This document shows positions 1-64,000 of a stretch of DNA of 64,000 nt, one piece after another. The notes under the pieces are model-generated. The model worked only from the letters and a program-made list of their open reading frames with translations. It ran no database searches and was not told the origin of the DNA. Where the stretch lies: assembly GCF_007671685.1 (NCBI RefSeq), contig NZ_VCNL01000002.1:744001-808000 (forward strand), read 5' to 3'. Numbering within the stretch: the first letter of the stretch is position 1; every line of letters starts with the position of its first letter. This DNA is from Halorubrum salsamenti. Lineage in GTDB: Archaea; Halobacteriota; Halobacteria; Halobacteriales; Haloferacaceae. A program made the position numbers and the translations under genes.

Positions 1-43
1 CAGGCGAGGTAAAGCTTTGCCGGAGCCCATCTGGAGTGGTATC

Positions 44-916
44 TCATTGCCCTTCAGGCGGTGATACGGTCAGTACGGGGACGTTCGCGACGCGGACGAT
101 TTTCTCGGTGACGCTTCCGAGGAAGTACCGTTCCAGGCCGGTTCGGCCCTGCGTCCCCATCACGATACAGTCGACATCACGTTCTTCCGCGTAGTCCAAG
201 ATGGCTCGGGCAGGTGTTCCACTCAGAACCGATGCCTCCACGGACCGCAGATCCGCGTCTTCGGCTCGATCGATGACGTCATCGACGGCCCGTTGGCCCG
301 CCTCCTCTAACGCGGTTAGCACCTCAGTACTACCAAAGTTTCCCGAAAGGGGGGTGAGATCGACGGCGTGGACGACATGCATCGCTGCACCGGTCGCCTC
401 CGCGAACGTTATCCCGTGATCCGCGGCAACGTTCGCCGGGTCGCTCCCGTCCGTCGGCACGAGGACCGTCTCGAAGTCGGGGTCGAGCGGGACGTCCTCG
501 TGGACAGTGAGGACCGGTACCGGCGAGGTGCGGAGCGTCCGCTCGGTTACGCTACCGAGGACGAGGCGGTTCAACCCCGTTCGCCCGTGCGTCCCCATCA
601 CGATGAGATCGACGTCGTGGTCTCTCGCGTAGTCGATGATCGTCTGGTGGACCGGGTCAGCGGTTTCTATGACCTGAGTCGCCGTTGAAACTCCGACGTC
701 CGCCGCCCGATCCCTGAGCGTCGCTAGCGTCTTCTCCCGACGGTGGGTAATTTCCTCGGCAACCTCTGATTCGACGTCGGTCGGGGACTCATTGAGTTCG
801 ACGACGTTAATCGCGTGGAGCGAGGCGTCGAAGCGTTGTGCAAGGCCGAGCGCTGTTTCAGCTGCTGTTCCCGCAGCGGCGCTCCCGTCTGTCGGAACCA
901 GGATCTTGTCGTACAT
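44..916 (-). CDS. Two-domain universal stress protein (UspA family)
   Basis: Cytoplasmic universal stress protein made of two fused Usp domains, about residues 1-143 and 144-290. Each half opens with a nucleotide-binding strand and loop (KILVPTDGSAA, TVLVPTDGSDPA) and closes with the ATP-binding G-x2-G-x9-GS signature (GTHGRTGLNRLVLGS, GTQGRTGLERYFLGS), so both sites look intact. Family role: ATP-binding stress proteins of poorly defined biochemical function. The ATG at 916 is preferred over a TTG at 946 because a TATA box at 939-948 is centred 27 nt upstream of it. A second Usp gene and a Usp remnant lie immediately upstream on the same strand. Confidence 0.93.
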   Translation of the reverse strand: MYDKILVPTDGSAAAGTAAETALGLAQRFDASLHAINVVELNESPTDVESEVAEEITHRREKTLATLRDRAADVGVSTATQVIETADPVHQTIIDYARDHDVDLIVMGTHGRTGLNRLVLGSVTERTLRTSPVPVLTVHEDVPLDPDFETVLVPTDGSDPANVAADHGITFAEATGAAMHVVHAVDLTPLSGNFGSTEVLTALEEAGQRAVDDVIDRAEDADLRSVEASVLSGTPARAILDYAEERDVDCIVMGTQGRTGLERYFLGSVTEKIVRVANVPVLTVSPPEGQ

Positions 917-938
917 GCTTCTCTCTTTGAGTTGAGAC

Positions 939-948
939 GTTATCAAGG
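939..948 (-). promoter_or_regulatory. TATA box of the two-domain Usp gene
   Basis: On the minus strand the box reads ccttgataac and is centred 27 nt before the ATG at 916, the spacing of a leaderless haloarchaeal promoter. Confidence 0.45.
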
Positions 949-967
949 TAGACCACCGTCTTCACCG

Positions 968-1052
968 GCTCGCGTTCTTCCCGTACTCCCAAGACCGGCA
1001 TCGGCGCACGTCGAACGACCTCTCGACCGTAGTTCCGATACCGCGTGTCGCG
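968..1052 (-). pseudogene. Remnant of a UspA C-terminus
   Basis: A short minus-strand stretch translates to a segment containing YGREVVRRAPMPVLGVREE. This resembles the last helix and strand of a Usp domain (compare EKIVRVANVPVLTVSP in the neighbouring gene). No start, no PTDGS-type loop and no G-x2-G motif can be found in frame, and the reading frame runs on into the next gene without a sensible end. It is best read as the tail of a third, decayed Usp gene between two intact ones. The resemblance is short, so chance is possible. Confidence 0.4.
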
Positions 1053-1113
1053 TCGCGCCAAACGGGCGGACCAACTCGACACGTTGGCTCGCCTGCCTCG
1101 CCTCCGCGAGGGA

Positions 1114-1542
1114 TCAGCGAACTAACACCACGGGCACCGACGCGCGTTTCGAGACCGTCTCGGCCACGTTCCCGACGAGAAATTGACGCGTCGCGCGGCT
1201 CCAATCCGCGCCGTGAGCACCGAGCACAACCGTGTCGTAGTTCTCAGCGCGATCGATGATATTCCGGGCGGGGTGACCGATGTCTACGATCGTGTCGATC
1301 TCCCGGTCACGCTCGGTCGCTATCTCGCGGGCACGTTCGAAGACAGGTTCGGCACGTTCGGCGGCGGCCTCCTCGATATCGTCCGCGAGGGCGAGCGCCG
1401 CCGCTTCTCCCATCATCGGCGATGGAACGCCGACAACGTGTAACACGGAAACGTCGGCGCCCGGAAAATTGTCGAATGCGTATTCGAGCGCCTGCCCGGC
1501 GTGCTCGGAGTCGTCCATCGGAACGAGAATTCTCGAGGCCAT
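1114..1542 (-). CDS. Single-domain universal stress protein
   Basis: Usp-family protein of 142 residues, the usual length for one domain. It begins with SRILVPMDDSEHAGQ and ends with ETVSKRASVPVVLVR. The ATP-binding loop is weaker than in its neighbour (GAHGADWSRATRQFLVGN, with GN in place of GS), so nucleotide binding is less certain. The ATG at 1542 is chosen over a GTG at 1566: a TATA box at 1564-1573 is centred 26 nt upstream of the ATG, and the longer form adds non-family residues. The gene has its own promoter rather than being in an operon with the downstream Usp gene. Confidence 0.9.
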   Translation of the reverse strand: MASRILVPMDDSEHAGQALEYAFDNFPGADVSVLHVVGVPSPMMGEAAALALADDIEEAAAERAEPVFERAREIATERDREIDTIVDIGHPARNIIDRAENYDTVVLGAHGADWSRATRQFLVGNVAETVSKRASVPVVLVR

Positions 1543-1563
1543 ATCCCAAAGGGATCGTCCACC

Positions 1564-1573
1564 CACCTAAGTC
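1564..1573 (-). promoter_or_regulatory. TATA box of the single-domain Usp gene
   Basis: Minus-strand gacttaggtg is centred 26 nt upstream of the ATG at 1542. It overlaps the alternative GTG start and so argues against it. Confidence 0.45.
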
Positions 1574-1789
1574 TCTTCCTCAGACAACGCCCGGCTGATC
1601 CGCCTCCGTGGTCCGTCGTTCTGGCTGGACGGCGCGGTTGGTCCGTATACGAACGAGATCCTCCGCACAATCCTCTCTCCGACGGCAACGAAACGAGCGA
1701 CAGGGGGCCGCCGCGGCGCCGAAAAGGGGGGATACTTAGCGCGGGCGGACGACCGTACCCGTGGTCAGCGGTGATCGATCCTTCCGGAG

Positions 1790-1797
1790 CTTTTAAC
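1790..1797 (+). promoter_or_regulatory. TATA box of tfe
   Basis: The box cttttaac is centred 29 nt upstream of the tfe ATG. Nothing else recognisable lies in the 280 bp between the divergent Usp gene and tfe. Confidence 0.55.
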
Positions 1798-1822
1798 CCG
1801 GTTCCTCCACCAGATCCACGTA

Positions 1823-2347
1823 ATGGCTTTTGAGGATCTACTGAACGACCCCGTCATCCAGAAGTACCTCCACGAGCTGGTGGGGCCGACGGGGATGCCG
1901 GTCGCGGCCGCGCCGCCCGACGGCGAGGTCACCGACGAGGAGCTTGCGGAGGAGCTCGGACTGGAGCTCAACGACGTCCGACGCGCGCTGTTCATCCTGT
2001 ACGAGAACGACCTCGCCACCTACCGACGGGTGCGCGACGAGGACTCTGGATGGCTCACGTACCTCTGGACGTTCCACTACGACAACATCCCGGAGAACCT
2101 CGAGGAGGAGATGTACCGCCTGCTCGACGCCTTAGAGGACCGCGAGGAGTACGAGCGCACCCACGAGTTCTACCTCTGTGAGGTGTGTTCGATCCGCTTC
2201 GAGTTCGGCGAGTCGATGGACTTCGGCTTCGAGTGCCCGGAGTGCGGCTCCCCGCTGGAGTCGATGGACAACGACCGGCTCCGCGAGGCGATGGGGCAGC
2301 GCGTCGAGGAGCTCCGTGACGAGCTCAACGCGGATGTGACGGGCTGA
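1823..2347 (+). CDS. tfe: Transcription initiation factor TFE (alpha subunit)
   Basis: Archaeal homologue of the TFIIE alpha subunit, which helps RNA polymerase open promoter DNA together with TBP and TFB. The 174 residues hold an N-terminal winged helix (about 5-95, with EELAEELGLELNDVRRALF) and a C-terminal zinc ribbon with two cysteine pairs (CEVC, CPEC) around residues 115-145, followed by an acidic tail. Length and order match the family. Its stop codon overlaps the ATG of the next gene by one base (TGATG), so the DUF2110 gene is probably translated from the same transcript. A TATA box at 1790-1797 serves the operon. Confidence 0.95.
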   Translation: MAFEDLLNDPVIQKYLHELVGPTGMPVAAAPPDGEVTDEELAEELGLELNDVRRALFILYENDLATYRRVRDEDSGWLTYLWTFHYDNIPENLEEEMYRLLDALEDREEYERTHEFYLCEVCSIRFEFGESMDFGFECPECGSPLESMDNDRLREAMGQRVEELRDELNADVTG

Positions 2348-3042
2348 TGGTCGTCCTCGCAACCAAGTGCTACGTCGAGGGCGACGCCCGCGACCGCGCG
2401 CTCGACGGGATGAACTCGCTCGTCGCCAACGACGTCGGCGAGCTCGACGTCGACTGGCACGTCGGCGTCCGCGACGACGACTTCGTGCAGGTCGACGTGA
2501 GCGGCGAGGACGCCGAGGTCGCCCGCAACGTCCTCGCGGAGACGTGGGGCGAGATCGTCGCCCACGACGAGGGACTGGCGGCCGGCGAGGAGTACGTCGG
2601 CACCCTCGAGTCGTGGGACGACGACGGCTTCGTCCTCGACGCCGGCGTCGACGTGCGGATCCCCGCTGACGAGATCGGTCTCGGCAGGGGTTCGCCCGAG
2701 CAGGTCGTCGAGCGGTTCGGGCTGGTTCAGCACCTCTCCGTCCGGTTCGTCTACGGCGGCGACGTCGGCGACCCCGACGCGGAGCCGAGCCGGCTGGCGG
2801 ACGCGGAGCGCGACCGCCTCTACGACTGGCAGCGCGGTGACGGCCGCCTCAACGTCAACTCGGCGACACGGGGCGAGGTCCGGGCGACCGTGAACCGCGC
2901 GGGCCACGCGCAGGACATCGTCACCGTCGAGCGGCTGGGGCTCTTGGAACAGAGCGTCGTCTGTACCGAGGACACCGACCCGCCGGGGCTGTTGGCCGCG
3001 ATCGGCTCGTACCTCCCGGCGGAGATGCGCTGCGTCGTCTGA
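2347..3042 (+). CDS. DUF2110 family protein
   Basis: Conserved archaeal protein of 231 residues and unknown function, recognised as DUF2110 from its overall sequence (MVVLATKCYVEGDARDRA at the N-terminus). It has no signal peptide or membrane segment and is therefore probably cytoplasmic. A central part (about residues 80-150) could fold like a small RNA-binding beta-barrel, but this is a guess. It starts inside the tfe stop codon and is followed after 3 bp by a lipoprotein gene, so the three form an operon. Coupling to tfe suggests a role near transcription or RNA, which is inference only. Confidence 0.85.
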   Translation: MVVLATKCYVEGDARDRALDGMNSLVANDVGELDVDWHVGVRDDDFVQVDVSGEDAEVARNVLAETWGEIVAHDEGLAAGEEYVGTLESWDDDGFVLDAGVDVRIPADEIGLGRGSPEQVVERFGLVQHLSVRFVYGGDVGDPDAEPSRLADAERDRLYDWQRGDGRLNVNSATRGEVRATVNRAGHAQDIVTVERLGLLEQSVVCTEDTDPPGLLAAIGSYLPAEMRCVV

Positions 3043-3045
3043 CCT

Positions 3046-3813
3046 GTGAACCGACGCTTCGCCCTCGCGGTCGCGGTCGTCGCGGTGCTCGCCGTCAGCG
3101 CCGGCTGTCTCACCTACGTCAACGACGGCGGCGAGGTCGCGAACGAGACGCTCGACGCCGAGCCGCCCCACGCGTACGACTTCGCGACCGACCGCGACGC
3201 GACGATCAACCTATCGACCGGGACGCAGTACACCGCCGTGTACAACGTCTCCGGCGTCGACGAGGTACGGTTCTATCGACAGACCCCGTACACGGGCGAT
3301 CAGCCCTTCGAGTTCGAGGCGTTCCGGTACCAGTTCCCCGACGGCGAGGTCGTCAACGGGAGCGAGTTCCGCGCCCGCGGCGGCGAGATCGAGCGCACCC
3401 CCGACGAGACGTGGGTCCGGTTCGGCGACGAGATGGAGGGCGGACGGATGGCCATCTCGGCGTCCGGGTCGCCCCGCCGGTTCACCACGCTCACCTACGT
3501 CGAGGGGTCGTACGCGGTGACGCTCCCGCCCGGGTTCAGCACCGACGTGCCCATCGTCGGACACGTATCGCCGCGCGGTTACGAGATCGAGACGGTCGAC
3601 GGCCGCGACCGGATCACGTGGGATTCCGTCACCAGCGGGTCGGTCGTGGTCCAATCGTATCGCGAGACGGACCTACTCGTCTTCGGGGTGATCCTCGTGA
3701 TCGCCGCGATCGCCGCCGTCATCGGGACGGCCTACTTCCGTCGTCAGCTGGAGGAGCTCCGCGAGCGACGCCGGCAGATGGGGCTCGGCGTGTACGAGGA
3801 CGACGAGGAGTAA
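3046..3813 (+). CDS. Membrane-anchored lipoprotein, DUF5803-like
   Basis: Haloarchaeal protein of 255 residues with a lipobox near the N-terminus (AVSAGC, the Cys at about residue 21), so it is probably lipid-anchored outside the cell. A second hydrophobic segment near residues 209-230 (VFGVILVIAAIAAVIGTA) is followed by a basic stretch (RRQLEELRERRRQ), indicating a C-terminal transmembrane helix with a cytoplasmic tail. The extracellular part between them looks beta-rich. It starts with GTG, 3 bp after the DUF2110 stop, and is the third gene of the tfe operon. The assignment to DUF5803 is from memory of the family; function is unknown. Confidence 0.75.
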   Translation: MNRRFALAVAVVAVLAVSAGCLTYVNDGGEVANETLDAEPPHAYDFATDRDATINLSTGTQYTAVYNVSGVDEVRFYRQTPYTGDQPFEFEAFRYQFPDGEVVNGSEFRARGGEIERTPDETWVRFGDEMEGGRMAISASGSPRRFTTLTYVEGSYAVTLPPGFSTDVPIVGHVSPRGYEIETVDGRDRITWDSVTSGSVVVQSYRETDLLVFGVILVIAAIAAVIGTAYFRRQLEELRERRRQMGLGVYEDDEE

Positions 3814-3850
3814 CGGTGACTCCCGTCGGGAGTCGCCTCCGGGACTGGAG

Positions 3851-3860
3851 CCCTTTTTCA
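3851..3860 (+). promoter_or_regulatory. TATA box of the cinA-domain gene
   Basis: The box ccctttttca is centred 27 nt upstream of the ATG at 3883. Confidence 0.45.
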
Positions 3861-3882
3861 GTGCGCGACGCCTTGTGTGTGT

Positions 3883-4578
3883 ATGGACGTCGCAATCGTC
3901 ACCGTCGGGGACGAGCTCCTCGTCGGTGACACCGAGAACACGAACGCGACGTGGCTCTGCGGCCGGCTCTCCGACCGCGGCGTGACGGTCCGGCGCGTGA
4001 CGGTCGTCCCGGACGAGGTCGCCGAGATCGCGCGCGTCGTCAACGAGTACCACGCCGAGTACGACGCCGTGATCGTCACCGGCGGGCTCGGACCGACGCA
4101 CGACGACGTGACGATGGAGGCGGTCGCGGCCGCGTTCGGACGCGACCTCGCCGTCAACGACGAGGCCGCGGCGTGGCTCGCGGAGCGGGGCTACAGCGCG
4201 AACGATCTGGCCGCCGAGACGACTCACCTCCCGGTCGGCTGCCGGCCGCTCCCCAACGAGGAGGGGGTCGCGCCCGGCGCCGTCGTCGAGTCGTCGTACG
4301 TCCTGCCGGGCGTCCCGGCGGAGATGGAGGCGATGTTCGAGTCGGTCGTCGAGGAGTTCGAGGGGACCCCGACTCACACCGTCGTCGTCGACGTCGACGA
4401 GCCGGAAAGCGAGCTGCTGGAGCGGTTCACGGAGCTACGGGAGGCGTTCGACGTGACCGTCGGGTCGTATCCCGGCGAGAGCGTGCGGGTGAAGATCACG
4501 GCGGCGACGGCCGACGAGGCGGAACGCGCCGCCGAGTGGGTGCGGGAGCGGTCGGAGCTGGTCGATTCGGAGGCCTAG
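3883..4578 (+). CDS. CinA N-terminal (MoaB-like, COG1058) domain protein
   Basis: Protein of 231 residues with the MoaB/molybdopterin-binding fold of competence/damage-inducible protein A. Characteristic features are the N-terminal TVGDELLVGDTENTNA and the loop VTGGLGPTHDDVTMEA (about residues 65-80). In bacteria this domain has been linked to ADP-ribose or NMN metabolism as half of a two-domain CinA. Here it stands alone, and the amidohydrolase half is a separate gene at 42804-43367. The ATG at 3883 is used because a TATA box lies 27 nt upstream and the domain begins MDVAIVTVGDE. Confidence 0.88.
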   Translation: MDVAIVTVGDELLVGDTENTNATWLCGRLSDRGVTVRRVTVVPDEVAEIARVVNEYHAEYDAVIVTGGLGPTHDDVTMEAVAAAFGRDLAVNDEAAAWLAERGYSANDLAAETTHLPVGCRPLPNEEGVAPGAVVESSYVLPGVPAEMEAMFESVVEEFEGTPTHTVVVDVDEPESELLERFTELREAFDVTVGSYPGESVRVKITAATADEAERAAEWVRERSELVDSEA

Positions 4579-4600
4579 CGGCTGACCCGGAGACCCGGGC

Positions 4601-4714
4601 CTAGCGGTACAGGTACGCGAGCCACACTGCGGTGATCACGAGACTTGCGACGAGCACGGCGGTCGCGGTCGCGTCGATCGGAAGCGGCTCGACCGGGGCG
4701 GCTTCGAGGATCAT
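4601..4714 (-). CDS. 37-residue single-span membrane microprotein
   Basis: A short minus-strand gene running from an ATG at 4714 to a TAG at 4601-4603. The protein begins [14 protein letters not shown] and continues as one hydrophobic helix (about residues 15-34, [18 protein letters not shown]) ending in LYR, so it is a predicted one-pass membrane protein. Support for it being real: a TATA box (aatacttaag on the minus strand, 4739-4748) is centred 29 nt upstream of the ATG, exactly as for its larger neighbours, and the reading frame fills the gap between two convergently or divergently placed genes. No family is recognised. Function unknown. Confidence 0.6.
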
Positions 4715-4738
4715 GGTTCGCGCTTGTTCTGGGGGCGT

Positions 4739-4748
4739 CTTAAGTATT
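4739..4748 (-). promoter_or_regulatory. TATA box of the membrane microprotein
   Basis: Minus-strand aatacttaag is centred 29 nt before the ATG at 4714. No other minus-strand gene could use it. Confidence 0.5.
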
Positions 4749-4774
4749 GATCTTCCCGCGGCGAGACGGCCCCC

Positions 4775-4782
4775 CTTAAGGG
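4775..4782 (+). promoter_or_regulatory. TATA box of the ATP-NAD kinase-like gene
   Basis: The box ccttaagg is centred 26 nt upstream of the ATG at 4804. Together with the box at 4739-4748 it forms a compact divergent promoter. Confidence 0.5.
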
Positions 4783-4803
4783 CTCGCCGCCGAAGGACCG
4801 GAC

Positions 4804-5904
4804 ATGCACGTCGGATTCGCGGTGAACCCGGTCGCCGGGATGGGCGGTCGCGTCGGGCTCAAAGGCACCGACGGGAAGGTGGCGGAGGCGGTCGCGCGCG
4901 GCGCGGAGCCCCGAGCGCCGGACCGCGCGCGGCGGGCGCTGGAGCGACTCGCCGCGATCGCGCCAGAGACGCGCGTCTCGACCGCCGCCGACCCCATGGG
5001 CGAGCGGCTGGTCCGCGACGCCGGCTTCGATCCGGGCCGCGTGGTCGACCCGTTCGACGGCGCGGCGCCCGACCCCACGGCGACGACGGCCGAGCACACC
5101 GCGCGCGTCGTCGAGGCGTTCGTCGGCGGCGACGACCCGGTGGATCTCGTCCTGTTCGTCGGCGGCGACGGAACGGCGACGGACGTGGCGACGACTTTGG
5201 AGGAGACCGGGACCGAGACCCCGATGCTCGGCGTCCCGGCCGGCGTGAAGGTGTACTCGTCCGTGTTCGCCGTCTCGCCCGAGGACGCCGCGGAGGTCGC
5301 GGCCGCCTTCTCCCGCACCGAGCGCCGCGAGGTGATGGACATCGACGAGGACGCCTACCGCGAGGGGGAGGTCCACCCGGAGCTTCGCGCGATCGCGCGC
5401 GTCCCGGTCGCCGACGACCTCCAGTCGTCGAAACAGACCGCGAGCGGGACCGTCGAGTCGCTGGCGGAGGGGGTCGCAGACGACATCCGCGAGCGCGAGG
5501 GGGAAGGGGTCACCTTCGTGCTCGGCCCGGGGTCGACGGTCGGCGCGATCAAGGAGGAACTCGGGTTCGAGCCGTCGCCGATCGGGGTCGACGTGTGGCG
5601 CGACGGCGAGGTGGTGCTCCGGGACGGGGCCGAGCGGGAGATCCTCGACGCGCTCGGCGAGGAGAACGTGATCGTCGTCTCGCCGATCGGCGGACAGGGG
5701 TTCGTCTTCGGCCGGGGGAACCCGCAGCTGTCGCCGGCGGTGATCCGGCGCTGCGACCTGCGGATCGTCGCCTCGCGGACGAAGCTCGACGACGTGCGGG
5801 CGCTCCGGGTCGACACCGACGACCCCGACCTCGACGCGGAGCTCGCCGGGTGGGTACGCGTCCGGGTCGGCAAGTTCGAGACGCGGATGATGAAGATCGC
5901 CTGA
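4804..5904 (+). CDS. ATP-NAD kinase family protein
   Basis: A 366-residue member of the ATP-NAD/AcoX kinase superfamily. The nucleotide-binding motif GGDGTATD lies at about residues 120-127, and a glycine-rich N-terminus ([19 protein letters not shown]) matches the substrate loop of this branch. Further family-like blocks are [13 protein letters not shown] (about 242-254) and [13 protein letters not shown] (about 296-308). It is longer than classical NadK (about 290 residues) and probably represents the COG3199 type, whose substrate is less well defined; NAD phosphorylation is plausible but not certain. It has its own leaderless-type promoter and ends 210 bp before cdc48. Confidence 0.85.
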
Positions 5905-5968
5905 GGGCCGGAAGAGCGACGAGTGGGACGCTCCGCGGAGACGGCGAAAACCCACCCATGCGACGGCG

Positions 5969-5977
5969 TTTTAAATA
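5969..5977 (+). promoter_or_regulatory. TATA box upstream of cdc48 and its leader ORF
   Basis: The box ttttaaata is the strongest TATA match in the 210 bp before cdc48. Its expected transcription start (about 26 nt downstream, near 5999) falls on the ATG at 5998 of a 39-codon leader ORF. A weaker box, ggcttattc at 6065-6073, could start a shorter transcript nearer cdc48. Confidence 0.5.
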
Positions 5978-5997
5978 CGGGTGCCGTATCGTGCTAT

Positions 5998-6117
5998 ATG
6001 ATGACACAGATCGCCGCACCTCCCGAATCGCACGGGGGAACCGGCGGCGCCGACAGGGGCAACAGGCTTATTCCCGAACCGGGTGCAGTTACGGACAACC
6101 CCCGCGAGGAACCATGA
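5998..6117 (+). CDS. Possible 39-residue leader peptide overlapping the cdc48 start
   Basis: An ORF begins with a double ATG ([14 protein letters not shown]) at the predicted transcription start and ends in PREEP with a TGA that overlaps the cdc48 ATG (ATGA). The layout suggests a leaderless upstream peptide coupled to cdc48 translation. The peptide is low in complexity, rich in Gly, Pro and acidic residues, and matches nothing recognised, so it could also be an accidental open frame. Confidence 0.35.
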
Positions 6118-8336
6118 ACGAAGTCCAACTCGAAGTGGCGAAGGCGTACCCGAACGACTCGGGGCGCGGCATCGCCCGACTCGACCCCGACACGCTGTTG
6201 CACCTCAAGCTCTCGCCCGGCGACATCATCGAGATCGAGGGCGCGGAGACCACCGCCGCGAAGGTCTGGCGCGCCGACCGCCAGGACTGGAACACCGACA
6301 CGGTCCGCGTCGACGGCTTCACCCGCCAGAACGCCGACGTGGGTATCGGCGAGCGCGTGACGATCCGGAAGGCGGAGGCCGAGAAGGCCGACAAGCTCGT
6401 CTTGGCCCCGCCGGAGGAGGCGTCGGTCCAGTTCGGCTCCGACGCCGCCGGCATGGTGAAACGTCAGATCCTCAAGCGGCCGGTCGTCGAGCGCGACATC
6501 GTCCCCGTGATGTCGTCGACGAACCACCCGTTCATGCGGTCGCCCGGGCAGGCGATCCCGCTGATCGCGGTGGAGACCGAGCCCGACGGCGTCTGTCTGA
6601 TCACCGAAGACACGGAGGTCGAACTGCGCGAAGAGCCGATCTCCGGCTTCGAGAAGACTGGCGGCGGGATCACCTACGAGGACATCGGCGGGCTCCAGTC
6701 GGAGATCCAGCGCGTCCGCGAGATGGTCGAGCTGCCGATGAAACACCCGCAGATCTTCTCGAAGCTCGGGATCGAGCCGCCGCAGGGCGTCCTCCTGCAC
6801 GGCCCGCCGGGCACGGGGAAGACCCTGCTCGCGAAGGCCGTCGCCAACGAGACCTCGGCGTCGTTCTTCTCGATCGCCGGCCCGGAGATCATCTCGAAGT
6901 ACTACGGCGAGTCCGAACAGCAGCTCCGGGAGATATTCGAGGACGCGAAAGAGGAGAGCCCGAGCATCATCTTCATCGACGAGCTCGACTCGATCGCGCC
7001 GAAACGCGAGGACGTGACCGGCGAGGTCGAGCGCCGCGTCGTCGCCCAGCTGTTGACGATGATGGACGGGCTCGAAACGCGCGGGCAGGTGGTCGTCATC
7101 GGGGCGACCAACCGCGTCGACAGCGTGGACCCCGCGCTCCGCCGCCCCGGGCGCTTCGACCGCGAGATCGAGATCGGCGTCCCCGACGAGGTGGGCCGCA
7201 AGGAGATCCTCCAGATCCACACCCGCGGGATGCCGCTCTCCGACGACGTGAGCCTCGACCACCTCGCGGACGAGACCCACGGGTTCGTCGGCGCCGACAT
7301 CGAGAGCCTCACGAAGGAGGCCGCGATGAAGGCGCTCCGGCGCTACCTCCCCGAGATCGACCTCGACGACGAGGAGGTCCCGCCGAGCCTGATCGACCGG
7401 ATGATCGTCAAGCGCGACGACTTCTCCGGGGCGCTCACGGAGGTGGAGCCCTCCGCGATGCGCGAGGTGCTGGTCGAGCTCCCGAAGATCTCGTGGGACG
7501 ACGTGGGCGGGCTCTCCAGCGCCAAAGAGCAGGTCCAGGAGTCGGTGGAGTGGCCGCTCACCTCGCCCGAGAAGTTCGACCGGATGGGCGTCGACGCGCC
7601 GAAGGGCGTGCTGCTGTACGGCCCGCCCGGCACGGGGAAGACGCTGATGGCGAAGGCGGTCGCCAACGAGACGAACGCGAACTTCATCTCGGTCCGGGGG
7701 CCGCAGCTGCTCTCGAAGTGGGTCGGCGAGTCGGAGAAGGCGATCCGGCAGACGTTCCGGAAGGCTCGGCAGGTGAGCCCGACGATCATCTTCTTCGACG
7801 AGCTCGACAGCCTCGCGCCCTCGCGCGGACAGGAGATGGGGAACAACGTCTCCGAGCGGGTCGTCAACCAGCTCCTCACCGAGCTCGACGGGTTAGAGGA
7901 GATGGGCGACGTGATGGTGATCGGCGCCACCAACCGTCCCGACATGATCGACCCCGCGCTGCTTCGCTCGGGCCGGTTCGACCGGCTCGTGATGATCGGT
8001 CAGCCGGACCAGGAGGGGCGCAAGCAGATCCTCGATATTCACACGCAGGACACGCCGCTCGCGCCCGACGTGAGCCTCCGCGAGGTCGCCGAGATCACCG
8101 ACGGCTACGTCGGCTCCGACCTCGAGGGGATCGCCCGCGAGGCCGCGATCGAGGCGCTGCGCGACGACGACGACGCCGAGGAGGTCGAGATGAAGCACTT
8201 CCGGCGCGCGCTGGAGTCGGTGCGTCCCACGATCAACGACGACATCCTCGCGTACTACGAGGAAATCGAAGAGCAGTTCAAGGGCGGCAGCGGCAACGCG
8301 ATCCGCGACACCGGCGGCCGGATCGGGTTCCAATAG
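6114..8336 (+). CDS. cdc48: Cdc48/VCP family AAA+ ATPase
   Basis: Hexameric unfoldase of the Cdc48/p97/VAT family, 740 residues, which remodels proteins, partly ahead of proteasomal degradation. An N-terminal double-psi barrel and substrate domain (about residues 1-180) precede two AAA modules. D1 has [14 protein letters not shown] and [15 protein letters not shown]2 has [14 protein letters not shown] and [14 protein letters not shown]; each is followed by the sensor/arginine-finger block RRPGRFDRE or RSGRFDRL. Both ATP sites look active. The C-terminus ([17 protein letters not shown]) is glycine-rich like other haloarchaeal members. The ATG at 6114 starts the recognisable N-domain ([13 protein letters not shown]) and overlaps the stop of an upstream 39-codon ORF. 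Confidence 0.96.
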
Positions 8337-8370
8337 CGCTCTCGGCGTTCCCGCTTCCGTCCCGTTCCGC

Positions 8371-8380
8371 GCCTTTTAAC
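8371..8380 (+). promoter_or_regulatory. TATA box of the DUF5815 gene
   Basis: The box gccttttaac is centred 28 nt upstream of the ATG at 8404. Confidence 0.5.
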
Positions 8381-8403
8381 CCCGACAGCGACGAACGACG
8401 GGT

Positions 8404-8937
8404 ATGTCCCAGCCGCGCGTCCCCGGCGGTGACGAGAACACGCTGGAGCTGCCGTGCGGACAGACGATCGCGTCCGGTGAACTGGACCTGGGGATGCGCG
8501 AGTTCGAGTGCGACTGCGGCGAGACGCACGCGGTCGTGATGGACGTCCACCCCCCCGAGCGGTTCCTCCCGGACTTCCTAGTCGAGGTGCTCCGCGAGGC
8601 GATCGAGACCACGAGCGAGGAGATGCCGGAGTTCGACACGCCGCACCTGCTCGGCGTGGTCTTGGAGGAGTTCCCGGAGGCCGTCGTCGCGTACGACGCC
8701 AGCGAGAACGCCGACGTGGGGTACGCGATGGCGTGGGTAACCGACTTCGACTCCCGCCGGCTCCACGAGATCGTCGTCGAACTCGTCGTCGAGCTGATGG
8801 AACACGCCGTGAGCCACGCCGACGACGGCGAGGCGCTCTCGGCGTTCGAAGAAGAGATGGTCGCGTTCGACGTGAGCGAGTTCGTCGACCAGTACCGCGC
8901 CGAGCGCGACCTCGAAGCCGAGGACCCGTACGCCTGA
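8404..8937 (+). CDS. DUF5815 family haloarchaeal protein
   Basis: Soluble acidic protein of 177 residues known only from haloarchaea. A single Cys pair near the N-terminus (FECDCGETHAVVMDVHPPER, about residues 38-57) could bind a metal together with another ligand. The middle is helical and the C-terminus ends in EAEDPYA. There is no signal peptide or membrane segment. It has its own promoter (TATA box 28 nt upstream of the ATG) and stands between cdc48 and a small winged-helix gene. The family name is from memory; function unknown. Confidence 0.8.
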   Translation: MSQPRVPGGDENTLELPCGQTIASGELDLGMREFECDCGETHAVVMDVHPPERFLPDFLVEVLREAIETTSEEMPEFDTPHLLGVVLEEFPEAVVAYDASENADVGYAMAWVTDFDSRRLHEIVVELVVELMEHAVSHADDGEALSAFEEEMVAFDVSEFVDQYRAERDLEAEDPYA

Positions 8938-9046
8938 GCGAGGACCTCACGGCCACTCGGTCTGTTCCGATCGGCGCCTCAAACGGCCGAGGACGACCGC
9001 GTCAGCCCTCGTGTCAGACGAATGTCCGACTCTTGTCTCACTGAAT

Positions 9047-9056
9047 CCTATATATT
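9047..9056 (+). promoter_or_regulatory. TATA box of the small winged-helix gene
   Basis: The box cctatatatt is centred 26 nt upstream of the ATG at 9078. Confidence 0.5.
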
Positions 9057-9077
9057 CGGGGACCGTACGTAAGACGT

Positions 9078-9293
9078 ATGAGCGCCGGTGAATACGACCG
9101 GTACGACCGGATCCGCGGCGTGCTCGCCGAGGCCGACGAGCCGCTGACGGCGCGGGAGATCCTCGCGCTCGCGGGGGAGTGCGAGGAACTCGACAGCCCC
9201 CACCGCGTCGCCACCGTGTTGGGTCGCTGGGCCGAGCGCGGCGAGGTCGAGGTCATCGCCGATCGCCCCTACCGATACCGACTGGAGACCTGA
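9078..9293 (+). CDS. Small winged-helix-like protein
   Basis: A 71-residue protein with the pattern of one helix-turn-helix: YDRIRGVLAEADEPLTARE, then a recognition-helix-like segment HRVATVLGRWAERGEV, then a short wing strand VIADRPYRYRLET. The size and fold suggest a DNA-binding regulator or accessory factor. A C-rich segment is absent, so it is not a zinc finger. It is transcribed alone from a leaderless-type promoter and runs convergently toward the S66 peptidase gene. Function is inferred from the fold only. Confidence 0.7.
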   Translation: MSAGEYDRYDRIRGVLAEADEPLTAREILALAGECEELDSPHRVATVLGRWAERGEVEVIADRPYRYRLET

Positions 9294-9327
9294 TCGCAGC
9301 GGGCTTGTCGGTGTGAGAAGCGCTCGG

Positions 9328-10365
9328 TCAGTCCGCTCCGAACCGGAGCGAGCCGTCGGCCGGATCGAGCGTCGCGACCGCACCGAGCGGGAGCGGGAAC
9401 GACGGGTCGGTGTGACCGAAGTCGTAGCCGAAGCCGGCGACGGTCTCGGGGGCGTACCGTTCGAGTTCCCGAGTGACGACGCGCTCCAACTCGGCGGGAT
9501 ACTCGTCGGGGTCCGGGTCCCACTCTAGCGGCGGCGCGTTGGTCCGCGGGCGACCGACGAGCGCGGCGTCGAACCGCTCCAACAGCCCGCGCTCGCCCAT
9601 CGCACGGAGCGTGTAACCGACCTCGCGCGGCGGCGGCACGTCTTCCGAGGTCTCCAGCGCGAGCACCGCGCCGTCGAGCCGCTCGGCGTCCGGGAGGTGC
9701 CGGTCCGCCTGGAGGTGCCACTTCACGATCGCGAAGGAGCCGCCCCACACCCGGCCGCGAACCGGTTCGTCGGGGTCTCCGTCCGGCCCCACCCACGTCG
9801 TCGGACCCGGGTTCTCGCGCCATGTGCGCGCGTCGCGCGTCTCGAAGTCGAACCAGTCGTCGGTCCACTCCGGGGCGGGCTCGACCCGACCGAGCGACTC
9901 CTCGAACAGCGCGCGCCGGAGGTACCGCTCGGTGTACGGGCGGAGGTCGTCGTCGCAGACGAGGTCGGGATGAATACCGAGCCCGTAGCTGACGATCCCG
10001 CGGTTCCAGAGGAACAGCCGGAGGTTGTCGTTGTCGCTGTAGCCGAAAAAGCGGGTCGGGTTCGCCGCGAGGGCGTCGCCGTCGAGGTGTTTCAAGATCC
10101 GAATCTGGTCGTCGCCGCCGGTGTACGCCATCACGGCACCGATCTCGGGATCGGCGAAGGCGTCCTCGATGTCGGCCGCGCGCGCCGCGGGCGGCGCCGG
10201 CTCGTCGCGGTCGGGGTCCGCGGTCGGGAACACCCGCGTCTCGACGCCGAGCGCGGCGAGCCGTTCGCGTCCGATCCGGAGCTTCGTCGCGTCGGGGGGC
10301 CGAGAGGGAGCCACGACGGCGAGCGTCTGGTCGTCGCCGAGCGACGGGGGCGTAGTGAACGCCAT
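9328..10365 (-). CDS. S66 family peptidase (LD-carboxypeptidase / MccF-like)
   Basis: Serine peptidase of the S66 family, 345 residues. Family motifs are visible: VVAPSRPP near the N-terminus, the nucleophile elbow GYSDNDN (about residues 127-133, Ser nucleophile), a Glu in LETSED (about 252-257) and a His in FGHTDPSFPLPLG (about 315-327), giving the Ser-Glu-His triad. Family members cut LD-peptide bonds in murein or hydrolyse amide bonds of peptide-nucleotide toxins. Haloarchaea lack murein, so a microcin-immunity-like or peptide-recycling role is more likely (inference). A TATA box at 10388-10398 is centred 28 nt upstream of the ATG. No signal peptide, so cytoplasmic. Confidence 0.88.
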   Translation of the reverse strand: MAFTTPPSLGDDQTLAVVAPSRPPDATKLRIGRERLAALGVETRVFPTADPDRDEPAPPAARAADIEDAFADPEIGAVMAYTGGDDQIRILKHLDGDALAANPTRFFGYSDNDNLRLFLWNRGIVSYGLGIHPDLVCDDDLRPYTERYLRRALFEESLGRVEPAPEWTDDWFDFETRDARTWRENPGPTTWVGPDGDPDEPVRGRVWGGSFAIVKWHLQADRHLPDAERLDGAVLALETSEDVPPPREVGYTLRAMGERGLLERFDAALVGRPRTNAPPLEWDPDPDEYPAELERVVTRELERYAPETVAGFGYDFGHTDPSFPLPLGAVATLDPADGSLRFGAD

Positions 10366-10387
10366 AGTGACGGGTTGCGTCAGGAAT

Positions 10388-10398
10388 CCTCATAAACC
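10388..10398 (-). promoter_or_regulatory. TATA box of the S66 peptidase gene
   Basis: Minus-strand ggtttatgagg is centred 28 nt upstream of the ATG at 10365. Confidence 0.5.
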
Positions 10399-10490
10399 GT
10401 CGGCGTGCTTGGTACAGTGACTCGTTCGTTATGAGACGACATGCCTTGCGAAAATCGCAAAGTCGCTGCGAGATTCGTATTCTATCGCCG

Positions 10491-10500
10491 ACCTTATTAC
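10491..10500 (+). promoter_or_regulatory. TATA box of carB
   Basis: The box accttattac is centred 27 nt upstream of the carB ATG at 10524. Confidence 0.5.
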
Positions 10501-10523
10501 GATGAGCGTACTCCGTCGCGATA

Positions 10524-13748
<3,225 letters not shown>

Positions 13749-13774
13749 ACGGCGGAACCGCCGCCGTTTCTTTG
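13749..13774 (+). terminator. Hairpin and T-rich tail after carB
   Basis: Immediately after the carB stop an inverted repeat ggcggaaccgcc is followed by gccgtttcttt. This fits an archaeal terminator, in which the T-rich stretch is the main signal. Confidence 0.45.
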
Positions 13775-13784
13775 CACCGACAGC

Positions 13785-13793
13785 GTATTTACG
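13785..13793 (+). promoter_or_regulatory. TATA box of the Usp gene after carB
   Basis: The box gtatttacg is centred 27 nt upstream of the ATG at 13816. Confidence 0.45.
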
Positions 13794-13815
13794 TCCCGCA
13801 TGCAACCCTCCAGAC

Positions 13816-14295
13816 ATGACTCTCGTCGTGGTCCCGGTCCGGTTCCCGCCGTCGTCCCACTCCGAGGCGACGCTGCGGGAGGCCGTCCGCGTCGCCGATG
13901 AGCGCGACGCCGACCTCACGATCCTCCACGTTGACCTGTATCAGAACTCGGGCGGCGTCTCCCGCAGCGACCTGAAACGCGCCGTCGAAGAGCGGATCGG
14001 CCGGCTGGACCGCGCGCGGTACGTCGTCCGTCGGGGGTTCCTCGTCGAGGAGACCATCCTCGAAGAGATCGTCGCCGAAGGCGCCGACGTGGTCGTTATC
14101 GGCTCGAAGCAGGCCGGGCGCTGGCGGCGCATGGTCCAGAAGCTCCTCTCCGACCCCGACATCGACACGTACCTCCGCAACGAACTCGACTGCACCGTGA
14201 TCACTGTCGACGCCGACGGCGACACCACGACCAACGAGGCCGGCGACGGCGCCGACGACGCCGCGCCGCTACCCGAAGACGGGGCTGACGACTGA
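13816..14295 (+). CDS. Universal stress protein family protein
   Basis: Usp-fold protein of 159 residues. It starts with TLVVVPVRFPPSSHSEATLRE rather than the usual PTDGS loop, and the C-terminal block reads VVIGSKQAGRWRRMVQKLL followed by ELDCTVITVDADG, so the G-x2-G-x9-GS nucleotide motif is not conserved. It is probably a Usp of the non-ATP-binding type. The acidic Thr/Asp-rich tail (from about residue 135) is typical halophilic filler. It is transcribed alone, with a TATA box 27 nt upstream of its ATG, and converges on the DJ-1/PfpI gene. Confidence 0.82.
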   Translation: MTLVVVPVRFPPSSHSEATLREAVRVADERDADLTILHVDLYQNSGGVSRSDLKRAVEERIGRLDRARYVVRRGFLVEETILEEIVAEGADVVVIGSKQAGRWRRMVQKLLSDPDIDTYLRNELDCTVITVDADGDTTTNEAGDGADDAAPLPEDGADD

Positions 14296-14336
14296 GCAGT
14301 CTCGGCCGATACGGCTCCGCACCCCTCTCGGTTCTC

Positions 14337-15014
14337 TCACTCCACTCCGGCGACCGCGTCCCGACGCTCGTACTCGATGACGGTCGCGACGCGGTCGGCG
14401 ATCGCTTCGCCGAACTCCCGCTCGACGAGGTACAGCGCGAGGTCGATTCCGGAAGTCACCCCGCCCGCGGTGAGCAGGTCGCCGTCGTCGACGACGCGGG
14501 CGTCCACGACCGCGGCGCCCGACTCCCGGAGCTCGCCGATCGCGGAGGCGTGGGTGACCGCGCGCCGCCCGTCGGTGACGCCGGCCTCCGCGAGCAGCAT
14601 CGCGCCGGTACAGACCGCGGCGGTCCGGACGCCGGCGGCGTGGTACTCGCCGAGCGCGCGCGGCACGTCGCCCTTCTGCGCCTCCGCCCACGCGCTCGCC
14701 TCCCCGTCGCGCGCGGTCCAGCCGCCGCCGGGGACGACGAGCAGGTCGGGCGCCTCGTCGCCGTCCGGCTCCGAGAGAACGCCGTCGACGCCGACGCGCG
14801 TCCCGTGGCTCGCGGTCACCCGCTCGCGCTCGTCGAGGGTGACGTACCGGACGCGACCCGGTCGCTCGGCGGCGGTCGGATCGTCGGCCGACCCGTCGCC
14901 CGCTCCCGCGCTCGCCTCCTCTGCGGCGTAGCCGAGCGCGTAGTCGAACACCTCGTACGGGCCGATCGCGTCGAGCTCGTCGAACCCGTCGTACAGCAGG
15001 ATATCGACGTTCAC
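14337..15014 (-). CDS. DJ-1/PfpI family protein
   Basis: Member of the DJ-1/PfpI (class I glutamine amidotransferase-like) superfamily, 225 residues. The nucleophile elbow is AAVCTGAMLLAEAG, with the reactive Cys at about residue 131; an acidic partner lies near the N-terminus (DGFDELDAIGPYEVF). The block GGVTSGIDLALYLVEREFG is typical of the isonitrile hydratase or AraC-type DJ-1 branch. The GTG at 15014 is chosen because the domain begins VNVDILLYDGFDE there; an ATG at 15095 would add 27 basic residues foreign to the family. No clear TATA box was seen. Substrate unknown. Confidence 0.85.
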   Translation of the reverse strand: MNVDILLYDGFDELDAIGPYEVFDYALGYAAEEASAGAGDGSADDPTAAERPGRVRYVTLDERERVTASHGTRVGVDGVLSEPDGDEAPDLLVVPGGGWTARDGEASAWAEAQKGDVPRALGEYHAAGVRTAAVCTGAMLLAEAGVTDGRRAVTHASAIGELRESGAAVVDARVVDDGDLLTAGGVTSGIDLALYLVEREFGEAIADRVATVIEYERRDAVAGVE

Positions 15015-15090
15015 TGTCGGGGACCTACGCGTCCGGTCGTGATGTGTGTTCCCCCGGCGACTGCGCGCGCTCTCGGCGACTCCCGGGTGG

Positions 15091-15142
15091 TTCACTCCCG
15101 ACTCACTCCCGGCTCACTCCCGACTCACCCCTCGACTCACCC
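15091..15142. repeat. Degenerate 11-bp tandem repeat
   Basis: About five imperfect copies of actcactcccg lie head to tail in the gap between the SCO1 and DJ-1/PfpI genes and run into the last codons of the SCO1 gene. No role is evident; it could be replication slippage. Confidence 0.55.
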
Positions 15143-15838
15143 GTCGGCGAACGCCTCGACGACCGCCTCGATGTCGCCGGCGACCCGGTCGCGGTCGATC
15201 CTCTCGCCTCGGTAGGCGCGTTCGACGACGCCGTCGGGGTTGACGAGCAGGGTGACGACGATGTGCGTGAAGTCGTACCCCTGCAGCCGGTCGCTCTCGG
15301 TCGTGCGCTCGAACCCGATACCGAGCCGGTCTTCCACGACCGTTTTCGCTCGCTCCGGGGTCTCCGGGCGGAGGTAGTGCCAGTTACCTGCATCGCGATT
15401 CACGCCGATCGACTCGGCGTTGTCGCGTAGCGCCGCCTCGTCGTCGCGCTCGGGATCGAACGTGATCGGGAGGAACAGCGTCTCGTCGGTCAGTCCCGCG
15501 TCGGCGACGCGTCGCTGCACCCCGACGAGTCGCCGGAGGAGGATTCCGCACTCCGCCGGACAGAAGGTGAACACCGCGGTCACTATCGCGGTCCGGTCGA
15601 CGGCCTCGCTATCGATGGTGATCCCGGCGATCGGGTCCCGCAGCTCGAACGCCGGGAGCGGTTCTCCGTACGCGGGGTACGAGAGGTCCTCGCTGTCGGC
15701 GATCTGGTCCTCCTGTGGGTCGAGCGCGACGTCCTCAGGCTCGCCGTCGATGACCGACGTACACCCGGCGGTCGCGCCGATCGTTGCCGCGCCGACCGTC
15801 GCCTTGCCGATCCCTCCGAGCAGCGCTCGGCGTCTCAT
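15137..15838 (-). CDS. SCO1/SenC/PrrC family copper chaperone
   Basis: Secreted thioredoxin-fold copper chaperone of 233 residues. The N-terminus carries a twin-arginine-like signal (MRRRALLGGIGKATVGAA) with a lipobox-type Cys (GATAGC, about residue 26). The SCO copper motif CPAEC (about 87-91) and the distal His in YDFTHIVVTLLVNPDG (about 201-216) form the expected CxxxC-His site. SCO proteins deliver copper to the CuA centre of terminal oxidases or related enzymes. The ATG at 15838 is chosen by the signal peptide and by a TATA box at 15861-15870, 28 nt upstream. It lies next to a regulator and a Nos-type copper cluster. Confidence 0.9.
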   Translation of the reverse strand: MRRRALLGGIGKATVGAATIGATAGCTSVIDGEPEDVALDPQEDQIADSEDLSYPAYGEPLPAFELRDPIAGITIDSEAVDRTAIVTAVFTFCPAECGILLRRLVGVQRRVADAGLTDETLFLPITFDPERDDEAALRDNAESIGVNRDAGNWHYLRPETPERAKTVVEDRLGIGFERTTESDRLQGYDFTHIVVTLLVNPDGVVERAYRGERIDRDRVAGDIEAVVEAFADG

Positions 15839-15860
15839 GTCGAAACCGACGGCCGGGCGG

Positions 15861-15870
15861 CGCATAACCG
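15861..15870 (-). promoter_or_regulatory. TATA box of the SCO1 gene
   Basis: Minus-strand cggttatgcg is centred 28 nt upstream of the ATG at 15838. Confidence 0.45.
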
Positions 15871-15944
15871 GTCTGGTGCGGGCGTCGAACGCGAGAATTC
15901 GGGCCGCGAGCGACGGCAACGCGACGGGATTCGCCGCGGACGGC

Positions 15945-16448
15945 TCACTCGAACAGGCTGTCGACGGTCCGGACGAACCGGTCGACGATCCGGTCCGGGA
16001 GCGACGGCGACACCTCGTCGAGGAGCGCCGCGGTCCGCTCGGGGCGCGCGAGCGAGAGGCGCATGGGACGGTCGTCGGACTTCTCGACGATCCCGCTCTC
16101 GACGAGATTCGAGGCGTGCCACGAGACCGTGCTCCGCGCGAGATCGAGCCCGTCAGCCAGCGCCGCCGGCCGGGTCGGGCCGTCGACGTGGAGCCGAACG
16201 AGGATGCCGCGGGGGGTCTCCCGCCGGAGGTAGGCGATCGCCCGTCGCTCCCACGAGTCGAACCTCGGGTCGAAGTAGTGGGCGCGGCCGCCGATCCGCT
16301 CGACCGCGATTTCGCCGTCGCGGACGAGCCGGCGGAGGTGGTACTGCGCCTGTCCGGTAGCGATGTCGAGGTCGCGGCCCACCCGGTTGAAGTGGACGCC
16401 CGGCGTCTCGCGGACGTGTCGACGGACCCGAGATCTGGTGTCCGGCAT
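15945..16448 (-). CDS. Double winged-helix transcriptional regulator
   Basis: DNA-binding regulator of 167 residues with two consecutive winged helix-turn-helix units, a haloarchaeal arrangement. The first is near residues 8-50 (VGRDLDIATGQAQYHLRRLV), the second near 85-130 (ADGLDLARSTVSWHASNLVE). There is no ligand domain or metal-binding Cys/His cluster. The start is the ATG at 16448; the palindromic TATA-like element at 16476-16487 lies upstream. It sits between the SCO1 gene and the Nos-type genes and faces a divergent small membrane protein gene, so it probably controls the copper cluster (inference). Confidence 0.85.
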   Translation of the reverse strand: MPDTRSRVRRHVRETPGVHFNRVGRDLDIATGQAQYHLRRLVRDGEIAVERIGGRAHYFDPRFDSWERRAIAYLRRETPRGILVRLHVDGPTRPAALADGLDLARSTVSWHASNLVESGIVEKSDDRPMRLSLARPERTAALLDEVSPSLPDRIVDRFVRTVDSLFE

Positions 16449-16475
16449 GGGTGCTCGGTGTTGGCTACCGGAGCG

Positions 16476-16487
16476 GTGTTTAAAACC
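16476..16487. promoter_or_regulatory. TATA-like palindrome between the regulator and the small membrane protein gene
   Basis: gtgtttaaaacc sits inside the imperfect palindrome cggtgtttaaaaccaccg. On the minus strand it predicts a start near 16456, a few bases before the regulator ATG. The symmetry could also be an operator, for example for autoregulation. Confidence 0.4.
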
Positions 16488-16562
16488 ACCGCGCGCGTTC
16501 CCCCCGAGCGGGAGCGGTCCGGGAGTGTATTCTTGTCGCTCGCCGTAGTACGACTCGACAGC

Positions 16563-16910
16563 GTGATTCCGACTCCCGCGAGCGCGACCGTCGGCGGGTG
16601 GGGCGTAGAGGGGTCGCTGCCGCTTTTGGCCGTCGTGTTCGTCGCCGGCGCCGGCACCGGGCTCCTCTTTCTCGTGAGCCTCGTCGCGTACCGCCGCCGC
16701 CGGAGCGCGCAGTACGCGCTTATCAGCGTCGCCGTCGGCGCCCTCCTCGCCCGCTCGATCGTGGGCGCGGGCACCGTCCTCGGCGTCGTGCCGATGCCGG
16801 TTCACCACTTCGTCGAACACAGCCTCGACTTCCTGATCGCCGCGGTCGTCCTCTACGCGGTGTATGCGCACGCTCCGGGGTCCGTGGACGGCGACGCGGC
16901 GTCGGACTGA
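16563..16910 (+). CDS. Small three-span membrane protein of the copper cluster
   Basis: A 115-residue protein with three predicted membrane helices (LPLLAVVFVAGAGTGLLFLV, then AQYALISVAVGALLARSIV, then DFLIAAVVLYAVYA). A conserved-looking HHFVEH motif at about residues 81-86 lies between helices 2 and 3 and could bind a metal such as copper or haem. The start is a GTG at 16563; a possible box gtgtattct at 16525-16533 lies upstream. It is divergent from the winged-helix regulator and convergent with the NosY-type permease. I do not recognise the family with confidence. Confidence 0.7.
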   Translation: MIPTPASATVGGWGVEGSLPLLAVVFVAGAGTGLLFLVSLVAYRRRRSAQYALISVAVGALLARSIVGAGTVLGVVPMPVHHFVEHSLDFLIAAVVLYAVYAHAPGSVDGDAASD

Positions 16911-16934
16911 CCGGAGAGCGGAGCGGTCACCGTC

Positions 16935-17798
16935 TCACCCGCCGAATCCGCTTCGGAGCTCCTCAATGGCCGCATCGACGCGACGGCCGTACGCCAGCGC
17001 CGCACCCGAGACGACGGCGCCGAGGAGGGGCCAGACAACCAGCGAACCGACCGCGCGGCCCGTCGCGACGAACTCCCCCTCCGGCGCGAACGCGACGCCG
17101 ATCACGTGCTCGAAGACGAGCCCGCGGAACGCTCCGTTCGGCGTGAGCGCGAGCGACCCCGGGATCGTCGCCGGCGACGTTCCGGCATCGAGCGAGCGGA
17201 GCAGGAGGAGGTCGCCGCCGAGCACGCCCGCGACCAGCGCGAGAACCCCGAGCGCGATCGCGCTGCGGCGGCTCGCGGCGAGCGCGGAGACGGCCGCCGC
17301 GAGCGACACGTACGCCGCGCCCAAGAGGAGGACGAACGCGAGGAACCGGACGAACAGCACCGGCGAGTCGACGCCGGCGTGGGTCGCGAATATCCCCGTG
17401 TCCGGCGCGGCGGTCAGCCAGACGACGCCGCCGACCAGCGCGTACGGGACGCCCACCACGGCGACCAGCGCGACCGTCCGCGCCAGCAACACCCCGACGA
17501 CGTACTCGCCGACGCGCACCGGGTACGTCCGGATCACCGCCAGCTCACCGCTTTCGGCGTCGGAAAGCAGCGCGCGGTAGCCTAACACCACCGCGACGAG
17601 CGGGACGAGCACCTCCGTCGGGAGGAGCAGATCGACGACCGCCGGCACGAACCCGGTCGCGCCGCCGCCGCCCGCCGCGAGGAGGCCGACGACGACGAGG
17701 AACAGTCCCACCGCGAGCACGCCGTAGCCGGGCGTCCGGACCACCGTCGCGAGCTCGCGTCGAAACACGGTCGCGACCCCGATGAGCGGACCGGTCAT
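16935..17798 (-). CDS. nosY: ABC transporter permease, NosY-like
   Basis: ABC-2 type permease of 287 residues with about six hydrophobic helices (for example YGVLAVGLFLVVVGLLA near residues 25-41 and LVVWPLLGAVVSGAALAYG near the end). It has no signal peptide. Its start overlaps the stop of the ATP-binding gene (ATGA), and the ABC genes lie directly downstream of nosD, the order nosD-nosF-nosY found in nitrous oxide reductase clusters. Known role of NosDFY: supply of sulfur or copper for copper-site assembly outside the cell. It is the last gene of the minus-strand operon. Confidence 0.85.
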   Translation of the reverse strand: MTGPLIGVATVFRRELATVVRTPGYGVLAVGLFLVVVGLLAAGGGGATGFVPAVVDLLLPTEVLVPLVAVVLGYRALLSDAESGELAVIRTYPVRVGEYVVGVLLARTVALVAVVGVPYALVGGVVWLTAAPDTGIFATHAGVDSPVLFVRFLAFVLLLGAAYVSLAAAVSALAASRRSAIALGVLALVAGVLGGDLLLLRSLDAGTSPATIPGSLALTPNGAFRGLVFEHVIGVAFAPEGEFVATGRAVGSLVVWPLLGAVVSGAALAYGRRVDAAIEELRSGFGG

Positions 17799-18592
17799 CG
17801 GTCCGACACCCCCGTGACGTGGACCGCCGGCTCCGTTTCGTCGCCGTCGCTCTCGTCCTCGCCCTCGGCACCGCCCTCGGAGCCCTCACCGCCCGCCTGC
17901 CCCGCCGCCTCCCCCGTCACGGCGAGATACAGCGCCCTCGCGTCGGCGGCGTCGTGCTCGTCGAGCAGTCGGTCCAGCGGGCCCGCGGCGGCGATCTCCC
18001 CGCGGCGGAGGAGCACGACGCGGTCGGCGTGCTCGTCGACGAGGTCGAGCGCGTGGGAACAGACGACGACCGCCGTGTCGGCGTCGGCTCGCTCGGCGGC
18101 CGCGCGGAACGCACGCTCGCGCATCCCCGGGTCGAGACCGCTCGCCGGCTCGTCTAAGGCGACGAGCGAGGGGTCGCCGAGGACCGACTGCGCGATCCCG
18201 AGCAGGCGCCGCATGCCGCCCGAGAGCGCCTCGACTCGCCTGTCGCCCGCGTCGCCGAGACCGACCCGTTCGAGGGCCGCGTCCGGGTCGTCACCGACGA
18301 GCCGCGCGTAGAACGCGAGCGTCTCGCGGGCGGTGAACCCCTCGCGGAACGGCACCCGCTGCGGGAGGTACCCGATCGGCCTCGGGCCGGTCGCGCCGGG
18401 GAGAGTCACCTCGCCCGCGGTCGGCTCCGTCGCGCCGACGAGGACCCTGAGCAGGGTCGACTTCCCGGAGCCGTTCGGGCCGACGACGGCGGTGACGCCC
18501 GGCACGAACCCGAGTGACACCGATTCGAGCACCGGCACGCCGCCGTACGTCCGGGCGACCTCCGAGAGGACCGCGACGGGCTCGTCAGGCAT
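17795..18592 (-). CDS. nosF: ABC transporter ATP-binding protein, NosF-like
   Basis: ATPase of the copper-cluster ABC transporter, 265 residues. Walker A GPNGSGKST (about 37-45), Q-loop YLPQRVP, signature LSGGM, Walker B VALDEPASG and the switch His in CSHALDL are all present, so it should be active. The tail after residue 220 is an acidic Gly/Glu-rich stretch (GGEGSEGGAEGEDES) typical of haloarchaea. The ATG at 18592 is used; a GTG at 18601 would add three residues. It overlaps the 3' end of nosD by 8 nt and the start of nosY by 4 nt, indicating tight coupling. Confidence 0.9.
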   Translation of the reverse strand: MPDEPVAVLSEVARTYGGVPVLESVSLGFVPGVTAVVGPNGSGKSTLLRVLVGATEPTAGEVTLPGATGPRPIGYLPQRVPFREGFTARETLAFYARLVGDDPDAALERVGLGDAGDRRVEALSGGMRRLLGIAQSVLGDPSLVALDEPASGLDPGMRERAFRAAAERADADTAVVVCSHALDLVDEHADRVVLLRRGEIAAAGPLDRLLDEHDAADARALYLAVTGEAAGQAGGEGSEGGAEGEDESDGDETEPAVHVTGVSDR

Positions 18593-20663
18593 CCGTGACA
18601 CCTCTCGCCGCCGGCGCGGTCGTCGGACCGGCCGGTCGCGCTCCCGGATCGATACTCCCTCCCGTCGCGTTCGGATCGCGTGTGTCCATCGTCGTAGTCC
18701 CGGTATCCCCGTTCAGTTCGGCGCGCCAGTCGGCGCTGACCGGCCCGACCTCCGGACCGAGCGCGGCGTCAACCCGGTCCGGCGAATACGGCTCCGCCGC
18801 CGGCGCCGGGTCGATGATGCTCCCCGAGCGCGCCCCGGGAACCGTCCCGCGGAGGCGGTCGAGGAGCGTGACCACGGGCGACTCGCGCACGGCGACCGCG
18901 GCGACTTCGCGGTGGAGCGCGGCGTCGACCGGTGAGGTCGGGCGGTAGGCGCGCTCGCCGGGGTCGTGGATCCCCACGTTCGCTCCCTCCCAGTAGTTCC
19001 CGCGGTCGCCGTCGGCCCAGATCCGGAGCGCGCCCGCCCCGGCGCCCGCGTGGTCCTCGTTGCCGACGAAGTCGTTCGCGACGACTCGACTCGACGGGAC
19101 GACCGTGGTCGCGCGCGCGCCTTCATCGTTTTCCGCGGCCACGTTGCGCTCGTACAGCGATCCCCGCGAGCTGGTCGAGAAGCCGAGTTCGTTGCCGACG
19201 AGGGTGTTGTACCCGATGTACGTCCGGGTGCCCGAGGCCTGAATTCCCGCGCTGGAGTTCCGCACGTCGTTACCGACGATCGCGTTGCCCGAGGGACGCG
19301 TCATCACGGTGACTCCGCCGAACAGCTCGTTTCGGAACGCGTTGTCGGCGATCAGCGCGTCGCTCGTGTACATGAGGTGCGTCCCGTACCGGTTGTCCGC
19401 GAACGTCGAGTTCCGGACGACCGAGCCGTCGGCGCGGTGGAGGTAAATCCCGTCGCGACCGCCCTGGAAGACGCTGTCCGTCACCGTCACGCGCGACTGC
19501 ATGCCCGTGACCCCCATGAACCCGTCCTGCCACTCGTCTGACCCGTCGACGCGGAGGTCTCGGATCGTCGCGTGGGAGCCCTCGCGGAGGAGCAGGCCGC
19601 TCGCGTTCGCCTCGACCGTCACGTCGTCGACGACGAGCCCCGGCGCGTCGATCGCGCGGATCCCCGCGTCGCCGTGGCCGTAGCCGAGCTGGATGTTGGT
19701 GTCCCACACCTCGTCGTCGCCCTCGCGCCCCTCGCGCGCCGCCTCCGGATCGCGCGTTTGGCCCCCGCTCCCGTCGACCGAGAGCCCGGTGATCGCCACG
19801 TCCGGCGCCCGCACCGTGATCACCGACCCGTTGCCGTCGCCGCGAATCCGCGCGTCCTCGCCGGCGACCGTGACCGACTCGTTCACCGTCAGAGTCTCCT
19901 CGTAGGTCCCCGGCGGGACGACGACGGTCGTGTTCGCCGGCGCGGCCGCGACCGCCGCCTGAACCGTCGGCGCGTCCTCGCCGACGACGACCGAGACCGG
20001 TCTGTCGGCGCGGCGCTCGGCGGCCGCGATCCGGTCGTCGGCCGCGGTCCACCGCTCGGGGGCCATCGCGCGCACCGCCGCCGCGGAGTCCGTGTCGAAG
20101 GACATGCCTCGGACCGTCTCCCAGTCGACTGTCCGCCCGCCGTGGTCGGCGGCGAACGCCTCGGCGGCGTCCCGCTCGCGGAACGGGACGACCGTCTCGC
20201 CGGCCGGGCTCCGAGCGTCGCTACCGACCACGTAGACCGCCTCTTCCGCCGGCGTCCACTCGCCGGCGAATTCCGACTCGAACAGCCCGGTCTCGGTCGT
20301 CCCCGGCCGGGCGTCGTCGAACGTCTCGACGTAGACGACGATCGGGTAGCCGAACTGGCGTTCGGTCCGGCCGTCGCCGAGCGTCGCCGCGAACGACTCG
20401 ACGCCGTTGTACCCGACGACGTACTGGAGCTGCGAGTAGAAGACCTGCGTCCGCGGGACCCGCGCCGCTCCGGCCATCAGCGCGTCCGTCTCGGAGGAGA
20501 GCCCCAGTTCGACCACGTCGTCGTAGTCGACGGGCGAGGGCGCGGCCGACTCCGGGTCGGTAACGAACGCTCCCGCCGTCGCGGCCGCTGCGACGAGGAG
20601 GAGCGTCGCGAGCGCGAGCCGAACCGGGAGCGCCGGACCGGCGTATGGGTCGAAACGCGTCAC
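18585..20663 (-). CDS. nosD: NosD-like copper-cluster protein with N-terminal NosL-like domain
   Basis: Secreted protein of 692 residues. An N-terminal hydrophobic signal (LALATLLLVAAAATAGAF) is followed by a domain (about residues 60-200) that resembles the C-terminal half of NosL: AVYVVGSDARSPAGETVVPF and DAAEAFAADHGGRTVDWE. The Cys-containing copper motif of NosL is missing there. From about residue 235 comes the right-handed parallel beta-helix typical of NosD (SVVVGEDAPTVQAAVAAAP, then repeated rungs such as SDALIADNAFRNELFGG). Ordinary bacterial NosD is about 430 residues. It heads the nosD-F-Y operon; a TATA box at 20684-20694 lies 26 nt upstream of the ATG. Confidence 0.88.
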   Translation of the reverse strand: MTRFDPYAGPALPVRLALATLLLVAAAATAGAFVTDPESAAPSPVDYDDVVELGLSSETDALMAGAARVPRTQVFYSQLQYVVGYNGVESFAATLGDGRTERQFGYPIVVYVETFDDARPGTTETGLFESEFAGEWTPAEEAVYVVGSDARSPAGETVVPFRERDAAEAFAADHGGRTVDWETVRGMSFDTDSAAAVRAMAPERWTAADDRIAAAERRADRPVSVVVGEDAPTVQAAVAAAPANTTVVVPPGTYEETLTVNESVTVAGEDARIRGDGNGSVITVRAPDVAITGLSVDGSGGQTRDPEAAREGREGDDEVWDTNIQLGYGHGDAGIRAIDAPGLVVDDVTVEANASGLLLREGSHATIRDLRVDGSDEWQDGFMGVTGMQSRVTVTDSVFQGGRDGIYLHRADGSVVRNSTFADNRYGTHLMYTSDALIADNAFRNELFGGVTVMTRPSGNAIVGNDVRNSSAGIQASGTRTYIGYNTLVGNELGFSTSSRGSLYERNVAAENDEGARATTVVPSSRVVANDFVGNEDHAGAGAGALRIWADGDRGNYWEGANVGIHDPGERAYRPTSPVDAALHREVAAVAVRESPVVTLLDRLRGTVPGARSGSIIDPAPAAEPYSPDRVDAALGPEVGPVSADWRAELNGDTGTTTMDTRDPNATGGSIDPGARPAGPTTAPAARGVTDA

Positions 20664-20683
20664 GGTGACGTTTCGATCGCCTG

Positions 20684-20694
20684 GGGTTTATCCG
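20684..20694 (-). promoter_or_regulatory. TATA box of the nosDFY operon
   Basis: On the minus strand the box contains ggataaacc and is centred 26 nt upstream of the nosD ATG. Confidence 0.5.
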
Positions 20695-20735
20695 ATCTGG
20701 TTCGTTCCTCGAACGACCGTCTGAATCGCTCCCGA

Positions 20736-20745
20736 GAGCCTAAGG
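20736..20745 (+). promoter_or_regulatory. TATA box of nosL
   Basis: The box gagcctaagg is centred 28 nt upstream of the nosL ATG at 20769. Confidence 0.4.
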
Positions 20746-20768
20746 CGGTCGTTTCACAACTATCACCC

Positions 20769-21338
20769 ATGACCGAACATCCGCGTCCGTCGACGTCGCG
20801 TCGAGGTCTGCTCGCCGGGGTCGGCGCGGGCCTCTCGCTCGCGGCCGCCGGCTGTCTGGGCGACGAGAGCGCGTCGATCACCCCGGTCTCGCTCGACGGC
20901 GAACGCGCGTGCGACGAGTGCGGCATGATAATCGAGGACCACCCCGGCCCGGTCGGACAGATTCACTTCGAGGACGACGAGCCCGAGGGCGGACGACCGG
21001 GCCAGTTCTGCAGCAGCATCTGCACCTACACCTACCGGTTCGACGCGGAAGACGCGGGACGGACCCCGCTGGCGACGTTCCTCACCGACTACTCGCTCGT
21101 CGATCAGGAGGTGTTCGAGGAGGGCACCGACACGATGTTCTCCTCGCACGTCGAGAGCGAGGCGTTCTCGCGGACGACCGACCTCACGGTCGTCGCACGC
21201 AGCGAGGTCGTCGGCGCCATGGGACCCGAGCTGATCCCGTTCAGCGAGGCGGACGACGTCGACGCGTTCGTCGAGGAGTACGGTGGCGATCCGATGCCCG
21301 CCGAGGACGTCGAGCGGTCGACCCTGGAGGCCTTATAA
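20769..21338 (+). CDS. nosL: NosL family copper-binding lipoprotein
   Basis: Lipoprotein of 189 residues with a twin-arginine-like signal (STSRRGLLAGVGAGLSLA) and lipobox AAAGC (Cys near residue 28). The NosL metal motif CDECGM lies at about 47-52, and a further CSSIC is found near residue 80. The C-terminal block SEVVGAMGPELIPF is the family signature. NosL binds Cu(I) and passes it to copper enzymes or to NosD. It is divergent from nosDFY, a common arrangement. No nosZ is present, so the target is probably another copper protein such as an oxidase or a cupredoxin (inference). Confidence 0.92.
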   Translation: MTEHPRPSTSRRGLLAGVGAGLSLAAAGCLGDESASITPVSLDGERACDECGMIIEDHPGPVGQIHFEDDEPEGGRPGQFCSSICTYTYRFDAEDAGRTPLATFLTDYSLVDQEVFEEGTDTMFSSHVESEAFSRTTDLTVVARSEVVGAMGPELIPFSEADDVDAFVEEYGGDPMPAEDVERSTLEAL

Positions 21339-21496
21339 ATAGCCGACGTAGGCCGCGCACCGTTCAAAAACGGACGCTCTTTGACGGGAGGACGCGAGAA
21401 GGCATTATAGGCGAATTGAGGGTTGACGGGCGATTCGGGCTCGCCGCCGGGGTTCGACGCTGGATTCTTCTATTCGGTCGGCGTACTACGAGACGT

Positions 21497-21928
21497 ATGT
21501 ACCGCACGACCTTGATCCCGACCGGGGGTAGCGAGGCATCGTTCGGTGCTGTCGCGGACGCGATCGAAGTTACCGCACCCGACGGGACGATCCACGTGCT
21601 GGGAATCGTCGAGGATCTGCCGACACACAGACGGTCGGGGAAGCCCCAGAAGTTCGACGGCGGGGACGACGAGCGAGTCCGACTAGAGGCGGCCGTCGAC
21701 CGCATCGCGGCGTCGGTCGAGGAGGCGGGGATCGACTCCGTGACCGTCGTCGAGGAGGGCGTGCCGTCACACGAGATCGTCGAGTACGCGGCGGACGCCG
21801 ACGTCGACGCGATCGTGATGGGGAAACGGGGGCCGAGCGATGCGGCCGCCGACCTGCTCGGGAGCACGACGGAACGCGTCCTCCGCGACGCGCCGACCAC
21901 GGTCGTGTCCGTCCCGGCACTCGACTAG
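21497..21928 (+). CDS. Universal stress protein (UspA family)
   Basis: Single-domain Usp of 143 residues. It begins YRTTLIPTGGSEASFGAV and has the nucleotide-binding loop GKRGPSDAAADLLGSTTE near residues 110-127, close to the G-x2-G-x9-GS pattern, so ATP binding is plausible. It ends APTTVVSVPALD. The ATG at 21497 is supported by a TATA-like cttctattcg at 21468-21477, 25 nt upstream. Its 158-bp distance from nosL and own promoter make it a separate transcript. Confidence 0.9.
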   Translation: MYRTTLIPTGGSEASFGAVADAIEVTAPDGTIHVLGIVEDLPTHRRSGKPQKFDGGDDERVRLEAAVDRIAASVEEAGIDSVTVVEEGVPSHEIVEYAADADVDAIVMGKRGPSDAAADLLGSTTERVLRDAPTTVVSVPALD

Positions 21929-21957
21929 GGGCGGTTACGAATCGACCGGTGAGAAAG

Positions 21958-22031
21958 TCCGCCCTCCCCGAATTGAACGGGGGACAAGTCGATCTACAGT
22001 CGACTGCTCTACCAGGCTGAGCTAAGGGCGG
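21958..22031 (-). tRNA. tRNA-Tyr (GUA)
   Basis: A 74-base cloverleaf on the minus strand. The acceptor stem pairs ccgccct (22031-22025) with agggcgg (21965-21959), with discriminator A. The D arm begins agctcag, the anticodon stem tcgac/gtcga-type encloses the loop with anticodon GTA, and the T arm holds gttcaat. The C1-G72 first pair is the known identity element of archaeal tRNA-Tyr. No intron is visible. The 3' CCA is not encoded. Confidence 0.95.
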
Positions 22032-22056
22032 TTACCGTATTCTACCCGCCGGATTC

Positions 22057-22066
22057 GACTTAAGGG
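22057..22066 (-). promoter_or_regulatory. TATA box of tRNA-Tyr
   Basis: Minus-strand cccttaagtc is centred 30 nt upstream of the first tRNA base. Confidence 0.5.
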
Positions 22067-22139
22067 TTCCCTTTCAAACCGGGTGTGATCCGCGGTACCG
22101 CGGACGCCTCGACGGCCCTCACCGCAGCCGCCGCGCGCG

Positions 22140-22148
22140 ATTTTTAAG
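22140..22148 (+). promoter_or_regulatory. TATA box of the MgsA-like gene
   Basis: The box atttttaag is centred 28 nt upstream of the ATG at 22172. Confidence 0.5.
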
Positions 22149-22171
22149 TCGCTCGCGGCGAGAGCGAGGAT

Positions 22172-23056
22172 ATGGCCGACGGCGACGATCGACAGGCGAC
22201 GTTCGGGTCGGACGGGAGCTTGGAGACCGACACGACGCCGGACGCGACCGGCGAGAACGACTTCGGCGAGGAGAAGGACGCCAACGAGACGGACGGCGGG
22301 TACAGCCGGTACGTCGTCTCCAGCCTCCTCCAGAAGGCGGTGCGCCGATCCGACGAGGAGGTCGCCGCGTGGGCCGCGTGGGAGCTGTCCCGCTCCGGCT
22401 ACGCGTGGAACCTCTGGGACCGCCTCAACCTCTACGTCGTCGAGGACCTCCGCGCGGGCAGCGACGTGGCGCTCACGATCGAGCGCTACGAGGAGCTCGC
22501 CACCGAGCGCTGGGAGGCCGCCGAGTGGAAGGGCCGGCTCTGCGCGGTCCACGCCGCGCTTGCGGCCGCCCGCGCGCGCTCGACCCGCGAGGCCTCGAAC
22601 GCCGACGCCTACTTCTCCGCCGTCGCCGAGGTGCGCGCCGAGGCCCGCGAGCGCGGCGAGGAGCCCGCACACGACTTCCCCGTCGGCGACCTCGAACCGG
22701 ACGGCGAGTTCGACGCGATCTTCGACGGCCACACCGGCGAGGGCGCGAGACGCGACCGCGGGACGCACTTCTTCAAGACCCACGGCGCCCGAGTCGGCCC
22801 GGAGGGCGAAGACGACCAGAGCGCCCGCTGGCAGCGCCTCGCGATGCTCCTCGACGACGAGACCGACTACTCCGCCGACGATCTCGACCGCGCCGTCGAG
22901 CCGGTCGATCTCGAAAACCCGTGGGGCGAACCGGCGACGGGGGCCGGACGCGCCGACGCAGCCGGGGCCGGAGACACTGTCGACATCGACGACACTGCCG
23001 ACACCGGCGAGAACGGTCCCGACCGGACCGGCTCGCTCGACGAGTTCTCGGAGTAG
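22172..23056 (+). CDS. Haloarchaeal protein resembling the MgsA/RarA C-terminal region
   Basis: Soluble protein of 294 residues with acidic, low-complexity ends. The core (about 42-230) is helical and resembles the C-terminal oligomerisation region of RarA/MgsA clamp-loader-like ATPases: SRYVVSSLLQKAVRRSDEEV, DRLNLYVVEDL, AKLCAVHAALAAA-like helices, and a segment ending in a TGEGARRDRGTHFFKTHGAR block similar to the family's lysine/tyrosine-rich end. No Walker motifs are present, so it cannot be an ATPase by itself. The assignment is by eye and tentative. A leaderless-type promoter sits 28 nt upstream. Confidence 0.6.
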   Translation: MADGDDRQATFGSDGSLETDTTPDATGENDFGEEKDANETDGGYSRYVVSSLLQKAVRRSDEEVAAWAAWELSRSGYAWNLWDRLNLYVVEDLRAGSDVALTIERYEELATERWEAAEWKGRLCAVHAALAAARARSTREASNADAYFSAVAEVRAEARERGEEPAHDFPVGDLEPDGEFDAIFDGHTGEGARRDRGTHFFKTHGARVGPEGEDDQSARWQRLAMLLDDETDYSADDLDRAVEPVDLENPWGEPATGAGRADAAGAGDTVDIDDTADTGENGPDRTGSLDEFSE

Positions 23057-23105
23057 CCTCGGGCCGCTCGTCAGGCACCGTCCCGTCGATGACCGCTTTC
23101 GCCAG

Positions 23106-23115
23106 CCCTTATGAG
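23106..23115 (+). promoter_or_regulatory. TATA box of the short flavoprotein gene
   Basis: The box cccttatgag is centred 27 nt upstream of the ATG at 23137. Confidence 0.45.
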
Positions 23116-23136
23116 CGTGCGCCCGTTACGAGATGT

Positions 23137-23721
23137 ATGGCAGATGTAGCAATCGTCGGCGGCGGACCGGCCGGGCTCAGCGCGGGACTGTTCGCGGGCA
23201 AGAACGGGCTCGACGCGGTCCTGTTCGACACCGACGGCACGTGGATGCATAAGGCGCACCTGTTCAACTACCCCGGAATCGGCTCGGTCGGCGGCAGCGA
23301 GTTCCTCGCGACCGCCCGCCAGCAGGCCGACGACTTCGGCGTCGACCGGAAGCAGGGCGAGGAGGTCACCGCTGTCGAGGAGGCCGGCGACGGCTTCGTC
23401 GTGACCACCGAGGCGGACGAGTACGAGGCCGACTACGTGGTGCTGGCGACGGGCGCGAGCCGCGACCTCGCCGAGTCGCTCGGCTGCGAGTTCGACGGCG
23501 ATCTCGTCGACGTCGGCGTCTCGATGGAGACGAGCGTCGAGGGCGCGTACGCGACCGGCGCGATGGTCCGCGCCGAGGAGTGGCAGGCGGTCATCTCGGC
23601 CGGCGACGGCGCCGCCGCGGCCCTCAACATCCTCTCGAACGAGAAGGGCGAGCACTACCACGACTTCGACGTGCCCGACACCGCGACCTCGGTGTTCGGC
23701 GGCCTGATCGACGACGAATAA
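23137..23721 (+). CDS. Short FAD-binding oxidoreductase (thioredoxin reductase-like)
   Basis: Protein of 194 residues from the thioredoxin reductase-like flavoprotein group. The FAD-binding Rossmann motif GGGPAGLSAG is at residues 8-17, an ATG motif follows (YVVLATGAS, about 106-114), and the C-terminus has the FAD-binding block YATGAMVRAEEWQAVISAGD. At two-thirds of the usual 300 residues it lacks the inserted NAD(P)H domain and the redox CxxC, so it may act as a flavin-binding half or with a partner. The ATG at 23137 fits both the Rossmann start (MADVAIVGGGPAG) and the TATA box 27 nt upstream. Confidence 0.85.
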   Translation: MADVAIVGGGPAGLSAGLFAGKNGLDAVLFDTDGTWMHKAHLFNYPGIGSVGGSEFLATARQQADDFGVDRKQGEEVTAVEEAGDGFVVTTEADEYEADYVVLATGASRDLAESLGCEFDGDLVDVGVSMETSVEGAYATGAMVRAEEWQAVISAGDGAAAALNILSNEKGEHYHDFDVPDTATSVFGGLIDDE

Positions 23722-23829
23722 GCGCCCGGCTACGGTTTTCGATCGCTTCTTGATCGATAGCGGGAGTACGTCTCTCAGTGTGGTGGTGTGATCATTTATA
23801 AGTCGGATCGGGGTGTGGCTGTTGGTGGT

Positions 23830-23846
23830 TTATAAGTGATCGACGC
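23830..23846 (+). repeat. 17-bp TATA-containing dispersed element, copy 1
   Basis: ttataagtgatcgacgc. It differs from copy 2 at two positions and from copy 3 (51684-51700) at two positions. A further partial copy, atttataagtcggatcg, starts near 23795. Confidence 0.6.
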
Positions 23847-24034
23847 TGTGGTGACGACCTCCAAAGCCCCGGCCGCGAGGACTCGCGCGGCTCGCTGCGG
23901 TCCTCGTCACTCGCGTTGCTCGTTCCTGCGGTCCTTGCGTCGCCGTGCTTCGTCCTCGCGGCCGCCCCTTTGAGTCCCACCCTGCCGCACCGCACAGCAC
24001 CTCACACCTCCCCAACCTCGCCGCTCGCTTCGTC

Positions 24035-24053
24035 GCCGGCGCGCAGCGCCGGC
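24035..24053. repeat. Perfect 8-bp inverted repeat (hairpin)
   Basis: Arms gccggcgc and gcgccggc are separated by gca. It would form a very stable hairpin in RNA or single-stranded DNA. Confidence 0.55.
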
Positions 24054-24108
24054 TGCATGAGGGGCCTCCGTTCCCTCTCTGCTCGCGGCGTCCCTCGCGG
24101 GCTAGCTC

Positions 24109-24129
24109 GCGGCCGCCGATGGCGGCCGC
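24109..24129. repeat. Paired gcggccgc boxes (hairpin)
   Basis: Two copies of the self-complementary octamer gcggccgc are separated by cgatg. Confidence 0.5.
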
Positions 24130-24156
24130 TCGCAGGCGCGCCACCGCACTCGTCAG

Positions 24157-24241
24157 TTATAAGCGATCGTCGCCGTCGCTCACGCCTATTTAAATACTGA
24201 ACCGCGGCCGGTGATCTGCAACACCCACCCCCGCCATCGAC
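24157..24241 (+). repeat. Dispersed element copy 2 with downstream module
   Basis: It opens with ttataagcgatcgtcgc (24157-24173), followed by an AT-rich tatttaaatact and then gcaacacccaccccc ending near atcga. The same order of blocks (17-mer, tttaaa-type stretch, gcaacaccc block, atcga) recurs at 51684-51766. In both places it lies just beyond the 3' end of a minus-strand gene. Confidence 0.55.
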
Positions 24242-24311
24242 CTCGCCGGTCTACGGTGACTCCGGGCCGAAACACCGTACCTGTCGAAGGGGTTCAGCGG
24301 CTCCGCTCGGT

Positions 24312-25010
24312 TCAGTCGTCGCCGTCCATGTCGAGCGAGCGCTTTTCGCCGAGTTCCTCCTCCAAACTTCCGCGCTCCCAGCTCCGGACGGCGTCCCCTT
24401 CGACCTCGGCGCGGAGCTTCTCCTCGAGGAGGTTCACGGCGACGCTGTTGGCGCCCTCGGGGATGATCACGTCCGCGTGTTTCTTCGAGGGCTCGATGAA
24501 CTGCTCGTGCATCGGCTTCACCGTCGAGAGGTACTGGTCGATGACGCCCTCTAGGTCGCGGCCGCGGTCGATCACGTCTCGCCGGATCCGGCGTAAGATT
24601 CGGACATCGGCGTCGGTCTCGACGAACAGCCGGAGGTCCATCATGTCGTTTATCTCCTCGTCATACAGCGCGAGGATCCCTTCGAGCACGATGACGTCGG
24701 TCGGATCGACGTCGATACGCTCCTCCTTCCGGTTGTGGACCTCGAAATCGTACTGCGGCATCCGAACCGATTGCCCCTCGAGCAGGGCTTCGAGGTGTTC
24801 TCTGAGCAGTTCCCACTCGAACGCCGACGGGTGGTCGTAGTTGACGGACTGCCGCTCCTCGAAGTCGAGGTGAGAGAGGTCCTCGTAGTAGTTGTCCAAC
24901 GGGATGCGGGTGACGCTGTCGCCGAGGTCGCGGGTGACGAGCCGTGAGACGGTCGTCTTCCCCGCGCCGGTCCCCCCCGCGATCCCGATCACGAACGAGG
25001 GAATGGTCAT
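24312..25010 (-). CDS. udk: Uridine kinase
   Basis: Uridine/cytidine kinase of the pyrimidine salvage pathway, 232 residues. The P-loop GIAGGTGAGKTT is at residues 8-19, followed by the substrate-binding IPLDNYYEDL and the block NYDHPSAFEW, then VLEGILALYDEEINDMMDL and the lid with RRIRRDVIDRGR. The length is slightly above the bacterial 213 because of an acidic C-terminus (EKRSLDMDGDD). A TATA-like cttcaaaccc on the minus strand at 25032-25041 is centred 27 nt upstream of the ATG, so the transcript is probably leaderless. Confidence 0.95.
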   Translation of the reverse strand: MTIPSFVIGIAGGTGAGKTTVSRLVTRDLGDSVTRIPLDNYYEDLSHLDFEERQSVNYDHPSAFEWELLREHLEALLEGQSVRMPQYDFEVHNRKEERIDVDPTDVIVLEGILALYDEEINDMMDLRLFVETDADVRILRRIRRDVIDRGRDLEGVIDQYLSTVKPMHEQFIEPSKKHADVIIPEGANSVAVNLLEEKLRAEVEGDAVRSWERGSLEEELGEKRSLDMDGDD

Positions 25011-25199
25011 ACTCCCCGCTCGGGCACCGGAGGGTTTGAAGCCTCCTTTTCGTCGCCGTCGTCAGCGCGGCCGCGATCACCGAAGAAGGCCGTCTCTCAG
25101 GAGGCGGGTTCCGTTCCGCCTGCAGATCTCGTCGCTCGCTCATCTCTCGCCGCCGATCGGAAGTCTAGGCCGGGAATACGTATAACGATACCGGGGGCA

Positions 25200-25208
25200 C
25201 CTTTTAGC
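25200..25208 (+). promoter_or_regulatory. TATA box of the CBS/zinc-ribbon gene
   Basis: The box ccttttagc is centred 28 nt upstream of the ATG at 25232. Confidence 0.5.
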
Positions 25209-25231
25209 CGTTCGCTGCGGAATCACGACTC

Positions 25232-25852
25232 ATGCGAACAGACACCACGGTTCGCGACGTGATGCACCGCGAGTTCCTCGGCGTGAGCGAGTCGGACCCG
25301 TTGCGCGATGCGGCGGCGCTTTTAGTCGACGAGGGAACGAACTGCCTCGTCGTCCTCCGAGGCGGAGAGGCCGTCGGTCGATTGGACTGTCGAGACGCCC
25401 TCGATTCACTCCTCGACGCGACGGCCGACGACGAACGCGGCCTTACGGTCGGTTCGGTCATGGGCCCGCCGCTCCCGACGGTCGCTCCCGACGACGCGCT
25501 GGCCGTCGTCGAGGAGCGGCTCGTCGCGGAGGGAGTCGACCGCGTCGTCGCCGTCGAGGACGGCGAGGCCGTCGGCGTCGTCACCGCGGGCGACGCGCTC
25601 GCCGCGGGTGCGCCCCGAACTGGGAACGGCGCCCGCGACCCCCTCAGCGACGAGGGAGCGACCGGAGAGCCCCGGCGGGGCGACGCGGCAACGCTGGGGG
25701 CGGACGGCGGCGTCGACCCCGCCGTAGAGGCGTCCTCCACCGACGCGTCCGGCTCGCCGACGCAGGGCGTCTGCGAGAGCTGCGGGGCGCTGGTGCCCGA
25801 CCTCGTGACCGCGAACGGACAGGCCGTCTGTCCGGAGTGTCGCGAGGTGTGA
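25232..25852 (+). CDS. CBS-domain pair with C-terminal zinc ribbon
   Basis: Protein of 206 residues. Two CBS domains (about 5-62 and 70-130; TVRDVMHREFLGVSESDPL, then TVGSVMGPPLPTVAPDDAL) form a Bateman module that in other proteins senses adenine nucleotides. A disordered acidic linker leads to a C-terminal zinc ribbon with two Cys pairs (CESCG, CPECR). There is no enzyme domain, so it may act as a nucleotide-responsive adaptor or regulator (inference). It has a leaderless-type promoter and stands between udk and a GNAT gene. Confidence 0.88.
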   Translation: MRTDTTVRDVMHREFLGVSESDPLRDAAALLVDEGTNCLVVLRGGEAVGRLDCRDALDSLLDATADDERGLTVGSVMGPPLPTVAPDDALAVVEERLVAEGVDRVVAVEDGEAVGVVTAGDALAAGAPRTGNGARDPLSDEGATGEPRRGDAATLGADGGVDPAVEASSTDASGSPTQGVCESCGALVPDLVTANGQAVCPECREV

Positions 25853-25949
25853 CACGGAACCGCACGTCCATTCATCGCTCGGATCCTCAGTTCTCCCTCT
25901 CCGTCGACGCCGGTAGGCTCAAACGTCCGGCGCGCCGAACATCGATCGA

Positions 25950-26498
25950 ATGGTCGACAGCGACCGCGTGCGCGTCACGCCCGCCACCGTCGACGACGTC
26001 GACCCGGTCACCGACCTGTGGATCGCGCTCGCCGAGGACCAGCAGGCACACGGGTCGACGCTGCTCGCCGAGGGGAACCGCACCGCGGTCCGCGAGTGGG
26101 TCGCGCGCTCGGTGGTCACCGGCGAACTCCTCGTCGCGTGCGACGGCGACGGCGACACGATCGGGTTCGTCGGGTTCGCGCTCGATCGCGGCGGCTACGA
26201 ACGCGACCGCACCCGCGGAGTCGTGAGTAATCTGTTCGTCGTCCCCGAGTGGCGCGGTGAGGGTATCGGCGCCGACCTGCTGGACGCGGCCGAGCGAGCC
26301 CTCCGCCAAGAGGGCGCCGAGACCGTCGCCTTAGAGGCGCTCGCGGCGAACGACCGCGCCCGCGAGTTCTACGCGGAGCGGGGGTACGAGCCGCACCGGG
26401 TGGAGCTGACGAAGTCGCTGGCGGCGGGTAACGAAGCGGGCGGAGACGGAGACGGTAACGGAGCGGGCAGAGGCGGGGACGACGACCGGAACGCCTGA
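25950..26498 (+). CDS. GNAT family N-acetyltransferase
   Basis: Acetyltransferase of 182 residues. The acetyl-CoA loop motif A is clear: SNLFVVPEWRGEGIGADLLD (about 93-112, with the R-G-x-G-x-G/A pattern), followed by motif B ALEALAANDRAREFYAERGY. The last 20 residues are a Gly/Asp/Asn-rich tail without structure. The substrate cannot be told. A TATA-like gctcaaacg at 25917-25925 is centred 29 nt upstream of the ATG. Confidence 0.9.
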   Translation: MVDSDRVRVTPATVDDVDPVTDLWIALAEDQQAHGSTLLAEGNRTAVREWVARSVVTGELLVACDGDGDTIGFVGFALDRGGYERDRTRGVVSNLFVVPEWRGEGIGADLLDAAERALRQEGAETVALEALAANDRAREFYAERGYEPHRVELTKSLAAGNEAGGDGDGNGAGRGGDDDRNA

Positions 26499-26583
26499 TC
26501 GCGACACGGCGTCGCCGCCGACATCGGGTGACCTTCGCGGAAAGCGACACGCACTCATAGGAGGACCGAGTACGCCAGCCTGC

Positions 26584-26657
26584 GCCAGGGGAGCATGGGC
26601 GGTTCATGCACTCGACTTGTAATCGAGACTTCCGGGGTTCAAATCCCTGCCCTGGCT
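26584..26657 (+). tRNA. tRNA-Thr (UGU)
   Basis: A 74-base cloverleaf. The acceptor stem gccaggg (26584-26590) pairs with ccctggc (26650-26656), with discriminator T. The D stem pairs gcat with atgc; the anticodon stem ctcga/tcgag encloses a loop with anticodon TGT; the T loop is gttcaaat. No intron and no encoded CCA. It lies at the edge of the large secreted-protein block. Confidence 0.95.
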
Positions 26658-26776
26658 TCGTACGATTTGTTCAATTTCCGTTCGTTGACCCCCGCTTCCT
26701 GAGTAACTGCACCGGCTCCCGCACCGTTCGAACTTCGAGGTGGGGTACACTACAGATCCGGTTCCGCTGTATGATT

Positions 26777-26783
26777 AAAAAAA
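26777..26783 (-). terminator. T-run terminator of the secreted-protein operon
   Basis: Seven consecutive T residues on the minus strand lie 17 nt after the stop of the cohesin-domain gene. Oligo-T runs act as intrinsic terminators in archaea. Nothing else is seen between here and tRNA-Thr. Confidence 0.5.
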
Positions 26784-26799
26784 GCGACGAGTAGACGAG

Positions 26800-29346
26800 T
26801 TATTCGTCGTCGTCCTCCTGCGGGATGGAGACGGTTAGCTCTCCGGTATCGCCGCCTTCGTACGTCGCACTGGTGACCTCGAACAGCTCCTGCTGATCGA
26901 TTTCATCCATCTCGAACGGACCGGGAAGAACGAACACCGCTAGGTGTAAGTCGCGAGCCTCACCGTCCTCGTCGATTTCGAATTCGACCGTGACTTCCGT
27001 CGGTTTCCCTTCATCATCGAATTTGAACTTCCTGTCGACGATGGTGACGTCTCCGAGTTGGCCGTCGGTCCCCTGTCTGCGTGGCGAGGGGTTCTGGGTG
27101 ACGCCGTCGTCCGAATTGCCGAGCGCCGACATCAGATCGTTCGGGTAGTACCTCGGAGGCATCGGGGGAGACTCGCCCTCGCCGAAGTCGACTTGCCAGT
27201 ACACCGTTTCCTCGTCGTCTCTCTCCTCCTCGCCGATCGTTATCGTCGCGGTCGCGGAGTCGTCGTCGGTGACGACGCCGTGGGTGTAATCGCCGGGCTC
27301 GAGACCGCTCGTGTCGAGTCCCTCGAACGTGACCGTCTGGGTCTCGTCGCCGTCCAGCGTCACTTCCTGTGACGCCAGTGCTTCGTCCCCTGCGAGGGTG
27401 CCGTCGCCGTCGCCGTCCAGCCGGAACTCCACCGTCTGCGTGGCTTCCTCGTCGCCGTCGTTGGTGACGTCGGCGGAGACGTCGATCGCGTCACCCTGCG
27501 TCGCGGTGTCCGGCGCGTCGAGGTTCGAGACTCGGAAGGTCGCCGGCTCCGGTTCGGGCTCCGGCTCCGCGTCGTCGTCCTCGATGGTGATCGTCGCGGT
27601 CGCGGAGTCGTCGTCGGTGAAGACCCCGTGGGCGTAATCGCCGGGCTCGAGACCGCTCGTGTCGATATCGCTGAAGGTGACCGTCTGGGTCTCGTCGCCG
27701 TCCAGCGTCACTTCCTGTGACGCCAGCGCCTCGTCGTCGGGAGTGCCGTCGCCGTCGACGTCCAGCCGGAATTCGACCGACTGCGTGGCCTCTTCGTCGC
27801 CGTCGTTGGTGACGTCGGCGGAGACGTCGATCGCGTCGCCCTGCGTGGCACTGTCGGGCGCGTCGAGGTTCGAGACCTGGAAGTCCGCCGGCTCCGGTTC
27901 GGGTTCCGGCTCCGTGTCGTCGGCCTCGACGGTGATCGAGGCGCCCGTCGCCTCGGTCACGGTGTACGATTCGCCGGCTTCGGTACCCAGTGCCTCGACC
28001 GCGAGCGACACGTCGCTCGTCCCGGTCGCGTCCCCGGCGACGGTGACCGTCGCGATGGTGACGCTCCCCGTGTCACTGGTGTTCGCGAGTGCGGCCACGG
28101 CCGACACCGACGAACCGTCGTCGGCGAACGTCACGTTGCTGGTTTCCTCGGACGGGTTTCCGTCCAGTTCGAGATCCGTGGCGGAAGCCACCGACGGGTC
28201 GTCGAGAGTGACCGTGAACTCGTATGCGCCGACACCGCCGTCGGCGGTTTCAACGACCACGTCGTACGTCGTCGACTCGCCGACGGTAACCGTCGAATCC
28301 GACGGCTGAAGGCTCACGGCAGTCTCGCGAACTGTCTCGTCGCCGTCACCGTCGTCACCGTCGTCACCGTCGTCACCGTCATCACCGTCGTCACCGTCGT
28401 CACCGTCGTCATCGTCGGCGGCCTCGATGGCGATCGTCGCGGTCGCGGAGTCGTCATCGGTGACGACGCCGTGGGTGTAGTTGCCGACGTCGAGTCCGCT
28501 GGCGTCGATGTCTTCGAACGTGACCGTCTGCGTCTCGTCGGCCCCCAGCGTTACGTTCTGCGAGGCCAGCGTCTCATTCTCTCCGAGCGTGCCGTCGCCA
28601 TCGAGATCCAGACGGAACGCCACCGTCTGGGTACCCTCCTCGTCGCCGTCGTTGGTGACGTCGGCGGAGACGTCGAAGATCGACCCGTCGACTGCGTCAC
28701 CCTGCGTCGCGGTGTCCGGCGCGTCGAGGTTCGAGACCTGGAAGCTCGCCGGCTCCGGTTCGGGTTCCGGCTCCGTGTCGTCGGCCTCGACGGTGATCGA
28801 GGCGCCCGTCGCCTCGGTCACGGTGTACGATTCGCCGGCTTCGGTACCCAGTGCCTCGACCGCGAGCGACACGTCGCTCGTCCCGGTCGCGTCCCCGGCG
28901 ACGGTGACCGTCGCGATGGTGACGGTGCCGCTATCGGACGTGTTGGCGAGCGCCGCCGTCACGTCGGCCGAGGAGCCGTCCTCCGCGATCGAGACGTCGG
29001 TCGTCTGCTCGCTCGGGTTCCCGTTGACGGCGACGTCCGATATCGAAGCGATACTCGAATCGCCGATACTGACGGTGAAGTCGTACGCGCCGACGCCGCC
29101 GTCAGCCGTGTCGACGACCACGTCGTACGTCGTCGTCTCACCGCTCGTGACGGTCGCGCTGCTCGGATCGAGGCTCACCCCCGTCTCGAGCGGATTCTCC
29201 TGCTGTGCTACCGCCGTTTCCTGGCCGCCGAGTGGTCCGACGCCCAGTGCGGCGCCGCCGACGCCGGCCGTCGTAACCAGCACTACCGTCGCGATGGCCA
29301 TGATACTCTTCAGCTCAAGGGTCGTTGTGATGTTACGTACACTCAT
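26800..29346 (-). CDS. Secreted protein with two cohesin-like and three CARDB-like domains
   Basis: Acidic secreted protein of 848 residues. A signal peptide (MAIATVVLVTTAGVGGAALG region) ends near residue 48. Order: cohesin-like domain 1 (about 55-185; VSLDPSSATVTSGETTTYDV), CARDB-like 1 (198-302), Asp/Gly linker (310-335), cohesin-like 2 (342-472), CARDB-like 2 (485-585), CARDB-like 3 (599-702), and an unassigned C-terminal domain (709-847) with WQVDFGEGESPPMPPRYYP. EPEPEPEP linkers separate modules. Cohesins bind dockerins, and the gene immediately upstream encodes a dockerin. No PGF-CTERM or other anchor is seen. The ATG overlaps the upstream stop (TAATG), so translation is coupled. Confidence 0.85.
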   Translation of the reverse strand: MSVRNITTTLELKSIMAIATVVLVTTAGVGGAALGVGPLGGQETAVAQQENPLETGVSLDPSSATVTSGETTTYDVVVDTADGGVGAYDFTVSIGDSSIASISDVAVNGNPSEQTTDVSIAEDGSSADVTAALANTSDSGTVTIATVTVAGDATGTSDVSLAVEALGTEAGESYTVTEATGASITVEADDTEPEPEPEPASFQVSNLDAPDTATQGDAVDGSIFDVSADVTNDGDEEGTQTVAFRLDLDGDGTLGENETLASQNVTLGADETQTVTFEDIDASGLDVGNYTHGVVTDDDSATATIAIEAADDDDGDDGDDGDDGDDGDDGDDGDGDETVRETAVSLQPSDSTVTVGESTTYDVVVETADGGVGAYEFTVTLDDPSVASATDLELDGNPSEETSNVTFADDGSSVSAVAALANTSDTGSVTIATVTVAGDATGTSDVSLAVEALGTEAGESYTVTEATGASITVEADDTEPEPEPEPADFQVSNLDAPDSATQGDAIDVSADVTNDGDEEATQSVEFRLDVDGDGTPDDEALASQEVTLDGDETQTVTFSDIDTSGLEPGDYAHGVFTDDDSATATITIEDDDAEPEPEPEPATFRVSNLDAPDTATQGDAIDVSADVTNDGDEEATQTVEFRLDGDGDGTLAGDEALASQEVTLDGDETQTVTFEGLDTSGLEPGDYTHGVVTDDDSATATITIGEEERDDEETVYWQVDFGEGESPPMPPRYYPNDLMSALGNSDDGVTQNPSPRRQGTDGQLGDVTIVDRKFKFDDEGKPTEVTVEFEIDEDGEARDLHLAVFVLPGPFEMDEIDQQELFEVTSATYEGGDTGELTVSIPQEDDDE
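27886..28063 (-). repeat. 178-bp perfect direct repeat, copy 1
   Basis: Identical base for base to 28747-28924. It encodes the end of a cohesin-like domain and the following Glu-Pro linker, and it indicates recent duplication or gene conversion inside the gene. Confidence 0.9.
28340..28417 (-). repeat. 9-bp tandem repeat encoding an Asp/Gly linker
   Basis: About eight copies of a gtcgtcacc unit (minus-strand sense encodes Gly-Asp-Asp) form a disordered acidic linker between modules. Such repeats vary in number by slippage. Confidence 0.8.
28747..28924 (-). repeat. 178-bp perfect direct repeat, copy 2
   Basis: Identical to 27886-28063, in the equivalent position of cohesin-like domain 1. Confidence 0.9.
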
Positions 29347-31235
29347 TATTGTAAGACCTCGTTGTACAGCTTCTGCACGTCGACGACGTCGACGCCACCG
29401 TCCTGGTTGAAGTCGAACGCATCGGGATTGTTCTGAACCGTCCCGTCATCCAGGTTGGCGAACAGTGCCTGCACGTCGACGATGTCGAACTGTCCATCGC
29501 CGTTGATATCCTCGTAGAAGCCGTCACCGTCCGGGTCCGCCGGCGAGTTCTCGAAGTCGTCGACCGGCGGCAGGGGCGCTTTCTCCACCGAGAGGATCGC
29601 GGTCTCGGAGTCGTCGTCGGTGAAGACGCCGTGCTCGTACTCTCTGGCGTCGAGACCGCTCGTGTCGATATCGCTGAAGGTGACCGTTTGCGTCTCGTCG
29701 GCTCCCAGCGTCACGTTCTGCGAGGCCAGCGCCTCGTCTCCTTCGAGCGTGCCGTTGCCGTCGGCGTCGAGCCGGAACGCCACCGACTGAGTGGCTTCCT
29801 CGTCGCCGTCGTTGGTGACGTCGGCGGTGACGTCGATCGCCTCACCCTGCGTCGCGTTGTCCGGCGCGTTCAGGTTCGACACCTGGAAGGTCGCCGGAGC
29901 AGGCGCGTTGATGGTGATCTCCGCAGTCGCGCTGTCATCCTCCGTGACGATACCGTGGGTGAACGTGTCGACCGGGAGGTCGCTCGTGTCGAGGTCGCCG
30001 AAGGTGACCGTCTGCGACTCGCCGCCGTCCAGCGTCACGTTCTGCGAGGCCAGCGTCTCGTCTCCTTCGAGCGTGCCGTTGCCGTCGGCGTCGAGCCGGA
30101 ACGCCACCGTCTGGGTGGCCTCCTCGTCGCCGTCGTTGGTGATCTCGGCTGAGACGGAGATGTTGTCACCCTGCGTCGCGTTGTCCGGCGCGTTCAGGTT
30201 CGACACCTGGAAGGTCGCCGGATCGGGCGCCTCGCTGACAGAGACCGTCTGCGTGGCGGTGTCGTTCGCGCCGTCGTCGTCGGTGACCGTCAGGGTCACG
30301 TCGTAGTCGCCGGGCGAGTCGTACGTATGGTCGGCCTTCGCAGCTGAGGCGGTCGTGCCGTCATCGAAGTCCCACTCGTAGCTCTCGATGAAGCCGTCCG
30401 CGTCGCTGGAGCCGGACGCGTCGAAGCTCACCTGCTCGCCGACCTGCGCGCTCGATGGGCCGCTGATCGACGCGGTGGGCTCCTGGTTCGGCACCTCGCT
30501 GACAGAGACCGTCTGCGTGGCGGTGTCGTTCGCGCCGTCGTCGTCGGTGACCGTCAGGGTCACGTCGTAGTCGCCGGGCGAGTCGTACGTGTGGGTGGGC
30601 GTCGCGCCCGTCGCCGTCTCGCCGTCGCCGAAGTCCCACTCGTAGCTCGCGATGGAGCCGTCCGCGTCGCTGGAGCCGGACGCGTCGAAGGAGACCGTCT
30701 CACCCGCTTCGGGTGCGGACGGACTCGCGGTGAAGGACGCCGACGGGTCCTCGTTCTGGTCGGGAACCTCGACGGTGATCGTCGTCGAGTCGGAGTCCGC
30801 CGTCTTGGCGGAGTCGTCCGGCCCTAGCGCCGATCCCTCGACCGAGATCGTGTAATCTGCTGGTGAGGCGTCCTCGGGGACGCTGACATTGTACTCGACC
30901 GTGTAGCTCGCGTTGATTCCGTCCTTGTCGCCCGCGATCCAGGTCCACGTGCCGTCATTGTACGATACTGCTCCTTCGGCCGTCTGTTCGGTGATCTCCC
31001 AGCCGTCCGGGGTGGTGGCGCTCAACTGTGGCGCGTTCAGCTCCTCGACGTCGAACTGCGTCGTCAGCGTCACCGTCTCTCCGGGTGCCACCGTTGTGCT
31101 GTCGGCCGTTTGCTCGACCGAGACGCTCGGAGCCGCCGCTACCGTCCCCACCGGTCCGAAGACCGAGAGGACGAGCGCGACGGCGAGGAGCGCCGTGATC
31201 GCTTTTCTGAAATATCCGTGTCTTGTGTCGTTCAT
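29346..31235 (-). CDS. Secreted PKD/CARDB protein with C-terminal dockerin
   Basis: Secreted protein of 629 residues with a signal peptide ending near residue 34 (ALLAVALVLSVFGPVGTVAA). Order: NEW3/CARDB-like domain (about 36-150), two PKD domains (155-245 and 250-335; each with SFDASGSSDADG and YEWDF), two CARDB-like domains (336-435 and 440-545), a short linker, and a type I dockerin (567-629). The dockerin has two calcium loops, DINGDGQFDIVD and DFNQDGGVDVVD, with Asp/Asn at positions 1, 3, 5 and 12. Dockerins dock onto cohesins; two cohesin-like domains are encoded in the next gene, which starts within this stop codon. Module types other than the dockerin are assigned by eye. Confidence 0.87.
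   Translation of the reverse strand: MNDTRHGYFRKAITALLAVALVLSVFGPVGTVAAAPSVSVEQTADSTTVAPGETVTLTTQFDVEELNAPQLSATTPDGWEITEQTAEGAVSYNDGTWTWIAGDKDGINASYTVEYNVSVPEDASPADYTISVEGSALGPDDSAKTADSDSTTITVEVPDQNEDPSASFTASPSAPEAGETVSFDASGSSDADGSIASYEWDFGDGETATGATPTHTYDSPGDYDVTLTVTDDDGANDTATQTVSVSEVPNQEPTASISGPSSAQVGEQVSFDASGSSDADGFIESYEWDFDDGTTASAAKADHTYDSPGDYDVTLTVTDDDGANDTATQTVSVSEAPDPATFQVSNLNAPDNATQGDNISVSAEITNDGDEEATQTVAFRLDADGNGTLEGDETLASQNVTLDGGESQTVTFGDLDTSDLPVDTFTHGIVTEDDSATAEITINAPAPATFQVSNLNAPDNATQGEAIDVTADVTNDGDEEATQSVAFRLDADGNGTLEGDEALASQNVTLGADETQTVTFSDIDTSGLDAREYEHGVFTDDDSETAILSVEKAPLPPVDDFENSPADPDGDGFYEDINGDGQFDIVDVQALFANLDDGTVQNNPDAFDFNQDGGVDVVDVQKLYNEVLQ
30230..30326 (-). repeat. 97-bp perfect direct repeat, copy 1
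   Basis: Identical to 30494-30590; encodes the C-terminal strands of PKD domain 2. Confidence 0.85.
30494..30590 (-). repeat. 97-bp perfect direct repeat, copy 2
   Basis: Identical to 30230-30326; encodes the C-terminal strands of PKD domain 1. Confidence 0.85.
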
Positions 31236-31551
31236 CGTTTATTTTGGTGTCGTTGGGGTCGGGGTCGCGATGGGCTCGTTCGTCGCTCGGTTCGCCGGTT
31301 GTACGGGTCTCGCCAGATCACGACCGGGGTACCTCTGGTCTCGAGTCGGTTCGGCCGGCGCCGTTCGGCTCTCGTGGTCGTTACCCCCGACCGGCGCCGG
31401 TCCGTGCCGCGTGGCGACACACCGGAGCGCTCGCCTACCGTCATCGGTCCGCACGCGACCGTCCCTGTCGGGATCAACCTCGCTGGTCGACCGCGGGCGG
31501 ACAGCGACGGCGCGTGCGGTGGTTCCGGTCATCGGTCTGGACGAAACGTCG
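31236..31551. other. 316-bp gap inside the secreted-protein block
   Basis: No gene or RNA is recognised between the 2678-residue and 629-residue protein genes. On the minus strand the last bases before the ATG at 31235 are AT-richer (caaaataaacg), but no convincing TATA box at the leaderless distance was found. The two genes may share a transcript, or the second may start from an unseen promoter. Confidence 0.5.
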
Positions 31552-34500
31552 TCACTGCGAGTTGCTCTCCTCCGATTCGACTATCTCGATGGCGTTGACC
31601 TGCGGATTGTCCGCTGCACCTTCCTCGAAGTCGATATCGAGGGTGCCGTCGCTCGTCACGGTGAAGCTCTTCATCGTCCCGTTGGCGTGACCGACATCGG
31701 CTACCGGGTCGTAGTTCGTCAGCACCTGATCGCCCTCCACCGAAACATTGTACGTCCGGTTTCCGGGCTCGTCCGTGTCCGGATACTGGTTGCCGAGGTA
31801 GAGGCGAACCTCGACCTCCTCACCGTCGGACACGTCGAATTCCCACTGCATCTCCCCGTAACGCTCCCAGTCAAACACCGCGTCTGGCGTGCTGTCGGGG
31901 ACCGAACCGGTCGGCGTCACATCGTCGCCGGTGCCGTACGTGCCGGCGTTCGAGTCGGCCACGGAGACGAGGTACTGCGAACTCGCGTCCGCGACGCCGG
32001 TCCAGTTAGGACCGTCGTCCGTGGCCTCTAGCGTCTCAGTCTCACCGGCGTTCACGCGGTGCAGGACCTGCGGACTCGACGCCGCCTCCTCGACGGTCAC
32101 CTGGAACGACTCGGTCGCCGTCCCGCCGTTACCGTCGTCGGCCGTCACGTCGACCGTGTAGGTCCCCGCGTCACCCGGCTCAGGAGCGATCGTCAGATCA
32201 CCGTTCGAGAGGGTGACGAAGTCGGGACCGCTCACCGACAGCGACACGTTGTCGCCGTCGGGGTCGTCTGCGGTGACCGAGACGGTCGTCGAGTTACCTT
32301 CGGTGACCGTCTGGTTCGCGACGGCGTCGATGGTCGGTGCGGTGTTCGAGTCACCGCCGCCGGAGCTGTCAGTCTCAGAGACCGTGAACGCGCTGAGCTT
32401 CCCGTTGTCTACGGACGCGTCCAGTTCGACGTTCAGTTCGCCGTCGGTGACCTCGACGGTGAACGTCTTCTCGGTCGCGTTCAGCGCACCGACGTCCGCG
32501 TAGATGTCGTAGTCGGTCAGGACCTGCTCGCCCTCGATGGACGCGTTAAATACGCGGTCACCGACTTCTCCGTCTCCGCCGCCGTCATCGTCTCCGTTGC
32601 CACCGAGTCCTTCGCCGTGCCAGATCTCCGCGAACTGGAGCGTCACCTCGTAGGTGCCGTCTTCGACCGGCATGCTGTACGAGAGCGGGTCACTGTACCG
32701 CTCGGTCTGGTACAGCGGGTCATCCTGCGTGTTCTCGATGGTCAAGCTGGTGTCGACGGTCGTCCCCGCCGAATCGCTGAAGGAGCCGTCGAATTTCGTG
32801 TCGTTGACGTAGTCGGTACCGTCCGCTGCGGTGTAGTTAGAGCCACCCGCGTTCACCGCGTAGACGAGTCCGTCGCCGGCCGACGGCGACTCGACGGTGA
32901 GCTGGAAGCTCTCTGTCGTCGTGGCCGTGCCGTCGTCAGCGGTCACGTTCACGGTGTACGTGTCCGCGTCGCCGGACTGCGGGGCGATGTCGATCGTTCC
33001 GTTGCCGTCACCCTCGTCGGTGAGACTGACGAAGTCCGGACCATCGACCGACAGCGTCAGCGAGTCGTCGTCGTCATCGGACGCCGACACGTTCACCGTG
33101 GCGGTGTCGCCCTCGGTGACCGTCCGGTTCTCGATGGCCTCGATGGTCGGTGCGGTGTTGGCAGGCTCGGTGTCCTGCACCGTGACGTTCACCGTGTCGG
33201 TGTCGAAGGCACTTCCGTCGGAGACGTTCACCTCGAAGGTGAGCGTCTCGTTGGCGTCGACCTCGGGTGCGGTGAACGTCGGCGTGACCGAGGCCGTATC
33301 GTTGAGCGTCACGTCGGGACCAGCCGGCTGCATCCAGTCGTAACTCAGCGAGTCATCGTCCGGGTCGCTGGAGTTGGAGGCGTCGAGGGTGACCTCGTCG
33401 CCCTCCTCGACGGTCTGGTCGGCACCCGCGTCGGCCGTCGGTGGCTGATTCTCGTCGTCTTCGACCGGTTCGACCTCGATGGCCGACACCTTCGCGTTGT
33501 TTTCGACGGTAGTGAACTCGACGTTCAGTTCGCCATCGGTGACTTCGGCGGTGAACGTCTCGTTTATCGCCGCGTGCTCGCCACCGGCTTCCGCGTAGAT
33601 GTCGTAGCTGTCGAGGACCTGCTGACCTTCGATCGAGACGTCGAACAGACGGTCGCCCTCGCCGCCGTCGTTCGCCACGCCCTGGTAGAGCTCGGCGAAG
33701 TGCAGGGTGACCTCGTACTCGCCGTCCTCGAGGGCCACGTCGTAGCTGAAGTTACCGTACCGTTCGGTCCAGAACAGCTCGTCGTCGTCGGTGTTCGCTA
33801 TCTCCGGCTCCGCGGGCGTTCCGGAGCCGCCGGAGGTGAACGCCGTGCCGCCGTCGAAGTTGGTGTCGGCCTGGAACTCCGTGCCGTCCGCGGCGGTGTA
33901 GGCGTCGCCGCCGGCGTTCACGGTGAAGTTGGTGGCGTCGCCGTCGTCACCACCGCCGTCAGTGCTCGCCTCGTACTTCAGGACGACCGCGTTCGAGTCG
34001 AGGCCGGTGTCGGACCCGGGCTCGCCGTGGGTCGCCACGAAGTGGTTGTAGCCGCCGACGTCGGTCGTGTTGAGCAGCGTGACGGGCACCTCGGCCTCGC
34101 CGTTCGAGTCGAGCGTGACCGTCTGGTAGTCGGCGTTCTCGATCTTGTTCGCCTCGTAGGCCTCGATGTCGTAGCCGGGCGTCCCGTCGTACTCGGGGAC
34201 GTTGTCGAGTTCGAGTTCGGCCTCGAAGTGTAGCAGCGTGACGGTCTCACCGGGTTCGCCCGTGACGGTCACGGTCTGGCCGGCCTCGCTCACGGTGGCC
34301 GCGCTGTGGTGAGCGCGAAGTGCGCTCGCATCGAGCGAGACGTTCTGCACGTCGATGCTCGGTGCCGGTGCGACCGACTCGTCGAGCGTCGCCTGCGCGC
34401 CGCCCGCGCTGCCGTCGCCGAACAGCTGCGTCTCTTGGGCGCTCCCGTCCGCGTACGCAACGCTCACGTTGGAACGGGCGAGTTCGAGGCCGGAGACCGG

Positions 34501-37500
34501 TCCCGCCTCCTGCGAGGCGAGACTCGCGTTCTTGATGCTCGTCGGGTCGTTGTCGGCCGAGAACGACACCGACTCACCGGGGTCGAAGTCGGTGAATTCG
34601 ATGGTCAACACGTCGTAACCGTCGGAGCCGTTCACGCCGTTGTGGGGCTGACTGAAGACGTCGCCGTCGGCAGTGCTGACGACGCCGACGCCGTCACTCG
34701 ACTGCGAGTCGATGTTGAGCCCCTTGGCCGCCTGATCGCCGGCGGTCCCGTCGGGGTCGAACACCATGTCGGGCATCGCCGACGACGAGAGGTCGAATGT
34801 CACCGACGAGATCTGCTGGCCGCCGGTGTTCTCGACCGTGAACGAGCCGCCGCCGTAGGTGGACGCCTCGGTGCCACTGTCCGGCGTGACGCTCACCGAC
34901 GCTGCGCCGGGGTCCGCCGTTGACTCGTTGACGGTGACGGTCTCGGTCGTGCTTTCTGTGGCGTCGTCGTCATCGGTGACGGTGAGGGCGACGTCGTAGT
35001 CGCCTGCTGCGTCGAAGGTGTTCGTCACCTGCTCGCCGGTGGCGTCGACGGTCCCGTCGCCGTCGAAGTCCCACTCGTAGCTCGCGATCGAGCCGTCCGC
35101 GTCGCTGGAGCCGGACGCGTCGAAGCTCACCTGCTGGCCCGCCTCGGGAGCGTCGGGAGTGACGGTGAACGACGCCGTCGGCTGTTCGTTACCGTCGCCG
35201 ACGGCGGTGTCCGTCGCCCAGTAGTTGATGAGCTGTTGGATCTGAGAGTCGCTGATGGTCTCGCCGCCGGTGTCGGGGACCTCGCTGTCGGTCGCCCAGT
35301 AGTTGATCGCCTGCTGGATCTCCGAGTCCTCGATCAGCGAGTCGTCCTCGCCGCCCATCGCGATCGCCTCCGCGACGGTCATCTCTTCGGGCTGTTCCTC
35401 GGCGGCGACGACCTTGATCGCCGATATCTTCGCGTTGTCGTAGTTGTCCGAGTCCCACGGGAACGCGACGTTCAGTTCACCGTCTGTGACGTCGACGGTG
35501 TACGTCTCGTCGGTCGCGTTCAGCGGGCCGACCTCCGCGTAGAGGTCCTTGTTCTCGATGACCTCCTGGTCTTCGACGGTTACGTCGAACACGCGGTCGT
35601 TCTCGTTCGTGCCGTCTTCCGGCCCGGACGAGTCCGGCGAGTCCGAGGGCGCGACGCCCTGGTAAATCTCGGCGAACTTCAGGGTGACCTCGTAGGTGCC
35701 GTTCTCCAGCGGAACGTCGTAGCTGAAGTTCTGTCCGTAGCGTTCGGTCCGGTACAGCGGGTCGTCGTCGGTGTCGTTGATCTCGGGCGGCGAAGACGCC
35801 CAGCTCGACGTGCTGTAGGCGTTGCCGCCGTCGAAGTTCGTGTCGGCTTGGTAGACGGTGCCGTCGGTGGCCGTGTACTGGGATCCGCCCGAGTTCACGG
35901 CGAAGGCGACCTCGCCAGCAGCGACGTCGGTGTCTTGGACCGTGACGGTCACCTCGTCGGTGTCGGTCGCATTGCCGTCGGAGACCTCGACCTCAAAGGT
36001 GAGCGCCGTCTCGCTGTCCACGTCGGGCGCGGTGAACGTCGGCGTGGCCGAGGACGCGTCGTCGAGGGTCGCGTCGGGACCGGCCGTCTGCGTCCACTCG
36101 TACGACAGGCCGTCTCCGGTCGAGCCGGTGGCGTCGAGGGTGACGGAGTCACCCTCATCGACCGTTTGGTCGGCGCCAGCGTCGGCGGTCACGGACGGGC
36201 TGTCGTCCTGGAGCGGTTCGACGTCGAGGTACTGCCACGTCGCGTCGAACGTGGAGCTGGCCCCGTTGGACGTGGAGATAACGCCCACCGCGGTGCCGTT
36301 GCCGTCGGCGGTGTCGAACCATTCCGTCGGCACGGTCGTCTCGTCGACGAACTGCTCCTCGCCGTCGCCCACGGCGTAGTACGCCTCGACGGTGCCGTTG
36401 CTCGGGTACACCGTCATGGAGAGTGTGGTCTCGTTGCCGGCGGTCGGCGCCGACGGGTTCGCCACGTCGGTGAAGCTCCCGCCGTCTTCCGTCGCCAACT
36501 GGACGCCGGATCCGCTACCGTCACTGAACCCGGCGGCGGTCAGTTTCACGTAGTTCTCCTGGTCGCCGGTGCCGACGAAGACGCCCTGCGACTGGAACGA
36601 TTCCGCGTCGATCGGGAGGCCGTTCACCGTCGACTCGACGGTGAAGGGTTCGTCGGCGTTCACGCCGACCTGGTAGCCGTGTTCCTGGGTGTTCGTGCCC
36701 TCGACGGCGTCTCCCTGTCCGACGTCCTCGACTGTCAGGACATTCGCCGCGCCGCCCGCGGTGACCTCGCTCGGGTCGTAGAGGTCCTGATAGTTCGAGC
36801 CGTTCATCATGACGCCCGTGAACCCGAGGTCGAGGATGGTGCCGGATTCGCTGTTGGGCGCGAAGCTGTACGTCGCCGGCAGCTCGTTGTCGACGCCGTT
36901 GTTCGGGTCGACCGCGAACAGGTCCTCGGTGTCGTCGATACCGTCGTTGTCGTCGTCCGGGTCGTTCAGGTTCGACTCGCCGTCGTCGTCGAAGTCAGCC
37001 GGCGTCGAACTCGACGAGCACGGGTCCGTGCCCGCGTCGATCTCGTCGGCGTTGTCGTACCCGTCACCGTCCTCGTCGAGCGAGGGATCGTCCGCGCCGG
37101 TGCACTGCTCGCCGTCGCCGGCGTCGCCGTAGTCGTTCGGCTCGAAGACGGTGATGTCGTTACCGCCGTGGTTGGCGGTCCAGACGGTGCCGTTGAACGC
37201 CTCGTCGTCGTCCTGCGCGGTGATGCCGAGCGGACCGCCGGTGTTGAAGATGGTCTCGACGTTCGTGGCCGTCTGGCCGTCGGCGCTCAGTTCGACGCGC
37301 TCGACGTCGCCGCCGAGCTCGACTTGGAGGATGTCGCCCTCCATCGCGCCGCCGAAGTTCGAGGCGGTGTACTCCACCGTGCCGCCCGTCGGTCCGAAGA
37401 GGACGGGATTACCATTCCCGTCTACCATCGAGTTAGCGCTTCCCGCGGGTGCCCCCGGGTCAGGCGACTGGCTCGTCGGCGGGATGTAGTCGGCCTCGAC

Positions 37501-39588
37501 CGGGTTCACCATGCTCGACGGGACCGGGGAGTTCGACTCGTTGATGTCGAATATCACGTTCCCGTCCGCGTCGTAGATGTCCGCCTGCGTGGGGTTCGCA
37601 CGGATCGGGGCCGCGTGCCCGCCGTACTCGCCCTCGTCAGCGGCGATGAGCTGGTCGTTGGTACCCTGGCTCCCGTCCTCGTTCGGGTGGTTGGTTACGT
37701 TCGCCGCGTCCGCGACGATGTCCCCGTTCGCGTCGGCCGGCTGGCCGCCCCAGCCGCCGTTCGGACCGTGGTCGCTGACGTAGAGCTGGCCGCTCTCCGC
37801 GAGGACCAGGTCGTAGGGGTTCCGGTAGCCGGGCGAGTAGATCTGCACCGGGCTGCCCTCGATCAGCTTCGCCTGGTTGATCCCGTCGTTCCCGCCGAAG
37901 GGCAGATCGTCTCCGTCCGTACCATCGTCGTTCTGGATGGTCGGGATCCCGTAGTAGAAGTCGAGGTTCGGGTAGGTACCGTCGTAGTTCGTGAGGTTCT
38001 TCGCCTGGTGGTCGGTCTCGATCTGTGCCAGGTCGATCTCGAGGACCGCCGCCGACAGCGCGTACTCGGGCGTGTGCCCGAAGTTGTCGCCCGGCGCGCC
38101 CTTGTTGGTGTGGCCGCCCTGCGCGACGTAGAGCGTGTCGCCGTCGGGGGTCAGGTCGAGACCGTTCGTCGCGTGGTTCTCCTCGGAGCGCGGCAGCCCG
38201 AGGACCATCACGTCGTGGTCGACCTCGCTCGCCTGGAGAGTTCCGTCGCTTCCCGGGTTGATCGTCAGCCGCGAGATCGCTCCCGAGTTCGTGTCCGTGT
38301 CGTCGTCGTCCGTCCCGACGTCGATCTCGGGGTCGCTGGAGCCGACGTAGACCACGGGCTGGTCGGCGGTGCCGCCGACGGTCAGCCCCGTGATCTGCCG
38401 GGTGTTCTCACCGGTGTCGATGTTGCCGAGGTCGTCGTGGTTCGGAATGTCCTTGATCGCGTCGATCTGGACCTCATTGACGACTTGGTAGCTGTCCTCG
38501 CCGGTGCGCTCGACGTCGAGCGCGTAGACGGTGCCGCCCTGCGTCGAGACGTAGGCGCGGCCGTCCGGCCCGAAGTCGATGGCCGTCGGGCTGCTCGCGC
38601 TGAAGCCGTCGAGCTTGGACTTGCTGAACCCGACCGGGACGTCGCTGGCGCCCTCGCCGGCCAGGTCGACGGCGACCGGGGAGTTCGTGCCGCTGTGGTT
38701 GACCTCCATGGTCGCCGCGTGGGCCTGCGCCTCGCTCGGCGAGTACGTCACGTCGACCGTCGCCGAATCGTCGGGGGCGAGCGTGACGCTTCCGGAGAAG
38801 TCATCGTCGAACTGGCCCGAGTCCGTTCCCGAGATGCTCACGTCGTTCACCGTGATGTCGGGATGCGAGTCGTTGCTCGCGTTCCCGAGGTTCGTCAGCG
38901 TCACCGTCTCGGTCTGGCTGTCGCCGGTGACAACCGTCCCGAAGTCGACGCTGGACGTCGACGCGCCGAGTTCGTCGGGCGACGCCTCCGTCGAGGCGAT
39001 CTCGATGGCGTTGATCTGCGGATTCTCGGTGACGTGCGCGAAGTCGACGTCGATCGTCCCGTCGCTCGTGACGGTGAACGACTCCATCGCGCCCGTGTCG
39101 TCCCCGTACTTCTCGATGATGTCGAAGTCGTCGAGGACGGTCTGTCCCTCGACCGAGACGTCGAAGACGCGGTCGCCGACCGAACTGGTGCCCGAGTAGC
39201 CGTCGTAGAAGTACAGGCGCACTTCGACCTGCTGGCCGTCTGGGACGTCGAACTCGTACTGCATTTCCTCGCCTCCATCCTGGTCCCAGCGTTCGGTTTC
39301 CCAGATCTGCGTCGGTGTCCCCGACGGAACCGAGCCGTCGATCGAGGACGGCTGGCCGTGACTCGAGGTCTGGTCCCCGCCGGCGACTTTATAATCAGTC
39401 AGCGGGCTCCAACTTTCGCCGTCGGCGCTGAAGCCCTCACCGGCATTCGCCTGATGGATGACGTCGCCGCTCGCCGTCTGCGCCTGTGCGACGCCGACAC
39501 CTCCCATCACCCCGGCTCCCCCAACCGAGGTCACCATCAGTACCGAAAAAGCGATCGCGAAGAAGCGCGTGGTTACGGGTGCGCTCAA
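31552..39588 (-). CDS. Giant secreted protein with five malectin-like domains and a sugar-dehydrogenase-like propeller
   Basis: A 2678-residue acidic secreted protein. Approximate order: signal peptide (1-40, FFAIAFSVLMVTSVGGAG); malectin-like 1 (43-203); Ig/ASH-type domain (205-320); beta-propeller like glucose/sorbosone dehydrogenases (324-819; SPGYRNPYDLVLAESGQLYV); Asp-rich thrombospondin-3-type calcium repeats (820-899); lectin-like beta-sandwich (900-1131); PKD-like (1132-1222); malectin-like 2 (1224-1396); two INYWATD helix repeats (1398-1462); PKD (1466-1556); two beta-sandwiches (1562-1876); malectin-like 3 (1883-2042); PKD-like and cadherin-like (2049-2232); malectin-like 4 (2239-2402); Ig-like (2416-2499); malectin-like 5 (2506-2676). 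Malectins bind sugars. No anchor. The start is probably TTG at 39588; no in-frame ATG lies upstream before a stop. Confidence 0.83.
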   Translation of the reverse strand: MSAPVTTRFFAIAFSVLMVTSVGGAGVMGGVGVAQAQTASGDVIHQANAGEGFSADGESWSPLTDYKVAGGDQTSSHGQPSSIDGSVPSGTPTQIWETERWDQDGGEEMQYEFDVPDGQQVEVRLYFYDGYSGTSSVGDRVFDVSVEGQTVLDDFDIIEKYGDDTGAMESFTVTSDGTIDVDFAHVTENPQINAIEIASTEASPDELGASTSSVDFGTVVTGDSQTETVTLTNLGNASNDSHPDITVNDVSISGTDSGQFDDDFSGSVTLAPDDSATVDVTYSPSEAQAHAATMEVNHSGTNSPVAVDLAGEGASDVPVGFSKSKLDGFSASSPTAIDFGPDGRAYVSTQGGTVYALDVERTGEDSYQVVNEVQIDAIKDIPNHDDLGNIDTGENTRQITGLTVGGTADQPVVYVGSSDPEIDVGTDDDDTDTNSGAISRLTINPGSDGTLQASEVDHDVMVLGLPRSEENHATNGLDLTPDGDTLYVAQGGHTNKGAPGDNFGHTPEYALSAAVLEIDLAQIETDHQAKNLTNYDGTYPNLDFYYGIPTIQNDDGTDGDDLPFGGNDGINQAKLIEGSPVQIYSPGYRNPYDLVLAESGQLYVSDHGPNGGWGGQPADANGDIVADAANVTNHPNEDGSQGTNDQLIAADEGEYGGHAAPIRANPTQADIYDADGNVIFDINESNSPVPSSMVNPVEADYIPPTSQSPDPGAPAGSANSMVDGNGNPVLFGPTGGTVEYTASNFGGAMEGDILQVELGGDVERVELSADGQTATNVETIFNTGGPLGITAQDDDEAFNGTVWTANHGGNDITVFEPNDYGDAGDGEQCTGADDPSLDEDGDGYDNADEIDAGTDPCSSSSTPADFDDDGESNLNDPDDDNDGIDDTEDLFAVDPNNGVDNELPATYSFAPNSESGTILDLGFTGVMMNGSNYQDLYDPSEVTAGGAANVLTVEDVGQGDAVEGTNTQEHGYQVGVNADEPFTVESTVNGLPIDAESFQSQGVFVGTGDQENYVKLTAAGFSDGSGSGVQLATEDGGSFTDVANPSAPTAGNETTLSMTVYPSNGTVEAYYAVGDGEEQFVDETTVPTEWFDTADGNGTAVGVISTSNGASSTFDATWQYLDVEPLQDDSPSVTADAGADQTVDEGDSVTLDATGSTGDGLSYEWTQTAGPDATLDDASSATPTFTAPDVDSETALTFEVEVSDGNATDTDEVTVTVQDTDVAAGEVAFAVNSGGSQYTATDGTVYQADTNFDGGNAYSTSSWASSPPEINDTDDDPLYRTERYGQNFSYDVPLENGTYEVTLKFAEIYQGVAPSDSPDSSGPEDGTNENDRVFDVTVEDQEVIENKDLYAEVGPLNATDETYTVDVTDGELNVAFPWDSDNYDNAKISAIKVVAAEEQPEEMTVAEAIAMGGEDDSLIEDSEIQQAINYWATDSEVPDTGGETISDSQIQQLINYWATDTAVGDGNEQPTASFTVTPDAPEAGQQVSFDASGSSDADGSIASYEWDFDGDGTVDATGEQVTNTFDAAGDYDVALTVTDDDDATESTTETVTVNESTADPGAASVSVTPDSGTEASTYGGGSFTVENTGGQQISSVTFDLSSSAMPDMVFDPDGTAGDQAAKGLNIDSQSSDGVGVVSTADGDVFSQPHNGVNGSDGYDVLTIEFTDFDPGESVSFSADNDPTSIKNASLASQEAGPVSGLELARSNVSVAYADGSAQETQLFGDGSAGGAQATLDESVAPAPSIDVQNVSLDASALRAHHSAATVSEAGQTVTVTGEPGETVTLLHFEAELELDNVPEYDGTPGYDIEAYEANKIENADYQTVTLDSNGEAEVPVTLLNTTDVGGYNHFVATHGEPGSDTGLDSNAVVLKYEASTDGGGDDGDATNFTVNAGGDAYTAADGTEFQADTNFDGGTAFTSGGSGTPAEPEIANTDDDELFWTERYGNFSYDVALEDGEYEVTLHFAELYQGVANDGGEGDRLFDVSIEGQQVLDSYDIYAEAGGEHAAINETFTAEVTDGELNVEFTTVENNAKVSAIEVEPVEDDENQPPTADAGADQTVEEGDEVTLDASNSSDPDDDSLSYDWMQPAGPDVTLNDTASVTPTFTAPEVDANETLTFEVNVSDGSAFDTDTVNVTVQDTEPANTAPTIEAIENRTVTEGDTATVNVSASDDDDDSLTLSVDGPDFVSLTDEGDGNGTIDIAPQSGDADTYTVNVTADDGTATTTESFQLTVESPSAGDGLVYAVNAGGSNYTAADGTDYVNDTKFDGSFSDSAGTTVDTSLTIENTQDDPLYQTERYSDPLSYSMPVEDGTYEVTLQFAEIWHGEGLGGNGDDDGGGDGEVGDRVFNASIEGEQVLTDYDIYADVGALNATEKTFTVEVTDGELNVELDASVDNGKLSAFTVSETDSSGGGDSNTAPTIDAVANQTVTEGNSTTVSVTADDPDGDNVSLSVSGPDFVTLSNGDLTIAPEPGDAGTYTVDVTADDGNGGTATESFQVTVEEAASSPQVLHRVNAGETETLEATDDGPNWTGVADASSQYLVSVADSNAGTYGTGDDVTPTGSVPDSTPDAVFDWERYGEMQWEFDVSDGEEVEVRLYLGNQYPDTDEPGNRTYNVSVEGDQVLTNYDPVADVGHANGTMKSFTVTSDGTLDIDFEEGAADNPQVNAIEIVESEESNSQ
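35200..35395 (-). other. Dockerin-like helix repeats within the giant protein
   Basis: Two tandem copies of a helix pattern (DSEIQQAINYWATDSEV and DSQIQQLINYWATDTAV) sit between malectin-like domain 2 and a PKD domain. The repeated short helices recall the two-helix plan of dockerins, but the calcium-loop Asp residues are missing. Similar repeats are known to me in other haloarchaeal secreted proteins; the function is unknown. Confidence 0.5.
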
Positions 39589-39689
39589 TGTGATCTCGTC
39601 TCCGACCCCCGTAGCGTAGTTCCTCCACTACCCGGTCGTGTGAACGTGCGCGCTTGCGGACAGGCGCATGCCCCACCGGTATGGATGAA

Positions 39690-39915
39690 ATGCTGTGATT
39701 CTGTGGGCATCAAATCTGTTGAATATCTAACCTCAATTTGTTATGAGCATGACAACACGCATTGGGATATGCTTAAAAACCATACTGTATTTGATACGAC
39801 TGCGTGCGGATTCCGATCCGAGGTCGCCGGAACGTTACTATATACTTTACAATATAATACTGAAATAAACTACATTATTAGTGTAGAAGTCACAGGGTCA
39901 GTACATTAAGCGTAT
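39690..39915. other. AT-rich island upstream of the giant gene
   Basis: This stretch is far richer in A and T than anything else in the window (for example 39836-39880, with tatatactttacaatataa). It has no gene. It contains several possible minus-strand TATA boxes and may serve as the regulatory region of the secreted-protein operon, be recently acquired DNA, or both. Confidence 0.6.
39771..39780 (-). promoter_or_regulatory. Possible TATA box of the secreted-protein operon
   Basis: Minus-strand gtttttaagc is the best match. It predicts a start near 39750 and an untranslated leader of about 160 nt before the TTG, unlike the leaderless genes around it. Confidence 0.4.
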
Positions 39916-39964
39916 GATAATTCGGGCGCCTGCTTGCTGACAGTGTGGCTCGCGTCATGTACAG

Positions 39965-40012
39965 AGAGTCAAGGAAAAAGCTCCACCCGAAGGGCGGGGA
40001 GGATGTCAATCC
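39965..40012 (+). mobile_element. Possible IS200/IS605-type right-end remnant
   Basis: The string gagtcaaggaaaaag, then a hairpin ctccacccgaagggcggggag (39981-40001), then gatgtcaat resembles the right ends of haloarchaeal IS200/IS605 (IS1341) elements as I remember them. Around it no tnpA or tnpB gene survives; the open frame at 39934-40296 codes for nothing recognisable. It may be a solo end, a non-autonomous copy or a chance hairpin. Confidence 0.3.
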
Positions 40013-40296
40013 GAAGTCGGATCAGAGGGTCACAACACTTCGATTCGACGAAGGAACAGGCTGAGGCAATGTACCGGCTCGCCGATACCACTGACATCTC
40101 GTCGATATGGGACAGGTGTCACACGAGTGACTCTATCGAGGCTGACCGGGAGATACTCCATAAAGAGGGATCGGTCACGGGGACCGAGGGAATTGGTCGG
40201 GGTAGACAAAGGGTACTCTGCCGGCAAAAACAACAGATGAGGGGAATTGCGGTTGATCTACCGGACGACATCTTCCGCCGCGTCCCTGACTGTTAA
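39981..40296. other. Remainder of the 817-bp gap before the xylose dehydrogenase-like gene
   Basis: Apart from the possible insertion-sequence end at its left edge, nothing is recognised here. Base composition is lower in GC than the flanking genes, and no frame shows haloarchaeal codon bias. Confidence 0.4.
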
Positions 40297-40299
40297 CGG

Positions 40300-40308
40300 T
40301 ATTTATAC
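40300..40308 (+). promoter_or_regulatory. TATA box of the xylose dehydrogenase-like gene
   Basis: The strong box tatttatac predicts a start near 40331, leaving about 75 nt of leader before the ATG at 40406. A leader of this length is unusual in the window and could carry regulation. Confidence 0.5.
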
Positions 40309-40405
40309 CTCCTGCCCACCACAGCGACGTCGTTCGGTATCGGTCTTCCCAGCGGACCGCCGGAGTCGCCGGAGTTATGCCCCATCCACGCGTCGACTTG
40401 GCGAT

Positions 40406-41506
40406 ATGGAGACCGCTTTCGCGGACTACCTCGACGACTTCACGCGCCGGGACTGGGAGCGCCTCGATCCGGGAGCCGTGACGGACCCCGTTCGGATCGC
40501 GGTCGTGGGACTCGGGTGGTTCGCCCGCGAGTGGGCGCTCCCGGGGATCGCGCGCTCGGCGTTCACCGAGGCGACCGTCGTCACCGACGTCGATACTGAC
40601 GCGGTCGAAGCGGTCGCCGCCGAACACGACGTGACGGGCGTGGCGCCGGGGGAACTCCGCTCTGGCGCCGTCGCAGACGAGTACGACGCGGTGTACGTTG
40701 CGACGCCGAACGCGACCCACTTGGAGTACGTGACGGCCGCGGCCGAGCAGGGAAAGGCGGTCCTGTGCGAGAAGCCGCTGGAGGCGACGCTGGATCGGTC
40801 CCAGCGGCTCGTGGCCGCGTGTCGGGACGCCGGCGTGCCGCTGATGGTCGGGTACCGCATGCAGACCGATCCCGCGGTCAGGCGCCTCCGCGACCTCGTT
40901 GAGGCGGGCGTCGCCGGCGACGTGACCCACATCCACGCGACGATGTCACAGACGATGCTCGGCGAACTCGGGAGCGACCACGACCAGTGGCGGCTCGACC
41001 CGGAGCTGTCCGGCGGCTGTGCGCTCATGGACCTGGGCGTCTACCCGCTCAACACGATTCGATTCGTGCTCGACGCCGACCCCGTGCGCGTGTCGGGACG
41101 GACCCGCACGGACCACGAGCCGTTCGCCGAGGTCGACGAACACGCCACGTACCGGTTAGCGTTCCCCGGCGGCGTCGACGCGATGTGTTCGGTGAGCCAG
41201 AACGCCCAGCACGCGAGCCGGCTCGAAGTCACCGGAACGGACGCCAGACTGATCCTCGATCCGGCGTTCTACGAGCGGGAGGATCGGGGGTTCGCGGTCG
41301 TCCGCGACGGAACCCGGGTCGACGTCGACTTCGACCAAGTCCACCAGATCGAAGAGGAGTTCGCGTACTTCGGCCATCAGCTGCTCGCGGACGAGCCGTT
41401 CCATCCGGATGGCGAACACGCGTTGGCGGACGTGCGGGCGCTCGATGCCATCTACGAGTCGGCCGAGACCGGCCGATCGGTCGCCCTCACCGACGACGCG
41501 GAGTGA
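40406..41506 (+). CDS. Gfo/Idh/MocA oxidoreductase, D-xylose 1-dehydrogenase-like
   Basis: NAD(P)-dependent sugar oxidoreductase of 366 residues. The N-terminal extension with FTRRDWERL is followed by the Rossmann motif VVGLGWFAREWALPG, then VYVATPNATHLEYV and the catalytic EKPLEATL. The C-terminal block WRLDPELSGGCALMDLGVYP is a near match to the haloarchaeal D-xylose 1-dehydrogenase (Gfo6) of Haloferax as I remember it. That enzyme starts oxidative xylose breakdown. Substrate here is inferred. Its closeness to the malectin/cohesin block suggests use of sugars released outside the cell. The ATG at 40406 gives the family N-terminus. Confidence 0.87.
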   Translation: METAFADYLDDFTRRDWERLDPGAVTDPVRIAVVGLGWFAREWALPGIARSAFTEATVVTDVDTDAVEAVAAEHDVTGVAPGELRSGAVADEYDAVYVATPNATHLEYVTAAAEQGKAVLCEKPLEATLDRSQRLVAACRDAGVPLMVGYRMQTDPAVRRLRDLVEAGVAGDVTHIHATMSQTMLGELGSDHDQWRLDPELSGGCALMDLGVYPLNTIRFVLDADPVRVSGRTRTDHEPFAEVDEHATYRLAFPGGVDAMCSVSQNAQHASRLEVTGTDARLILDPAFYEREDRGFAVVRDGTRVDVDFDQVHQIEEEFAYFGHQLLADEPFHPDGEHALADVRALDAIYESAETGRSVALTDDAE

Positions 41507-41515
41507 GGGCTCGCC

Positions 41516-42352
41516 TCACTGCTCGATCCCGTACACCGGGTCCGTCCAGTCACGGGCCGGGGTGTCGTACACCGGCCGATCGCGGTCGCGCTCGTCGAGC
41601 CGCTGGCGGTCGGCCGCGTCGAGCTCCCAGTCGAGGTCGGCGTTAGCCCGGATGTGTTCCGGCGTCGACGAGCGCGGCAGCGCGACCACGCCGCGGTCAA
41701 GTGCCCATCGGAGAATAACCTGGGCGGGGCTTTTGTCGTAGCTCTCGGCGAGTTCGGCGACGACGTCGTCGCCGAACACCTCCGTCCGCGCGAGCGGCGC
41801 CGCCGCCTCGATCACGGTGTCGGACTCGTGGCAGTAGTCGACGAGGTCCGGGCGCTGGAACCACGGATGGAACTCGATCTGGTTGACCGCGATCGGAACG
41901 TCGGAGACGTGGTGAGCACAGCTCAGCTGATAGGCGCTGAAGTTCGAGACGCCGACGTTGCGAACGAGCCCGCGGTCGCGGAGTTCCGCCATCGCCTGGA
42001 GCGACTCCCGCAGCGAGATCGCGGGGTTAGGCCAGTGGATGAGGTACAGGTCGAGATAGTCGGTGCCGAGTCGTTCGAGAGACGCTTCACAGGAGCGGAT
42101 CAGCGACTCGTAGCCGAGATTCTTCGCGAGCACTTTCGAGGTGAGGAACACGTCGTCGCGGTCGTACTCCGCGAGCGCCTCGCCGATAGCCTCCTCGTTG
42201 TGGTATCCCTCTGCGGTGTCGATGTGTGTGTATCCGGACGAAAGCGCCGCGCGGACGCTGTCGGCGGTTTGGTCGTCGTCGAGCGCGTACGTGCCCAGTC
42301 CGAGCGCCGGTAGGGAATCACCGCTCGGGAGCGTCTGTGTTGGAACGGTCAC
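41516..42352 (-). CDS. Aldo/keto reductase
   Basis: NADPH-dependent aldo/keto reductase of 278 residues with a TIM-barrel fold. The catalytic tetrad is present: Asp in HIDTAEGY, Tyr in the same motif, Lys in LTSKVLAKN and His in LIHWPNP. Further signatures are GVSNFSAYQL and LPRSSTPEHI, the cofactor loop. The GTG at 42352 is chosen because the domain starts TVPTQTLPSGDSLPALG there and a TATA-like agtttcaatc (42377-42386) is centred 29 nt upstream; a TTG at 42400 is less likely. It converges on the xylose dehydrogenase-like gene, 9 bp between stops. Confidence 0.92.
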   Translation of the reverse strand: MTVPTQTLPSGDSLPALGLGTYALDDDQTADSVRAALSSGYTHIDTAEGYHNEEAIGEALAEYDRDDVFLTSKVLAKNLGYESLIRSCEASLERLGTDYLDLYLIHWPNPAISLRESLQAMAELRDRGLVRNVGVSNFSAYQLSCAHHVSDVPIAVNQIEFHPWFQRPDLVDYCHESDTVIEAAAPLARTEVFGDDVVAELAESYDKSPAQVILRWALDRGVVALPRSSTPEHIRANADLDWELDAADRQRLDERDRDRPVYDTPARDWTDPVYGIEQ

Positions 42353-42376
42353 ACGAGGTGGGTTCAACGGTTCGCC

Positions 42377-42386
42377 GATTGAAACT
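42377..42386 (-). promoter_or_regulatory. TATA box of the aldo/keto reductase gene
   Basis: Minus-strand agtttcaatc is centred 29 nt upstream of the GTG start, supporting that start. Confidence 0.4.
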
Positions 42387-42414
42387 ACCGCTTCCGACAA
42401 TCGGCATCGCCGCG

Positions 42415-42463
42415 GATCGAGGCCCGGCTACAGTCGCTGATCGAGGCCCGGCCGCAGTCGATA
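42415..42463. repeat. 24-bp tandem repeat
   Basis: Two imperfect copies of gatcgaggcccggctacag plus five further bases, with a decayed third copy after them. It lies between the divergent promoters of the aldo/keto reductase and a small membrane protein gene. Confidence 0.6.
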
Positions 42464-42516
42464 ATCGACGGCCGCCCCTCTGTACGCGTTGACGAAGAGA
42501 CCGCAAGGCGGAGATC

Positions 42517-42526
42517 TATTTATATA
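42517..42526 (+). promoter_or_regulatory. TATA box of a small membrane protein gene
   Basis: The box tatttatata, one of the strongest in the window, is centred 27 nt upstream of the ATG at 42548. Confidence 0.6.
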
Positions 42527-42547
42527 CTCTCCCCGCGGATCCGGGGT

Positions 42548-42751
42548 ATGGACCGGACCGACTCCGTGCTCCTCGGTATCTCCGGCGTCGTCGCCGCGCT
42601 CGTGCTCGCGGGCGCGCTGTCGGCGGGAGCGTTGTTCGGCTTCGACGAGTCCGCGGCTCGGCCGATCCGGCTGCTCGCCGCCGAGCCGCTGGCGTGGATC
42701 GTCCTGGCCGCGCTGCTCGTTGCGGTCGTCGGGCACGCGTACATCGAGTGA
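42548..42751 (+). CDS. Small two-span membrane protein
   Basis: A 67-residue protein with two predicted membrane helices (LLGISGVVAALVLAGALSAG and PLAWIVLAALLVAVVGHAYI) joined by a short loop containing FGFDESAARPIR. It has no recognised domain. A strong TATA box 27 nt upstream supports expression as a separate leaderless transcript. It runs convergently toward the CinA C-terminal gene. Function unknown. Confidence 0.75.
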   Translation: MDRTDSVLLGISGVVAALVLAGALSAGALFGFDESAARPIRLLAAEPLAWIVLAALLVAVVGHAYIE

Positions 42752-42803
42752 GAGGACACCGCGGTCGGCCGGGCGGTGCGGTCGCCTGGGCGGCGCAGTC
42801 GCC

Positions 42804-43367
42804 TCACTCCCGGGCGTCGACCTCGCGGATCGTCCCGACGAGCGCCTCCAGCGCGGCGTCGACCGCCTTCCGTTTCACGGTCCCGCGATCGCCGTCGAGG
42901 ACGATCCGCTCCGTCCGAACGAACGACTCCTCGGTCCCCCACGGCGCGGCGTAGGCCACCCCCACGTACACGAGTCCCACCGGCTTCTCATCGGTGCCGC
43001 CGTCCGGCCCAGCGATTCCGGTCGTGGCGACCGCCCACGTCGTGTCGGCGCGGTCGCGGGCGCCCGCCGCCATCTGCTCGGCGACCGGCGCGCTCACGGC
43101 GCCCTCGGCGTCGAGCGACTCGCGGGACACCCCGAGCAGCTCGCGTTTGGCGTCGTACGCGTAGGTCACGAACCCGCGGTCGAAGTAGGCGCTCGCGCCC
43201 GGCACGTCGGTCACCCGCGACCCGACCAGCCCGCCCGTCAGCGATTCCGCGGTCGCGAGGGTCTCCTCGCGTTCGGTCAGCAGGTCGCCGACCGTCGCCT
43301 CGATCGGCTTCGACCCATCGGTCTCGTCCGTCCCGCCGGTCTCCTCCCCGTTCCCGCGCTCGTCCAT
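42804..43367 (-). CDS. CinA C-terminal domain protein (nicotinamide-nucleotide amidase family)
   Basis: Protein of 187 residues homologous to the C-terminal domain of CinA (COG1546, PncC), which in bacteria deamidates nicotinamide mononucleotide. Signature blocks: LATAESLTGGLVGSRVTDVPG (the Ser/Thr-rich catalytic region is about residues 38-58), YFDRGFVTYAYDAKRELLGV and ATTGIAGPDGGTDEKPVG. The ATG at 43367 is preferred to an upstream start at 43418, which adds a basic segment. The first 20 residues are an acidic tail. The CinA N-terminal domain is a distant separate gene at 3883-4578. Confidence 0.9.
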   Translation of the reverse strand: MDERGNGEETGGTDETDGSKPIEATVGDLLTEREETLATAESLTGGLVGSRVTDVPGASAYFDRGFVTYAYDAKRELLGVSRESLDAEGAVSAPVAEQMAAGARDRADTTWAVATTGIAGPDGGTDEKPVGLVYVGVAYAAPWGTEESFVRTERIVLDGDRGTVKRKAVDAALEALVGTIREVDARE

Positions 43368-43394
43368 GCCTTCCCTGTGCCCCCCACGCCCGTG

Positions 43395-43405
43395 GGGTTT
43401 ACGCT
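43395..43405. promoter_or_regulatory. Shared TATA element between cinA-C and the methyltransferase gene
   Basis: gggtttacgct serves the methyltransferase (28 nt to its ATG). Read in reverse as gcgtaaaccc it is about 32 nt from the cinA-C ATG, so one AT-rich element may drive both divergent genes. Confidence 0.4.
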
Positions 43406-43426
43406 CGCCGCGGCGCAAGCGCCGCC

Positions 43427-44077
43427 ATGACCGACTGGGACGACCGCTTCGCGTCCGGAGAGTACCCCCGGGCGCCGGAGCCGTCCGCCGTGTTGCGCTC
43501 GTACGAGCCCGCGATCCCCGACGGCCGCGCGCTCGACGTGGCCGCCGGTACCGGCCGAAACGCTATCTACCTCGCGGAGGCGGGCTACGCGGTCGACGCC
43601 CTCGACGCCTCCCGCGAGGGGCTCTCCATCGTCCGCGAGCGCGCCGCCGAACGGGGCGTCGACGACCGCGTCGAGACGGTTCAGGCCGACGCCTCGACGT
43701 ACGCCTTTCCGGCCGAGACGTACGAGGTGATCGCGATGAGCTTCTTCCACGCGCTCGACCGCTTCGCCGACCTGACCGAGTCGCTCGTCCCCGGCGGGTA
43801 CCTGTTCGTCGAGGGGCACCTGCGGTCGGCCGACGCGACCCCGTCCGGCCCGAGCGACGACCGCTACCGGTTCGCCGCCAACGAGCTGCTCCGGGCCGGG
43901 CTCGGTCTGACCGTGCTGTACTACGACGAGACGACCGAGGAGCGTCCCGGCGACCACCGCCGCGCGACCGCCCGGCTGCTCGCGCGGCGGTCGAGCGGCG
44001 GGCGGCAGACGTACCCGCCCCGCCCGAGCGAGCGGAACGAGGAGGACGAGGGGGTCGCGGGGCGGACGGATGGGTGA
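43427..44077 (+). CDS. Class I SAM-dependent methyltransferase
   Basis: Methyltransferase of 216 residues. Motif I for S-adenosylmethionine binding is LDVAAGTGRNAIYLAEAGY (about 38-56), followed by DALDASREGL, the acidic loop VQADASTYAF and the post-motif EVIAMSFFHALDRF. It resembles the TehB/tellurite-resistance type and small metalloid methyltransferases, but the substrate cannot be told. The C-terminal 25 residues are a charged tail. Its stop overlaps the start of the next gene by 8 nt, so the two are translationally coupled. Confidence 0.88.
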   Translation: MTDWDDRFASGEYPRAPEPSAVLRSYEPAIPDGRALDVAAGTGRNAIYLAEAGYAVDALDASREGLSIVRERAAERGVDDRVETVQADASTYAFPAETYEVIAMSFFHALDRFADLTESLVPGGYLFVEGHLRSADATPSGPSDDRYRFAANELLRAGLGLTVLYYDETTEERPGDHRRATARLLARRSSGGRQTYPPRPSERNEEDEGVAGRTDG

Positions 44078-44630
44078 CGGCGGGCCGCCGGGCGCCGTCC
44101 TCAGGAAACTGGTCGCCGAGGCGGTCGGGGTCGACGGCGCCGCTCTCCTCGACGCCGTCGACCTCGTCGAGCGAGGGGACGACCCGGGACCGGCAGCCCG
44201 GCTCCCCGCGCTCGTCGACTCGGGTGACGCCGTCGTCGGGGTCGTGCCCCGCGCCGATACCGGCCTCGCGCGACGACTGCTGGGGAGCGGCGACGGAGGC
44301 GACGCCGGCGGAGACGACGGAGGCGACGACGACCGCGGGGACGGCGGAGACGGCGGAACGGTCAGACTCGTCTTCACCGGGCGGGCCGCGAACCGGTTCA
44401 CCGGCCCCTCGGGAGCCGTACTCCGGTCGGTCCTCGCCGAACACGGGGTCGAGGCGTACCGCCACGACGGCGACTCCCCGATCGGCGTGCTCCTCGTCGA
44501 CGACCGGGCCGTCGTCGGCCTGTTTGACGAGAGCGGACTCGCCGCGCTGCTGTGGGCAGACGCGCCAACGGTCCGTGAGTGGGCGGCCGCGACCTGTCGG
44601 CGCTACCTCTCGGCGGCCGAGCCGGCGTGA
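44070..44630 (+). CDS. FilR1-like effector-domain protein without a clear HTH
   Basis: Acidic protein of 186 residues. The C-terminal half (about 95-182; VRLVFTGRAANRF, then SVLAEHGVEAYRHDGDSPIG, then VVGLFDESGLAALL) resembles the FilR1/DUF1724 effector domain of haloarchaeal and methanogen HTH regulators. The usual N-terminal winged helix is not evident; the region 1-65 is short and helical, and a Gly/Asp-rich linker separates the parts. It may be a regulator that lost DNA binding or a partner of another protein. It overlaps the upstream methyltransferase gene by 8 nt. Confidence 0.6.
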   Translation: MGDGGPPGAVLRKLVAEAVGVDGAALLDAVDLVERGDDPGPAARLPALVDSGDAVVGVVPRADTGLARRLLGSGDGGDAGGDDGGDDDRGDGGDGGTVRLVFTGRAANRFTGPSGAVLRSVLAEHGVEAYRHDGDSPIGVLLVDDRAVVGLFDESGLAALLWADAPTVREWAAATCRRYLSAAEPA

Positions 44631-44706
44631 CGCGTTCTGGGCGCGAGGCCAGGCGGGTGTGATCGCGCGCCGCATCGTTTTTGCACGCACCCCGCGAAGG
44701 GGAAGT

Positions 44707-44982
44707 ATGAAAGCGCTGCTGCTGTTGGTCGCCGGGATCGGCGGACTGATCGAGGCGCTCGTCCCGCGAGCGGCCGTGCGCGCGTGGACGAAGGCGCTGT
44801 ACCGGAACGCGGGCGACGCTGAGCCCCGCGAGTGGGTGTACTCCGCCGCGCGCGCCGAAGGGGCGGTCATCGTGCTCGCCGCGCTCGTCGGGCTGTACCG
44901 CGTCGCGACCGCCGGGGACGACGAATCGGTCGACGACGACGACGAGGTCCCGGCCGCGACCGGCTCGCGAGACGCCGTCTGA
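44707..44982 (+). CDS. Small membrane protein of unknown function
   Basis: A 91-residue protein with two hydrophobic segments (LLLLVAGIGGLIEALV and GAVIVLAALVGLYRVA) and an acidic C-terminal tail with DDESVDDDDEV. The loop between carries REWVYSAARAEG. The arrangement is like DUF-type small haloarchaeal membrane proteins; I do not recognise it further. A box cgtttttgc at 44676-44684 is centred 27 nt upstream of the ATG, so it is a separate leaderless transcript. Confidence 0.75.
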   Translation: MKALLLLVAGIGGLIEALVPRAAVRAWTKALYRNAGDAEPREWVYSAARAEGAVIVLAALVGLYRVATAGDDESVDDDDEVPAATGSRDAV

Positions 44983-45048
44983 CTGAGGGGACGGGAGAGA
45001 GCGAAACCACCCGAACGTATTTCCACGGCGTCGTGGTAGTGTCTCGCA

Positions 45049-46230
45049 ATGTCGGATCCGGCCCTTCGTCCGCACGGGGAGCGCGACTCGCTCGTCCGAG
45101 TGTTACACGTCGACGACGAGTCGGCCTTTCTCGACCTCGTGGCGACCTACCTCGAACGGCTCGACGACGCGTTCGAGGTTCGGTCGGAGACCGACGTGGA
45201 CGCCGCGCTCGCCGCCGTCGAGTCCGAGCCGATCGACTGCGTCGTCAGCGACTACGAGATGCCCGGAACAGACGGGTTAGCGTTTCTCGAGCGCGTTCGG
45301 GAGCGCGACCCGACGGTGCCGTTCGTCCTCTTTACCGGAAAGGGAAGCGAGGAGATCGCCAGCGAGGCCATCTCCGCGGGCGTCACCGACTACATCCAGA
45401 AGCGCTCGGGGACCGACCAGTACACGGTGCTCGCGAATCGGATCCGGAACGCGGTCGATCAGGCCCGCTCGCGGGCGGCGCTGGCGGCGAGCCAGGAGCG
45501 GCTCTCGCGGTTCATCGAGCAGTCGCCGCTCGGGACGATCGAGTACGACGAGACGTTCCGGATCGTCCGGGTGAACCCGGCCGCCGAGGAGATCCTCGGC
45601 TACTCGGAGTCGGAACTGCTCGACGGAACGTGGGCGCGCTTCGTCCCCGAGGAGCTCCACCGCCACGTCGCGGAGGTCGAACGCCGGCTCCTCTCGGACA
45701 AGGGCGGCTACCGGAGCGTCAACGAGAACGTGCGCGCAGACGGCGAGCGGATCCGCTGCGCGTGGCACAACCAGGTGGTGACCGACGGCGACGACGAGGT
45801 GATCCGGGTCTTCTCGCAGTTCGAGGACGTGAGCGAACAGACGAACCGCAAGCGGGAGGTGGAACGGACGAACGCCGTGCTGTCGACGGTGCTCGACGGA
45901 CTGCCGGTCGGCGTGCTCGTCGAGGACGCCGACAGGCGGATCCTCCGCGTCAACCGGTACCTGTACGACCTCTTCGATCTCGACGGAGATCCGGCTGCGG
46001 CGATCGGTCGCGACTGCGCGCGGTTCGCCGTCGAGATGAGCGACCTGTTCGGCGACCCCGAGTCGTTCGTCGACCGGATCGACGCGATCGTCGACGCGCG
46101 ACGGCCCGTCGACGACGAGCGGATCGCCCTCGCCGACGGTCGTGTCTTCCTTCGGACGTACCGTCCGGTCGACCTGCCGGACGGGTACGGACACCTGTGG
46201 GCCTACCGCGACGCGAGCAGCGAGCGGTAG
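45049..46230 (+). CDS. Response regulator with receiver and two PAS domains
   Basis: Signalling protein of 393 residues. The N-terminal receiver (about 17-135) has the acidic pocket in VLHVDDESAF, the phospho-acceptor Asp in VVSDYEMPGTDG (about residue 67) and a Lys in IQKRSG. Two PAS domains follow (about 155-270, with GTIEYDETFRIVRVN and EEILGYSESELLDG; and 285-393, with LDGLPVGVLVEDADRRILRVN). No histidine kinase or DNA-binding domain is present, so the output is probably to a partner protein. Haloarchaea have many such REC-PAS proteins. A TATA-like cgtatttcc (45016-45024) lies 29 nt upstream. Confidence 0.93.
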   Translation: MSDPALRPHGERDSLVRVLHVDDESAFLDLVATYLERLDDAFEVRSETDVDAALAAVESEPIDCVVSDYEMPGTDGLAFLERVRERDPTVPFVLFTGKGSEEIASEAISAGVTDYIQKRSGTDQYTVLANRIRNAVDQARSRAALAASQERLSRFIEQSPLGTIEYDETFRIVRVNPAAEEILGYSESELLDGTWARFVPEELHRHVAEVERRLLSDKGGYRSVNENVRADGERIRCAWHNQVVTDGDDEVIRVFSQFEDVSEQTNRKREVERTNAVLSTVLDGLPVGVLVEDADRRILRVNRYLYDLFDLDGDPAAAIGRDCARFAVEMSDLFGDPESFVDRIDAIVDARRPVDDERIALADGRVFLRTYRPVDLPDGYGHLWAYRDASSER

Positions 46231-46252
46231 GAACCGCTCGGCGCCCACGCCG

Positions 46253-46879
46253 TCAGTTCTCGGTCAAGTACGGCCGATCGGCCTCGGAGCGCTCGCCGGT
46301 CCGCAGCACGTGGCAGTCCCGGCACCGCGCCTCGTAGGACTCCTCGGCGCCGACGAGGATGGTCGGGTCGTCGACGTGGGCCGGCTCTCCCTCGATGAGC
46401 CGCTGGTTCCGTGAGGCCGGCTCGCCGCACTGCGAGCAGATCGCCTGCAGCTTGTCGACGTACTCGGCGGTCGCCATCAGCTTCGGGAGGGGCTCGAACG
46501 GCTCGCCGCGGAACGTCTGGTCGGTGCCGGAGACGATCACGCGGGTCCCGTTGTCCGCCAGGGAGTTACACACCTCCACGAGCGCGTCGGAGAAGAAGTT
46601 CGCCTCGTCGACCGCGACGACCTCGGGGTACGGGTCGTCGTCGAGGATCGCGAGCGGGCCGTCGCCCTCGTTGTCGACGACGGTCGCGTCCCACTGCCGG
46701 CCGTTGTGGCTCCCGATCGTCGTCTCCCCGTAGCGGTCGTCGACGGCCGGCTTGTACACCGCGACGGACTGGCCGGCGATCTCCGAGCGCCGGAGCCGCC
46801 GGAGCAGCTCCTCCGTTTTCCCAGAGAACATCGACCCCGAAATGACCTCGATCCACCCGGATCGAGTGATCGCGTGCAT
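46253..46879 (-). CDS. tdk: Thymidine kinase (type II)
   Basis: Thymidine kinase of the salvage pathway, 208 residues. P-loop SGSMFSGKTEELLRR (about 14-28), the Walker B-type VVAVDEANFF (about 88-97) and the lasso region with VDKLQAICSQCGEPASRNQR are present. The structural zinc is bound by CSQC and CRDC. It ends SEADRPYLTEN. The promoter box on the minus strand (ggtttagtcg, 46901-46910) overlaps the stop codon of the downstream-lying amidohydrolase gene and is centred 27 nt upstream of the ATG. Confidence 0.95.
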   Translation of the reverse strand: MHAITRSGWIEVISGSMFSGKTEELLRRLRRSEIAGQSVAVYKPAVDDRYGETTIGSHNGRQWDATVVDNEGDGPLAILDDDPYPEVVAVDEANFFSDALVEVCNSLADNGTRVIVSGTDQTFRGEPFEPLPKLMATAEYVDKLQAICSQCGEPASRNQRLIEGEPAHVDDPTILVGAEESYEARCRDCHVLRTGERSEADRPYLTEN

Positions 46880-46900
46880 GTCCTGACGGGCACGAGCCAG

Positions 46901-46910
46901 CGACTAAACC
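46901..46910 (-). promoter_or_regulatory. TATA box of tdk overlapping the amidohydrolase stop
   Basis: Minus-strand ggtttagtcg includes the TAG stop of the upstream amidohydrolase gene, so the tdk promoter is embedded in the end of its neighbour. Confidence 0.5.
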
Positions 46911-47968
46911 GTTTCTCTCCCGGCCGGCTCGCCGCCGATCACGACGCGGGACACGTCGGCCGCGCCGGCGCGCCTGACGATCGCGCGGACGAGGTCGTGC
47001 GCGCCCGCGAGGTTGTCGGAGTCGCCGTCGAGCGCCAGCAGGTCGGCGTCCGCGCCGGGCTCGATCACGCCGCGGTTCATCCCCGCGATCGCCGCGCCGT
47101 TCACCGTCGCCATCCGCAGGATCTCCCGGGCCGGGAGATCGGAGAGCTTCGCGGCGAACTCCATCTCGCGGAACATCGACGGCGAGTCGAGCATGACGTT
47201 GTCGGTGCCGAGCGCGACCGTCGTCCGCTCGGCGAGGTCCCGGATCGGCGGCACGCCGACGTTCGTCACGAGGTTCGACCGCGGGCAGACGACCACGGGG
47301 GTGCCGCGGTCGTCGAGCCGTTCGAGGTGGATCTCCTCGGCGTGGACCATGTGGACGAGGAAGTCGGGGTCGAGGTCCATCGCGGCGTTGATGTCGTCGG
47401 CGTCGCGCTCGCCGGCGTGGATCCCGAACAGCTTCCCGGCCTCTCGGGTCTCCGAGCGCACCGCGTCGAAGTCGGCGTCGCGGGCGCCGGAGGCGCCGTA
47501 CCCGTCCGCGACCGAGAGCACGTCCGGGTCGTCGCGGCCGAACGCGACCGGCTCGATCGCGCGCTCGCCGAAGTCGACGCCCTCGCCCGCGACCGCGTCC
47601 CGGAGCGCGGCGACGCCCTCGACGCCGCCCTCGCGGAACTCCAGGAACGTGCCGGTCCCGGTCGACTCCATGTACCGGAGGCTCCGCGCCATCGCGGCGA
47701 CCTTCTCCTCGCGGCTCGCCTCGCGCAGGAGCCGGTGTTTGAGTCCGTCCGGCGGCGCGACCAGATCGTCGAGAGAGAGCCCCTCGCCGGCCTCCTTGGC
47801 GATCGAGTCGCCGATGTGGGTGTGGGCGTTGACGAACGCCGGGAGGATCACGTCGTCGCTCTCGACCGACTCCTCCTCGATCCGAGCGATCTCCCCGTCG
47901 TCGACGACGACCCGCCCCTCGACCGGCTCGAACTCCGGACCGACCAGAACGGTCCCTTCGAGGTTCAT
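46904..47968 (-). CDS. Amidohydrolase family protein (SsnA/MtaD-like)
   Basis: Metal-dependent hydrolase of 354 residues in the amidohydrolase superfamily (cytosine/guanine deaminase and related enzymes). Metal ligands: NAHTHIGD (HxH, about 47-54), GIHAGERDADD (His at about 181), HMVHAEE (His near 206), and VALGTDNVMLDSP (Asp near 253). The N- and C-terminal strands form the usual beta-sandwich. It most resembles haloarchaeal nucleobase or chlorohydrolase-type deaminases; the substrate is unknown. A TATA box on the minus strand (accttttact, 47991-48000) is centred 28 nt upstream. Confidence 0.88.
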   Translation of the reverse strand: MNLEGTVLVGPEFEPVEGRVVVDDGEIARIEEESVESDDVILPAFVNAHTHIGDSIAKEAGEGLSLDDLVAPPDGLKHRLLREASREEKVAAMARSLRYMESTGTGTFLEFREGGVEGVAALRDAVAGEGVDFGERAIEPVAFGRDDPDVLSVADGYGASGARDADFDAVRSETREAGKLFGIHAGERDADDINAAMDLDPDFLVHMVHAEEIHLERLDDRGTPVVVCPRSNLVTNVGVPPIRDLAERTTVALGTDNVMLDSPSMFREMEFAAKLSDLPAREILRMATVNGAAIAGMNRGVIEPGADADLLALDGDSDNLAGAHDLVRAIVRRAGAADVSRVVIGGEPAGRETV

Positions 47969-47990
47969 ACTCGGGGGTCGCCGGCGCCCG

Positions 47991-48000
47991 AGTAAAAGGT
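47991..48000 (-). promoter_or_regulatory. TATA box of the amidohydrolase gene
   Basis: Minus-strand accttttact is centred 28 nt upstream of the ATG at 47968. Confidence 0.5.
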
Positions 48001-48073
48001 CACGACAGGGGCGCGGATCGCGGGGTCACGCCTCGCCATGACTCGTTCGGTCACGTCCCGTCACGTCACCCTG

Positions 48074-49318
48074 TCACGCCCCGTCCCGGAACTCGTCGAG
48101 CGTCGTCGGCATCGCGCCGCGCACCTCCGCGACGAGCCCGTCGGGGTCGAGGCCGAGCACGTCGGCGGCGGCCCGCCCGACGCGGTCGGTCGCGGGCCGG
48201 GGGGCGTAGACGCCGAGGCGCCACTGGTTGCGCTGGGCGGTCCGGAGCGCGGAGACCAGCGGGGACTGCCGCTCTAACCGGCGGATATCGCCGTTAACGG
48301 TGACGCGCGCGGTCGACTCGCGCATCGACGGCTCCGGGGGCACGTCGAGGATCACGTGTTGGCGGGCGACGCCGGCCTCCTCCGCGATCTCGCGTTCCAG
48401 CGCGGTCTCGGCGTCGTGGTCGGCCTCGTGGACGCGCTCGGGCACGTCGTCGTACTCGGCCCACACCGCGAGCTTGTAGAGGTCGCGCTCGTCGTAGCGC
48501 CGGGAGAGCTCGGCCGTCTCCGGGCGGCTCCGGATCGCCGCGAGGAAGTCGTGGTCGTCCATCCGACGGAGCTCGGCCGCGGTCGCCGGCGTCGCGTCGA
48601 GCAGGTCGGTCGCGGCCCGGCGTAACATCGCCTTCGAGATGCGCGCGACGTGGTGAGTGTACACGACCGGGTTCATCAGCGCGCGCGCCAAGAGGAGGCT
48701 CTCGGCCGTCTGGACGTTCCCCTCGTCCAGCACGAGCGCGTCGTCTCCCGTCCCGTCGTCGACGAACGTCAGCTCCCGGACGAACCGCTCGGTGTCGATA
48801 GTGCCGTACGGCACCCCGGTGTGGTAGGCGTCGCGCACGAGGTAGTCCATCCGGTCCACGTCGAGTTCGCCCGAGACGAGCCCGCCGTACGGCCCCTCGC
48901 CGGCGACGAGCCCGGCGATCCGCTCGGGGTTGAGGCCGTGATCGCGGAGCACGTCCCCCACCGCGCCTGTCGCGAGCAACTCGTCGACGTCGTCGTGGTA
49001 CTTCCCCGTGCGGCGGTGCGTGAGCGACTCCAAGTTGTGGCTGAAGGGGCCGTGTCCCACGTCGTGGAGCATGGCCGCCGCCTCGATCCGGTCCGCGCGC
49101 TTCCCCTCGATTCCGAGGTGGTCGAGCGCCCGGCTGGCGAGGTGATAGACGCCGAGCGAGTGCTCGAAGCGCGTGTGGTTCGCGGAGGGGTAGACGAGCT
49201 GGACCGTGCCGAGCTGTTTGACGTGTCGGAGGCGCTGGACGGCGGGGGTGTCGAGCAGGTCGACGGCGACACCGTCGATCTCGATGTGGTCGTGGACGGT
49301 GTCCTTGACCGTGATCAT
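48074..49318 (-). CDS. HD domain phosphohydrolase
   Basis: HD-superfamily protein of 414 residues. The metal-binding residues are in LRHVKQLGTVQLVYPSANHT (His at about 28), EAAAMLHDVGHGPFSH (HD, about 73-88) and the Asp in DVDRMDYLVRDAYH. This is the layout of SAMHD1/YdhJ-type dNTP or nucleotide phosphohydrolases. The ATG at 49318 (MITVKDTVHDHIEIDG) is chosen because a TATA box at 49341-49350 lies 26 nt upstream; the frame continues upstream but with non-family basic sequence. The C-terminal third is haloarchaeal. Substrate unknown. Confidence 0.92.
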   Translation of the reverse strand: MITVKDTVHDHIEIDGVAVDLLDTPAVQRLRHVKQLGTVQLVYPSANHTRFEHSLGVYHLASRALDHLGIEGKRADRIEAAAMLHDVGHGPFSHNLESLTHRRTGKYHDDVDELLATGAVGDVLRDHGLNPERIAGLVAGEGPYGGLVSGELDVDRMDYLVRDAYHTGVPYGTIDTERFVRELTFVDDGTGDDALVLDEGNVQTAESLLLARALMNPVVYTHHVARISKAMLRRAATDLLDATPATAAELRRMDDHDFLAAIRSRPETAELSRRYDERDLYKLAVWAEYDDVPERVHEADHDAETALEREIAEEAGVARQHVILDVPPEPSMRESTARVTVNGDIRRLERQSPLVSALRTAQRNQWRLGVYAPRPATDRVGRAAADVLGLDPDGLVAEVRGAMPTTLDEFRDGA

Positions 49319-49340
49319 GCGTCGACGTTCGACGGCATGG

Positions 49341-49350
49341 GATAAAAGCG
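49341..49350 (-). promoter_or_regulatory. TATA box of the HD phosphohydrolase gene
   Basis: Minus-strand cgcttttatc is centred 26 nt upstream of the ATG at 49318 and decides that start. Confidence 0.55.
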
Positions 49351-49420
49351 GCGTGCGTCGCCGAAGACGCCACGACTCACCGGAATCCGATCGTTGCCGA
49401 AAGTTGGAACGGCCGGCACG

Positions 49421-49430
49421 ATTTATACGT
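49421..49430 (+). promoter_or_regulatory. TATA box of the Usp gene at 49452
   Basis: The box atttatacgt is centred 27 nt upstream of the ATG at 49452. Confidence 0.55.
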
Positions 49431-49451
49431 GCAGTGCCCGAACAGTCGGCC

Positions 49452-49856
49452 ATGTACGACGTACTCATGGGGATCGACAACGCGGAGGACCGCCGTGCGG
49501 TCGCACAGGCGGAAGCGATCGCGGATCTCCCGACGGAGGAAGGCGCGGTGACCGCTCACCTGTGTCACGTGTTTCAGGAGAACCCCGAGGGCGCCTCGGT
49601 CCACCAGATCTCGGCGGTGCGGCGCGCCCGTGAGATCCTCGAAGAGGCCGAGGTCAACTGCGTTCACTACGAGGCGAGCGGCGAGCCCTCCGACGAGCTG
49701 CTCGCGGCGGCCGCCGACGTCGACGCGGACGCGATCTGCGTCTCCGGTCGGAAGCGACGCCCGACCGGGAAGGCCGTCTTCGGGAGCGTGACGCAGGACG
49801 TGATCTTGGGGACCGACCGGCCGGTGCTCACGGTCCCGGCGCCGCAAGGCGACTGA
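49452..49856 (+). CDS. Universal stress protein (UspA family)
   Basis: Single-domain Usp of 134 residues. The first strand reads YDVLMGIDNAEDRRAVAQ. The nucleotide loop is GRKRRPTGKAVFGSVTQDV (about 99-117), close to the G-x2-G-x9-GS pattern with an extra Arg, so ATP binding is plausible. It ends RPVLTVPAPQGD. It is the fifth intact Usp gene in the window. The ATG at 49452 is supported by the strong TATA box 27 nt upstream. Confidence 0.9.
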   Translation: MYDVLMGIDNAEDRRAVAQAEAIADLPTEEGAVTAHLCHVFQENPEGASVHQISAVRRAREILEEAEVNCVHYEASGEPSDELLAAAADVDADAICVSGRKRRPTGKAVFGSVTQDVILGTDRPVLTVPAPQGD

Positions 49857-49968
49857 ACGACCGCGCGCGACGACGGACCCGCTACGTCCGCGAGCCGCCG
49901 CCGCGGAACCGGTCGTTTCGGCTCGCGGTCGGGGCGTGGTTGCGGTTCGACGGCTCTCGTCGAACGGG

Positions 49969-50952
49969 TCAGTACCGCGACGCCGCGACGACGACCGCGC
50001 CACGCATCCCGTCGTCGCGGTGGCGCTCGCAGGCGTACTCGTGGGTTCCCGGCTCCTCGAACGTGTGTTCGAAGACGTGTTCGTCCTCCTGCTGTTCGGG
50101 GGAGGCGGCGGCCTCGACGGCGACGAGGTCGCTCTCGAACGACCCGTCCTCGGCGACGACGCTGTGTTCGCCCGCGCCGGGGACCCAGCGCCACCTGACG
50201 CTCGTCCCGGGCGTCACCCGGAGCGCGGGGGTGTCGTAGACGGGCGCCGTGTCCCACTCGCCGGCCTCCGAGTCGTACCCGCCGGGGCCGCCGACGCGGA
50301 CGGTGACCGCGTCCTGCCGGAGGGGGCTCTCCGTCTCCGCGACGCCCGGCGCTCCCGACGCGGCCGGCGTCTCGGCGAACCAGTCGCCGTAGTCGACGGG
50401 GGTCGTGTCGTACTCCGTGACGTACGACTCGATCTCCGGGCCGACGACGAGCGCGCCGCGCTCGCCGATCGCCTGATGGGGGCGACAGGAGTACCGCGTG
50501 ATCCCCTCGTCCGCCTCGGTCACGGTGATCGCGTACTCGCGGCTCGCCTCGTCGGTGAGTTCCGACTCGATCGCTGCGGGGCCGTCGTACGTCACCACGT
50601 CGTGGAGGCCGGTGTCGCCGGTCCACCCCCAGCGGACCGTCGTGTCGTAGTCGACCCACACCGCCGCCGGATCGAGTCGAAAGCCGTCGCCGGCGCCGAC
50701 CGCGATCGCGACCTCGTCCTCGCCGCGCCGGTCGACCGTCCCGGCGTAGCCGACCTCGCCGTCGAACCAGTGGCCGTACTCCGGCTCCGGGGCGTCGGTC
50801 GTGTCGACGGGCTCGTCGTCCGAGCCGGTCCCGCCGCTCTCGTCGTCACCGATCCGGTCGAACGAGCCGAGACAGCCGGCGAGCGTTCCGAGGGTTCCCC
50901 CGGCCGCCAACGCCAGCGCGCGGCGACGGGAGGTGGAGGGCGTTCGCGACAT
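49969..50952 (-). CDS. Two-domain blue-copper (halocyanin-like) lipoprotein
   Basis: Secreted lipoprotein of 327 residues with a twin-arginine-like signal (TSRRRALALAAGGTLGTLA) and lipobox AGC at about residue 26. Two cupredoxin domains follow. Domain 2 (about 205-327) has the full type 1 copper set: His in AGEHSVVAED and CERHRDDGM (Cys, His, Met). Domain 1 (about 60-172) has His in GLHDVVTYDG and CRPHQAIGE, in which the expected axial Met is Glu. Halocyanins are mobile electron carriers on the cell surface. The gene follows aMBF1 by 9 bp and is probably co-transcribed with it. The copper partner could be the SCO/Nos cluster. Confidence 0.9.
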   Translation of the reverse strand: MSRTPSTSRRRALALAAGGTLGTLAGCLGSFDRIGDDESGGTGSDDEPVDTTDAPEPEYGHWFDGEVGYAGTVDRRGEDEVAIAVGAGDGFRLDPAAVWVDYDTTVRWGWTGDTGLHDVVTYDGPAAIESELTDEASREYAITVTEADEGITRYSCRPHQAIGERGALVVGPEIESYVTEYDTTPVDYGDWFAETPAASGAPGVAETESPLRQDAVTVRVGGPGGYDSEAGEWDTAPVYDTPALRVTPGTSVRWRWVPGAGEHSVVAEDGSFESDLVAVEAAASPEQQEDEHVFEHTFEEPGTHEYACERHRDDGMRGAVVVAASRY

Positions 50953-50961
50953 CGCTCGGGG

Positions 50962-51531
50962 TCACTCGTCGACGATGTCGACCCCGAGCCGCTCCTCGAG
51001 CGCGCGGACGACGGAGCCGCCGACGCCGGCGGTCGCGGCCCGGCCGTCCTCGACCGCGAACAGGTCGTCCTCGTCGACCTCGAGCTCCTCGGCCAGCTCC
51101 TCGACGGTGAGTCCGGCGTCCCGCCGCGCCGCCGCCACGTCGTCGCCGTAGCCGGAGACGAGGTACGGGAGCCGGTCGGACTCGTAGTTGGTTCCGCCCT
51201 CCTCCCAGTGCTTGGAGTCGCCCGTCGCGGAGTCGTACATCTTCGCCTGCTTCCGGGCGAGCTCCTTCTTCCGGCTCTCCGGGCCGCTCGAGTCGGCGCT
51301 GGCGCCGCCGGAACTGCCGCCAGAGCTTCCGCCGCGGCTTCCGCTCGACCCCGATCCGCCGTGTCCGCTGGGCGCGTTGCCGGCGTCGTCGTGGGGACGG
51401 CAGTCTGAACAGACGAGGAGCTCCGCCCCGGCGACCGTGGCCCGCTGGAGGTCTGTGGTCTCGCGCCCGCAGAGCTCGCAGGCATCGCCGTCGTCGCCGC
51501 CGCCGCCGCCGCCCGTCGAGTACTTCGCCAT
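50962..51531 (-). CDS. mbf1: Archaeal multiprotein bridging factor 1 (aMBF1)
   Basis: Transcription cofactor of 189 residues. An N-terminal zinc ribbon (CELCGRETTDL and CSDC) is followed by a Gly/Ser-rich linker (about 50-85), and the C-terminal Cro-like helix-turn-helix is at about 130-185 (VAAARRDAGLTVEELAEELE). This is the layout of aMBF1, which in archaea binds ribosomes and is thought to act in translation as well as transcription. A TATA box on the minus strand (ccttttaacg, 51555-51564) is centred 28 nt upstream of the ATG. Confidence 0.94.
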   Translation of the reverse strand: MAKYSTGGGGGGDDGDACELCGRETTDLQRATVAGAELLVCSDCRPHDDAGNAPSGHGGSGSSGSRGGSSGGSSGGASADSSGPESRKKELARKQAKMYDSATGDSKHWEEGGTNYESDRLPYLVSGYGDDVAAARRDAGLTVEELAEELEVDEDDLFAVEDGRAATAGVGGSVVRALEERLGVDIVDE

Positions 51532-51554
51532 ACCGCGAGTAGTGGACCCCGATC

Positions 51555-51564
51555 GTTAAAAGGT
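51555..51564 (-). promoter_or_regulatory. TATA box of the aMBF1 operon
   Basis: Minus-strand ccttttaacg is centred 28 nt upstream of the ATG at 51531. Confidence 0.55.
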
Positions 51565-51683
51565 CGTGGAGGGCCGCACGTCGATCGGGACCCGGCGGCC
51601 GGCGTCGCTCACCCCACCGTTCCGTCATTTGGTGGCGCGATCGACGGCTGGAGTAGATGAATCGGTGCGACGGAGGCTGGTGT

Positions 51684-51766
51684 TTATAAATGATCGTCGC
51701 AGCCGCTTGCGGGTTTTTAAAAATCACCTTGCAGCCACCGAACCGCAACACCCGCTCCCGTATCGA
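51684..51766 (+). repeat. Dispersed element copy 3 with downstream module
   Basis: It opens with ttataaatgatcgtcgc (51684-51700), then an AT-rich gtttttaaaaatc, then cgcaacacccgctcccg ending near atcga. The same blocks occur in the same order at 24157-24241. Nothing else is seen in the 298 bp between aMBF1 and gcvPB. Confidence 0.55.
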
Positions 51767-51829
51767 TCGGGGAGCCGTCTTCGTCGACCGGCCGTTTCTG
51801 ACGAAGCGAGTCGGCGAGAAGCGAGCCCG

Positions 51830-53260
51830 CTACTCGCCGTCCAGCGCCTGCCACGAGAGTTGCGGGTCCCGCGCGGCGGCGACCTGGTCGATCCGGCTCG
51901 CGGCCGTGCGGTTCGGGGCCGCGTCGAGCGCCTCGTCAGAGTCGGCGTAGGCGAGGTTAAAGGCCTCAGAGAGGTCGTCGAGCGACGACTGCCCCTCGAT
52001 CTCGGTCGGCTCCGTCAGCATGGCCTCGGGCACCATCTCCGGCCACTTCGTCGTCGGCGGGTGGACGCCGAAATCGAGCATCCGCTTGGCGACGTCGGCG
52101 GCGTCGCGGTCGCCCGCGGTCGCCGCGAACTCGTGGTGGAAGGGGCCGTACGGCACGTCGAGGTCGAGCCGCTCGGCGAGGTAGTTCGCGTTGAGAACCG
52201 CCTTCGCGGCCGCGTCCGCGAGTCCCTCGTCGCCGAGGCGGGCGATATACGCGTACGTCTTGACGAGGACGAGCCAGTTGCCCCCGAACCCGTGGACCTT
52301 CCCGATCGTGTTGTCCGGCTCGAAGGGCTCGTAGCCGCTCCCCTCCTCCGCTTCCCGAACCCGCGGGGCGGGGAGGAACTCGGCGAGTTCGTCGACGACG
52401 CCGACGGGGCCAGCGCCGGGTCCGCCCCCGCCGTGCGGGGTCGCGAACGTCTTGTGGACGTTGTAGTGCATCACGTCGAACCCCATGTCGCCGGGGCGGC
52501 CGCGACCGAGCAGGGCGTTGAGGTTCGCGCCGTCGTAGTAGAGCAGCCCGCCCGCGTCGTGGACGATCTCGGCGATCTCGGTGATGTCGCGCTCGAAGAG
52601 CCCGACGGTGTTCGGGTTGGTCAACATGAGCGCGGCGGTGTCGTCGCCGACGGCCGCCTCCAGCGCCTCGACGTCGACGCGCCCGTCGTCGCCGGAGGGG
52701 AGCTCGACCACGTCGTAGCCCGCCATCGCGGCGGTCGCGAAGTTGGTGCCGTGCGCGGAGGCGGGGATCACGACCTCGGACCGGTCGTTGCCGTGGTGCT
52801 CGTGGTACGCCTTCGCGACCGCGATGCCGGTGAACTCGCCGGCGGCGCCCGCGGGCGGCTGGAGCGTGACCGCGTCCATCCCGCCGATCTCACCGAGGAA
52901 CTCCTGTAGCCGGTACTGCAGTTCGAGGTTCCCCTGCGCGGACCGCGCCGAGCGGTCCGGGTGGATCGCCGCGTTCGGGTCGGCCGCGACGTCCTCGGTG
53001 AACTTCGGGTTGTACTTCATCGTACAGCTGCCGAGGGGATAGGGCCCCGAGTCGATCGCCCAGGTCATCTGCGAGAGCCGGGTGTAGTGGCGGGCGATCT
53101 CCGGCTCGGAGGGCGCCGGGAGCGTGAGCTCCTCGCGCGTCAGGTCGTCGGGCAGCGGCGACGCCTCGCGCACGTCGACGGTCGTCTCGTCCTTCTCCGA
53201 GAGCAGCGGCTCGTGAACGTCATCGTCCTCGCGGGCGTAGTCGGCTTGATCGTGAATCAC
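51830..53260 (-). CDS. gcvPB: Glycine dehydrogenase (decarboxylating) subunit 2
   Basis: PLP-containing half of the glycine cleavage P-protein, 476 residues, which decarboxylates glycine and passes the aminomethyl group to the H-protein. The PLP Lys lies in MHYNVHKTFATPHGGGGPG (about 259-277), and the block YPLGSCTMKYNPKF (about 76-89) is a family signature. It starts with GTG directly after the stop of subunit 1 (TGAGTG), so the two subunits are co-translated. It is the last gene of the operon; a long C-terminus carries Ala/Asp-rich halophilic sequence. Confidence 0.96.
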   Translation of the reverse strand: MIHDQADYAREDDDVHEPLLSEKDETTVDVREASPLPDDLTREELTLPAPSEPEIARHYTRLSQMTWAIDSGPYPLGSCTMKYNPKFTEDVAADPNAAIHPDRSARSAQGNLELQYRLQEFLGEIGGMDAVTLQPPAGAAGEFTGIAVAKAYHEHHGNDRSEVVIPASAHGTNFATAAMAGYDVVELPSGDDGRVDVEALEAAVGDDTAALMLTNPNTVGLFERDITEIAEIVHDAGGLLYYDGANLNALLGRGRPGDMGFDVMHYNVHKTFATPHGGGGPGAGPVGVVDELAEFLPAPRVREAEEGSGYEPFEPDNTIGKVHGFGGNWLVLVKTYAYIARLGDEGLADAAAKAVLNANYLAERLDLDVPYGPFHHEFAATAGDRDAADVAKRMLDFGVHPPTTKWPEMVPEAMLTEPTEIEGQSSLDDLSEAFNLAYADSDEALDAAPNRTAASRIDQVAAARDPQLSWQALDGE

Positions 53261-54589
53261 TCAGATCACCTCCTCGAAGGCGGCGACGAGGTCGTCTGTC
53301 CGTCCCGCGTTCAGGTCCGTGACGCACACCTGCAGGAGGTGTTCGTCGATCGCGTGGACCGCGAACCCCTCGGCCTCCAGGTCCTCGGCGATGGCCGCCG
53401 CGGGCTGGTCGACGCGCACGGCGAACTCCCGGACGTGGTGTCGGTCGTGGACCGGCGCGGTCGCGCCGCTGGACTCGTCGATCCGGTCGGCGAGCGCGGC
53501 CGCCTCCCTCACGCAGTCGTTCGCGAGGTCGACGAGCCCGTCGGGTCCGAGCGTCGCCGCGTGGATCGCAGCGCGGAGCGCGACCCACGCCTGATTCGTG
53601 CAGATGTTCGAGGTCGCGCGCTCCTTTCGGATGTGCTGTTCGCGCGTCTGGAGCGTGAGCGTGAACGCGCGGTCGCCCGCGGCGTCCTCGCCGACGCCGA
53701 CGAGCCGTCCCGGCACCTGTCGGAGGAACTCGTCGCTACAGGCGAATATCCCGAGCCCCATCCCGTAGGCGGTGGGGAGCCCGAGCGCGCCCGCCTCGCC
53801 GACGACCACGTCTGCACCGACGCTCGCGGGCTCTTCGAGCACCGAGAGCGACACCGGGTCCGATCCGAGCGCGAACAGCGCGTCGGCGTCGGCCGCGAGG
53901 TCGCCGATCGCGGCGAGTCGCTCCTCGATACAGCCGCGGACGGTGGGGTTCTCGGCGTACACCATGACCACGTCGTCGCCGGCGCGGTCGGCGAGGGCGT
54001 CGACGTCGGCGTTCCCGTCGACCATCGGATACGACTCGACGGTCAGGTCGGCGCCCGCACAGTAGTTCGACAGGACCGCTCGCTTCGCCTCGCGGAGGTG
54101 GTCGGGGACGAGGACCACGTCGCCGGAGGTCGAGCGGACCCGATCGGCCAGCGTCGCCGCCTCCCCGAGCGCGGTCGCGGCGTCGTACATCGAGCAGTTC
54201 GCGACCGGGAGCCCCGTCAGCTCCACGAGCATCGACTGGTACTCGAACAGCGCCTGCAGGAACCCCTGCGACACCTCCGGCTGGTACTGGGTGTAGCTCG
54301 TGAGGAACTCCGCGCGGTCCGCGAGGTGGTCGACGACGCTCGGCACGTAGTGGCCGTAGTGGCCCCGGCCGAGGAACTCGGTCAGGTCGTCGTTGCGCGC
54401 GAAGATCCGCGAACACTCCGCGCGGATCTCCCGCTCCGAGCGCGGCTCGATCCCGAACTCGCCGTCGAACGCGACGGCGTCGGGAATGTCGAACAGCGCC
54501 TCCTCGTCGTCGACGCCGATCGCCGAGAGCATCGCCGCGGTCTCGCCGTCGGTGTGGGGCGCGTACGGCGTGCCGCCGGTCCCGCTCAT
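53261..54589 (-). CDS. gcvPA: Glycine dehydrogenase (decarboxylating) subunit 1
   Basis: N-terminal half of the split P-protein of the glycine cleavage system, 442 residues. Signature blocks: [37 protein letters not shown] (about 93-112) and [16 protein letters not shown]. Archaea and Gram-positive bacteria use this two-subunit form. It lies 145 bp downstream of gcvH with no clear promoter between, so one transcript is likely. The 145-bp spacer holds no gene. Confidence 0.95.
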
Positions 54590-54734
54590 CGGATCGCTCC
54601 CGCGCGTTCGTCGTCGCTCTGTCGTCCGGTACCCGGTCGTCCGTCGAAGGGTGGCGTGAGGTCGAAAGGTGGTGTGGTCATGGTCGTGTATACGCTAGTG
54701 GGTCCCGCTCTTCGGTTCAATTCGGTTGGGTTCG

Positions 54735-55118
54735 CTACGCGATCTGGTCGTCGTACTCGTCGGCGCCGAGCAGCCCTTCGGCGTCGCTACCCTCGACGGG
54801 AGCGACTTCGAGCATCCACCCGTCTCCGTACGGGTCCTCGTTGACGAGTTCCGGACGGTCGAACAGCTCCTCGTTGACGGCGACGACCTCTCCGGAGACC
54901 GGCGCGTACAGGTCCGAGACGGCCTTGATCGATTCGACGACGCCGAACGTCTCGCCGGCCGTAATCTCGTCGCCGGCCTCGGGCAGCTCGACGAACACCA
55001 CGTCGCCCAGCTCGTCCTGTGCGAAGTCGGAAACGCCGATCCGAACGGTGTCGCCGCCGGTCGTCTTCCACTCGTGCGATTCTAGGTATCGTCTGTCGTC
55101 GGGTACTTCGAAGCTCAT
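54735..55118 (-). CDS. gcvH: Glycine cleavage system H protein
   Basis: Lipoyl carrier protein of the glycine cleavage system, 127 residues. The lipoylated Lys is in [20 protein letters not shown] (about residues 57-76, ESIKA). The N-terminus reads [16 protein letters not shown], a family signature. gcvT, usually next to gcvH, is not found here; the space upstream holds only the end of the FEN-1 gene. A TATA-like ccttttattt (55265-55274, minus strand) predicts a leader of about 125 nt, longer than is usual in this window. Confidence 0.95.
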
Positions 55119-55264
55119 TGGTCAGGAGTCGCCGCGGTCCGCCTCTGGGTCCGACGCGCGAGCGCGCCGCCAGAGTGGGATCCGTCCCGTCGGCCGGTTG
55201 CAGCCGGAATCCGAGGTCGGAACGCGGTCCGCGACACGTGTACGTCACCCTTCTGACGACGAGG

Positions 55265-55274
55265 AAATAAAAGG
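55265..55274 (-). promoter_or_regulatory. Possible TATA box of the glycine cleavage operon
   Basis: Minus-strand ccttttattt lies about 150 nt upstream of the gcvH ATG. If used, it gives a long untranslated leader (about 55243 to 55119) in which no known riboswitch is recognised. Confidence 0.4.
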
Positions 55275-55301
55275 TGTGTTCGCGGCGGTCTTCCGACAGA
55301 T

Positions 55302-56279
55302 TCACGTCCACCGGTCGAGCCCGGTCTGGACCTGCGACTCCGCGATGCGCTCGAACCCGCGCTCTACCTCGTCAGCGGCAACCCCCCACTCGTCGACGAC
55401 GTACTCGCGGGCGGCGTCCACGTCGGGGTTCACCGCGGTGTCCACGTCGGCGTCCGTCGCCGGCGGGTCCATGAACAGCTCGCGGATCGCTTCGGCGTTC
55501 GGGATCTCGGCGTCGCGCGCGTCGAGGACGCCCCACAGGTCGCCGTGCTCCCGCACCGCTTTCACCGCCGTCTTGGGGCCGATCCCGCGGACGCCCTCGT
55601 TGAAGTCGGTCCCGCAGAGCATCGCGGCGTCGACGAGCCCCTGCCGGTCGAAGCCGAGGTCGTCGAGCGTCGCCGCGAGGTCCATCAGCTCCGGATCGCC
55701 CTTGCTCGTGAGCTGGCGGAGGGTCGTCGGCGCGCCGAACAGCAGCGTGTCGTAGTCCTCGCTACCGGCGTGGTCGACGGTCCCGGTCGCCGCCATGTGC
55801 GCGCACTGCGCTTCGCCCTCCGCCGGCGCCTCGACGATCGGCACGTCGAGTAGCTCGAGGAGTTCCCGGGTCGTCTCCTGAATCGCGTCGGTGAGCCGCT
55901 GCGTGCGGGCCTCCAGCCGCGCGGCCTCGACCGCGTCGCCGCGCTCCTCGGCGGCCGCCCGGCGCTCCTCGGCCGCCTCGCGCTTCTCGCGGCGGTCGGC
56001 GACCTCGTCGGCCTTCAGCTCTGTCACCGCCCCGTCGAACACCATCACGGGGATCAGGTCGTGCTCGAAGAACTTCGGGAGCCCCTGTACCACCCCGATC
56101 AGGTTGGCGACCTCGACGCCGTCGGCGGTGGTGTACGCCTCGTCGCTCGTCCACTTCACCGTCGTCGTGAGGTACCGGTACAGCCAGTTGTGCGCGTCGA
56201 CGGCGACGACGCTCCCCTCGATCTCGTCGAAGGCGACGTCGCGGATCGCCGCGAGATCGCGCAGGTCCGCGTTTCCCAT
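55302..56279 (-). CDS. fen: Flap endonuclease 1
   Basis: Structure-specific nuclease for Okazaki fragment and repair flaps, 325 residues. The N-terminal nuclease region holds the Asp residues in [12 protein letters not shown] (about 25-36) and [11 protein letters not shown]; the internal region has [12 protein letters not shown] and [11 protein letters not shown]; the helix-hairpin-helix is [14 protein letters not shown] (about 238-251). The C-terminus ends QTGLDRWT, a PCNA-binding box of the Q-x2-L-type. The ATG at 56279 ([12 protein letters not shown]) is the family start, and a TATA box on the minus strand (56302-56311) is centred 28 nt upstream. Confidence 0.95.
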
Positions 56280-56301
56280 CACCGATCCGTCGTCGCCGCG
56301 G

Positions 56302-56311
56302 CTCTTAAAGG
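56302..56311 (-). promoter_or_regulatory. TATA box of fen
   Basis: Minus-strand cctttaagag is centred 28 nt upstream of the ATG at 56279 and decides that start. Confidence 0.5.
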
Positions 56312-56378
56312 ATCGATTCCGCCGCCTGCCGGCTTGTGGGGCGTTTATGTGTCTGAGCCGACTACGTTCGGTAACCGA

Positions 56379-57035
56379 ATGGTCTCGCCGTTCGATGTGT
56401 TGAACGTCGACGAGGACGCCGACGACGACGCCATCGAGCGGGCCTACCGCGACCGCGTGAAGGAGGCCCACCCGGACCAGGGCGGGACCGTCGAGGAGTT
56501 CCAGCTCGTCAGGCGCGCCTACCGCGAGCTCGACGAGCGCGACCGGAACGGCGGGACCGAAGAGGGGGTCGATCCCGCCGACATCGACCTCACCGACGAC
56601 GAGGGCGAGGCCGACGCGGTGCAGCCGGTCCGCGTCGAGTTCCTCGACTACGAGGCGATCGACGACTACGGGTGGTCGCTCGACGACGACGACCTGTTCC
56701 GGAAGGCGTCGCACGCCGACCTCGACGAGTCGGCGCACGGACGACTGCTGGTCCAGCCCGACGAGAGCCTACTGGAGGCGGCCGAGAACCGCGGATTCGC
56801 GTGGCCGTTCTCCTGTCGCGGCGGCGCGTGCGCCAACTGCGCCGTCTACCTCGTGGAGGGAGAACTGTCGCAGCCGACCGACCACATCATGCCCGAGGAG
56901 CTGGCGGAGCGGGGGTTCCGGCTCTCCTGTAACGGCTACCCCGTGAGCGACGAGCTGAAAGTCGTGTTCAACGTCAAACACCTCGCGGAACTCGACGACC
57001 TCATCCTCCCGCCGGGGCCGTTCACCCGGCGGTGA
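56379..57035 (+). CDS. J-domain and [2Fe-2S] ferredoxin fusion protein
   Basis: Protein of 218 residues joining two unrelated modules. Residues 1-52 are a DnaJ-type J domain: [20 protein letters not shown], then the conserved HPD in KEAHPDQGG and [13 protein letters not shown]. Residues 105-215 form a plant-type ferredoxin with iron-sulfur ligands CRGGACANC and the last Cys in LSCNGYPV (C-x4-C-x2-C...C). This fusion is known to me as a haloarchaeal ferredoxin form. The J domain could recruit Hsp70 (DnaK) for cluster insertion (inference). A box cgtttatgt at 56342-56350 lies about 33 nt upstream. Confidence 0.93.
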
Positions 57036-57085
57036 CACCGGGGCGACCCCGCCGACACCGGGTCTCGCCGGCGCCTGAGACGCCT

Positions 57086-59257
57086 TTAGAACGACTCGGC
57101 GACGGCCGCGACGACCGCGTCCTCGACCGCGTCGCGCTCGCCGGAGAGGAACTCGATCTTGCCCTCGCGGAGGCCCGCGGTGGCGACGTCGGCGTTGGGC
57201 GCCAGTTCGGCCGCGCGCTCGGCCACGTCGCGGACGGAGACGTCCGCCGTCGTCCGGACGTACAGCTCGTCGGTGCCGATACCGACCGTCGCGTACGCCT
57301 CGCCGTTGGCGTTCCGGCGGTGGAGGTCGTCGAGCAGGAGCGGCGTCGGCGGGAAGTCGTAGCGGTGGGTGTAGCCGTCGGTGTCGAGGACGGCGAACTC
57401 GACGCCGTCGACCGCCTCGGTGACGACGTTCTCCGTCGCGGTCTGAATCTCCGTCTCCAGCTTCTCGCGGAACTGCTCGGAGACGTGGGCCGCCAGGTTG
57501 CCGCCGTCCTCGAAGAGGAGGTCGGCGACGAGTTCGCGCTTGTCCTGGTACGACTGGTAGTACGCCTCCAGGGCGATCGCCTCGCGGAGTTCCGCGACGC
57601 GCTCGGCGTCGTAGCCCGCGTCGCGGGCGAGTTCGACGTAGCGGTCGGGCGTCTCCGCCCAGTAGCTCACCGCCGGCAGGTGCCGGAGGTCCGCGCGGAC
57701 CTCGTCGTTGACCGCGGAGGCCAGCGAGGCGACGAGCGCGCCGGTCGAGAGGTCGGCGTCGACGCCGTCGATCTGCGGCGAGACGAGGGTGTCGACGGCC
57801 TCGCGCGTCTCGGGGTCGGCGACCTCGGCGTCGACCACGACCGCGTCGACGCCGTAGACGGACAGCAGGTCGATCCCGTCGGCGGACTCGACCGTTGAAC
57901 CGGTTCCGACGAGCAGGAACAGGGGGAGCTGCTCGTCGTGCCGGTCGCGGTCCTGCAGCATGCGAGTCGCGTCGTTCGTCGCCGCGTCCATCCCGTAGAC
58001 GGGGTCGTCGAGCGGCCGGCGGGTGAAGTAGTGGTACTCGGCGTCGCTTTTCGCGTGCTCGTCGCGGATCAGCGGGAGCACGGCGCGCTCGACCGCGGCG
58101 CCGGCGACGTAGCCGTCGGCGGTGGCCGGGTGGCGCACGACGATCGGGCGCGATTCGAGGACGGCTCGGCGGATCGCCTCCGCGGCGTCGAGCAGCCCGT
58201 CGGCGAGCTCCGCCACGGCTTCGTCGCCCGCGAGCGGCTGGAGCCCCTCCGGACGGGCCTCGGCGGTGAGCGCCTCGGCGAGCCGGCGGCGGACGGCCTC
58301 GGACTCCTCGCCCTCTAAGAGGACGAGCGCCTCGGACTCGACCTGCACGTCGCCGCGGTGGCTCTCGACCTCGCCGTCGATCCGCACCGCGTCGCCGACT
58401 TCGACGTCGGGGTACGCGCGGACGCCCGGCTCGACGAACGCGGCCACGTCGACGACGCCCGTCTCGTCGCGGACCTCGAAGACGGTCGGGCCGCCGGTCT
58501 GTCGGACGCTGACGACCTCGCCGTCGATCCGCACCGCGTCGCCGACGGCGTCCGCGAGGGTGCCGATCCCGACGCGCTCTCGGTCGTCGTCGAGATCGTC
58601 TTCGTCGTCTTCGACGGTCTCGTCGGCGTCGACTTCTCCTTCGTCAGGCCCGTTACCGTCGTCGGCCTCATCGGCCTCGGCGTCCGCCTCCTCGGTGACC
58701 TCGTCGGGCTCGGTGACCTCGTCGGGCTCGGTCGGTTCGTCGGGCTCGGTGGCCTCGGCCACCTCGTCGACGGCGACCGACTCGTCGTCGCTCTCCTCCG
58801 CCGGTTCGTCGTCGCTCGCGTCGGATTCGCCCGGCGCCGCGTCAGTTCCGGCGTCCGACTCCTCGTCGTCTTCTTCGGGGAGGTGTTCGGTATCGCCGTC
58901 CTGCACGAGCACGCCGCGGAACTCGCGGTCGGCCTGCCGGATCGACCACGCGAGATCGATGTTCCCGTTGTCGCGAACGCCTTTCACCTGCACGAACACC
59001 TCGTCGCCCGGCTCCCAGTCGAGGCTGTCGAGCCGTCGATCGAGTTCCGACCGGTGGAGGAGTCCGGTCACGCCCGGTGCGAGGTCGATGAACACGCCGA
59101 ACTCGGCGTAGCCGTCGACGACGCCGCGGTAGAACCGGTTCGATACGAGCTGATCCGGGGAGTCGCCTCGGAAGTCGAACACGACATCTTCTTGGTGTGG
59201 ATCGCAGATGCGACCGCCACCGTCGACGTCAACGCCACAAATGATACAGGATCCCAT
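57086..59257 (-). CDS. DHH family protein with S1 and OB domains, RecJ/Cdc45-like, catalytic motifs degenerate
   Basis: A 723-residue protein. Order: N-terminal Cys cluster (CIICGVDVDGGGRICDPH), S1 RNA/DNA-binding domain (about 37-105), acidic linker of about 110 residues, OB-fold (about 228-300; RIDGEVVSVRQTGGPTVFEV), DHH domain (about 355-480) and DHHA1 C-terminus. Active RecJ-type enzymes have D-x-D/HHDADG and DHH motifs; here the equivalents read RHPATADG and VVVDAEVAD, so the metal ligands are largely lost. That recalls the catalytically dead RecJ relatives that act as Cdc45/GINS partners in the replication helicase. A TATA box (59280-59289, minus strand) lies 28 nt upstream of the ATG. 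Confidence 0.88.
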   Translation of the reverse strand: MGSCIICGVDVDGGGRICDPHQEDVVFDFRGDSPDQLVSNRFYRGVVDGYAEFGVFIDLAPGVTGLLHRSELDRRLDSLDWEPGDEVFVQVKGVRDNGNIDLAWSIRQADREFRGVLVQDGDTEHLPEEDDEESDAGTDAAPGESDASDDEPAEESDDESVAVDEVAEATEPDEPTEPDEVTEPDEVTEEADAEADEADDGNGPDEGEVDADETVEDDEDDLDDDRERVGIGTLADAVGDAVRIDGEVVSVRQTGGPTVFEVRDETGVVDVAAFVEPGVRAYPDVEVGDAVRIDGEVESHRGDVQVESEALVLLEGEESEAVRRRLAEALTAEARPEGLQPLAGDEAVAELADGLLDAAEAIRRAVLESRPIVVRHPATADGYVAGAAVERAVLPLIRDEHAKSDAEYHYFTRRPLDDPVYGMDAATNDATRMLQDRDRHDEQLPLFLLVGTGSTVESADGIDLLSVYGVDAVVVDAEVADPETREAVDTLVSPQIDGVDADLSTGALVASLASAVNDEVRADLRHLPAVSYWAETPDRYVELARDAGYDAERVAELREAIALEAYYQSYQDKRELVADLLFEDGGNLAAHVSEQFREKLETEIQTATENVVTEAVDGVEFAVLDTDGYTHRYDFPPTPLLLDDLHRRNANGEAYATVGIGTDELYVRTTADVSVRDVAERAAELAPNADVATAGLREGKIEFLSGERDAVEDAVVAAVAESF

Positions 59258-59279
59258 TTGAATACACCGAGAGTCTCGG

Positions 59280-59289
59280 GCTTAAAACG
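59280..59289 (-). promoter_or_regulatory. TATA box of the RecJ/Cdc45-like gene
   Basis: Minus-strand cgttttaagc is centred 28 nt upstream of the ATG at 59257. Confidence 0.5.
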
Positions 59290-59379
59290 GTTGTCGAAAG
59301 CCTCGCGGGAGCGAACGGCCGAATACGGTGTCTCGGCGGGCACCTCCGGTGACCCCCCAGAACGTCCCCCCTCAGAGCG

Positions 59380-59994
59380 TCACCCGATCAGGGACCGGAC
59401 CGCGGCGACGACGCGGTAGCCGACGCCGTACCCGAGAAGGGCGGGCGGAACTCCCGCGACGAGCGTGCGAAGCGGGGTCATCCCGTGGACGGCGCGGAAC
59501 CCGATCAGCAGCAGCACCGCCGCGTAGGCGCCGCAGACGGCTCGCAGTTCCGGGATCGGCGGACCGGCCAGCGCCATCGGCGAGCTGGCGTACGCGACCG
59601 CCTGCACCGTCTCGCTCACGCCGCCCCGGTCGCGCAGCGCGAACCCCCCGTCGTACTCGACGCTGGCGAGGATCACCGACAGCGTCGCGACCGCCGCGGT
59701 CAGGTGGAGACCCACCGGCGCGACCAACACGACCACGAGGAGAAACAGGATCGCCGCGGAGACGGGCACGGACACGACGATTCCGGGGACTACACCCGGA
59801 TCCGCGACGAGCCAACCGAGCGTGTAGGCGGCGGCGACGGCGACGGCGAACGTCAGCGCCGGAGCCTGATCGCCGGGCGCCACGCCGTTCGTGAACAGCC
59901 GGCGCGGCCGGACGAGGGCCTCGACCCACGCCCGAGCGAGCGCGCGCCCCCCGCGGGCCCTCCCACCCTTCGGATCCTCGATCCACGATGTCAC
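59380..59994 (-). CDS. YIP1-like membrane protein
   Basis: Membrane protein of 204 residues with about five hydrophobic helices (for example ALTFAVAVAAAYTLGWLVA, SAAILFLLVVVLVAPVGL and AAVLLLIGFRAVHG). The layout, with a conserved block TVQAVAYASSPMALAGPPIP, is that of YIP1/DUF-type proteins found widely in archaea. Function unknown. A TATA-like element on the minus strand (60014-60023) is centred 25 nt upstream of the ATG. It converges on the RecJ-like gene and is divergent from the pilin gene. Confidence 0.82.
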   Translation of the reverse strand: MTSWIEDPKGGRARGGRALARAWVEALVRPRRLFTNGVAPGDQAPALTFAVAVAAAYTLGWLVADPGVVPGIVVSVPVSAAILFLLVVVLVAPVGLHLTAAVATLSVILASVEYDGGFALRDRGGVSETVQAVAYASSPMALAGPPIPELRAVCGAYAAVLLLIGFRAVHGMTPLRTLVAGVPPALLGYGVGYRVVAAVRSLIG

Positions 59995-60100
59995 GGGCGC
60001 GCTTCGGGCGGGTGGAATAACGGGGTTCCGGTTCGCGCCGGCCCGGTCGGAACGACCCCGGAGTGCTCCGTCGTTATCTCGTCTGATAGCCGGCGCGCAA

Positions 60101-60110
60101 AGTCTTATAC
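60101..60110 (+). promoter_or_regulatory. TATA box of the pilin gene
   Basis: The box agtcttatac is centred 28 nt upstream of the ATG at 60135. Confidence 0.5.
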
Positions 60111-60134
60111 CGACCCTTGCGGAGGGTAGCCCGA

Positions 60135-60590
60135 ATGCGCGCGTTCCGGAACGACGAACGGGGATTCACCCCGATAGCCGGCTCGGGGATGCTCGTCGGC
60201 ATCGTCGTGGTGCTGTTGGCGCTCGTCGGCGCCGCGGTGTTCGGGCTGATCGACGGCGTCGCGCCGCCGGACGCGGAGTTCGAGGTCGAGCCGGACGGCA
60301 CCGACCTCGTGGTCGTCGCGGCCGGTCCCGAGCCGGTTCCGGCCGAGGAGCTGTACGTCCGCGGCGAGGACCCCGACGAGGAGGTCCAGTTCGGCGCCTG
60401 GCCCGGCGACGGCGTCGTGCGGCCGGGGGATCGGGTGACCGTGCCCAACGCCACCGGAAACGAGGACTTCGAGGTCGTCTGGGAGCCGGTCGCCTTCGAC
60501 ACGCACGAGACGCTCGGCACCTACGAGGGCGAGGACTCGGCGATCGAGGGCAGCGCCGGGCGGGATCCGCTCGGCGCGACCGGCGTCTGA
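60135..60590 (+). CDS. Archaeal type IV pilin-like protein
   Basis: Secreted pilin-like protein of 151 residues. A class III signal peptide (MRAFRNDERGFTPI) with the Arg-Gly prepilin peptidase site is followed by the hydrophobic H-domain GSGMLVGIVVVLLALVGAAV; the rest is a beta-rich extracellular domain with few long helices. This is the layout of haloarchaeal DUF1628-type type IV pilins, used in adhesion. The ATG at 60135 gives the right prepeptide length; a TATA box lies 28 nt upstream. It is not next to pilus assembly ATPase genes. Confidence 0.88.
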   Translation: MRAFRNDERGFTPIAGSGMLVGIVVVLLALVGAAVFGLIDGVAPPDAEFEVEPDGTDLVVVAAGPEPVPAEELYVRGEDPDEEVQFGAWPGDGVVRPGDRVTVPNATGNEDFEVVWEPVAFDTHETLGTYEGEDSAIEGSAGRDPLGATGV

Positions 60591-60624
60591 CTCGGCGCGA
60601 CCGGCGTGTAACGATCTCTTCGGG

Positions 60625-61758
60625 CTACTCCACCGACACCCACTCGCCGCGCTCGTCGGCGCGTTCGATCGCGTCGAGGAGCGACTGTACCGCGTACCCC
60701 TGTTCGAACGACGGCTCGAACTCGCCGCCCTCGGCGACCGCGGAGAGGAACTCGTAGCTCTCGTGGACGAAGGTGTGCTCCCACCCGATGACGTGGCCCG
60801 GCGGCCACCAGTGGTCGACGTACGGGTCGGTCTCGTCGGTGACGAGCACAGTCTGGTACCCGCGGTCGCCCTCGCGGAGCACCGCCAGTTCGTTGAGTCG
60901 CTCCAGGGAGAACTTCAGGCTCCCCTTCGAGCCGTGCACCTCGATCGCGTGGTCGTTCTTGTGGCCGTCCGCGAAGCGGGTCGCCTCGAAGCTCCCCATC
61001 GCGCCCGACTCGTAAGCGATCTGGGCGGTGTAGGCGTCGTCGACGGTCACGTCGCGGTACGCCTCGATGTCGCCCGCCTCGTCGTAGACGGGGCGCTCGT
61101 CGACGAACGTCTGCAGGTGGCCCGAGACGCGGTCGATCCCGCCGACCGCGTCGCCGACGAGGAAGTCCGCGAGGTCGAGCGTGTGCGCGCCGAGGTCGCC
61201 GAGCGCGCCGGATCCCGCCATGTCGGCGTCCAGCCGCCACGCCCACGGCGCCTCGGGGTCGACGAGCCAGTCCTGCAGGTACCGTCCGCGGACCTGTCGG
61301 ATCTCGCCGAGTTCGCCGTCCTCGATCAGCCCCTTCGCGTACCGGATCGCGGGGACGAACCGGTAGTTGAACGCGGTGCCCGCGGGCACGTCGGCGTCGG
61401 CCGCGGCGTCGCGCATCGCCGCCGCCTCGTCGAGGGTCGGCGCGAGCGGCTTCTCACAGAGGACGGGGACGCCGGCTTCGAGGGCCGCGATCGACGGCTC
61501 CGCGTGGACGTGGTTCGGCCCGAGGTTGTAGAAGGCGTCCACCTCGTCGACGGCCGCCTCCCAGTCGGTCGCGGTGTGCGAGAACCCGAACCGCTCCGCG
61601 GCGTCCGCGAGGGCCTCCTCGTCGCGCCCCACGAGGGTGTGCCGCTCGACGTCGGGCGCGTCCGGGAAGAACATCGACAGCCGCGCGAGCGCGTTCGCGT
61701 GCGCCTTGCCCATGAACCGATACCCCAACACGCCGATCTGCAGTGGTTCCTGTGTCAT
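60625..61758 (-). CDS. Gfo/Idh/MocA family oxidoreductase
   Basis: NAD(P)-dependent oxidoreductase of 377 residues. Rossmann motif LQIGVLGYRFMGKAHANA at the N-terminus (about 5-22), NAD-site block FYNLGPNHVHAEPSIAALEA (about 71-90) with the catalytic EKPLAPTL, and the C-terminal beta domain with WRLDADMAGSGALGDLGAHT. Substrate is probably a sugar or inositol derivative. It lies 16 bp downstream of a TIM-barrel isomerase gene on the same strand, so the two form a catabolic operon. A similar but non-identical enzyme is encoded at 40406-41506. Confidence 0.92.
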   Translation of the reverse strand: MTQEPLQIGVLGYRFMGKAHANALARLSMFFPDAPDVERHTLVGRDEEALADAAERFGFSHTATDWEAAVDEVDAFYNLGPNHVHAEPSIAALEAGVPVLCEKPLAPTLDEAAAMRDAAADADVPAGTAFNYRFVPAIRYAKGLIEDGELGEIRQVRGRYLQDWLVDPEAPWAWRLDADMAGSGALGDLGAHTLDLADFLVGDAVGGIDRVSGHLQTFVDERPVYDEAGDIEAYRDVTVDDAYTAQIAYESGAMGSFEATRFADGHKNDHAIEVHGSKGSLKFSLERLNELAVLREGDRGYQTVLVTDETDPYVDHWWPPGHVIGWEHTFVHESYEFLSAVAEGGEFEPSFEQGYAVQSLLDAIERADERGEWVSVE

Positions 61759-61774
61759 TGGATTGCCCTCCGTC

Positions 61775-62746
61775 TCACTCCGCCCAGTAGGCGTCGCCCG
61801 GCCGCGTCTCGAAGACGGCGCGGTCGAGCACGTCGACCGCCTTCTCTAACCCCTCTCGCGAGGAGGTGAGCGAGTCCTCGTGTTCGATCGACAGCGCGCC
61901 CTCGTAGCCGACCATCCGGAGCGTCGAGACCACGTCCTTCCAGTGGCTCTCGTCGTGCCCGTACCCGATCGAGCGGAACAGCCACGAGCGGTCGGACTCC
62001 TCGGTGTATCCCGTCGTGTCGAGCACGCCCTTCACGCGCGCGTTCGCGTCGTAGACCTTCGTGTCCTTGGCGTGGACGTGGTGGATCGCGTCGCGTGCGC
62101 CCAGAAATCGGACGGCCTCGGTCACGTCGATCCCCTGCCAGTAGAGGTGCGAGGGGTCGAAGTTGGCGCCGATCCGCTCGTTGGTCGCCTCCCGGAGCGC
62201 GAGCATCCCGGTCGGCTCGTAGACGAGCATGTTCGGGTGCATCTCGATGGCGACGTCGACGCCGTGATGCTCGGCGTGTTTCGCCAGGTCCTCCCAGTAC
62301 GGAATCGCGACCTCGTCCCACTGGTAGTCGAGCGCGTCGGCGTGCTCGGTCGGCCACGGCGCCGTGATCCAGTTCGGCGTCGAGTCGCCCGGCGCGCCGC
62401 CGGGAAGCCCGGAGAAGCAGGTGACCGTGCCGACGTCCAACTGATCGGCCAGCTCGATCGCCTCGCGGAGCTCTCGGTCGGCCCCCGCGGCACGCTCCTC
62501 GTCCGGATGCAGGGGGTTGTTGTGGGTCGCGAGCGCGGAGATCCGGAGGCCGTGTTCGTCGATCAGCTCCGCGAGTTCCGCCCGCGCCGCGTCGTCGTCG
62601 AGGAGCGCCTCGCGGTCGACGTGGTCCTCTCCGGGCCACCCGCCGACGCCGAGTTCGACGGCGTCGACGCCGATCTCATCGAGGTACGCGACCGCGTCGT
62701 CGATCGATTCGCCGCCCAAGGGAACGGTGAGCACGCCGATGTCCAT
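61775..62746 (-). CDS. Sugar phosphate isomerase/epimerase (TIM barrel)
   Basis: Xylose isomerase-like TIM-barrel protein of 323 residues (AP endonuclease 2/IolE family). Metal-ligand regions are recognisable: HNNPLHPD (about 74-81), IEMHPNML (His near 157), FDPSHLYWQGID (Asp/His about 193-204), HVHAKDTKVYD (about 226-236) and SIEHEDS near 291. Such enzymes isomerise or epimerise sugars or inositol intermediates; they are commonly paired with Gfo/Idh oxidoreductases as here. A TATA box (62770-62779, minus strand) lies 28 nt upstream of the ATG. Confidence 0.92.
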   Translation of the reverse strand: MDIGVLTVPLGGESIDDAVAYLDEIGVDAVELGVGGWPGEDHVDREALLDDDAARAELAELIDEHGLRISALATHNNPLHPDEERAAGADRELREAIELADQLDVGTVTCFSGLPGGAPGDSTPNWITAPWPTEHADALDYQWDEVAIPYWEDLAKHAEHHGVDVAIEMHPNMLVYEPTGMLALREATNERIGANFDPSHLYWQGIDVTEAVRFLGARDAIHHVHAKDTKVYDANARVKGVLDTTGYTEESDRSWLFRSIGYGHDESHWKDVVSTLRMVGYEGALSIEHEDSLTSSREGLEKAVDVLDRAVFETRPGDAYWAE

Positions 62747-62769
62747 GTGGAAGAATAGTACAACACACC

Positions 62770-62779
62770 GAATAAATCT
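62770..62779 (-). promoter_or_regulatory. TATA box of the isomerase-oxidoreductase operon
   Basis: Minus-strand agatttattc is centred 28 nt upstream of the ATG at 62746. Confidence 0.5.
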
Positions 62780-62889
62780 TCAGGAAGCGGCGCCCGGGTC
62801 GTCGGGGTTCGGATTTTCGGTAGCCGCGCGACGGCCGGACGACGGCTTCTCTCCCCGTTTTGCCCCGAGAAGGGCCGCGAACCACATGA

Positions 62890-62899
62890 GGTTTTAACG
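62890..62899 (+). promoter_or_regulatory. TATA box of pspA
   Basis: The box ggttttaacg is centred about 27 nt upstream of the second ATG (62921) and only about 17 nt from the first (62912), which favours the second. Confidence 0.55.
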
Positions 62900-62920
62900 G
62901 GTGGAGCGCGTATGACGGAT

Positions 62921-63799
62921 ATGGGAATCCTCTCGCGCGCCTCCTACGTCATCCGCTCGAAGGTGAACGCCCTCCTCAACCGGGCGGAGGATCCGACGGA
63001 GTCGCTCGACTACTCGTACGAACAGATGCGCGACGAGCTACAGGACGTGAAACAGGGAATCGCCGACCTGACGACCCAGAAGAAGCGGCTGGAGATCCAG
63101 AAGCGAAAGCTGGAGGAGAACGTCGAGAAGCACAACCGGCAGGCCCGCGAGGCGGTCCAGCAGGACCGCGACGACCTCGCGCGGAAGGCCCTCGAAAAGA
63201 AGAAATCGAAGATGGCCCAGATCGAGGAGCTGGAGGGCCAGATAGCCGACTTGAACGACACGCAGGAACAGCTCGTCGAGAAGAAGAACAAGCTCCAGAA
63301 CCGCATCGAGGAGTTCCGCACGAAGAAGGAGACGATGAAGGCCCGCTACGAGGCCGCGGAGGCGTCCTCGCGCGTCTCGGAGGCGATGACGGGCGTCGGC
63401 GACGAGATGGAGGACGTGAGCCGCTCCATCGAGCGCGCCGAGGAGCGCACCGAGGAGATGGAGGCGCGCTCGGAGGCGATGGACGAGCTGGAGGACTCGG
63501 GCGCCTTCGAGGACGCGCTCTCGGATAAGGACAGCATCGACCGCGAGCTGGAGAGCCTCTCGACGAACAGCGAGGTCGACGCCGAGCTGGAGACGCTGAA
63601 AGGCGAACTCGGGAAGGGCGAGCCCGCGAACGCCGACGCCGAGGCGAGCACCGACGAGGAGATCGACGACGAGCTCGCGGACATCGAATCGGAGATCGAC
63701 GCGGACGACCTCGAGTCAGATCTCGACGGCGACGCCGACGAGGAGGTCGACGTGGAGCTAGAGGAGTCCGAGGTCGACGCCGACGAGCAGCGGAACTGA
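62921..63799 (+). CDS. pspA: PspA/IM30 family protein
   Basis: Phage-shock/IM30-type coiled-coil protein of 292 residues. It begins MGILSRASYVIRSKVNALLN, the amphipathic membrane helix of the family, followed by long charged coiled coils (about 28-185; TQKKRLEIQKRKLEENVEK) and a very acidic tail (from about 225). PspA forms membrane-supporting filaments or rings under envelope stress. The start is placed at the ATG at 62921, which fits both the family N-terminus and the TATA box; the ATG at 62912 adds three residues. It faces the epimerase gene in a divergent promoter pair. Confidence 0.92.
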   Translation: MGILSRASYVIRSKVNALLNRAEDPTESLDYSYEQMRDELQDVKQGIADLTTQKKRLEIQKRKLEENVEKHNRQAREAVQQDRDDLARKALEKKKSKMAQIEELEGQIADLNDTQEQLVEKKNKLQNRIEEFRTKKETMKARYEAAEASSRVSEAMTGVGDEMEDVSRSIERAEERTEEMEARSEAMDELEDSGAFEDALSDKDSIDRELESLSTNSEVDAELETLKGELGKGEPANADAEASTDEEIDDELADIESEIDADDLESDLDGDADEEVDVELEESEVDADEQRN

Positions 63800-63856
63800 C
63801 GGCGCGAGACGGCGGTCGGTCCCTGCCACGGTCCCGTTCCCGCTCTTGTACTCGCC

Positions 63857-64000
63857 TTACTCCGACCGCAACCGCGCCCCGGTCCCCGCGCGGTCGCGGT
63901 CGCCGAGCCGGATCTCGCCGCCCGCCAGGTCCACGCCGTCGTACGGGTCCTCGGCGAGCAGCAGCGACCCGTCGAGGTCGGCGTAGTCGAGCAGGGGCGC
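63857..64000 (-). CDS. C-terminus of a probable enolase-superfamily epimerase (partial)
   Basis: The window ends inside this gene; 47 residues and a TAA stop are visible. The fragment reads APLLDYADLDGSLLLAEDPY and then LAGGEIRLGDRDRAGTGARL, which is the typical C-terminal pattern of dipeptide epimerase/muconate-lactonizing-type enzymes. The short match makes the identification tentative. Confidence 0.45.
   Translation of the reverse strand, partial: APLLDYADLDGSLLLAEDPYDGVDLAGGEIRLGDRDRAGTGARLRSE

Follow-up and report, generated by a model that had tools for sequence, protein, structure and literature searches.

In the cellulosomes of clostridia and ruminococci, several dockerin-bearing glycoside hydrolases are combined with multi-cohesin scaffoldins, including adaptor and anchoring scaffoldins. 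Cohesins and dockerins are already known in archaea as well (PMC9012536), and the pairs described in Archaeoglobus fulgidus and in ANME archaea are noncellulosomal (PMC9012536). Earlier surveys reported archaea to lack multi-cohesin scaffoldins (Peer et al. 2009, as cited in PMC9012536); an exception came to light later with the ANME archaea, in which one protein can carry several cohesins plus a dockerin (PMC9012536). In haloarchaea, type I dockerins have been reported on secreted proteins, namely the Natronoglomus mannanases (PMC10963439) and a GAG lyase (PMC13260240); in both reports the dockerin is carried by the enzyme and read as a substrate-binding domain, and cohesins are not mentioned.

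Here we describe a locus of Halorubrum salsamenti that likewise encodes a type I dockerin on a secreted haloarchaeal protein, in a cluster together with cohesins and malectins. Within the window (the whole 64,000-nucleotide stretch of DNA that was analysed), three consecutive open reading frames lie on the minus strand in the order P3, P2, P1, with the lengths given in a preliminary description of this DNA:

31552..39588, minus strand: P3, a giant of 2678 amino acids with a TTG start; its domains are, in order, a malectin, an ASH domain, a GSDH-like propeller, TSP3-like repeats, a beta domain, a PKD domain, a malectin, a helix pair, a PKD, a beta domain, a malectin, a PKD, an Ig domain, a malectin, an Ig domain and a malectin
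29346..31235, minus strand: P2, 629 amino acids; signal-like N-terminus, two PKD domains, two CARDB domains, C-terminal dockerin
26800..29346, minus strand: P1, 848 amino acids; secretion-signal-like segment, cohesin, CARDB, acidic linker, cohesin, two CARDB, tail domain
29344..29348, minus strand: TAATG, in which the stop codon of P2 and the start codon of P1 share one base

The overlap at TAATG had been noted before and is confirmed, and P3 is separated from P2 by about 315 bp. The N-termini of P1, P2 and P3 are all hydrophobic and, judged by eye, resemble secretion signals. A Pfam search found no recognisable glycosidase in P1, P2 or P3, and the earlier view of a secreted cohesin-dockerin system with malectins, and without a glycosidase, in a haloarchaeon is supported. 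On the 5' side of P3, at positions 40247-42400 of the window, there are genes for a Gfo/Idh/MocA oxidoreductase and an aldo-keto reductase, possibly involved in sugar metabolism.

With the archaeal noncellulosomal pairs, this cluster shares both module families and the absence of a link to cellulose. It differs from them in that haloarchaeal clusters have malectin/propeller cargo and a gene order kept in many genera, that they include multi-step chains and membrane-anchored terminal cohesins, and that the cohesins of the Halorubrum salsamenti genome belong to a clade missed by Pfam. The combination of a dockerin-bearing component with a multi-cohesin scaffoldin (P1 has two cohesins) recalls the cellulosome, and relatives of the cluster have counterparts of adaptor and anchoring scaffoldins, namely proteins that combine cohesins with a dockerin, and a cohesin for anchoring. 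Unlike a cellulosome, however, the cluster lacks glycosidases, and the genome has one dockerin and two cohesins. Because no glycosidase is present in the cluster and a single dockerin in the genome, we do not consider the system a cellulosome. In the open-licence literature, we found no description of malectin cohesin-dockerin clusters of haloarchaea, and to this extent the locus can still be called undescribed.

The features of P1 are the following:

28789..29178, minus strand: cohesin 1, residues 57-186; 163 bits with the family's own profile, cohesin fold by model
28435..28749, minus strand: CARDB domain 1 (Pfam and domain map)
27928..28317, minus strand: cohesin 2, residues 344-473; 158 bits with the same profile, 77% identity to cohesin 1
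27592..27888, minus strand: CARDB domain 2 (Pfam and domain map)
27244..27543, minus strand: CARDB domain 3 (Pfam and domain map)
26803..27225, minus strand: C-terminal tail domain, matching no Pfam family

The preliminary description had recognised two cohesin-like domains in P1 and proposed the Pfam cohesin profile PF00963 as a check. That profile matches neither P1 nor any other part of the genome, so that the proposed check by itself fails on P1, and a single-sequence search of the PDB with P1 also returned no match. Nevertheless, the domains are cohesins by family and fold. Cohesin 1, used as a query, has homologues in 27 of 97 related genomes (its own genome counted); among 60 aligned domains of this family, 5 match PF00963, with a best E of 1.5e-6, and the family profile has three matches in the PDB, which are weak (E 0.19-3) and all cohesins. 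The AlphaFold model of the P1 cohesin (mean pLDDT 95.1, pTM 0.88) has the nine-stranded jelly roll of the cohesin fold, and its top matches among PDB folds, at least 43, are all cohesins (best E 3.5e-9), among them the archaeal cohesin 2xdh (TM 0.72), so that the fold is the one found in the archaeal noncellulosomal pairs. Taking into account the homologues that match PF00963, the PDB matches and the predicted fold, we assign to P1 two cohesins of a divergent clade and identify it, by family and model, as a two-cohesin scaffoldin. The tail domain recurs in a scaffoldin of Halorubrum sp. Hd13, and two further genomes have it close to cohesin domains. A C-terminal membrane anchor is absent from P1 in Halorubrum salsamenti.

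The dockerin assigned earlier to the C-terminus of P2, with its two calcium loops, is confirmed, and the CARDB repeats sought in these proteins were found by Pfam in both P1 and P2. Two PKD domains of P2 had been overlooked:

30237..30755, minus strand: two PKD domains (Pfam; the end of the second is approximate)
29358..29546, minus strand: type I dockerin, with loops DINGDGQFDIVD and DFNQDGGVDVVD

The dockerin scores 26.2 bits with the type I profile PF00404, above the curated cut-off of 22.9, and 32 bits at the domain level. Its duplicated calcium loops, DINGDGQFDIVD and DFNQDGGVDVVD, are both intact and canonical, with ligands D1/N3/D5/D9/D12. A search across the 3.67 Mb genome (21 contigs) found no dockerin other than that of P2; thus, the sole dockerin found in the genome is encoded by a gene that overlaps the gene for the sole two cohesins of the P1 family found there.

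The giant P3 contains the five malectins that had been claimed for it (PF11721, above the cut-off, 421 bits across five stretches), together with two further elements of interest:

38998..39456, minus strand: malectin 1 (Pfam and domain map)
36937..38628, minus strand: GSDH-like beta-propeller that ends in TSP3-like calcium repeats (PF07995)
35407..35904, minus strand: malectin 2 (Pfam and domain map)
35182..35388, minus strand: helix-pair (HP) module, internally duplicated, with the motif EIQQAINYW; a putative attachment module
33472..33927, minus strand: malectin 3 (Pfam and domain map)
32380..32862, minus strand: malectin 4 (Pfam and domain map)
31579..32061, minus strand: malectin 5 (Pfam and domain map)

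The malectins suggest carbohydrate binding. The propeller, described earlier as sugar-dehydrogenase-like, does reach the GSDH profile PF07995 (26.5 bits against a cut-off of 25), but over a stretch of 35 residues only, and comparison with the canonical GSDH of the same genome yields a non-significant hhalign probability of 4%, indicating distant kinship at most. An ordinary GSDH is therefore rejected, given that one short motif alone matches. The HP module, located between malectin 2 and a PKD domain, is conserved. We considered whether it could be a degenerate dockerin and rejected this possibility: the hhalign probability is 0.6%, its PDB matches include no dockerin, and its model is unreliable (pLDDT 46.5), so we do not call it a dockerin. 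Neither Pfam nor the domain map places a dockerin or a cohesin in P3 of Halorubrum salsamenti, a feature that the preliminary description did not mention; overall, its observations are confirmed in part and its interpretation is partly supported.

Our preferred explanation, which we hold to be probable, is that P1, P2 and P3 make up a secreted noncellulosomal cohesin-dockerin scaffold in which P2 docks on P1 and P3 is the displayed malectin/propeller component. The type I dockerin of P2, folded by calcium, would dock onto one of the two P1 cohesins in the salt-rich exterior, and the docked proteins would form a scaffold spaced by CARDB (Ig) and PKD domains. This predicted docking is well supported. 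P3 would serve as the displayed functional component, presumably at the cell surface and probably binding a glycan. Since P3 itself lacks a dockerin here, we infer its membership of the complex; it may join via HP, which would bind the P1 cohesin left free by P2 or a different partner.

The arrangement of genes is widely conserved. The P3 propeller is present in 30 of 381 Halobacteria genomes, from 17 genera, and its gene is nearly always followed downstream by dockerin and cohesin genes. According to the domain maps, the same order recurs: the giant comes first, a protein that ends in a dockerin and has 0-2 cohesins comes next, and a cohesin protein follows; the last protein of a cluster often has a C-terminal membrane helix (L111, L137, L140, L142, L147, L153 and L154 are among the examples). 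Cohesins number up to three per protein in these relatives. Conservation of the cluster across genera argues that it is not a chance assembly. More generally, a point absent from the preliminary description is that cohesins and dockerins are common in haloarchaea by profile search, with PF00963 above the cut-off in 107 and PF00404 in 124 of 292 Halobacteria genomes.

We also asked which dockerins go with which cohesins. The residues that follow loop position 9, IVDV or VVDV as opposed to VGDA, divide the dockerins into classes; in the group 1 dockerins of Ruminococcus, cohesin recognition is dominated by two residues, one of them at position 11 (PMC5429695). Cohesins encoded 3' of GDAQ-type dockerins form a single cross-genus clade (99/98), apart from those that follow DVQ-type dockerins. 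When dockerins and cohesins were re-paired within each locus, gene-order pairing was the best of 144 arrangements in the first set of clusters; in the newly fetched loci alone, 10 of 64 arrangements were as good, which is not significant, and with all clusters pooled, 28 of 5000 were as good. Because the loci are partly related, we take this result as supporting rather than decisive. A Mantel correlation between dockerin and cohesin distances (r 0.85) was rejected as stand-alone evidence, because domains of the same chain correlate equally well, a lineage effect. Furthermore, 35 of the 115 listed dockerins have a cohesin within 3 kb, some of them in the same protein, compared to about 0.5 expected.

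The relation of P3 to the other two proteins leaves most room for a different reading, namely, that P2 and P1 alone are a pair and P3 acts separately, as a secreted protein that binds glycans or oxidises sugars and has nothing but the locus in common with them. Such a reading would fit the lack of a dockerin or cohesin in P3 of this genome, the gap of about 315 bp, and four relatives in which a giant is present and no cohesin or dockerin genes follow. However, those four giants have neither HP nor a terminal dockerin. Among 31 loci with the giant propeller, 8 giants end in a dockerin, 19 carry HP, 4 have neither, and none has both in one chain; cohesin or dockerin genes lie downstream of 8/8 dockerin-ended giants, 17/19 giants with HP (one of the two misses is at a contig end) and 0/4 of those with neither, that is, of 25/27 giants with either module (nominal P about 5e-4, kinship ignored). 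The giants of L102, L104, L105, L150, L153 and L154 themselves terminate in dockerins. Moreover, in two genomes of one genus (loci L144 and L148), the equivalent of P3 is encoded by two genes: the product of the first has a dockerin at its end, and that of the second starts with a signal-like segment followed by a cohesin and then HP. Given that the halves carry a dockerin end and a cohesin start, a dockerin/cohesin pair here takes the place of the covalent link that holds single-chain giants together. On this evidence, independence of P3 seems rather unlikely.

A more ambitious version of the scaffold model is possible and is offered tentatively: each C-terminal dockerin might dock on the cohesins of the next gene product, with an anchored cohesin last, and HP might be a new docking element, unrelated to dockerins, that replaces the dockerin of the giant. 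In Haloarcula pellucida (L104), the giant ends in a dockerin, two further proteins each combine two cohesins with a dockerin, and the final one carries three cohesins; read from its domains, this cluster appears to be a chain. In another locus (L069), a second protein also terminates in HP, where a dockerin would stand.

A degradative complex resembling a cellulosome, with the GSDH-like propeller or dockerin proteins encoded elsewhere as its enzymes, is improbable. The propeller does exceed the GSDH cut-off, and other haloarchaea have dockerin-glycoside hydrolase fusions (PMC10963439), as well as fusions of a dockerin with a PQQ-type propeller and of cohesin/EF-hand modules with PhoX. Against this, the dockerin of P2, with no other found in the genome, does not sit on an enzyme, P1-P3 contain no glycosidase, and the propeller match is confined to the single motif noted above, with no significant profile similarity to the genome's ordinary GSDH.

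One could also regard the modules as relics, or as generic Ig-like adhesive domains stabilised by calcium, and P1-P3 as S-layer-like adhesins with no specific docking; acidic Ig/PKD/CARDB repeat proteins are frequent at haloarchaeal surfaces, and P1 fails the Pfam cohesin profile. This reading is highly improbable in view of the intact calcium loops of the P2 dockerin, the covariation of cohesin and dockerin classes by gene order (weak in the newer loci) and the excess of cohesins near dockerins.

The scaffold interpretation has several implications. Dockerin-cohesin chains had been thought rare in archaea, and haloarchaea appear to possess a conserved family of multi-cohesin scaffoldins, some with relay-like chains and membrane anchors, that is partly invisible to the standard cohesin profile. 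The P2 dockerin and the P1 cohesin constitute a concrete, testable pair that should work in molar salt, and HP is a possible new docking module. In addition, the divergent cohesin clade supplies candidate partners for orphan haloarchaeal dockerins that are now read as substrate-binding domains.

Some related loci merit separate mention. In L039 and L041-L048, a protein combines a cohesin-like domain with C-terminal EF-hand/dockerin repeats, and two copies scanned also match PhoX phosphatase; in most of these loci, the next gene encodes a short cohesin protein that ends in a membrane helix, an arrangement that suggests surface tethering of a phosphatase. In one relative (L056:4791-10396, genome G004), a dockerin/CARDB protein is encoded close to the CBS and uridine-kinase-type genes that are also present in the window; a TAG stop interrupts its cohesin match and the giant was not seen, and we read this as a decaying copy of the P1-P3 locus. 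Secreted beta-helix (NosD-like) proteins with C-terminal dockerin-type repeats occur in L062, L065 and L066 (2/3 match PF00404), and that of L066 adjoins a two-cohesin protein. At L070:7092-10150 (G053), a dockerin-ended PQQ-type propeller protein adjoins a protein that has two cohesins and ends in a membrane helix. Finally, a dense island, L061 (G023:C103), holds at least 7 dockerin proteins in 20 kb, most of which also have a cohesin domain.
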